In this document: in pieces, positions 1 to 28,625 of the stretch
Layout of the letters: the number at the start of each line of letters is the position of its first letter
Numbering within the stretch: the first letter of the stretch is position 1
Source of the DNA: a virus
Length of the DNA: 28,625 bases
Direction: 5' to 3' (one strand)
Virus record (IMG/VR): IMGVR_UViG_3300001596_000054
Span: 1 to 28,625 of that record
Translations under genes and position numbers: made by a program
Notes under the pieces: model-generated
What the model saw: the letters and a program-made list of their open reading frames with translations, nothing else
Told to the model about the DNA's origin: nothing
Databases searched by the model: none

Positions 1-372
1 TTAGGTGCTGGCGTCCCCTGCTCTAGTTCCCCAATCAAAACCCGCGCTCACACTGCAGCCAGCCTCCTCTTCCAAACTTGCTGCAGATTCCAGCCAATCA
101 TCACGCCGTTTTCGGGTTGTGTTACAGGCATCGAGAATCACCTTCTGATGGCCAGCACCGAATAAAGAAATCACCATGGTGCGAGCAATTGCCCAGACAA
201 ACGGCTCAGCCATAGCGACAAACCGTTGGCCATGCAGTGCTAACCGGATCTGATCTGGACAAACAATCGGAGATCCGTAAATTGGAGATGCGTACCGTCT
301 AGTCTGCTGCAACGCCCAGGTTGATTTGCCGCTACAGGGCAAACCGACAGTCAGAATTAGTGTTTGTCCCAT
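1..372 (-). CDS. Small P-loop kinase, polynucleotide-kinase-like
   Basis: This 123-residue protein begins with a hydrophobic strand followed by a Walker A loop, GLPCSGKST (residues 10-18). That pattern is typical of the AAA_33 / polynucleotide 5'-kinase group, which transfers the gamma-phosphate of ATP to a nucleic acid or small molecule. A second strand, VILDACNTT (about residues 78-86), fits the substrate/Walker B region of such kinases. The protein is shorter than usual, and its C-terminal part after about residue 105 does not resemble the expected arginine-rich lid, so it may be a truncated or minimal form. The start is secure: AGGAGG lies 8 bases upstream (381-386). It is the last gene visible and sits after the tail genes, a common place for cargo genes. 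The substrate is unknown. Confidence 0.6.
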   Translation of the reverse strand: MGQTLILTVGLPCSGKSTWALQQTRRYASPIYGSPIVCPDQIRLALHGQRFVAMAEPFVWAIARTMVISLFGAGHQKVILDACNTTRKRRDDWLESAASLEEEAGCSVSAGFDWGTRAGDAST

Positions 373-401
373 GAGTATATCCTCCTATCTTCTTTCAACA
401 T

Positions 402-677
402 CTATCCCTTGAACCGCGCATAGACCGATCCAAGAGGCCGCGACACGGCCACCTGCTGTCCAACTCCCACCGCCCGCGAACTAATAAACTCACCCAACAC
501 CCGACCTCCATCCATTAAGGCAACTTCAGCTAACCCATCATCCCGCCAGCCCCGCAGTTCCCCCACCGACTGGAACTGCTGTTGATGGCGACGATAGGTC
601 TGCGCCGCCATCTGATAATGGAACGACTCATTAGCATGTCGTTGTTGCTGCGTTTTGTCAATCAAATTGGTAGTCAT
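402..677 (-). CDS. Hypothetical small tail-region protein
   Basis: I do not recognise this 91-residue protein. It has an N-terminal, charged, helix-prone part (residues 1-38, rich in Gln, His and Arg) and a C-terminal beta-rich part with DGLAEVALMDGG, ISSRAVGVGQQV and SRPLGSVYARF. That second part resembles the N-terminal 90 residues of its upstream neighbour (680..1831), which has a similar spacing of HY, DG, S..A and S..G motifs. The two genes therefore seem to share a small domain. It follows its neighbour by 2 bases and probably shares its transcript. It may be a minor distal tail component, but function is not shown. Confidence 0.65.
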   Translation of the reverse strand: MTTNLIDKTQQQRHANESFHYQMAAQTYRRHQQQFQSVGELRGWRDDGLAEVALMDGGRVLGEFISSRAVGVGQQVAVSRPLGSVYARFKG

Positions 678-679
678 AG

Positions 680-1831
680 CTATTTAGGGATAGGGAACAC
701 AAACAATATTTTGTAGCGGGTAAAATCCCACTCCCACCGAGCACCCTCCGGTTCGGGCACCGAGACGATCGCGTTGTCGAGTTTTAAGGCCCGACTCCTG
801 GCCTTGCTCGTACGATCCACATCCTCCGGATCGTACGGGGAATCCTCTGGCCTGAAAATCTGCACATCCCAGCGATGCCGCTTATTGAGCAGCGACAACT
901 GCTCAGAGCTATCCGCATTATCAATATCCTCAGAATAGGGTATGACAACCCTCGCTTCATCCGTCCAGTACGTACGCTGAAACGGCACGGCGTTAGCCGG
1001 TTCAGTCACAAACGACATGGCATTCCACTGTAATGTCGAGCGTAATCGCTCGAACCCCCAAAAGGCCGGGCCGGACTGAACAGTCCGGAATAGATGTAGG
1101 GATGTTTGGAACCTCTGTGCAGCTAGCAAAATGTGTGCATACTCGATCGCCTCACTAATGCCTGGGTCTCTCCAGGTGGTGGTCTGTTTAGTATTGACCG
1201 AGACCTTTTCCCAGACGATCTCCTGCTCTCCACCGCCTGTAAACGGCCTGAAGAAGTCATGGTAGACTAAATCGATGACGACCCCAGATTTTACAGGCGT
1301 AGCATAAATATTAACCCGCCGATATTGTAAAAAACCCTGGAGTCCAAACGTGTTGTAATCGAGCAACACCGGACTGGCTATCAGTTTTTTCTGACCCAGT
1401 CCGAAAAACCAGATATTAATCCGACTCGCATGAGTCGGAAACGGTAGATTTGGCGGATAGGGCCCTTGATAAAAAATTTCGTCAACCTCGACAAATTCCA
1501 GATACACGACTCCGATGTGCTCGTTAACCGTATGTCCTGGCAATCGGATCGGCTCCACTGCTCTGGGTGCAGGTCGTGCATCCACAAACCCACCAGACAA
1601 CTCGATCGCGCTATCCCTGGCGATTGCTCCATTAGTCAGGGAGCGACCTACTGCGATAGGCTCATTTCCCAAAGTCTCCACCAGCAGCCGACCATCCGCC
1701 CCGATACCCCGATACAACGCGGGTTTTGGAGCATCATCGCTCTCCAGTTTCGCAGCAGCCACATCCGCATAGTGGCCAGCCTCCGACTGTGCGCGGCGAA
1801 TCTGTGTCTGTTGAGTCAGGGTCAACTTCAC
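680..1831 (-). CDS. Putative distal tail / tail tip protein
   Basis: This 383-residue protein was not recognised by family. Residues 1-95 form a small beta-rich domain similar to the whole of the next gene product (402..677). The rest is beta-rich with many aromatic residues and no membrane segment or signal peptide, as expected for a structural tail component. It starts at a GTG that overlaps the stop of the upstream gene (GTGA, 1828-1831). Three strong inverted repeats lie in its coding sequence: 809-837 (10-bp arms), 1071-1088 (8-bp arms) and 1420-1439 (8-bp arms). The position after tape measure and hub-like genes supports a role at the tail tip or in receptor contact, by inference only. 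Confidence 0.6.
   Translation of the reverse strand: MKLTLTQQTQIRRAQSEAGHYADVAAAKLESDDAPKPALYRGIGADGRLLVETLGNEPIAVGRSLTNGAIARDSAIELSGGFVDARPAPRAVEPIRLPGHTVNEHIGVVYLEFVEVDEIFYQGPYPPNLPFPTHASRINIWFFGLGQKKLIASPVLLDYNTFGLQGFLQYRRVNIYATPVKSGVVIDLVYHDFFRPFTGGGEQEIVWEKVSVNTKQTTTWRDPGISEAIEYAHILLAAQRFQTSLHLFRTVQSGPAFWGFERLRSTLQWNAMSFVTEPANAVPFQRTYWTDEARVVIPYSEDIDNADSSEQLSLLNKRHRWDVQIFRPEDSPYDPEDVDRTSKARSRALKLDNAIVSVPEPEGARWEWDFTRYKILFVFPIPK
809..837. repeat. Inverted repeat inside a tail gene
   Basis: CGTACGATCC (809-818) and its exact reverse complement GGATCGTACG (828-837) are separated by 9 bases, giving a strong hairpin inside the coding region of 680..1831. It encodes a Tyr-Asp-Pro / Asp-Arg-Thr stretch in frame. 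Confidence 0.8.
1420..1439. repeat. Inverted repeat inside a tail gene
   Basis: TCCGACTC and GAGTCGGA face each other across GCAT, giving 8-bp arms with a 4-base loop. It is in frame within 680..1831 and encodes FPTHASR. A similar hairpin, CCGGACTG-AA-CAGTCCGG, lies at 1071-1088 in the same gene. Confidence 0.8.
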
Positions 1832-2493
1832 AGACCGCCCCCCCAGTCTCCAAACTGATAAGACGACTCATAGCTAACATCGGCAGACGCGGCATCGCCG
1901 ATCAGGGTCAACGGTTTCTCATGGACATCCAGAATAAAGCCATCTGCTACAACCAATCGGTACTCATCGGTTGCTGCTACGGCATTCAAATTGATTTGAG
2001 TGGAGCCTGTTTCGTCGAATAGCCGAACTGCATCAGGCGACGCGACTTGTACATAATAGCGGGTTAATTCAGCAATCCCGAACCAAGTGGTGGTACCCAG
2101 CTCCTGAACAAAAATCACATGCTGACCAGTCGTCAAACCATGGGCAGGCAAGGAGACCTCATTCGCAACAGCGTCTACCGCATCCCCATCAAACACAATT
2201 GGAGCCAGAGCACTGCTTCTGGCAATCAGGATCAGACGATTGAACTGAACATCGCCGCCACTGGCTGAGAAACTCAGTAACTGAGAGACCACCTCCCGTT
2301 TATTGGTGACATCAAACATGGACGCCAGATCAACAGGTTGCCGGGAAATGTAGGGCAATTCGGTAGCCAATACCTCCAGCGAGGTTGAATCCAGGTTTAC
2401 TGCCCCTCGACCCAGTGTTGCATAGACAGGCCCCATGCTGCCTTTGATTGCCACTGCAACCTCACCCAAATATTGTTCGCGAACAGAGACCAT
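1828..2493 (-). CDS. Putative tail protein with HGLTTG motif
   Basis: This 221-residue protein has, around residues 115-165, the string AHGLTTGQHVIFVQ followed by RYYVQVASPDAVRLFD. That pattern (HGLttGd...YYV...d.frL) recurs in small beta domains of phage tail and fibre proteins. The N-terminal 90 residues contain no recognised motif. There is no signal peptide and no membrane segment. The start at 2493 is supported by AGGAGG at 2501-2506, which overlaps the stop of the upstream 697-residue gene. It overlaps the next gene by GTGA. It is likely a structural protein of the distal tail; the exact role is unknown. Confidence 0.65.
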   Translation of the reverse strand: MVSVREQYLGEVAVAIKGSMGPVYATLGRGAVNLDSTSLEVLATELPYISRQPVDLASMFDVTNKREVVSQLLSFSASGGDVQFNRLILIARSSALAPIVFDGDAVDAVANEVSLPAHGLTTGQHVIFVQELGTTTWFGIAELTRYYVQVASPDAVRLFDETGSTQINLNAVAATDEYRLVVADGFILDVHEKPLTLIGDAASADVSYESSYQFGDWGGGL

Positions 2494-2504
2494 AAAACAT
2501 CCTC

Positions 2505-4598
2505 CTAAATGATTGTTGATCGAGATGCTCGTACCAGAACCGCACCCTTCACCACATCAGTAGATCGGGATGCCCTCACCAGAGTGCGATGTGCTGACAT
2601 TTCGGGTAGTTGTAGCGGGTAGGGATAGACCGTAGATCGAGATGCCCTCACCAGAGTGCGCCGCGATCTCGAAATGCTCCGCCGCAGTTGGGTAGAACCC
2701 ACCGACACAGGCACCCCTACCGCGCCCGGATCGTTGACAGCCAGGGTCTGAAACCCCAGATAATCCCCCAAACCTGACAGCACCGCCTCCGTCCGGTTGA
2801 AGCCGAATTCGAGCGAATTAGCCCGGTACAGTTTGCGAATACCGTCAACAACGACGGAAAAGTAGAAGTTTGGGCTATACAGACCTTGCAGTAGAGCATC
2901 CGGGATATCCCAGGTAAACCGACAACCCCACCGTGCCGCGACCTGGGTGGTGCCCTCGATTGCAGCGATGCGCTGCAACTGCTGCTCAGAGACAGCATAG
3001 GGCACTCTGACCGTATGGGGTCGCGGCTCCCCAAACCCAGGCTCGAAATGCGCCTCGGCTTTGAGGAAAACCTCCTCACGCTCAAAAGCTGGCGGTAGCG
3101 TATCCGGGGCTGGTGGATTGGCCTGTCCAGAATTGCTGATGGTCACGCGCCGACCGTTTTGGGGGGGATGTACCAGGGCTGTCGCTGCAAACGGATCCTC
3201 AACTCCCTCAACCGATGAAGGGTTTGCCTGCGCCACAGGCAGGCGTTCGTCGCGGACGTGTTTGAATTCGTTTTTTCGTAATTCCTGCCAGGTCAGTTCT
3301 AGAGACTGACTGGGAACCAATTGCGTCGGATCCACACCTCCATATTCAGCCTCTGGAACGATGTCGCCGATGGGTGACAGTTGCAGCAACCGATCGCGGA
3401 TCGGTCGATCCCTATGGTCATAAAAAATTTCTTGCTCAGATCGAACAGCATCTATCAGCAGCTTTAGCTGTATAGACTCTGGACTCTGGGCCGCAATCCA
3501 GGATGCCAGCGCTGCACCATAGGGTCGTTGTTCGGTTATCGAAACCAAACGTTTTTTACCCCCTGCCGCCGCTGACTCGTAGAGCCAGGTTTCTTCAACA
3601 ACAGACGATGTGGTGGGTACCAATTCATCGGTATTTTCGATGCCCAAGAGTTCGTAAATAGAGTTGGGAATCACCAGGCCCCGAGGCTGCTGTACGGTAA
3701 TTCTTCGCGTCCGTCTGCGTCCGGAAATCGTCTCTCGCTCGTCACGACTCTCCAACAGGATGATGCCATTGCCCAGTGCTGGATTAACGACCGACGCCTG
3801 CCCATAGCTGCGACTCCGGTCGCGGCGTCGGGTCTGGGTTTTAACCACCTTAACCGCCTGCCCTACGGCTAAAATCCTGTCTTTTGGGACAATTGGCGAT
3901 TGATTGGGTTCGAACTCTCGTTCGGACTGGCCAACAGTCCTCTCAATGATGGGGACTGGCTCGGTTGCCAGAATCCGCTCTAGCGGCTCCGTTCTGACTG
4001 CACCGCTAGCAGACTGCCACAGCGCCGCCAGCCCCCCATAGGCCAGCTGTGCGGCCTGCTGAAGATAACCGCCCTGTTGTTTGGGCAGGGGATAGTCCAG
4101 GGGATACAGCAGGATTGGATCGACCAGGGCTGGTACCCCTAGATGCACGAACAGGTTGTTAATAATGGCACTACGAATCAGTGCCGATCCCATCTGCACC
4201 CCGTCGTGGGAACCATCGGAATCATCATAATCGGCGGCAGTCAAGGCACAGCCGACCTGTAGCTCGATCCGCCGCGCCTGCCCTGGCGCTGGTGTACCCG
4301 GCGACTGGGGCGGCTCCAATAACTGCAGGGCATGGGGAAATGGCCACAATACCCCAGCCGTATCGCTGATGTGCAACTCGATCGGTGTCCCCCGCCGCCA
4401 CAGGTGAGGATTGAGCAGACTGTCCAAGTCCCATGGTGGGGTAGCCGTATCGACTAATGCGATCGTGCCGCGACATTGAATTAGTCCCGATCCCTCTGCT
4501 AGCCGCGAGATCGAGAGTAGAATCGTATCGATCTGTTCTGACCAATCGGCCCCACCGATTTTAAGGATGTTGTGTCGTGCAGTTAGATCGAGAGTCAT
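2505..4598 (-). CDS. Putative tail hub / large distal tail protein
   Basis: This 697-residue protein is the largest after the tape measure. Its position (second gene after the tape measure) matches the hub or Tal-type protein of siphophages. Residues 1-90, with ADWSEQIDTILLSISRL, CRGTIAL and RRGTPIELHISD, look like the beta-barrel start of phage tail hub proteins. The middle is mixed alpha/beta and the region 460-540 is proline-rich and probably flexible. The final 60 residues carry three copies of (T)LVRASRST separated by unrelated linkers, after an Arg/Ser-rich segment, so the C-terminus is repetitive and very basic. It starts by ATGA overlap with 4595..5092. Family assignment is by context; no peptidase motif was identified. 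Confidence 0.6.
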   Translation of the reverse strand: MTLDLTARHNILKIGGADWSEQIDTILLSISRLAEGSGLIQCRGTIALVDTATPPWDLDSLLNPHLWRRGTPIELHISDTAGVLWPFPHALQLLEPPQSPGTPAPGQARRIELQVGCALTAADYDDSDGSHDGVQMGSALIRSAIINNLFVHLGVPALVDPILLYPLDYPLPKQQGGYLQQAAQLAYGGLAALWQSASGAVRTEPLERILATEPVPIIERTVGQSEREFEPNQSPIVPKDRILAVGQAVKVVKTQTRRRDRSRSYGQASVVNPALGNGIILLESRDERETISGRRRTRRITVQQPRGLVIPNSIYELLGIENTDELVPTTSSVVEETWLYESAAAGGKKRLVSITEQRPYGAALASWIAAQSPESIQLKLLIDAVRSEQEIFYDHRDRPIRDRLLQLSPIGDIVPEAEYGGVDPTQLVPSQSLELTWQELRKNEFKHVRDERLPVAQANPSSVEGVEDPFAATALVHPPQNGRRVTISNSGQANPPAPDTLPPAFEREEVFLKAEAHFEPGFGEPRPHTVRVPYAVSEQQLQRIAAIEGTTQVAARWGCRFTWDIPDALLQGLYSPNFYFSVVVDGIRKLYRANSLEFGFNRTEAVLSGLGDYLGFQTLAVNDPGAVGVPVSVGSTQLRRSISRSRRTLVRASRSTVYPYPLQLPEMSAHRTLVRASRSTDVVKGAVLVRASRSTII
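2515..2660. repeat. Three-copy direct repeat encoding LVRASRST
   Basis: Copies at 2560-2588 and 2632-2660 are 29 bases long and differ at one base (72-base spacing). A more diverged copy lies at 2515-2543. All spacings are multiples of three, so the frame is kept. On the minus strand each encodes LVRASRST at the C-terminus of the 697-residue tail protein. Confidence 0.88.
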
Positions 4599-5092
4599 GG
4601 CAGCACCCTATCCGTTTCTTGGAGAATGAACTGAGCAGCCCACGAATAGTCTCGTTCGTCGATTCGCAGTTTGCCGACGAAGTGGGCATTGAACAGGGCC
4701 GGGTAAGCGATCTGGCTGGCGGGTAAGCTCCACTCGCTACCGCCAGACGCAATCCCTCGACTGCGCGGCGTATCCTCGATTAGGGGACGGTTGCGATCGA
4801 CTACCAACACGTTTGGGTGTGGGCGGGTGTCCTGGAATTTGGTGTAGATCTGATCCAGTGCCAGAACCTCTTCAGCCACCGTAAAGGCAGCATCGATTTC
4901 CCAGACAAATTTCCAGGGATATAGAGGGCCGGTACTGACACTGCTGCCCGCTGCAGAATACTGCAGGCTGGCCACCTCGATCGGTTGCCGCACATAGCTG
5001 CTGGTGCGGAAATCGACGCAGGTCACTGACAGGCCACCCAGTTGCAACTGGATCGAGCCATCTATCCCTGGAACTACAGCAGCATAGTTCAC
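4595..5092 (-). CDS. Putative distal tail protein (Dit-like by position)
   Basis: A 165-residue protein directly follows the tape measure gene, with its GTG start overlapping the tape measure stop (GTGA, 5089-5092). It is beta-rich, with strands such as SIQLQLGGLSVTCVDF and WKFVWEIDAAFTVA, and has no membrane segment. In flexible-tailed phages this slot usually holds the distal tail protein that joins tube and tip; I infer that role from position only. No family motif was recognised. Confidence 0.6.
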   Translation of the reverse strand: MNYAAVVPGIDGSIQLQLGGLSVTCVDFRTSSYVRQPIEVASLQYSAAGSSVSTGPLYPWKFVWEIDAAFTVAEEVLALDQIYTKFQDTRPHPNVLVVDRNRPLIEDTPRSRGIASGGSEWSLPASQIAYPALFNAHFVGKLRIDERDYSWAAQFILQETDRVLP

Positions 5093-7983
5093 AGCCGTGC
5101 CCTCCTCACCGACTGTTGCTTCAGCGTGGACAGGATCTCTCCCAAATTGCCCACCGCGTTAGAGTCCTGTATCGTCACGCTACGCGGGCTACGCAATGAC
5201 TCACCAATCGTATCCCGAATCTCTGCCAACAGTTTTTCCTGTTCCCCACCCCGAGCCGTTTGTAGCCGGGGAACCAGTGCCGACACCTGAAACGACTGCA
5301 GCCCCTGCAACTGCTGCAAGAGGCCAGAAACCTCCTCAAATCCATTCAGATTGAGCCGCCTTAAAAAAGAGATATTATCCTGCAAGCCGCGCTGCAAGCC
5401 TACGGCTAGCAGATTGAGGCCCCGATCGCCACCCCGCCGTGCCGCATCGTTGAACGCTGCATTGGACAAACGGAAATCTGCCTGCGTTTTCGAATTTGTC
5501 AGTTCGACTCGTTCGCTAATAACACGCCTGTCCTCCTGCGATCGTGCCGACGACCGATTCGATTTGGCTTCCGCCTGTTGTTTGGTGCGTAGCTGTTTCG
5601 TACCCTCATCGCTAATCTGACGTTCAATCGCCAGCTCAGCCTGTTTTGCCCGCGAAACCGTCTCCTGAATTTTGACGTTTTGTTGTGCGAGATCAATATC
5701 CTGTCTCCTTAAATCTAGCTGGGTCTGCAGCTGTTCGAGCTGCCGTTGCGATTCGCCTGCTAGCTGCGCCTCTGCCAGGGTCTGGGCAGTCTGCGACTCT
5801 GCCAGCTGTGCGGCCACCAGTTGCCGCTGGGACTCAATTTTGGCGATCTGGGTCTCAACCGTTAGCTGCGCCGACTGGGCCGCCAGTCGCTCTTGTTCAT
5901 GCTCGATCTGCAGCTCGATTTGTTCGGATCGCAGTCGTTCGGCCTGCTGGCTGCGACCCGCCGCCTCAGCCTGCTGCAGTTGCGTGTCCAGGCGAGCCTG
6001 TTCCAGGCGCTGTTGGGCCTGCTGTACCCCAACCAGCGCCTGCAATTGGGTTAGTTGACCGCTGAGTCCCGACGCGCGGCCTCCCAGGGCACCGGACTGT
6101 TGCTCTAGCTGATTTTGCAGCGGTGAAAACTGCTGTTGGACTAGCTCCTGCCCTCTCTGGCGTTGCAATTCCAGCCGTTTGCGTTCTTGCTCGATTCGCA
6201 ACCTGTCGATTTGCTCGGCGAGTCTTAATTCCTTGTCGGCGGCATCTTGAGTCGAAACTAGCCGCTGCTGTTGTAGCTGCTGCAGTTTGGCCAGCTCTGT
6301 TTGTTTCTGGGCGATCAGCTGCTCAGAGGATCTGAAGCGGGCCTGCTGTATCTGCTGCTGTATCTGTTCCTCACTCTGTAATTCCAGAGCGCCGCGTCGC
6401 CGGATAGCTAGAATCTGACCATCCAGGGAACGATTCAGCGCCGCCTCGGTTTTGCGATTTTCACCCTCGAAAGTTTTCAGCGCCTCACGGCTGGCATCGG
6501 CCTGGGCCTTAGCCTGGGCCTGGGCAATTTCTTCAGCAGATTTCACCCGCTGCTGGGCAATTTTCTGGCTAGTTTTTTCCTGCTCATCAGCAGCGCGGGA
6601 ACGTTGCCGCGCCAGTTCCTGCACTGCCTTCTCTTCAGTTTTCGCGGCTTGCTCGATCGCTTTTGCCGCGCCGCCGCCGCCAGAGTCACGCTCTGGCTGT
6701 GCGCCAAAATTAGCTAGCCGTTTACCAACGTCGCCTGCGAAAAACACTCCCGGCCCTGCAAACGGTACCTGAGCAAGGTTGCGTAGCTGCGGCGGCAAAT
6801 TGTTGGCGAATCCTTCGATGCGGCTAACAACGCCACCAATCAGGCTGGCCAGTTTGATTAACCCGGCAACGGCGTCAATCACCTGCGTCAAAAAATCCGC
6901 CATACCGCTCGCCATCTCGGCGATCAGTTGGGGATTTTCCCGCAAGAATTCAGTCAGCGAACGTAGACCTGCAGCCACCTGTCCCAGGGCAACATCGGCG
7001 ACTTCAGCCAGGGCCTGACCCAGTGCCTCGGCCAACTCTGGGTTACCTTCCAGGGTCGTCTTGAGTTCAGCGCTGGCCGCTGCCAGCAGATCCAGGTTTT
7101 TAGACTGCGTCCCTGCTGTTACCAGGGCATCGCTCAACAGGTTGACACCCCCGGCCAGAGCTGGGTCGATCGCTCTACCGATCGCGACCTGTGCCCTGCC
7201 AATGCGTTCTTGCAGGGTATCGTAGGCTCCGACCAATCCTTGAGCCGCTGCCCTGGCTAGCCCATCGTATCTCTTCTCAAGGGTGGCAACCAGCGCGTCC
7301 TGGGCCTCAAACAGCCGCCCCTGTTCGGCCAGTCCCTTAATCAGTCTTTCGTTCTCGGCATCCAAGCCACCAACTGCCCTGGACAGCCGACCCAGGTTTT
7401 TGACGGGATCGTCGAGGGCTCTACCCAACAGTCTGATATTTTGTTCCGCGTTGCCAGACACCTCGCTGATGTCGAGTGCCAGTTCTGGCGCGGCCCGGAA
7501 TGCCCGACGCGAGATGTTCTCGAACGCGAGCAGCGACCGGCCCATGCCAATAACCTGATCGCGGTTACTGAGGGTTGCCTCTCCCAGGGCAATACCCATC
7601 TCGTCCAGTTCGCTCGCTGTAATTTGAGCCGTATCACCAGCCAGCGCAACCTGTTGGTCGACGACTCGCATAGCGCGGGCATGGCTATTAGCCGCCTCTG
7701 CAGCCTTGCCCAGACTGTCTATGGCTGCCGACCCTAACCGCTGTAGACCATCAATCGCAAAATCCAGCAGGCGCTGACCAATGCCCTGAGCGATGCCCTG
7801 CATCAGTGAATTACCCTGCCGCTCCAGCGCCCCTAGTTCATCGCGGGCACGGCTCGTGTCTATATCAACATCGATGCCGATGTCTTTGAAGGAAGATTTG
7901 ATTTTGCGGGCAGACGCCTCGGCATCCGCGCCCAGCTGTTCGCGGGCGATCCGAAGTTTTATTTCTACCGTGTTGCCGCGCAT
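5089..7983 (-). CDS. Tail length tape measure protein
   Basis: The tape measure protein sets tail length and is threaded through the tail tube during assembly. The 964-residue product has an N-terminal conserved region (about residues 85-290) with RAFRAAPELALDISEV, LGRALDDPVKNLGRLSRA and LVATLEKRYDGLARAAAQG, the signature of the prophage tail length tape measure family (PF06791-type). Hydrophobic segments lie at about 330-400. A long Gln/Glu/Arg/Ala-rich coiled-coil stretch (about 430-840) follows, then a short globular end. About 964 residues would suit a tail of roughly 140 nm by the usual 1.5 angstrom per residue rule. It lies between the frameshifted chaperone genes and the distal tail genes, as in lambda-type tails. 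The ribosome-binding site is weak, so coupling to G-T translation (stop at 7988) is likely. Confidence 0.92.
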   Translation of the reverse strand: MRGNTVEIKLRIAREQLGADAEASARKIKSSFKDIGIDVDIDTSRARDELGALERQGNSLMQGIAQGIGQRLLDFAIDGLQRLGSAAIDSLGKAAEAANSHARAMRVVDQQVALAGDTAQITASELDEMGIALGEATLSNRDQVIGMGRSLLAFENISRRAFRAAPELALDISEVSGNAEQNIRLLGRALDDPVKNLGRLSRAVGGLDAENERLIKGLAEQGRLFEAQDALVATLEKRYDGLARAAAQGLVGAYDTLQERIGRAQVAIGRAIDPALAGGVNLLSDALVTAGTQSKNLDLLAAASAELKTTLEGNPELAEALGQALAEVADVALGQVAAGLRSLTEFLRENPQLIAEMASGMADFLTQVIDAVAGLIKLASLIGGVVSRIEGFANNLPPQLRNLAQVPFAGPGVFFAGDVGKRLANFGAQPERDSGGGGAAKAIEQAAKTEEKAVQELARQRSRAADEQEKTSQKIAQQRVKSAEEIAQAQAKAQADASREALKTFEGENRKTEAALNRSLDGQILAIRRRGALELQSEEQIQQQIQQARFRSSEQLIAQKQTELAKLQQLQQQRLVSTQDAADKELRLAEQIDRLRIEQERKRLELQRQRGQELVQQQFSPLQNQLEQQSGALGGRASGLSGQLTQLQALVGVQQAQQRLEQARLDTQLQQAEAAGRSQQAERLRSEQIELQIEHEQERLAAQSAQLTVETQIAKIESQRQLVAAQLAESQTAQTLAEAQLAGESQRQLEQLQTQLDLRRQDIDLAQQNVKIQETVSRAKQAELAIERQISDEGTKQLRTKQQAEAKSNRSSARSQEDRRVISERVELTNSKTQADFRLSNAAFNDAARRGGDRGLNLLAVGLQRGLQDNISFLRRLNLNGFEEVSGLLQQLQGLQSFQVSALVPRLQTARGGEQEKLLAEIRDTIGESLRSPRSVTIQDSNAVGNLGEILSTLKQQSVRRARL

Positions 7984-7987
7984 TTAT

Positions 7988-8937
7988 CTATCGTGCCGCT
8001 GCTTCGATCAGTTTGAAGTTTGCTACTGCGACGACCCAAGTCGGCAGCTGGGCCGTCCTGTACTCGTGCAAGAATTGTCGGGCCGTCGCTGGCTCGATCC
8101 GCGCTTTTGCCTGCTGCTCAAACAATTGGGCATTAGCTGGGTTGAACCAATCCGGATCCGGATCCTTGACACCCCCCATCAGACAGATTGCTACCCCCAC
8201 AGTTGCCAGGGGAGCGGCCTGTCGCGCCTCTATTCGGAGGTCTTCCTGGAGCGCTTCGAGGATTTCGGCACGGCTGCAGTCGAGGAAGTTGCTGAAGGAT
8301 CGGAAGCGGTCGTCGCCGGGGAATCGGGCTGCAAGGCGGTAGTAGGCGATTCGCTGGAAATCTCTGAGGTCGTGTTCGTATCTGACCCAATCGACTTTCC
8401 CTCGTCATCAGGTTTTCCAAACAGAATTTCCTGTATGGTAGCCTGCCACGCCGTTTGCACTTGGGGTGGCAGATCCTGATACTCAGGTAGTGGATCTCCG
8501 GTTACGGCGCTTTTCCCGCCCATCTCTCGACAATAGGCGTTGTAGCCGCGCTCGGCTAACCTGGCTACCTCAACCCCATCTTCTTTTTGCCAGTTCCATC
8601 GCTCGTTTAGGAGGAAATTGGCCAACTCGAAAATCAGATCGCGAGCAATATCCAAATCCTTGATTTTGTTCTGACAGAATTCCCGACGTTCCTTGGCCTC
8701 TTCATCTGGCATCTCTGGCAATGTGCGACAGACTAAGAGGGCTGCTAGAGCGCAGTTGACGTCGAAAACCTTATTCCCATCCCCTGCAGCCTTGGCCTCT
8801 TCATACGCTCTAACCAACGGGATAATCGCTCGTTCTTCCTTTTCGGAGACAAAGCCGCGCTTGACGACGGCGATTTTGCCAACATTATCGTTCCCAACTT
8901 CAACCAATTCGCCAGGTACAGAAGTGAACAAACTCAT
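7988..8937 (-). CDS. Tail assembly chaperone G-T, -1 frameshift fusion product
   Basis: The G-T protein is predicted to consist of residues 1-181 of the G frame, then 135 residues from the -1 frame, for 316 in all. After the GGGAAAG slip site (8395-8401) the -1 frame runs open to a stop at 7988. Just before the site that frame holds two adjacent TGA codons, so it is closed upstream, and it has no good start codon of its own. The extension looks like a real protein, with WVRYEHDLRDFQRIAYYRL, AARFPGDDRF and ARQFLHEYRTAQLPTW. In lambda, G and G-T bind the tape measure protein, G-T bridging it to the tail tube protein; the next gene here is the tape measure. An apparent separate small ORF at 7988..8200 (GTG start) is just the end of this extension. 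Confidence 0.85.
8230..8937 (-). CDS. Tail assembly chaperone G, unshifted product
   Basis: The unshifted product has 235 residues. Residues 1-181 are a compact, mostly helical, charged domain with LVRAYEEAKAAGDGNKVF, LAALLVCRTLPEMPDEEA and LANFLLNERWNW, which fits the N-terminal domain of tail assembly chaperones. The last 54 residues after the slip site are Ser/Thr/Pro-rich and of low complexity. This is expected where the same DNA mainly encodes the -1 frame. The gene begins with an ATGA overlap with the upstream small gene. In lambda-type phages this protein is a catalytic chaperone that is absent from the virion; that role is inferred here. Confidence 0.85.
   Translation of the reverse strand: MSLFTSVPGELVEVGNDNVGKIAVVKRGFVSEKEERAIIPLVRAYEEAKAAGDGNKVFDVNCALAALLVCRTLPEMPDEEAKERREFCQNKIKDLDIARDLIFELANFLLNERWNWQKEDGVEVARLAERGYNAYCREMGGKSAVTGDPLPEYQDLPPQVQTAWQATIQEILFGKPDDEGKSIGSDTNTTSEISSESPTTALQPDSPATTASDPSATSSTAAVPKSSKRSRKTSE
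8395..8401 (-). promoter_or_regulatory. -1 programmed ribosomal frameshift slippery site GGGAAAG
   Basis: Read on the minus strand, the heptamer GGGAAAG sits as G-GGA-AAG in the G frame, exactly the X-XXY-YYZ pattern. To my knowledge the same heptamer drives the lambda G/G-T shift. Two TGA codons in the -1 frame lie just upstream, and the -1 frame is open for 135 codons downstream. Confidence 0.88.
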
Positions 8938-9161
8938 TTTGCTATCTCCAGTGTTATTTGAGAAAGTTGACGTTCATTCCCGAACTTGGGAATGATGACT
9001 TCGATCGGACAACTATCGGGCCGCTCTTTCAGCTGAACCTGTTGACCAGGCCGCACTTGTTGTCTATCTATAAACAACAGCCCCACCCACAAACGATCGT
9101 CCGGTAACCGCTTGCAGCGGCAGGCATAGACACCAGCACCTCTCATCGACGGCAACATCAT
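8934..9161 (-). CDS. Hypothetical small protein between tail tube and chaperone
   Basis: A 75-residue protein of unknown family, basic in its first half (YACRCKRLPDDRLWVGLLF) with the CxC pair at about residues 14-16. The start is set at 9161, where it overlaps the tail tube stop as TGATG; a second ATG follows at 9158. A longer reading to 9209 would lie inside the tail tube gene. Its end overlaps the chaperone start by ATGA. In this slot some siphophages have tail completion or connector proteins, but nothing in the sequence proves this. Confidence 0.6.
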   Translation of the reverse strand: MMLPSMRGAGVYACRCKRLPDDRLWVGLLFIDRQQVRPGQQVQLKERPDSCPIEVIIPKFGNERQLSQITLEIAK

Positions 9162-9949
9162 CAGACTGGTATCGGATGAATGATGCGGACAGCCCCTTGC
9201 CAGCCCCACGACAGATCGTCAGAGATCTTGCCCGATTGGGGGGCAGTCCGAGTTTGCTGAGAGAGTAGGGCGCGGCCCATATGCACCAGCCCCTGTCTGT
9301 AGCTATCGTTGGGTGGTGGTTCCATCCGTACAACCCAGATATATCGGCCCAGTTCAGCGGCGACATGGGCAGTATGGCTCCCGGCATTGTAATAGTAGGC
9401 AATGCCAGAGGCCGCGCCATCTTTGTTACCGCCAGTTGGCACAGCATCTCGGCCCAACCCTGTGTTGAAAGTTTTGGTCTCCTCATTTTGGTAGGTGGGC
9501 GTGATGTCGGCATTGGAGCGATCCCATAAATACGCAATTGCACAGGCTTTTGCACCTGCAGGAATCGTCTCCGGTATCCCCTCACCAGGAACTGAACCCA
9601 GGATGGCATTTAGCCCCCCCACGGTTAACTGGTTCGTGCCAGCCAGAGCCTTTTGAGTCAGCACGCTTATGAACTCGAACCCCTCCACAGTCACCCAACG
9701 ATGTACCTGTCCAATCTGGATGTCCTGGCTCAGGTTAGCAGCAAGGGTGATCGTCGTGCTGCCCTGAGCCACATCTGCTGCACCAACCTCCAGCGTTTGT
9801 ACCTGCAAGAGACCAGAGGGATCGGTGACGACCGGCGATGTCTGCTGACGCGGAGCCATCGCAGCAATATAAACCTGCACCTCCCATCCTGGAGTGGCTT
9901 CATGCTGTACAACCAGGTTCTGCTCTGGCATTAAAAATAAGTTTGCCAT
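9161..9949 (-). CDS. Putative major tail tube protein
   Basis: A 262-residue, acidic to neutral, beta-rich protein without membrane segments lies after the gp37-like gene and before the chaperone and tape measure genes. That is where flexible-tailed phages encode the tail tube subunit. Segments such as STTITLAANLSQDIQIGQVHRWVTVEGFEFISV and the Gly/Thr-rich middle fit a beta-sandwich tube protein. No sheath gene precedes or follows it, which supports a non-contractile tail. I did not recognise a named family, so the assignment rests on context, size and composition. Confidence 0.62.
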   Translation of the reverse strand: MANLFLMPEQNLVVQHEATPGWEVQVYIAAMAPRQQTSPVVTDPSGLLQVQTLEVGAADVAQGSTTITLAANLSQDIQIGQVHRWVTVEGFEFISVLTQKALAGTNQLTVGGLNAILGSVPGEGIPETIPAGAKACAIAYLWDRSNADITPTYQNEETKTFNTGLGRDAVPTGGNKDGAASGIAYYYNAGSHTAHVAAELGRYIWVVRMEPPPNDSYRQGLVHMGRALLSQQTRTAPQSGKISDDLSWGWQGAVRIIHPIPV

Positions 9950-9952
9950 ACC

Positions 9953-10357
9953 CTACCTCTCTTGATATTGGACGCGCTCGAAGGCTAACGTCATCAGATA
10001 AACCCACTTCCCATCGTCTAGTTCGGTGAACTGCGTCCCTCGCCAGAAGCACTTACCCTCCAGGGGCTGGAACCCCGTTAACAAACGACGAGTTTCAATC
10101 AGAACAGGATACGCCTCCTGTGGGCCTCGTGCGTCGTGGAACTCCAACACAAACCGAAACTGCACCTCCTCATCCTGGGTCAGGGTTTGCTGCAGGAGTG
10201 GTTCTGAAAACGTAGACCCGGCATAATAACCGTGCAACCGCATCCGATATGCAGCTGCACCGATCGGGGTCTGCTCTACCTGACACCCCAGATCCCTCAG
10301 CGGAGCCAGACGGTCGTGTAGGGCGTCTGATGCCTGTTGAATCCAATTTTCGGCCAT
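9953..10357 (-). CDS. Mu gp37-like head-tail connector / tail terminator
   Basis: This 134-residue protein begins MAENWIQQASDALHDRLAPL and follows the gp36 homologue, as Mu gp37 follows gp36. Its pattern (short N-terminal helix, then beta strands such as EEVQFRFVLEFHD and KWVYLMTLAFERVQ) fits the minor tail / tail terminator type that closes the tail tube. The start is placed at the ATG at 10357, which overlaps the gp36 stop as TGATG; longer readings would run into gp36. The tail tube gene begins 3 bases after it. Confidence 0.7.
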   Translation of the reverse strand: MAENWIQQASDALHDRLAPLRDLGCQVEQTPIGAAAYRMRLHGYYAGSTFSEPLLQQTLTQDEEVQFRFVLEFHDARGPQEAYPVLIETRRLLTGFQPLEGKCFWRGTQFTELDDGKWVYLMTLAFERVQYQER

Positions 10358-10788
10358 CAGTACCCCCTCAGCGTCGTGGCGCTGAAAATTCGGCCTGGGG
10401 AATGATACGCAGGCATCCCCACCCCCTGGACAGCCTCCTGCTCTGGCTCCGGTACATCCAAAACGGCACGACCGAGCGAAACATCGCGCAGCCAATTCAG
10501 CGTGTCCTCATACCGCTGACGCACATCATCGCTGGGATCGAAGCTGCTCAGCCGATAGCGGGCAATATTGAGGCAGTGGGGTATTAGCTCTGACGGCACT
10601 GTGGCAAAGGGCAAGTTGTAACGCCCTCGCAAATAGGGGTCGATCTCTCGACTGGCTGATTCCAGTGCCTTATCCAGCACTGTGATGTTAACCTGTGTCG
10701 CGGTCGGATTGTCCAAATTCGAAAGCGCCACAGCTTCTGTATCTGTGAACGCTTCCCTAAAATCTTCAATAGTGGCGTACTGAATCAC
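10357..10788 (-). CDS. DUF1320 (Mu gp36-like) head-tail adaptor
   Basis: The 143-residue product matches the DUF1320 / Mu gp36 pattern. It has YATIEDFREAFTDTEAVALSNLD near the start, ALESASREIDPYLRGRYNLPF (about residues 43-63) and LIPHCLNIARYRLSSFDPSDDVRQRYEDTLNWL (about 70-102). These helical proteins attach to the portal vertex and connect head to tail. The start is the GTG at 10788, which overlaps the upstream stop as GTGA and has GGAGG seven bases before it. A GTG two codons earlier is too close to that site. Confidence 0.88.
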   Translation of the reverse strand: MIQYATIEDFREAFTDTEAVALSNLDNPTATQVNITVLDKALESASREIDPYLRGRYNLPFATVPSELIPHCLNIARYRLSSFDPSDDVRQRYEDTLNWLRDVSLGRAVLDVPEPEQEAVQGVGMPAYHSPGRIFSATTLRGY

Positions 10789-11123
10789 AGCCACACCTCC
10801 AGACCATCCACGATCTCAGCCCATTGGTCATCGGTGAGACCAACAACCTGTCGCGCCGCTGGCAGGCTCTCAAATGGCCGCGCTTTCATCAGGTCGCGGG
10901 CTTTGACATCACCAATATATTTCAAGCCCTTCAGCTGCTCTAGCGTTGCTGTGTTGAGATTCAACCTGACAGGATCATCGGGAGTGTCGTCGATTGGGTC
11001 GGGTTCCAGGAGACGACTCAGTACTCTGGCCTCATCTGCCGTCAACTCCACTGTGTCGCCAGGGCCGTAGGTCTGACCTTTCAATAGCAGGGTATTCGCA
11101 TTCCGCGTCAGTCTCCAGAGCAT
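10785..11123 (-). CDS. Small head protein with helix-hairpin-helix domain (gp35 position)
   Basis: A 112-residue protein between the capsid and gp36 genes, the slot of Mu gp35. Residues 1-35 contain KGQTYGPGDTVELTADEA, typical of small DUF-type proteins at this position in Mu-like phages. The C-terminal half (about 53-112) is a helix-hairpin-helix domain of the ComEA sort: LNLNTATLEQLKGLKYIGDVKA followed by a second helical hairpin. Such domains usually bind DNA without sequence preference, so contact with packaged DNA near the portal is possible. The start at 11123 is preceded by a GGGGGA ribosome-binding site. Confidence 0.78.
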   Translation of the reverse strand: MLWRLTRNANTLLLKGQTYGPGDTVELTADEARVLSRLLEPDPIDDTPDDPVRLNLNTATLEQLKGLKYIGDVKARDLMKARPFESLPAARQVVGLTDDQWAEIVDGLEVWL

Positions 11124-11132
11124 GGATCCCCC

Positions 11133-12059
11133 CTACGAAAACGCATTTTCGATGAATGCACCAGCAAATGGAGCAATCACCAACTCTCTGACAGCTTCAC
11201 CTGCCCGAACATTTCGACCGCCCCGCATCCCAATATTTCCATCCTCGATCGTCCCTGCGATCTGCTGACCGAATTGGGCAGTCAACATAAACGTTGCCTC
11301 TCCCTGAGTCAGAGCGCCTAGAGGCGAACGATAATGAAAGGCGATATGGTTGCCCCATAGTCTCTGGATATCGACAGGTTGGCCCTTGAGCGCCATGTTT
11401 CCTCTGGCCTCACCGACCAGGATCTCATCCACCTCCAGCCAGTCCGCAACGTCCTGGATCGTAAGATTTTTCGTGTCCCCAACCTGTCCCCGAATGTCGG
11501 CAATAACCTTGGGATTGCGGCGGAATTTAGTCCAACCAGATCGACCAAAAATCGCCAGATTGGGTCGGACTAGGCATTTATCCAGTAGCGGTAGGATAAC
11601 CCCACCAGGGTCGGAATTCGTGTAGTCGTCAAATTGGTCTGTTGAACTACCCAACGTCACCACGTAGTCAGACACATACGATGCTGCGTTGAATGCGATG
11701 TCGGCAACCCGCTTCTCCCGATTAAGTTTGACTGTGTTCATGGTGAGCATCACAGCCTGTGCCATCGGATCCTGACCCTCAGCCGCGTTCTCAACGTCAG
11801 AATTCGGCACTGGCGAATCGAGGGCGTGGTCGGTGGTCGTGGCCTCTTTCCGTGTCGTTGTATATTCGATTTTGTTCGGTGCTGACGTGCGTCCTACTGT
11901 GTCATCAACCAGGTTGAACGCCTGAGCAACGTCATATTCATCCCAGTCGAACAGTTCCCGCTTCACGGGTCGTCGGGGTGATACACCGTCAGCGATCATT
12001 TTGCCATTTTTGTATGCAATAGCAATTGCCGTATAATCCGGAACTACTTGAAACGGCAT
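11133..12059 (-). CDS. Major capsid protein
   Basis: A 308-residue protein follows the protease/scaffold and decoration genes and precedes the connector genes, which is the place of Mu gpT. It has TMNTVKLNREKRVADIAFNA (about residues 105-125), NLAIFGRSGWTKFRRNPKVIADI (about 168-190) and TIQDVADWLEVDEILVGEAR (about 200-220), strings seen in major capsid proteins of transposable siphophages. A strong AGGAGG at 12068-12073, overlapping the previous stop codon, lies 8 bases before the ATG and fits high expression. The fold is probably HK97-like by family knowledge. Confidence 0.85.
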   Translation of the reverse strand: MPFQVVPDYTAIAIAYKNGKMIADGVSPRRPVKRELFDWDEYDVAQAFNLVDDTVGRTSAPNKIEYTTTRKEATTTDHALDSPVPNSDVENAAEGQDPMAQAVMLTMNTVKLNREKRVADIAFNAASYVSDYVVTLGSSTDQFDDYTNSDPGGVILPLLDKCLVRPNLAIFGRSGWTKFRRNPKVIADIRGQVGDTKNLTIQDVADWLEVDEILVGEARGNMALKGQPVDIQRLWGNHIAFHYRSPLGALTQGEATFMLTAQFGQQIAGTIEDGNIGMRGGRNVRAGEAVRELVIAPFAGAFIENAFS

Positions 12060-12071
12060 GATATCAACCTC

Positions 12072-12428
12072 CTACAGTTGCCCGGGGGCAATGATATATG
12101 GGATAACGGCACCTGCAGGCCCAGCAGTTTCCGCAAACCCGATAATCCGGTCGCCAGCCACGGCCAAAACACCCTGACCGTTGACGTCAGAGGTAATCGG
12201 GTCGCCAGCAGCAACCGTCCCGCCTAGTTGCACCTCAGAGACGCCAACACGGGCAACCTCACAGGTCATACCCGGCTGACCCCCCAAAATGTTAATCGCT
12301 CCGATGAGCGGATCGGTCGGTGCAGTCGCCTTGACGACCTCATTCCCTGCCAACCCTGGCTTCACAATCAGGTATGGATCGATCGCTTCTGCTGCCGTAT
12401 AAGCTTTGTTCAGCAAATCGTTTTTCAC
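12072..12428 (-). CDS. Capsid decoration protein (DUF2190-like)
   Basis: A 118-residue, small, Gly/Ala/Val-rich beta protein between protease and capsid genes. Strings such as PYLIVKPGLAGNEVVKATAPTDPLIGA, AAGDPITSDVNGQGVLAV and RIIGFAETAGPAG match the DUF2190 / head decoration type, which coats the capsid surface. The start is a GTG at 12428 that overlaps the protease stop (GTGA). No ATG occurs at the beginning. Confidence 0.82.
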   Translation of the reverse strand: MKNDLLNKAYTAAEAIDPYLIVKPGLAGNEVVKATAPTDPLIGAINILGGQPGMTCEVARVGVSEVQLGGTVAAGDPITSDVNGQGVLAVAGDRIIGFAETAGPAGAVIPYIIAPGQL

Positions 12429-13432
12429 GCCTGCGCCTCCCGTTTTCTCAGAATCGATAGCGCCTCAGCCACATCGCTAGCCTCGCCTTTTTCAACCAGC
12501 TCGACCAGTTGTTTGGCTCTGGCATCAGGATCGGAGGCAGGAGGATCCGGTACGTCATCACCTGGGGCAACCTCGTTAAAGTTGACGATGCCCTTCGGCA
12601 AATCGCCGAGCAGTTTCTGCCACCCCTGACGTGGGGACAGCTGCACCGTCTTGCCGTCAGCCTCAGCAAAATCGACTGTGACCTCAGTCCCATTCGGGGT
12701 CGCCATCAAACAATCCACTACCCGCGATTTAAACGCGGGTGGGATCCGCAGATCGTTCGGATTGCTAGGATTGCACAACCCCTCAGCAAAAGAGACTATA
12801 TCGCGGCGATCGGCTTCTGCCTCTCGCTCCGCTAATTGCTGTTCACGTTCAGATAACGTTTTTTCTCGTTCAGATAAATCCACTGTACTGTTCCATTTTG
12901 ATTGACTGTCCTTTCGTTGAGTAGGGGATGTCTCCAGGCTGGGATCCCAGCCTGGAGAGGGCCCATTTTCAACGTCGTTCCGTTTTGTTGAAAATTCTTG
13001 TTCCGACAATTCAACAATGACGATACCTTCTTCGGTGGAATCATTAAAGTTGATGGGATTCAAGCCTTTGATTGCGGGTGGCTGTGCGCCCAACACTGCA
13101 AGATGCCTGAAATAGCATTGTCCGGGTGCAGGGTTGTTGGGGTGACCCGGCATGTAGAAACTAGCGCTGACTTTTTTGTAGCGACCTGCCTGCATTAGCT
13201 CGGCGAAATCTGCATCGATCTGTCGGGGGGATGCCTGGAGGGTAGAGCCATTTAGAGATAGCGCCTCAATCCACCCATAGGCAGGCTCGTTGTCTCTGGG
13301 ATGACCGATTACGATCGGGGCCTCATGCAGCGTCGGATCGTAGGATTCAACGGCTTCCTGCAGCTGAACCAGGCCGATTCCTGCGGCTTTTGAAACCTTA
13401 TTTACCCTACAGATCTGCCACCATTTCGTCAT
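12425..13432 (-). CDS. Mu I-like prohead protease with C-terminal scaffold
   Basis: The 335-residue product resembles Mu gpI: an N-terminal protease domain and a C-terminal scaffold part. The first 130 residues contain HEAPIVIGHPRDNEPAYGWI (36-55), YKKVSASFYMPG (85-96, probable catalytic Ser region around S89/S91) and YFRHLAVLGAQPPAIKGL (107-124, conserved His110). Residues 185-215 are a coiled coil with repeated LSERE/LAERE units, fitting an internal scaffold. In Mu a shorter scaffold (Z) is made from the same gene; no clear internal start was confirmed here. The gene starts just after the putative late promoter at 13462-13510. A 28-bp perfect palindrome (12931-12958) lies in the linker (residues 159-168) and a 7-bp-arm hairpin at 12720-12740. 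Confidence 0.9.
   Translation of the reverse strand: MTKWWQICRVNKVSKAAGIGLVQLQEAVESYDPTLHEAPIVIGHPRDNEPAYGWIEALSLNGSTLQASPRQIDADFAELMQAGRYKKVSASFYMPGHPNNPAPGQCYFRHLAVLGAQPPAIKGLNPINFNDSTEEGIVIVELSEQEFSTKRNDVENGPSPGWDPSLETSPTQRKDSQSKWNSTVDLSEREKTLSEREQQLAEREAEADRRDIVSFAEGLCNPSNPNDLRIPPAFKSRVVDCLMATPNGTEVTVDFAEADGKTVQLSPRQGWQKLLGDLPKGIVNFNEVAPGDDVPDPPASDPDARAKQLVELVEKGEASDVAEALSILRKREAQA
12931..12958. repeat. 28-bp perfect palindrome inside the protease gene
   Basis: The left half TCTCCAGGCTGGGA (12931-12944) is followed directly by its exact reverse complement (12945-12958). It is in frame and encodes SPGWDPSLET in the linker between protease domain and scaffold coiled coil. A perfect 28-bp palindrome is not expected by chance in a window of this size. 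Confidence 0.95.
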
Positions 13433-13461
13433 CGCCGTTCTACCTAAAATTGGTGTCGTTG

Positions 13462-13510
13462 AATCTAACTTACCAGGCGCGATCCGAGTTTTCAGACCAG
13501 ACGCTAAACA
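13462..13510 (-). promoter_or_regulatory. Putative activator-dependent late promoter (PI-like) upstream of the protease gene
   Basis: The element GTTTTCAGACCAGACGCTAAACA on the plus strand is at 13488-13510 and is repeated with one mismatch at 20819-20841. On the minus strand its 19-base core is TGTTTAGCGTCTGGTCTGA, with a tandem GTCTG-GTCTG. About 20-30 bases downstream are weak -10-like hexamers, TAAGTT (13467-13472) and TAGATT (13462-13467). The protease start lies 30 bases further on. The element sits in the only large intergenic gap (13433-13553). Mu has a C-activated promoter, PI, at this place. Confidence 0.6.
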
Positions 13511-13553
13511 ATTCCAGCGTACATCCCAAACCCGCCGATCCTAGATAGGACGT

Positions 13554-14120
13554 TTAAGCTCTTGGCCTCCAGAACTCAACTACGATCTGACCCATCTCCT
13601 GAATCTCCTGGTCATTGAATCCCAGGTAAGGCCGCGCCGGGATCTCATGCTCGCTGGCTCCAATCGTCGCCTCTTGGACAAAATTGCTTTTGCCCTTTTT
13701 CACGAACTGGCGACCGGGTCGGCCCGTCCGCTTATCGATTTTGAAAAACAAGTTGGCCTTACGAGCCCTGCGTTTCACCCGACCGCCGAACTGGTGGATC
13801 GCAGCATAGGGTCTGTTCGTACCCCACACCACACCATCTCGATCGACCCGGTAAACGATCGTCCGCCGTAGGTCGCCATCCTGCTGCAGGATTTTCAACC
13901 GTTTCCCGCGCCGCGCCTTGGTTTTAACGGTGGAACGTGCTAGAGGTCGCCATGGCTGACCCTGCGGATCGGTCTGAGTTTTAAATCGGCGATCGATGCG
14001 AGTCAGACCATACTCGCCAATATTTTTCAGAGCAGCCGATAGGTTCTGACCCTGCAGCGGCGCGAAAAATGCCGTCAGTTGGGCGCTGTCGATTTCTGCT
14101 GTGATTGCTGCCCCTGCCAT
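13554..14120 (-). CDS. Phage virion morphogenesis protein (Mu gpG-like)
   Basis: A 188-residue protein with the signature of the virion morphogenesis / Mu gpG family: ALKNIGEYGLTRIDRRFKTQTDPQGQPWRPL (about residues 29-60), ILQQDGDLRRTIVYRVDRDGVVWGTNRPYAAIHQFGG (77-113) and IPARPYLGF (about 160-168). In related phages the family acts in head-tail joining or tail completion. The start at 14120 overlaps the gp30 stop as TGATG. Its stop is followed by the 121-base gap with the putative late promoter, so it ends a transcription unit or is read through into the protease operon. Confidence 0.9.
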   Translation of the reverse strand: MAGAAITAEIDSAQLTAFFAPLQGQNLSAALKNIGEYGLTRIDRRFKTQTDPQGQPWRPLARSTVKTKARRGKRLKILQQDGDLRRTIVYRVDRDGVVWGTNRPYAAIHQFGGRVKRRARKANLFFKIDKRTGRPGRQFVKKGKSNFVQEATIGASEHEIPARPYLGFNDQEIQEMGQIVVEFWRPRA

Positions 14121-14911
14121 CAGCTCAATCCCCGCTGCTCCATATCCGACTGAAACTGTTGCCGGATCCCATCCGGTAACCGTGCCATCACGTCATCCAA
14201 TACCTCGCGCCGCTGTTCCAGCCGCGAACGTCCAGGACTATTGGCAAACGCAGGCGATGCCTCGTACCTGGCCAACGCTTTGCGGCCATCCGGCCCGGTG
14301 ACTTCAACTGTTGAGCCGATCTCTGGTGCGGTATCCGGCCCCGACTTGCCGAGCCGTGCCAGATCGCGATCAGACAGCGACACCACTCGACAGCCACAAC
14401 CCCAATCCGTTGGCGGGTACATCGTGTCCCAGAAGGGATCGTCTGCCGCAAACACCTGGCCGTCCAGGGCTAGATGCTCTGGGCGGGCGTGGGGAGCATC
14501 GCTATGCACCCATTGCAGATAGGGACGGCTGGCCAGCACATCCGGATCGTGTTGTTGTTCCCATCGGCCCGCCGCGTAGGCGGTAGCCAGGTTGGTGCCG
14601 TAGATCGTGTTTGCCCGCCAATCCCGCCCCCCTTTGAAATTCCAACCATGGTTGGTCGCAATCTGTTCAAAATTTTTGGTGAATTCTTCACGGGTAATCG
14701 CCTCCCCACCCTCTCCATCGCCGCCTATGGCGCGTTCCACCTCGGCCCGCAGATCGGCCAGCAACTGGGCTTTGGCCGCGCCTGCGACCACAAACGCCCA
14801 GTCATGTTCCTCTGCCAGCATATCGTCCCAACGTTCGGTCGGGACATTCGCTTTGCCGCGAAGGAATTCGATCGCCTGAGCGAACCCCAGAGTACGGTAT
14901 TGAGCATCCAT
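14120..14911 (-). CDS. Head morphogenesis protein (Mu gp30 / gpF-like)
   Basis: The 263-residue product has the Mu F-type head domain: WRANTIYGTNLATAYAAGRWEQ (about residues 102-123), YLQWVHSDAPHARPEHLALDGQVFAADDPFWDTMYPPTDWGCGCRV (about 135-180) including the CxC pair. Family members are minor capsid proteins needed for head assembly, often bound at the portal. The start is set at the ATG at 14911, which has AGGAGGG seven bases upstream and overlaps the portal stop (TGATG). A GTG one codon earlier is possible but poorly spaced. Confidence 0.92.
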   Translation of the reverse strand: MDAQYRTLGFAQAIEFLRGKANVPTERWDDMLAEEHDWAFVVAGAAKAQLLADLRAEVERAIGGDGEGGEAITREEFTKNFEQIATNHGWNFKGGRDWRANTIYGTNLATAYAAGRWEQQHDPDVLASRPYLQWVHSDAPHARPEHLALDGQVFAADDPFWDTMYPPTDWGCGCRVVSLSDRDLARLGKSGPDTAPEIGSTVEVTGPDGRKALARYEASPAFANSPGRSRLEQRREVLDDVMARLPDGIRQQFQSDMEQRGLS

Positions 14912-16593
14912 CACTCACCCTCCTGTACCTCATACCAGCCTGCTGCTCGGGTTGCCACCAGGGCCTGCTGCATCACCTCAGCAAATTGTTCTGAGTCCAG
15001 ATCGGGGTAGAGCCGATCCAATCGCTCAACAAATTCCGATAGCGATTTAGAGTCTCGTAACTCAGCACGAACCCGATCCAGCCAGCCCTGAATCTGCGGC
15101 CCTAGCTGCCGCTGCAGGCGACGGCGATAAACCTCTGCCGTCGATTCCTCCTGCTCTGCAAAATTGGCAAAATCCGGTAGCTGAAACCCGATTTTGGGCG
15201 GTGCATTAACCTCGCCTCCCAGAATCGCCGCCGCATCGCCAGGGGACATATCAGGAAATGCAAGGCGCAGGATCCCCTCAGCCGCCGATGGCGATAATGA
15301 CCCTGCTGCCACCGCCTTAGCCAGATCCACCAGGTCTCTGATGGAACTGGGATGGATGAATGCAGCGCCGTCCTCGCTGAAATTGATGCCTATGCCCCTG
15401 GGAGTAGCGGGCTGTGGCTCCACTGCCTCGTAGCCCTCGCCGTACTCTGCTTGCATCGACTCTGGAGTGCGACGATATCCCATATCAAACAAAATTTTGT
15501 CCTTCTCTGCCTGTGCCTTTAGGTTGGTCTCAGCCACACGATGGCTGACTTTCGGGCAGGCTGCCCCCGGATAGTTCAGGGCGCATAGAGGGCTAACGAC
15601 TCTATCGATGAAGGATTCGTCAATCAATCGACTATCCGCCTGCACCAGATCCTGGCGTACGCTGAGATGAACCTTAGATTGAGATAGGGACGCCCCCGCA
15701 TCCGTAGTCAGGGTTTGCCCCACAGTGACCTTGCTGATAGCCAGATCCATGCGGGTTGCCAGCGCATCATAATCGGCAGTGCCGTTCCGCGCTGCCTCCA
15801 ACAGCTCAACCATCATGCCTTCAGGGATGATAATTCCAGCATCGGTCTGGATGGCTGCCAATGCCTCCAACAGTTTAGCCCGTTCCGGATCGGTCGCATT
15901 TCGGTCGTACTTGCCGACAGCAGTGGGCTGGCCAAATTTCTCCAAAAAAGTAAGCCAGAACTTGATGTCGTTGCGCTTGAAAAACGTTGGCCAGTATAGG
16001 GCCGACCCAAACCCAGAGCCAAATGGGTCGTCATCGTTATCCCCGCCGACCGTGGTGACCCAGAATTTATTCGGGTACATCTCCTCAACTGGTTCCCCCT
16101 GCCAGTTGGAGCGAGTCCGCAACCGCAGCCGCCCCTGTTGATCGAACGTAAACCGTCGCGGCTTCTTGGTTTTGATGTTGTCTGCAAACACATGTCGGCC
16201 ATCGTTCGCGAACAATAGCTCGGCAACAGAAAACCCGTACAACCGGCAGAATAATTTTTTGTCAACCAGGTTAGCCCATCGCAAATGATCGATTTGCTCG
16301 CGGATAAAGTCCGCCGCCATTCGATCGATTTTGCGTTTCCCTCCAGGGGTTACCTCGGTTTCGCGGGAAGTTAGCGCCAGCCGCCGCTGTTCAAATGTTG
16401 AAGCGACTTGAGGATCCTCTAGCAATTTTTCGTAGATGCGATAGTCATATCCCTTGTATCGCAGGATCCGATCCTGGGGATAGCGAATCTCCCCAATCCA
16501 GTCCGCTGTGATGTCTCTGCCATCGCGACTGGTGGCAATCTCCCGATTCAGGAGAGGCCGCTTAATTGGTTCGCCACGGTGGTTTAGGAGCAT
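14911..16593 (-). CDS. Portal protein, DUF935 (Mu gp29-like)
   Basis: The 560-residue portal forms the ring through which DNA enters and leaves the head. Recognised blocks are YEKLLEDPQVASTFEQRRLAL (about residues 52-75), DNDDDPFGSGFGSALYWPTFFKRNDIKFWLTFLEKFGQPTAVGKY (about 185-230), IIIPEGMMVELLEA (about 255) and VTVGQTLTTDAGASLSQSKVH (about 290-312). The C-terminal block DRLYPDLDSEQFAEVMQQALVATRAAGWYE also matches the Mu protein. The ATG at 16593 (MLLNHRGEPIKRP) aligns with the start of Mu gp29 (ILDISGQPF region). A GTG at 16635 would add 14 residues and overlap the previous gene by 37 bases. Confidence 0.93.
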   Translation of the reverse strand: MLLNHRGEPIKRPLLNREIATSRDGRDITADWIGEIRYPQDRILRYKGYDYRIYEKLLEDPQVASTFEQRRLALTSRETEVTPGGKRKIDRMAADFIREQIDHLRWANLVDKKLFCRLYGFSVAELLFANDGRHVFADNIKTKKPRRFTFDQQGRLRLRTRSNWQGEPVEEMYPNKFWVTTVGGDNDDDPFGSGFGSALYWPTFFKRNDIKFWLTFLEKFGQPTAVGKYDRNATDPERAKLLEALAAIQTDAGIIIPEGMMVELLEAARNGTADYDALATRMDLAISKVTVGQTLTTDAGASLSQSKVHLSVRQDLVQADSRLIDESFIDRVVSPLCALNYPGAACPKVSHRVAETNLKAQAEKDKILFDMGYRRTPESMQAEYGEGYEAVEPQPATPRGIGINFSEDGAAFIHPSSIRDLVDLAKAVAAGSLSPSAAEGILRLAFPDMSPGDAAAILGGEVNAPPKIGFQLPDFANFAEQEESTAEVYRRRLQRQLGPQIQGWLDRVRAELRDSKSLSEFVERLDRLYPDLDSEQFAEVMQQALVATRAAGWYEVQEGE

Positions 16594-16598
16594 GTTAT

Positions 16599-17171
16599 TT
16601 ACCGGATTCCGAACTGATCGCGCAGTGTCTCCCACTCTGTAATCTCATCCGCGCTAAGCGGACTGCCTGCCGCCGCCAGTTCCGCGATCAGGTCAGCCTG
16701 ATACGTATCGATCGCTTGCAAGTCGCCTGTTGTGGTCAGAGCAGAGGTCAAAAAATTAAGCGGCTGGGCTACGGCCACAACTGTCTTCGACATGTTGTAT
16801 GCCGTAGTGAACACAGGTGACTGCTTTGCCGCTGCCAGGAACCCTGCAAAATCTGCGACAGGCCCTGACGGTTCAGCAGCATCGGGCTGTTGCATAGTTG
16901 CCCACGCCTCCACAATCTGCGGCAGGTGCTGCAACACCAGATCGCGCCCTGTCCAGTCAGGCAACGCCGCCCGCTGGTTCCCCGTGGCGTCAACCTGGTA
17001 ATGACGACTGGGTGTCCAGTATTCCTGGACTCCTGGTTCTGGCCAGTTTAATGGGGCCAGGGCAGGGATCTCCTGCAGGATTGCCACCAGAGACGCTAGC
17101 GGCAGCGTTACCGAAAGGTCTTCGCTAACCAGCACACAGGTGCTGTCGCTGGAGACCACTAATACGATCAT
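16599..17171 (-). CDS. Hypothetical partner of the tail collar protein
   Basis: This 190-residue protein was not recognised. It starts by ATGA overlap with the collar protein gene, so the two are translationally coupled. The middle has a Pro/Ala-rich linker, and the C-terminal 60 residues are helical with DTYQADLIAELAAAGSPLSADEITEWETLRDQFGI. Small proteins coded directly after collar or fibre proteins are often fibre assembly chaperones, which is a reasonable guess here. No membrane segment or signal is seen. It lies between terminase and portal, where Mu has no extra gene. Confidence 0.65.
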   Translation of the reverse strand: MIVLVVSSDSTCVLVSEDLSVTLPLASLVAILQEIPALAPLNWPEPGVQEYWTPSRHYQVDATGNQRAALPDWTGRDLVLQHLPQIVEAWATMQQPDAAEPSGPVADFAGFLAAAKQSPVFTTAYNMSKTVVAVAQPLNFLTSALTTTGDLQAIDTYQADLIAELAAAGSPLSADEITEWETLRDQFGIR

Positions 17172-17995
17172 GCCTGTACCCCCATTGAGACAACTTGCGA
17201 GGCGACGAAATAGGGCGGTCTATTTTCGTGCGGCAATCCTCCACCCGCTACATTTGTGCTGGTTGCCTGTCCAGCAAACGGTGATGTACCTCGGAGGCTA
17301 TACGGCCCAGCATGGGTAATAGCCCCGGAATTGGGGATGCTGTGGCTGTGAGGTGGGATCTCGGCCTCCGTCAAAGTGACCTGCTCAATACCGCCTGTCC
17401 CGCCGACAGGGTATACCTCCAATCCATTGCTAGTGTCTGGATTTGCGGCCACTAGCACCCGTCCTCCTGGATCGGGTAACTGCAGCAATTTACCTGCGGC
17501 CCAATCGGTAGCGGCACTGGCACCGCGCCCACCGACAATGTTGTAGTGCAGCCACCAGAGCAGATACAACTGCTGGAATCGATCGTCAGCGATATCGGCA
17601 CCTGCTGCACCATCAGGCCCAACCCGGCTTCCGTCCGGAACCACATACAACCAGCCATTCCAAGCAAACGGGTTTGTGGTAACAGGTAGCGAGTACCAGA
17701 CCATTTCGCCGATCGGATGAGGGGCTGTTGCCGAGCCGCCGCCCATGACTGACCCTAACCGCGCCATCAGGCCCACTCGCAGCAGGTCGGGCCGCTGCAT
17801 CAAATCCGCTGGAGCCGTGCCCAGCAGCGTCACCAGTTCATTGTTAATGTCTGCTTGGGTTGGCATAGTCCCTCCTGCCAGTTCCACCAATCGGATCAGT
17901 TGCCCTAGCTCTAATAGATCAGGCCGCTGCATCAAATCCGCTGGAGCCGTGCCCAGCAGCGCTGTTAGGTTCGCTAACACCTCGGACTGCAACAT
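17168..17995 (-). CDS. Phage tail collar domain protein (fibre or receptor-binding)
   Basis: The 275-residue product ends in a tail collar domain: KLLQLPDPGGRVLVAA (169-184), TEAEIPPHSHSI (209-220, with the HxH pair H216/H218) and LPHENRPPYFVASQVV (254-269). Similar domains form the tip of short or side tail fibres and often bind metal through the His pair. The first 85 residues hold two copies, 44 residues apart, of a unit containing LLGTAPADLMQRPDLL, encoded by a 40-bp exact DNA repeat. The start is placed at 17995, where TGATG overlaps the terminase stop and GGGGGTGG lies just upstream. A fibre-type gene between terminase and portal is unusual for a Mu-like map. Confidence 0.82.
   Translation of the reverse strand: MLQSEVLANLTALLGTAPADLMQRPDLLELGQLIRLVELAGGTMPTQADINNELVTLLGTAPADLMQRPDLLRVGLMARLGSVMGGGSATAPHPIGEMVWYSLPVTTNPFAWNGWLYVVPDGSRVGPDGAAGADIADDRFQQLYLLWWLHYNIVGGRGASAATDWAAGKLLQLPDPGGRVLVAANPDTSNGLEVYPVGGTGGIEQVTLTEAEIPPHSHSIPNSGAITHAGPYSLRGTSPFAGQATSTNVAGGGLPHENRPPYFVASQVVSMGVQA
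17790..17961. repeat. Two 40-bp exact direct repeats (17790-17829 and 17922-17961)
   Basis: The two copies are identical over 40 bases and 132 bases apart (44 codons). They encode the repeated LLGTAPADLMQRPDLL segment of the collar protein, so the duplication is in frame. The exact identity suggests a recent event or ongoing exchange. Confidence 0.92.
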
Positions 17996-19593
17996 CAGTT
18001 CCACCCCCGCCAATCAATGCTCCTACCCACCGAGCCAAACCCGGCCCCATTCCCATTACGGAATTCCGTAATGGGATCTCGATCGTCAGCAAATGATTGC
18101 AGGCTCGCACGGGGTTGTCCCAGGGCCTGGAACTCGATCGGCGATCCCTCCTGGCAACTTGCATACCACATCAGCAGGCCAGCCACGGCACCATCTCCAT
18201 GCCGCTTCTCGCCATCCGCACCCTTGATTTTCGTCTCTGGCAATTTTGGGATGCCACTAATTTGCTCTACCAAACGGTGGTCGGCTTTCAAATCGGCATC
18301 AGCAGGCAGAACGACTTTTCCATCTTGCAGGCCAGTTTTGTAACGGGGGAACCACTCTCCATAAAAAGGATTTGATAACGCGATCTGAGAAATATAAGCG
18401 ATGCCACATTTCTGCATTGCCCGCTCTGCCTGGTATTGCCCATTCCCACGGGAGTCTAAAGCCCCGTGGGTGAACCGTGGCAGACCATCAATCAGCGCAA
18501 ACAGCACCTGCTCTTGTTGCTGGAACGGCACGTTGCGTAACTCCAACCCAAAGGGGCAGAAGCGCCGTAGATCGGGAAGCTCTTGAGCGGGCAGGATATA
18601 GGATAGATCGCCAGAGCGAGCAAAGTCCTGTCCGAAAAAGCTGCGTAGATTTGGGTTCAGCTGCAATAGTAATGGATGCAGCCATTCCTCGATCCAAGCT
18701 TGTGTGGTCAGCTGGCGGCGGCGGTCGGGCAGTGTAGCAAACTCATCCTCGTAGGACAAACGCAACACTGGCAATCCCTGCTCCATGCAGCTCTCGATCA
18801 AAACGCCAGATAAATAAGCCCCGCCACTCTTTTTGGGAATGCACAGCAGTTCTTCCTCGGCATCCTCACCGAATAAATTAAAGATTTCCTGCCGCCAGAT
18901 TGCTTCTGCCTCCAAACTCCAGGGCCGCTTCCAATGCAAGCACATCCGCCGATACAACCCCTCTGCTAGTGCATTTTCGAAGGTGATGAAGTGCCGCGAA
19001 TAAGGTAGTTTGCCTTCCAGAACTTCTTGCTCAAGATCGTAGTAGGCATTGTCCATGCCGTTGTATGTCGTGATGATATTGATCCGACCGCCCCATATCA
19101 TCAGAGCTTTGGCCGCTTTCAGCAGTGCGAATAGGTCGTCATGGAACGCTGCCTCATCAATCACCACCCGCCCCTGGCGACTGCGAAAATTGCGCGGACT
19201 GCTACTCAGAGCTTCAATTCGATGGCCGGAATTAAAATATATTCGAAAGATGAGGATACTTTTTGACTCATCCCCATCTCGAAAGATTTCTTCGGATTCA
19301 TCGATTTCAGATGCAGTCAGTTGATATGCCTTTGCCCAATCAGCAGCATCTGAGATAAAGCCGCGCGCCATGTCTTTATCGTACCCGATGTAGTAGGTAC
19401 TTTCTCCCTCTCGTTCGGCAGCACTCAAGGCACAATCACTCGCCTCGGCCCAGGACAAACCAATGCGGCGTGACTTAGTGCATAACTTCACCTTGCTGCG
19501 ATCGGCAATCCATCGCTGCTGATAGGGCAACAGCAAACCAGGCACGTCTTCGGGTGCCAGGGTGGAGGCTCTCAGGGTAAACCGATCGTTCAT
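17995..19593 (-). CDS. Terminase large subunit (Mu gp28-like)
   Basis: The large terminase packages DNA into the head and cuts it. The 532-residue protein has a Walker A-like segment CTKSRRIGLSWAEA (38-51), Walker B RVVIDEAAF (142-150, D146/E147) and a coupling motif TTYNG (175-179), followed by PYSRHFITFENALAEGL. The C-terminal nuclease half has FFGQDFARSGDLSYI and THGALDSRGNGQYQAE, typical of the Mu-like group. The start overlaps the small subunit stop by ATGA. A 26-bp perfect palindrome sits at residues 506-514, near the C-terminus, and may be an insertion. A hairpin at 18445-18470 falls on the conserved HGALDSRGNG codons. Confidence 0.93.
   Translation of the reverse strand: MNDRFTLRASTLAPEDVPGLLLPYQQRWIADRSKVKLCTKSRRIGLSWAEASDCALSAAEREGESTYYIGYDKDMARGFISDAADWAKAYQLTASEIDESEEIFRDGDESKSILIFRIYFNSGHRIEALSSSPRNFRSRQGRVVIDEAAFHDDLFALLKAAKALMIWGGRINIITTYNGMDNAYYDLEQEVLEGKLPYSRHFITFENALAEGLYRRMCLHWKRPWSLEAEAIWRQEIFNLFGEDAEEELLCIPKKSGGAYLSGVLIESCMEQGLPVLRLSYEDEFATLPDRRRQLTTQAWIEEWLHPLLLQLNPNLRSFFGQDFARSGDLSYILPAQELPDLRRFCPFGLELRNVPFQQQEQVLFALIDGLPRFTHGALDSRGNGQYQAERAMQKCGIAYISQIALSNPFYGEWFPRYKTGLQDGKVVLPADADLKADHRLVEQISGIPKLPETKIKGADGEKRHGDGAVAGLLMWYASCQEGSPIEFQALGQPRASLQSFADDRDPITEFRNGNGAGFGSVGRSIDWRGWN
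18051..18076. repeat. 26-bp perfect palindrome near the end of the terminase gene
   Basis: TCCCATTACGGAA (18051-18063) is followed by its exact reverse complement (18064-18076). It is in frame and encodes DPITEFRNG in the terminase C-terminal tail. It lies about 55 bases before the start of the collar gene. Confidence 0.95.
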
Positions 19594-20117
19594 AGTGGGA
19601 TCCCTAAAATCTCTGCACGGATGCTAGCAGCCAATTCTGGCGATAAACCTTTTTGCCCCTGCAACTGCCGATCGACTGCCGCTGCTGCTGCTGCCGCCCT
19701 TTCTCGTATTTCTTGCTGATATTTTCGGTTCGATAGATCTGCTCGCGACACATCTGCAGCGGCCCGCGCTAACCGACTCAGCACGGAACCGCTTAATTCA
19801 TCCTGGGATAGACCCACAACCGCGCTAAAAATTTTGGACTGCATCAGCCGCAGAAGGGACTCTGCCATCACGCCCTCATCGTCGGGACTGGATTGGACAA
19901 TCGCTTGGGCCTGTTTCGTCGCGATATGGAGGCCCTCAAGACTACTCTGGAAATCCGATCCATAACGATGCAGTGACGATTTCGAAATTTTATAGCCTTG
20001 CGATTCCAGCCATTCTGCCAACCCAACGTAGTTGGAAAAGGCCGATCCCACCAGGCGATCTTCCAACTGTTCCCGAACATCTTCAGGCAGGCCCAAAACC
20101 GCCGATCGTCTTACCAC
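19590..20117 (-). CDS. Terminase small subunit (Mu gp27-like, DUF3486)
   Basis: The 175-residue protein matches the DUF3486 family. It has VLGLPEDVREQLEDRLVGSAFSNYVGLAEWLESQGYKISKSSLHRYGSDF in the first 60 residues, a DNA-binding type helical start, and ends with an Ala-rich helical part. In Mu-like phages this is the proposed small terminase that recognises the phage end. It starts at a GTG at 20117 with GGAGGT seven bases upstream, right after the stop of the previous gene, and overlaps the large subunit by ATGA. Confidence 0.92.
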   Translation of the reverse strand: MVRRSAVLGLPEDVREQLEDRLVGSAFSNYVGLAEWLESQGYKISKSSLHRYGSDFQSSLEGLHIATKQAQAIVQSSPDDEGVMAESLLRLMQSKIFSAVVGLSQDELSGSVLSRLARAAADVSRADLSNRKYQQEIRERAAAAAAAVDRQLQGQKGLSPELAASIRAEILGIPL

Positions 20118-20120
20118 AAC

Positions 20121-20444
20121 CTAACCTCCACGCGCAGGCCGCTGGATTCCGACCGGGCAATCAACCGCATATTCCACTACATCAGTTCCAGCTGCGAGGA
20201 TATAACCGCAATAGGAGCCGTCTTCATGTTTTCTCAACTCGATCAGTTTTTTGCCATCCAGGTATTCGAGATATTTTCGGACGTCCTGCAGCGAGCAACT
20301 CGTATCGACCGACTGCAAAACCCTCACCAGCAGGGCATCGGCAACCCCTGTTGTACGTCCAACATCCACCGCCTGTAGAGTATGCCAGCGGTTTTGTTCC
20401 CGACGCGCGGTCTCCAATATCTGGGCAGCAACCACTTCATCCAT
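20121..20444 (-). CDS. Mu gp26-like winged-helix protein
   Basis: The 107-residue product resembles the Mu gp26 / VpaChn25_0724 family. It has a winged-helix arrangement (helix TTGVADALLVRVLQSVD, helix SLQDVRKYLEYLDGKKLIEL, then a wing strand YCGYILAAGTDVVEY) and the typical ending GIQRP near residue 103. The role in Mu is not defined. It lies between the first late gene and the small terminase, the same order as Mu gp25-gp26-gp27. The start overlaps the previous gene by 8 bases. Confidence 0.85.
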   Translation of the reverse strand: MDEVVAAQILETARREQNRWHTLQAVDVGRTTGVADALLVRVLQSVDTSCSLQDVRKYLEYLDGKKLIELRKHEDGSYCGYILAAGTDVVEYAVDCPVGIQRPARGG

Positions 20445-20781
20445 TCCTCATACCCTCAAACAAACGATCGATCTTGGTATTCAAGCCCTTGAGATCGCCT
20501 CCAACTTGTAGCGAGAGGTGATCGATTTTAGTATTGAGCGTCGCGATTTCGCGAATGAAATCTTCCTTGGGAACGTAATTTTCTGCCATATGAGTTTTGA
20601 TCTGAGAAACCGTGTGGGCTAAATCGTTCAGTTCTCTATCGATTCGATCGAGTCTTACATCGTCTCTCTGCTGCTGATAATTTTTCGCAGCGATTAGCTG
20701 ACGTACCAACAGGGCCAGCCAGGTCATCAACGCAGAGGCAATTAATCCAACAATCGTTTCAACGCTCACCGCACAAGACAC
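20437..20781 (-). CDS. Membrane-anchored coiled-coil protein, first late gene (gp25-like)
   Basis: The 114-residue protein has one predicted membrane helix near the N-terminus (about residues 8-28, VGLIASALMTWLALLVRQLIAA). A long charged coiled coil follows, to about residue 100, with heptad-like RLDRIDRELNDLAHTVSQIK. This fits the DUF2730 / Mu gp25 group at this position; a holin or spanin role is possible but not shown. No endolysin gene is next to it. The start is uncertain: GTG at 20781 (used here) or GTG at 20769, neither with a strong ribosome-binding site. It is the first gene after the putative late promoter. Confidence 0.72.
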   Translation of the reverse strand: MSCAVSVETIVGLIASALMTWLALLVRQLIAAKNYQQQRDDVRLDRIDRELNDLAHTVSQIKTHMAENYVPKEDFIREIATLNTKIDHLSLQVGGDLKGLNTKIDRLFEGMRNG

Positions 20782-20797
20782 AAGGGGGTACGCCTTG

Positions 20798-20841
20798 ATT
20801 ATTGCCCGCGACCCCGCCGTTCTCAGACCAGACGCTAAACA
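20798..20841 (-). promoter_or_regulatory. Putative activator-dependent late promoter upstream of the first late gene
   Basis: The 23-base element at 20819-20841 matches 13488-13510 with one mismatch. Its minus-strand core TGTTTAGCGTCTGGTCTGA overlaps the stop codon of the Mor-like gene. Twenty bases downstream is AATAAT (20798-20803), five of six bases of a -10 box, and there is no good -35 box, as expected of activator-dependent promoters. The late gene start follows within 17-30 bases. Mu has the C-activated promoter Plys here. Confidence 0.65.
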
Positions 20842-21284
20842 GTTTTTTGTGCCACCTGGCAGATCCGCCCCGGACTAACCCGATACTGCTCTACCAGTTC
20901 AACAACGGAGCAACGTAAATAATCGCGTCGAATCTGCGCGTCGCGCTGCCGCCGCTGCCGCCGCTGTGCCAGTGTTTCGCGGCTGCATACTCGCACATAC
21001 TGACCCGGCAACAGTAACCGGATCCGCTCCGCCATATCTGTTCCCACAGCTTCTACCAACCGTATGGACACCCGTCGCTCTGGAGTGCAATATAGCCGCC
21101 GCTCCCTTGATGTCGTCGCCGTGCCGATGGTATCGCACAACTGCAGTGCCACATCAACACCAATCACATCAGCAATCAGGCGCAGGTTGCCGCGAAAATC
21201 CTGCACCTCATAACTATCAGGCTGCTGTGGTTTCGTCTGCTGCGACCTGTTCTTCTGCTGTGGTTTCGTCTGCTGCGGTTTCAT
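20835..21284 (-). CDS. Mor/C-type transcription activator of late genes
   Basis: The 149-residue product resembles Mor and C of Mu. It has a dimerisation-like part LRLIADVIGVDVALQLCDTIG (34-54) with RLYCTPERR, and a C-terminal helix-turn-helix AQIRRDYLRCSVVELVEQYRVSPGRICQVAQK (116-147). Such proteins bind upstream of late promoters and recruit RNA polymerase. It is the last early gene, and its stop codon lies in the repeated element suggested as its binding site. The first 22 residues are repeats of KPQQ/NRSQQ from the tandem DNA repeat shared with the upstream gene. The two genes overlap by 68 bases. Only one such activator is seen, so it may do the work of both Mor and C. Confidence 0.8.
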   Translation of the reverse strand: MKPQQTKPQQKNRSQQTKPQQPDSYEVQDFRGNLRLIADVIGVDVALQLCDTIGTATTSRERRLYCTPERRVSIRLVEAVGTDMAERIRLLLPGQYVRVCSRETLAQRRQRRQRDAQIRRDYLRCSVVELVEQYRVSPGRICQVAQKTV

Positions 21285-21705
21285 CTACTGCGACCTGTTC
21301 TTCTGCTGCGGTCTTCTTTTCCTGATACTGCACCAGTTCCTCCAACTGGCGTTTAAAATCTACCAATTGATACTCGGTGAGCTGCTGTGTTGAGGTTTTG
21401 CCGCCGAAACGGTTGGACATCAGCGTATCGAACTGTTTGTCTGTCCATCCCACATCTCTCAGCTGTTTGCGATATACGCCAATCGCGGCCAATGTATCGG
21501 CGTGGTCTGTGACATCATATTTCGTACCACCTTCACGAAACTGATCGAGCCATTGTTTTAGATCCTTACCCCGCTGTTCGATATCTGCCATCTCTGCCAA
21601 CATCCCCTCGCGCTTCACTGTCCGATAAAATTCCCGCAGCTCTGCCAGCAGTTGCTCGGTTCGCTGTTCAATTGCTTTCCTGGCAATAGTCAACGGGTCA
21701 GCCAT
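21217..21705 (-). CDS. Hypothetical early protein with repetitive acidic tail
   Basis: I do not recognise this 162-residue protein with certainty. The N-terminal half is helical and charged (RKAIEQRTEQLLAELREFYRTV). Residues 85-130 contain GWTDKQFDTLMSNRFGGKTSTQQLTEYQLVDFKRQLEELV, similar in pattern to a short module found in cyanobacterial and phage recombination or replication proteins (G-W-t-...-fGk.s...Lt..ql..f...L). The last 30 residues are acidic repeats, EEQVAVDETAADETTAEEQVAADETTAA, from the same tandem DNA repeat that encodes the start of the Mor-like protein in another frame. It overlaps GemA by 16 bases. Confidence 0.7.
   Translation of the reverse strand: MADPLTIARKAIEQRTEQLLAELREFYRTVKREGMLAEMADIEQRGKDLKQWLDQFREGGTKYDVTDHADTLAAIGVYRKQLRDVGWTDKQFDTLMSNRFGGKTSTQQLTEYQLVDFKRQLEELVQYQEKKTAAEEQVAVDETAADETTAEEQVAADETTAA
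21223..21303. repeat. Tandem repeat read in two frames
   Basis: One 33-base unit (21223-21255) is followed by a 48-base unit (21256-21303) that repeats it with an inserted 15-base sub-unit; a partial copy follows. All unit lengths are multiples of three. On the minus strand one frame gives the acidic EEQVA/DETTA tail of the 162-residue protein. A second frame gives the basic KPQQ-type start of the Mor-like protein. Confidence 0.88.
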
Positions 21706-22115
21706 TTTTTCAACATCTCAATCGCTTGACTCTTCTGCGATACAGATAACCATTCCACCCGCTGCACCTTGAACTGGCGATGCACCCAGGCATTCAGGTC
21801 GGCGTTGTCGTTAGACAGTTTGCCGACCCGATGCAGTTCGTTCCATAGCGCCACGATTTTATCGACCTGGTTTTTGGGTTGGGGCCGCGAGTTGTTGGAG
21901 ACACAGCCCTGTGCTTTAAACCAGTCCAGCACCCGTCCTAGTTCCGCGTCGCTGCAGTCGGCGGCGGAGGTTTTGCCTACCTGCTGCTGCAGCATTGCCC
22001 GGTAGTCGGCATCCTCCCAGTCCAGTTGTCCCTTGAAAATGTGGATTAGTGCCAACATCCGCTTCCGGATCTGGGAGGATTTCGATTTAGCTCTAGTCTT
22101 GGGTTTGGCCGTCAT
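21690..22115 (-). CDS. GemA-like regulatory protein (Mu gp16, DUF1018)
   Basis: The 141-residue protein has the DUF1018 / GemA pattern: IRKRMLALIHIFKGQLDWEDADYRAMLQQQVGKTSAADCSDAELGRVLDWFKAQGC (about residues 16-72), then KIVALWNELHRVGKL and a C-terminal EWLSVSQKSQAIEMLKKWL. In Mu GemA affects host gene expression and DNA supercoiling. The start is placed at the ATG at 22115, which overlaps the methyltransferase stop by ATGA; a longer reading to 22172 would lie inside that gene. It is located near the Mor-like gene, as in Mu. Confidence 0.92.
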   Translation of the reverse strand: MTAKPKTRAKSKSSQIRKRMLALIHIFKGQLDWEDADYRAMLQQQVGKTSAADCSDAELGRVLDWFKAQGCVSNNSRPQPKNQVDKIVALWNELHRVGKLSNDNADLNAWVHRQFKVQRVEWLSVSQKSQAIEMLKKWLTR

Positions 22116-23185
22116 ACCCCGATCATCTCCGGATGCACTTCCTGCACGACTGCCCCTATATCGGCAAAACACTGGTAGAAATGTCCTGGGTCAGCACCGT
22201 AATACATCAAGGCGTTGGGGAACCGGGCAGGCCCATCGTTGCCGCCAAAGGTGAGACGCCCTTTAATCAAACAAATCGGTGGGTAGTGGGGCGCCTCCAG
22301 CAACTCAGACCACCAGCGCGTGTCGGAATAGGCAGGCACTAACAAGATCGCCTCTACGATACCGCCCAGCTCCATCTGTGTCAGGAAATGCCTCACCCAG
22401 CGCAGCATCGGTGTCTCCCGATCGGAGTAGGGAAAATTGCAGTAGATTTTGCCGAGCCAGCGCTGTTCTAACCCGTTGTGCCTTTGGGTGTAGTGTATCT
22501 GCGCTGGAATATTGGGATTGTTTTTGGTCTCGGCCTCGCTGCAGGGATCCAGGTTGATCGTACCCAGACACTCCACTACGCGCTCGACAATGTGCTGTGG
22601 GGTCAGATGGGTCTGGTGGGCGTTGGCATTGGCCAGCCCGCCCCGTGGCTGCATCGCCACCTGGGGGTACTTCTCCTGCAACACTTCCTTAATTCGTTCT
22701 GCAGTCAACCCCCGTTTCGGCGCATTGGCGGCACGGTTGGCTGCGGTCAAATAGACCTCGCACTGTTGATCGGGATCCAGGTTAACCAGGGGCAATAGAT
22801 GAGTGAGCGGCAACTGTTTAACGCTAAGACTCGGAATCCCTTGCCGCAACGCCCGCTCCACCTTGGCTGTTTTGACCAGTTTGTAGCAGTATTTTGTGTC
22901 CACACTAGCACCGACCAAATCGGGAAACTCAGTCTGCAAGCAGGCCGCAAAATTGTCGTACCCCAATGCCTTGTACCCCTGGCGCTCGTACAGCTGCAGT
23001 AGTTGCTCTCGCGCTGTGTCAAACCCATCGCGCACTATGTTGACGCACTCTCTGGCCTCGTCATTGGACATCGGTACGATGTCACCATGCCCGACGACTT
23101 GCACCTCCACTGCAGACGATTCTATCGGTAGGTTGGGTTCACCTACCGATTGTTCCGCAAATCCCCTTTTCGTCGTTCTCTTCAT
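22112..23185 (-). CDS. Phage DNA adenine-N6 methyltransferase (Dam-phage type) with extra N-terminal domain
   Basis: Residues 190-335 match the phage Dam family: LTPQHIVERVVECLG, INLDPCSE (211-217, D213-P-C), LEQRWLGKIYCNFPYS (239-254) and GRLTFGG (309-315), then a late LMYYG strand. The catalytic tetrad reads N250-F-P-Y253, not the usual NPPY/DPPY, an odd substitution at the second position. Residues 40-175 are a helical domain (YKALGYDNFAACLQTEF, YCYKLVKTAKVERALRQG, LTHLLPLVNLDPDQQCEVY) like ParB/DUF3102-type DNA-binding parts, probably guiding target choice. The start is supported by GAGG seven bases upstream. Methylation would protect phage DNA from restriction or regulate genes. Confidence 0.87.
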   Translation of the reverse strand: MKRTTKRGFAEQSVGEPNLPIESSAVEVQVVGHGDIVPMSNDEARECVNIVRDGFDTAREQLLQLYERQGYKALGYDNFAACLQTEFPDLVGASVDTKYCYKLVKTAKVERALRQGIPSLSVKQLPLTHLLPLVNLDPDQQCEVYLTAANRAANAPKRGLTAERIKEVLQEKYPQVAMQPRGGLANANAHQTHLTPQHIVERVVECLGTINLDPCSEAETKNNPNIPAQIHYTQRHNGLEQRWLGKIYCNFPYSDRETPMLRWVRHFLTQMELGGIVEAILLVPAYSDTRWWSELLEAPHYPPICLIKGRLTFGGNDGPARFPNALMYYGADPGHFYQCFADIGAVVQEVHPEMIGV

Positions 23186-23231
23186 CGTTCCTCTTTTCCT
23201 TGCTCAAAACGTTTTTCTGATTTTAGTCGTC

Positions 23232-24233
23232 TTACCCACGGGGCACAACCTCCTGTTGATCCGGATCCCAAACCAGGATCTGATTCCACTCACGCCCGCC
23301 TAGCACCCTGCCTGCCGATACCTTGCCAACGCGACGGAACCATTCCGGCCCGCCCTGACACCGATCCTGAACGTACCAGTGTCCTTTGTCTCTGCCCTGA
23401 AAGACGTAGCCATATTGGTCAATGCCGATCAGGTCTCTTGTGGGAAACACAGCATGCAACTCATGCCATTGCCAACAAGATCCCAGAGGTTCCCATGCCC
23501 CCCATTGTTTGAATAGGTATCGCACCTGATGCTCTAGACATTGGTCTCGCAGGGATTCCGCCCACAGGGGATGCATTGGACGCTGGGTTTCATCTCCCGA
23601 TTCGCCACCCACCATAACGAAATCCACGCGCGGGAAGCAGCGCCCCCCGTTGCCGCCGAACGACTGCAGTTCCAGTTCAATCCAGGATCGGGCTAACTCA
23701 ATCGGCCCGATCAGTGGCTCGATCGAGAGGCCGTGGCACATGGCCGGAATCTGCAGTAGTTCAGGGATCCGCTGGTTGGCAAAGATTTGATTTTCCACTG
23801 AGCAGCATGGCCAGATGTGGGGCGGCAACTCGTCTAATCCGCGCAGCTCTAACCACTGCGCTACAAGGCACCGCATCCTCACCACCCATTTAGTCAGCGG
23901 TAAAAATGTCATGCGACCCGCTGCTGCCATGGCGTCCAGGATTTCGAATACCCAAGTTTCTGGGACCCAGACACCAAATATGTCGGTCATGCTGGAAATA
24001 AAAATGCGACGGGGTTTCCGCTTCCGCGCCCAGCTGGCCAGCAGGTCTCGATCGAGTTCCAGTGGCGGAGCCACGCCGCCGTAGGGCCGTTTGTTGCCGC
24101 GCCACTGGTTCAGGGCCTCGGCATAGCAATGATCGCACCCTGGGGAGGAAGGGTGGCACCACCACCCCCCATCCTGTGGACGGATCGGGTTGGCGGTCTC
24201 GTCGGCCCATTCAATTGACGTTGTTGTCCCCAC
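23232..24233 (-). CDS. DUF5131 (phage Gp37/Gp68) protein, radical-SAM-like
   Basis: The 333-residue protein has the DUF5131 signature. TSIEWADETANP is at the start and a cysteine cluster WWCHPSSPGCDHCYAE (C-x6-C-x2-C) lies at about residues 24-39. FISSMTDIFGVWVP, SVENQ, SIEPLIGPIEL, VMVGGESG and LFKQWGAW follow. The Cys cluster and fold prediction suggest an iron-sulphur, radical-SAM-like enzyme, but its substrate is not established; a nucleic acid or nucleotide is plausible. The start is set at GTG 24233 with GGGAGGTGG upstream. A TTG at 24251 is less likely. It overlaps the previous gene by 23 bases and lies 46 bases before the methyltransferase. Confidence 0.87.
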   Translation of the reverse strand: MGTTTSIEWADETANPIRPQDGGWWCHPSSPGCDHCYAEALNQWRGNKRPYGGVAPPLELDRDLLASWARKRKPRRIFISSMTDIFGVWVPETWVFEILDAMAAAGRMTFLPLTKWVVRMRCLVAQWLELRGLDELPPHIWPCCSVENQIFANQRIPELLQIPAMCHGLSIEPLIGPIELARSWIELELQSFGGNGGRCFPRVDFVMVGGESGDETQRPMHPLWAESLRDQCLEHQVRYLFKQWGAWEPLGSCWQWHELHAVFPTRDLIGIDQYGYVFQGRDKGHWYVQDRCQGGPEWFRRVGKVSAGRVLGGREWNQILVWDPDQQEVVPRG

Positions 24234-24597
24234 TGTCCCACCTCCCAACAACCTCGAACTTCAGCTGGCCGTTTTCCCGCAATCGTGTCTCCAGTTTCCA
24301 GCCCCGCTCTGCTGCCAGCATCGTCACCTCGCTCAACGCGTTTACCAGGTCGCGATCGGTCTGGTTGATCTGGCAGCGCAGTTCTCGCAACCGGGCATTG
24401 CAGCGATTCACTCGCTCCTCAAATTCCATCAGCTCGGCCCCATCGCTACGACGGGAGATACAAACCTCTTGCCAGGGATGAGCCGCTTTGTATGTCCTGG
24501 CCAGGGCAACGGCATCAGGGAACGTACGCCGCCAAAAATGCGGCACGAATCCGTACTCACGTTTGATGCAGACAGCCCATTCTAATTCAGGTTTCAT
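24211..24597 (-). CDS. Hypothetical early protein
   Basis: I do not recognise this 128-residue protein. It is helical and charged: residues 5-45 include AVCIKREYGFVPHFWRRTFPDAVALARTYKAAHPWQEVCISRR, and residues 55-95 look like a coiled coil (FEERVNRCNARLRELRCQINQTDRDLVNAL). No membrane segment. It starts by ATGA overlap with the winged-helix gene and overlaps the DUF5131 gene by 23 bases at its end, so it belongs to the same early operon. Confidence 0.7.
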   Translation of the reverse strand: MKPELEWAVCIKREYGFVPHFWRRTFPDAVALARTYKAAHPWQEVCISRRSDGAELMEFEERVNRCNARLRELRCQINQTDRDLVNALSEVTMLAAERGWKLETRLRENGQLKFEVVGRWDSGDNNVN

Positions 24598-25157
24598 GGT
24601 CGTCTGTCCTCCGCCAAATCGGGATAATACTTCAACTGGTTCGCGTCGAATGCCCGCTGCCCCGCGACTATCGGCGCAGCGACTCCTGTATTGCGGATCA
24701 ACTGCCAGCGGTGATGAGAACCGGGCCGATGCTGGCGCTGCAATAACCTGAGATACCCGGCCCGCTCCAATACTCCAACATATCGTCGCAAGTTCTTAGG
24801 GTGAACCTCGGTAATTGTCTCCAGCTCCTGGATCGAGCAGCTCTGTGCGATTCGTAATGCGTTCCACACCTGTTGATGCGAGTCAGTCACAACCTGTTGG
24901 GTATTTGGATCCCGCAACCCCTGATAAGGATACGGTGGCCTCGGGCCGGTGTTTTTTACCAGGTAGTAAACCACCGACCGCGTTCCCTCCCCTGCTCGCA
25001 GGTACTCGTACTCGCACAGGAACGCACTATAACGATACGCCACCTTATAGGAACACCCGGCACGTTTTGCCAGCTGCGACAGCGTGAATGCAGACATGTC
25101 ACGCATTGCAGCCCACAACCGGGCCCGCTTGACGAAACAGTTATCAGGTCGGCTCAT
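24594..25157 (-). CDS. Double winged-helix DNA-binding protein
   Basis: The 187-residue protein has two winged-helix-like parts. The first (about residues 10-70) includes FTLSQLAKRAGCSYKVAYRYSAFLCEYEYLRAGE followed by a wing YYLVKN. The second (about 95-155) has VWNALRIAQSCSIQELETITEVHPKNLRRYVGVLERAGYLRLL with wing RWQLIRNTG. Mu-like phages often carry such a protein after the B gene; a regulatory or replication role is likely, not shown. It starts by ATGA overlap with the MuB-like gene. Confidence 0.8.
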   Translation of the reverse strand: MSRPDNCFVKRARLWAAMRDMSAFTLSQLAKRAGCSYKVAYRYSAFLCEYEYLRAGEGTRSVVYYLVKNTGPRPPYPYQGLRDPNTQQVVTDSHQQVWNALRIAQSCSIQELETITEVHPKNLRRYVGVLERAGYLRLLQRQHRPGSHHRWQLIRNTGVAAPIVAGQRAFDANQLKYYPDLAEDRRP

Positions 25158-25864
25158 GCAGCCCTCCCTAAAAACAGTTTACGGTTGCTGTCCTGCCACT
25201 GCGATAACGTCAGCTTCTGCAGCCGCTGGGCCCGAGCATAGCTCTCTAGACGCCCCAGCCCGACTACCATCTGGCCGATAGAGCCACCTGATTGCTTATG
25301 CAACAGTTGTAGCAGGTCGTCGCCGAGCTGCACCGCGCAACAGGTTTCAGCTAGTAGTGCTGTATCCTGCACATCGCAGGGAGCAAATTCCAGCCACTGG
25401 GAAATCCTCCTAGCCAACTGTTTGCGATGCACCAGTTTGGTTTCGATGCCCTCCATGCCGATCAAGATGACCGGGACATTGGCCAGATCGTGCAGGTCGC
25501 GCAGCCCCTCCAGCATCCGAGAGTCCTTCAACAGGTAGTCGGTTTCATCCACAAATAAGGGGCGCGGGTTTGACAACAGTTGTTCGACAGCCGCGTCCAT
25601 CATTTTCGCGGCGCTATGGAGCGGTGAGATCCCCAGTTCCTTCAACAGCGCCCGGTACATGGCGAACGGTGTCCAAACGCTGGTAGCGCGGACGTAAAGT
25701 CCATTCAACTGGTTCAACGACCAGGCAATGGTCGTCGTTTTGCCACTACCCGTAAACCCGTAGACCAGACCCATACCGGGCATGCCAGCATCCCGATGCA
25801 CCAGTTCGTGTAGGGTGCTGGCAAAATTTACGACATTTTTGACCTTGGCGAGCTGATTCTTCAC
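25154..25864 (-). CDS. MuB-like transposition target ATPase
   Basis: The 236-residue AAA+ protein has Walker A GFTGSGKTTT (36-45), Walker B RPLFVDETDYL (101-111, D106/E107), a sensor-like segment VPVILIGMEGIETKL (about 130-144) and a C-terminal helical lid. By analogy with MuB and related IstB/TniB/TnsC ATPases it binds target DNA, stimulates the transposase and gives target immunity. It is shorter than Mu B (about 312 residues) and lacks the N-terminal helix-turn-helix of that protein. The start is a GTG at 25864 with GAGGAG a few bases upstream, 14 bases after the previous gene. Confidence 0.9.
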   Translation of the reverse strand: MKNQLAKVKNVVNFASTLHELVHRDAGMPGMGLVYGFTGSGKTTTIAWSLNQLNGLYVRATSVWTPFAMYRALLKELGISPLHSAAKMMDAAVEQLLSNPRPLFVDETDYLLKDSRMLEGLRDLHDLANVPVILIGMEGIETKLVHRKQLARRISQWLEFAPCDVQDTALLAETCCAVQLGDDLLQLLHKQSGGSIGQMVVGLGRLESYARAQRLQKLTLSQWQDSNRKLFLGRAA

Positions 25865-25878
25865 GGCAACTCCTCATG

Positions 25879-26172
25879 CTAGATATCGTTTGGTAGCAGC
25901 CGATTCAACTGATCGAGCGCGGCCTTCAGATAGGCCCTGGCTGCTCCAACGTTGGGCAGTTCGGCCAACAAACAGGTTTCAGCACTGCTGGTATACGAAC
26001 GAGCCAGGTTCAGGCTCTCCAGTTCATCGACTGCGGCACAAATTTCCTCGGCGCGGGCGATGCGTTCAACATCATATCGCCGCGACTTAGTTGCAGTCGT
26101 CTTACCCAAAAGCCCTTCCAATTCTGCCAGGAACTCATCTGATTCCGGCACATTCGCGATATAGATGTTCAT
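25879..26172 (-). CDS. Hypothetical small protein between transposase and MuB-like genes
   Basis: I do not recognise this 97-residue protein. It is helical and acidic, with RYDVERIARAEEICAAVDELESLNLARSY and an amphipathic C-terminal helix AARAYLKAALDQLNRLL. No metal or nucleotide site is visible. It starts by ATGA overlap with the transposase stop and has GGGGAGG just upstream. Lying between the transposase and its ATPase, it might be a small partner of the transposition complex, but this is position only. Confidence 0.72.
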   Translation of the reverse strand: MNIYIANVPESDEFLAELEGLLGKTTATKSRRYDVERIARAEEICAAVDELESLNLARSYTSSAETCLLAELPNVGAARAYLKAALDQLNRLLPNDI

Positions 26173-28625
26173 ATGGCCTCCCCTTGATTGATGTGGTTTA
26201 AAAACTGTTGGCGCTCTGCTGTCGAATCGGCTAAAACGTTTAGCGCCCCGGCCCCGGCTGCTTGACGGACGTAATGGTCGGCCCAGGCCGCATCGTCTGG
26301 GCCAATCGCTTGCCCCGACTTCCAGGCCCGGTAAATGCGACTGATGCGATCGTTGGGTTCCTCAACCTGTTGCCGTGCATCGGCAGCGTCCATCTCATCC
26401 CGGATACGTCGCACCTCGGCCTCGCTGAGCTGCGGGGCCTGGACGGGTCGGCGCTGCAAGGCATTCAATGCAGCAGCAGCAGCATCCAGAGCCGGGGTCT
26501 GGTGGGCGATCGTTGGTTGCCGAAATGGGATCACTTTGCCTGCCTGTTCGGCCTGGGCCTCCAAAATTTCCTGACCAATGGATTCAGTTTTGGCGGCGCG
26601 GGCATAGCGCTTCATTTGTTTGCGCCCCTCGGATATCCGCTTCTGCTGACGCTTTTTGGCTCTACTAGCAACCTCCTGGCGGTTGATGCCTGTGCGTTCC
26701 GGGCATTCGGCAACGCAAATAAATTTACCGTCACCGTCAAAACAGTAGATGCGCCCCAGATCGCAGGGATCGTAACGGACGTGTACTCTCTGTTTGATAT
26801 AGCCGTCATCGCCATCTGCTGCCAGTTCAGGCGCAATATACCAGGCATTATCTATCCGTATACCGTTATCCTTTTGCACGGTACGGGTACCGCCTGCTGG
26901 AGCCTCGGCCAGCAGCATATCCAATAGCCGCTCGTTGCCAATGGTGCGCTGTTGCCACCCTGTCGCCTGAGTTAATACCTGGATAGGGGTCTGGCCGTTT
27001 AACCCACCATGGGGCCGACCCGAATAGGCTGCAATCCATTGATCGCAAAACGCTTGCAGGGCAGCGGCATCCATCGCCACCTCAACAACTTTCCCCCGAC
27101 TCATCATGCGATCGGCAAAACTACGACGGGACTCGATCGCTTTGCGATCCGCAACGTTGTGGCCGATAAATCCTGGCAACAGTTCTACCAGATCGTGACT
27201 AAACGTCTTGAAAAATCGTTCGATGTGCGGCTTTTTCCAGGGCTGAAAGGGGGGACAGAGTTCGTGTTTAATGCCCAGTCCGGCAAAACAACGAGTTAAA
27301 TGATCGCTCGTGTAATCTTTTCCATTATCGGTTTTGGCAGTTTCAGGGACGCCCCAATCTAGCAGGGCTTTGCGAGCCAGGGCAGCGATGGCGGTCGCTT
27401 TGCTGGTTTTGGACACCAGCAATTTTGCCCGTCGCGTATACACGTCAACGACGCCGATTAAGGCATAGCGGCCATCGGTTAACATCACGTCGGCAGGGGT
27501 GCTGTCAAATTCCCATCGCTGATTCGGGCGGATGATACCTTCACTGGCATCGCCAAACGCTGCCATATATTGACCCTTCCATTTATCCGGATCTGAGATC
27601 GCCATGTAGAGTTCAGCATTCTCTGCCTTCCAGGATTGGATCCAGCGGTTCAGATTCGCCTCGGTTGGCAGGTCTAAACCCTGCTGGTTAAAGCGGGTTT
27701 TCACGGCCTGATAAAGGCTGCGGCTGGTGATGTGGGGATGTTGTGCGATCGTCCCTAACACAAACTCCCGCACCTGGGGCAGGCGATCGATTTTGCTGCT
27801 GCGCGGTGCGTACGTTTTTCCAGCTAGGGCCGCAAGGTTGCCCTGCCTCAGTCGTGACCGTTGACGCGCCAGGTTGGTGCGACTCAGTCTGGGCAGTCGA
27901 GTCCGCACGGATTCGTCGATCTCGATCGTGCCTGCATTCCAGGCATCAGCAAATTTCAAATCTCGCTCGACAACTTTCTCGATGCCGTGGGCTGCACACC
28001 AGTTCTCCTGGGCGCGGAGGACGGCGATCCATGCGTCGATCAGGGCCTGAGTTGTTTCGTCCAGGAGCGAAGGTTGCTCAGTGGTACATGTACCACTGGG
28101 ATTTTCTACCTGATGAGGAAAGCCCGGAGCAGCACTACTACCATCGGTTACCCAATCAGAACCGACCTGCCCCGGACTAGAGCCAGCTTGCAATTCTATA
28201 TCAGACCCAGTCGCAAATTTGCGACTGAGTACGTCTGGATGAGGAGGAACGCCCGGAACATCAACGTCGGTGACTAGACAGGCGACTCGTTCCGGGCAAA
28301 CTTGCCCAGTGGAATATATTCCACTGGGATTCTGAGATTGATGAGAAAAACCCTGGATGTGGCTATTAAGGATCTGCGGTTCTCCAGGGCGATCGGGTTG
28401 CGCCTCTATATATATAGATGTGGGCGCGGCTTCTTCTATTTGATAATGCTGCCGCACGGACTCGCGCCATTCGGGGGGGAGGGCTGATAGGGGATATTCC
28501 ATGCCGCCGCCGCGCGCTTGGCGTTTGCGTCCGCCGCTCCAACCTTTGGAGCGTTTATGGACAGCTCGCTTCGTAACGCCAATTACCGTCGCAATCTCAA
28601 CCAGGGAGTAATACAAATCGTCCAT
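26169..28625 (-). CDS. MuA-like DDE transposase
   Basis: The 818-residue protein joins phage ends to target DNA. Residues 1-50 match the MuA N-terminal winged helix (SLVEIATVIGVTKRAVHKRSKGW, then GGMEYPLSALP). Residues 190-330 hold the end-binding helical part. The DDE core has D374 (WEFDSTPADV), D433 (TDNGKDY) and E469 (KPHIERFFKTF). The beta-barrel and basic helical tail follow (IYCFDGDGKFICVAECP, KKRQQKRISEGRKQMKRYARAAK). The C-terminal 90 residues would contact the MuB-like ATPase. The linker at about 85-190 has no Mu counterpart and is made of palindromic repeats. The ATG at the window edge fits the usual MuA start, though bases upstream are not visible. Confidence 0.95.
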   Translation of the reverse strand: MDDLYYSLVEIATVIGVTKRAVHKRSKGWSGGRKRQARGGGMEYPLSALPPEWRESVRQHYQIEEAAPTSIYIEAQPDRPGEPQILNSHIQGFSHQSQNPSGIYSTGQVCPERVACLVTDVDVPGVPPHPDVLSRKFATGSDIELQAGSSPGQVGSDWVTDGSSAAPGFPHQVENPSGTCTTEQPSLLDETTQALIDAWIAVLRAQENWCAAHGIEKVVERDLKFADAWNAGTIEIDESVRTRLPRLSRTNLARQRSRLRQGNLAALAGKTYAPRSSKIDRLPQVREFVLGTIAQHPHITSRSLYQAVKTRFNQQGLDLPTEANLNRWIQSWKAENAELYMAISDPDKWKGQYMAAFGDASEGIIRPNQRWEFDSTPADVMLTDGRYALIGVVDVYTRRAKLLVSKTSKATAIAALARKALLDWGVPETAKTDNGKDYTSDHLTRCFAGLGIKHELCPPFQPWKKPHIERFFKTFSHDLVELLPGFIGHNVADRKAIESRRSFADRMMSRGKVVEVAMDAAALQAFCDQWIAAYSGRPHGGLNGQTPIQVLTQATGWQQRTIGNERLLDMLLAEAPAGGTRTVQKDNGIRIDNAWYIAPELAADGDDGYIKQRVHVRYDPCDLGRIYCFDGDGKFICVAECPERTGINRQEVASRAKKRQQKRISEGRKQMKRYARAAKTESIGQEILEAQAEQAGKVIPFRQPTIAHQTPALDAAAAALNALQRRPVQAPQLSEAEVRRIRDEMDAADARQQVEEPNDRISRIYRAWKSGQAIGPDDAAWADHYVRQAAGAGALNVLADSTAERQQFLNHINQGEAI
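28079..28098. repeat. 20-bp perfect palindrome in the transposase linker (copy 3)
   Basis: CAGTGGTACA (28079-28088) is followed by its exact reverse complement. In frame it encodes PSGTCTTE (residues 176-183). On the coding strand it is preceded by CCGGGCTTTCCTCATCA, shared with the other copies. Confidence 0.95.
28208..28227. repeat. 20-bp perfect palindrome in the transposase linker (copy 2)
   Basis: CAGTCGCAAA (28208-28217) is followed by its exact reverse complement. Extending to 26 bp leaves one mismatched pair. In frame it encodes LSRKFATG (residues 133-140). It is preceded on the coding strand by CCGGGCGTTCCTCC. Confidence 0.95.
28251..28297. repeat. Inverted repeat between palindrome copies 1 and 2
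   Basis: GCCCGGAAC (28251-28259) and GTTCCGGGC (28289-28297) face each other across 29 bases. Both lie in the transposase linker between two of the perfect palindromes. Confidence 0.9.
28305..28328. repeat. 24-bp perfect palindrome in the transposase linker (copy 1)
   Basis: CCCAGTGGAATA (28305-28316) is followed by its exact reverse complement (28317-28328). In frame it encodes PSGIYSTG (residues 100-107). It shares outer CAGT/ACTG arms with copies 2 and 3, but the inner 12 bases differ and are still a perfect palindrome. Confidence 0.95.

Follow-up and report, generated by a model that had tools for sequence, protein, structure and literature searches.

How can three palindromes in one stretch of a gene carry different cores, each of them perfectly self-complementary? 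The question is raised by the transposase gene of a phage, IMG/VR virus record IMGVR_UViG_3300001596_000054, studied here in the window, that is, the whole stretch of 28,625 bases that was analyzed (positions 1 to 28,625 of the record). The genes recognized in it encode a transposase, a transposition ATPase, a terminase, a head maturation protease, and a major head protein, and this combination of a MuA-type transposase and transposition ATPase beside Mu-type head genes (PHROG 310, 296, 976, and 1005, plus the terminase) indicates that the window is a Mu-like phage. A preliminary description had reported three in-frame palindromes of 24, 20, and 20 bp with CAGT..ACTG arms in the transposase, a shared block of the type CC(A/G)GG..TT.CTC before each of them, and an extra 9-bp inverted repeat at 28251 to 28297. 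We found all of these, and both the coordinates and the frame of the palindromes were confirmed:

26169 to 28625, minus strand: Mu-type transposase gene, 818 amino acids, with rve and Mu-transpos_C domains (PHROG 310, E = 2e-101; PF00665, PF09299)
28038 to 28445, minus strand: variable N-terminal linker of the transposase, approximately residues 61 to 196 (from the protein alignment and translations)
28329 to 28358, minus strand: 30-nt block before palindrome C, ATCCAGGGTTTTTCTCATCAATCTCAGAAT
28305 to 28328: palindrome C (24 bp), CCCAGTGGAATATATTCCACTGGG, 12 of 12 pairs, coding for PSGIYSTG
28230 to 28259, minus strand: 30-nt block before palindrome B, GTTCCGGGCGTTCCTCCTCATCCAGACGTA
28206 to 28229: palindrome B, coding strand CTCAGTCGCAAATTTGCGACTGGG, with a perfect inner 20 bp at 28208 to 28227 and T-G at pair 2
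28101 to 28130, minus strand: 30-nt block before palindrome A, GCTCCGGGCTTTCCTCATCAGGTAGAAAAT
28077 to 28100: palindrome A, coding strand CCCAGTGGTACATGTACCACTGAG, with a perfect inner 20 bp at 28079 to 28098 and C-A at pair 2
28251 to 28297: 9-bp inverted repeat GCCCGGAAC/GTTCCGGGC, arms at 28251 to 28259 and 28289 to 28297, the second arm being the start of block B
28405 to 28418: TCTATATATATAGA, a further perfect palindrome of this linker (14 bp), of a size of which 1.35 are expected per window

Read on the coding strand, block and palindrome together form an in-frame unit of ∼54 nt (30 nt, then 24 nt), present in three diverged copies whose starts are unevenly spaced, by 99 and 129 nt. The block copies, which within the window are confined to this linker, differ from each other at 10, 12, and 15 positions per 30 nt (33 to 50%), and shuffle tests indicate that they are homologous (p < 0.001 in two pairwise comparisons, 0.012 in the other). 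The same kind of test detected no homology between units in the sequence that follows the palindromes, and Tandem Repeats Finder reported no array in the linker.

Within the palindromes, the outer arms CAGT..ACTG are invariant in all three copies. The inner 12 bases had been described as differing completely, which is wrong: the half-sites GGAATA, GGTACA, and CGCAAA agree at positions 2, 4, and 6, that is, in 6 of the 12 core bases, and because half of the core is shared, the three cores, judged by their sequence, are related by descent. The differences between copies lie at pairs 7, 9, and 11 of 12 and are all symmetric. None of the 30 inner pairs (pairs 3 to 12 in three copies) is broken, as the earlier claim of perfectly self-complementary cores implied; only pair 2 is, in two of the three copies (A and B). 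When we simulated unconstrained drift from a common palindrome, at 5 to 25% change per copy, the combination of zero broken and at least three variable pairs never occurred; unconstrained drift almost never yields paired change of this kind. With at least five such paired changes, the earlier reasoning that they reflect either selection or a copying process is supported.

Several pairs have flipped by transversion (G-C to C-G or A-T to T-A), for which a G-U intermediate is impossible, and each of the five long palindromes in the window is self-complementary across its central four bases. Because the symmetry spans the center, where the loop of an RNA hairpin needs none, these data favor symmetry that is kept at the DNA level and not as an RNA hairpin. 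Scanning for 12-pair arms without a spacer, we found 11 or more pairs at five centers, where 0.05 such centers are expected, and exactly 10 pairs at none; the symmetry is therefore all-or-none. The residues coded by the palindromes vary between copies (SGIYST, SGTCTT, and SRKFAT), and the matched changes affect first, second, and third codon positions.

The two long palindromes outside the linker, which are absent from the preliminary description, lie in other genes of the window:

18051 to 18076: TCCCATTACGGAATTCCGTAATGGGA, perfect over 26 bp, in the part of the terminase gene that codes for the variable C-terminus
12931 to 12958: TCTCCAGGCTGGGATCCCAGCCTGGAGA, perfect over 28 bp, in the part of the head maturation protease gene that codes for a variable linker

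Hence, the window holds five perfect palindromes of at least 20 bp, compared to ∼0.05 under a Markov model of the window and 0.32 per 28.6 kb in 160 other phage loci (Poisson P[≥5] = 2e-5), a density ∼15 times the phage average. If the linker trio is counted once, three palindromes remain, with P(≥3) = 0.004 against the same loci. The excess sits at spacer 0: inverted repeats with arms of at least 10 bp number five at spacer 0 and two at spacers 1 to 12 in the window, versus 20 and 126 in the phage loci. The terminase and protease palindromes are without the linker-type arms and, mostly, without the block. An in-frame RATCCCA is common to both and to two linker copies, and the terminase palindrome ends in CCCA..TGGG, with the spacing and codon phase seen in the linker. 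A repeat family uniting all five through their flanks is unsupported; a single match of 9 nt, linking the flank of the 12931-to-12958 palindrome with the region of block B, is weak after six tests. In relatives of the terminase tail and the protease linker the sequence is unalignable; L093 lacks nine residues at the site of the 28-bp palindrome, which would fit an insertion, weakly.

A cyanobacterial host is plausible for this phage, if not established. CGATCG occurs in the window at 5.9 times the expectation from base composition (8 to 13 times in cyanobacterial plasmids), and the motif AWK.G...HY...AAG.GAL..LADS at the C-terminus of the transposase (window positions 26169 to 26400) is common to the cyanobacterial plasmid transposases L209 and L210 and absent from the compared transposases of L003 and phage HS6. 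A palindrome-rich cyanobacterial background as the source of the excess was rejected, with 305 kb of cyanobacterial plasmids containing 0.38 palindromes per 28.6 kb, about the phage level. The very small dispersed repeats of cyanobacteria are likewise short repeats. As with HIP1 (PMC4390886), we are dealing with short palindromes in DNA high in CGATCG, but the phage palindromes are longer and not a fixed word, and HIP1 itself (GCGATCGC) is absent from the window, although GCGATCG occurs. Several palindromic 6-mers that would be expected are also missing across the whole window (CCGCGG, CGGCCG, AGGCCT, CTCGAG, and ACCGGT), and together with the missing GCGATCGC this looks like restriction-site avoidance. 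At 21222 to 21292, a 15-nt tandem repeat of 4.5 copies lies at the overlap of two genes and codes for short peptide repeats in both frames.

The preliminary description had taken the palindromes for an element that spreads by landing in a disordered linker. The linker is indeed variable and, in the protein alignment, ∼60 to 70 residues longer than those of the nearest transposase relatives, to which it cannot be aligned; the spreading is what our scans do not support. CCCAGT..ACTGGG arms in viruses (IMG/VR) enclosed a palindromic core in 0 of 80 loci among the matches listed, and CCCAGTGG..CCACTGGG arms in GTDB in 3 of 80 among the matches listed, all three representing one conserved coding site of Polaromonas/Variovorax (Burkholderiales). 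In these two scans, 80 of 105 and 80 of more than 120 matches were examined. Longer arms in viruses had a palindromic core in 1 of 18 loci (L005), AT-rich and in an unrelated context. We rejected the arm-pattern matches in both collections as related elements, their number being at chance level, and IMG/VR scans for the unit pattern and for exact copies of two single palindromes returned nothing. Thus, the pattern search for arms plus a palindromic core that had been put forward as a check came out, within the collections searched and for patterns that fix the arms (copies with other arms would escape), as it had been said to if the idea were wrong: there were no matching elements elsewhere. 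Two other palindromes of note are CCCAGTGGCTGGCCAGCCACTGGG, conserved in Polaromonas and Variovorax genomes (L111, L122, and L135), and GGGGACAGATTTAAATCTGTCCCC, of 24 bp, found twice in identical form (16099 to 16122 and 20182 to 20205) in a Mu-like phage contig (L058).

A close relative of the phage was likewise not found in the collections searched, the best transposase match being 48% and the best terminase match 54% identical; a transposase query in GTDB and a protease query in IMG/VR found no relative, and the linkers of the transposase relatives (at most 48% identical) contain no palindrome of at least 20 bp. A split or broken Mu-type transposase gene on a Chroococcidiopsis plasmid carries a 30-bp perfect palindrome, GCCAAAAGCGGGAGCGCTCCCGCTTTTGGC (L208:20577-20606), and its relative L210 has at the corresponding place imperfect arms around a 9-nt center. 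This pair is likely a parallel to the linker palindromes, with its direction unproven.

The best explanation, which we consider on balance probable, is that a segment of the linker was duplicated locally and that the palindrome arms were rematched by template switching during replication. Local duplication would have produced three in-frame units of ∼54 nt that later diverged; whenever one arm mutated, a strand-to-strand switch at the inverted repeat could have copied one arm over the other, re-creating the symmetry with a new core, and the palindromes would need no function. The protein tolerates such changes because its linker varies in length and sequence, as the comparison with relatives shows. 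This reading is based on what we observe: the symmetry persists although the sequence changes, and the copies are confined to one linker and absent elsewhere in the collections searched. Two further observations are those expected of template switching: the arms are perfect, with no excess of imperfect repeats, and related copies show matched differences in both arms. Because intrastrand switching needs a loop, a spacer of zero would require the interstrand form, which counts against the explanation. We infer duplication and switching without seeing them, because close relatives that would provide a before-and-after pair were not found in the collections searched. The same process probably also gave rise to the palindromes of the terminase tail and the protease linker, at other places where the coding sequence is tolerant. 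Two further points weigh against parts of this scenario: the nonhomologous sequence after the palindromes would speak against plain tandem duplication, unless it has diverged, and template switching, as a general process, does not by itself explain the ∼15-fold density in this phage.

The processes invoked have precedents. Nematomorph mitochondrial genes contain perfect coding inverted repeats of up to 284 bp in conserved protein regions, whose binary identity was interpreted as pointing to repeat conversion (PMC6649704). Our case shares with them perfect inverted repeats in functional coding genes, all-or-none identity, and a proposed origin in repeat conversion or template switching (PMC6649704), but the phage palindromes are of 20 to 28 bp, have no spacer, and lie in variable linkers. 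In yeast, template switching homogenizes the arms of coding inverted repeats (PMC8604942), and in RNA genes it creates perfect stems de novo (PMC8794818). There, as here, several matched changes occur in both arms and nonsynonymous changes are tolerated (PMC8604942, PMC8794818), yet those events were inferred on trees of related sequences, whereas ours are inferred from three paralogs within a single genome.

Possible but doubtful are two bolder variants: a palindrome drive, in which an active process of the phage or its host makes and re-perfects zero-spacer coding palindromes unusually often, or a minimal selfish palindrome, the unit of 54 nt, that multiplies in frame. We regard as unlikely that block and palindrome are a mobile element of ∼54 nt, inserted three times in frame like a miniature Rickettsia palindromic element (RPE). 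Homology that stops at the block and palindrome, the uneven unit spacing, and the like ends and phase of the terminase palindrome would suit such an element, and in-frame palindromic DNA within genes is known from RPEs in Rickettsia and from intragenic GTAG/CGTC REPs in other bacteria (PMC10969869, PMC3733652). All palindromes of the window lie in open frames, as putative in-frame insertions would. However, RPEs (∼150 bp) and REPs are families dispersed over many genes and strains, whereas the block occurs in this one linker and the IMG/VR and GTDB scans yielded no related dispersed copies among the matches listed, the conserved Burkholderiales site being the one palindromic-core match among those from GTDB; neither a GTAG nor a CGTC tag ends the three linker palindromes, and cores that share half of their bases would descend from one another.

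Equally unlikely, in our judgment, is that the palindromes are functional DNA sites, such as cruciforms or sites for dimeric proteins, with symmetry maintained by selection. The invariant outer arms, the symmetry through the center, and the position early in the transposase gene agree with this, but at a dimer site the letters themselves would be conserved and not symmetry alone, and pairs 7, 9, and 11 vary. Moreover, the other two palindromes of the window have little of the arms, and near matches to CAGT-N12-ACTG elsewhere (22 versus 9 expected, with one mismatch) are nonpalindromic inside.

Selected hairpins in the transposase mRNA, for control of translation or stability, are improbable. 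The linker RNA folds better than shuffled sequences (z = −4.9), with stems of 8 to 10 bp at each palindrome, but the self-complementary central bases would be the unpaired loop of an RNA, no G-U pair is found among the 30 inner pairs, and no Rfam family matched. Slightly less probable again is selection on a repeated peptide motif, PGFPHQxxNPSGxxSTGQ, with the palindromes as a by-product: GF.HQ..NPSG..(S/T)T..Q is common to copies C and A, but the motif is absent from transposase relatives, and both the variable palindrome-coded residues and the changes at all three codon positions speak against it. Chance or an assembly artifact is very improbable: some phage contigs do have assembly-derived end palindromes (e.g., L029:1-66), but five palindromes of this kind are improbable by the Markov model and by comparison with the 160 control loci, and each of them falls within an intact reading frame.

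Changes that occur in pairs are usually taken to prove that a structure is selected. Here, because the protein linker is variable and the symmetry runs through the position of the loop, they are better read as the trace of a mutational process, which calls for caution in RNA-structure calls. Under the template-switching explanation, the linker palindromes document on a small scale how this process acts naturally in a phage, and should the excess of palindromes hold true for this lineage, an unusual habit of replication or repair would be indicated.
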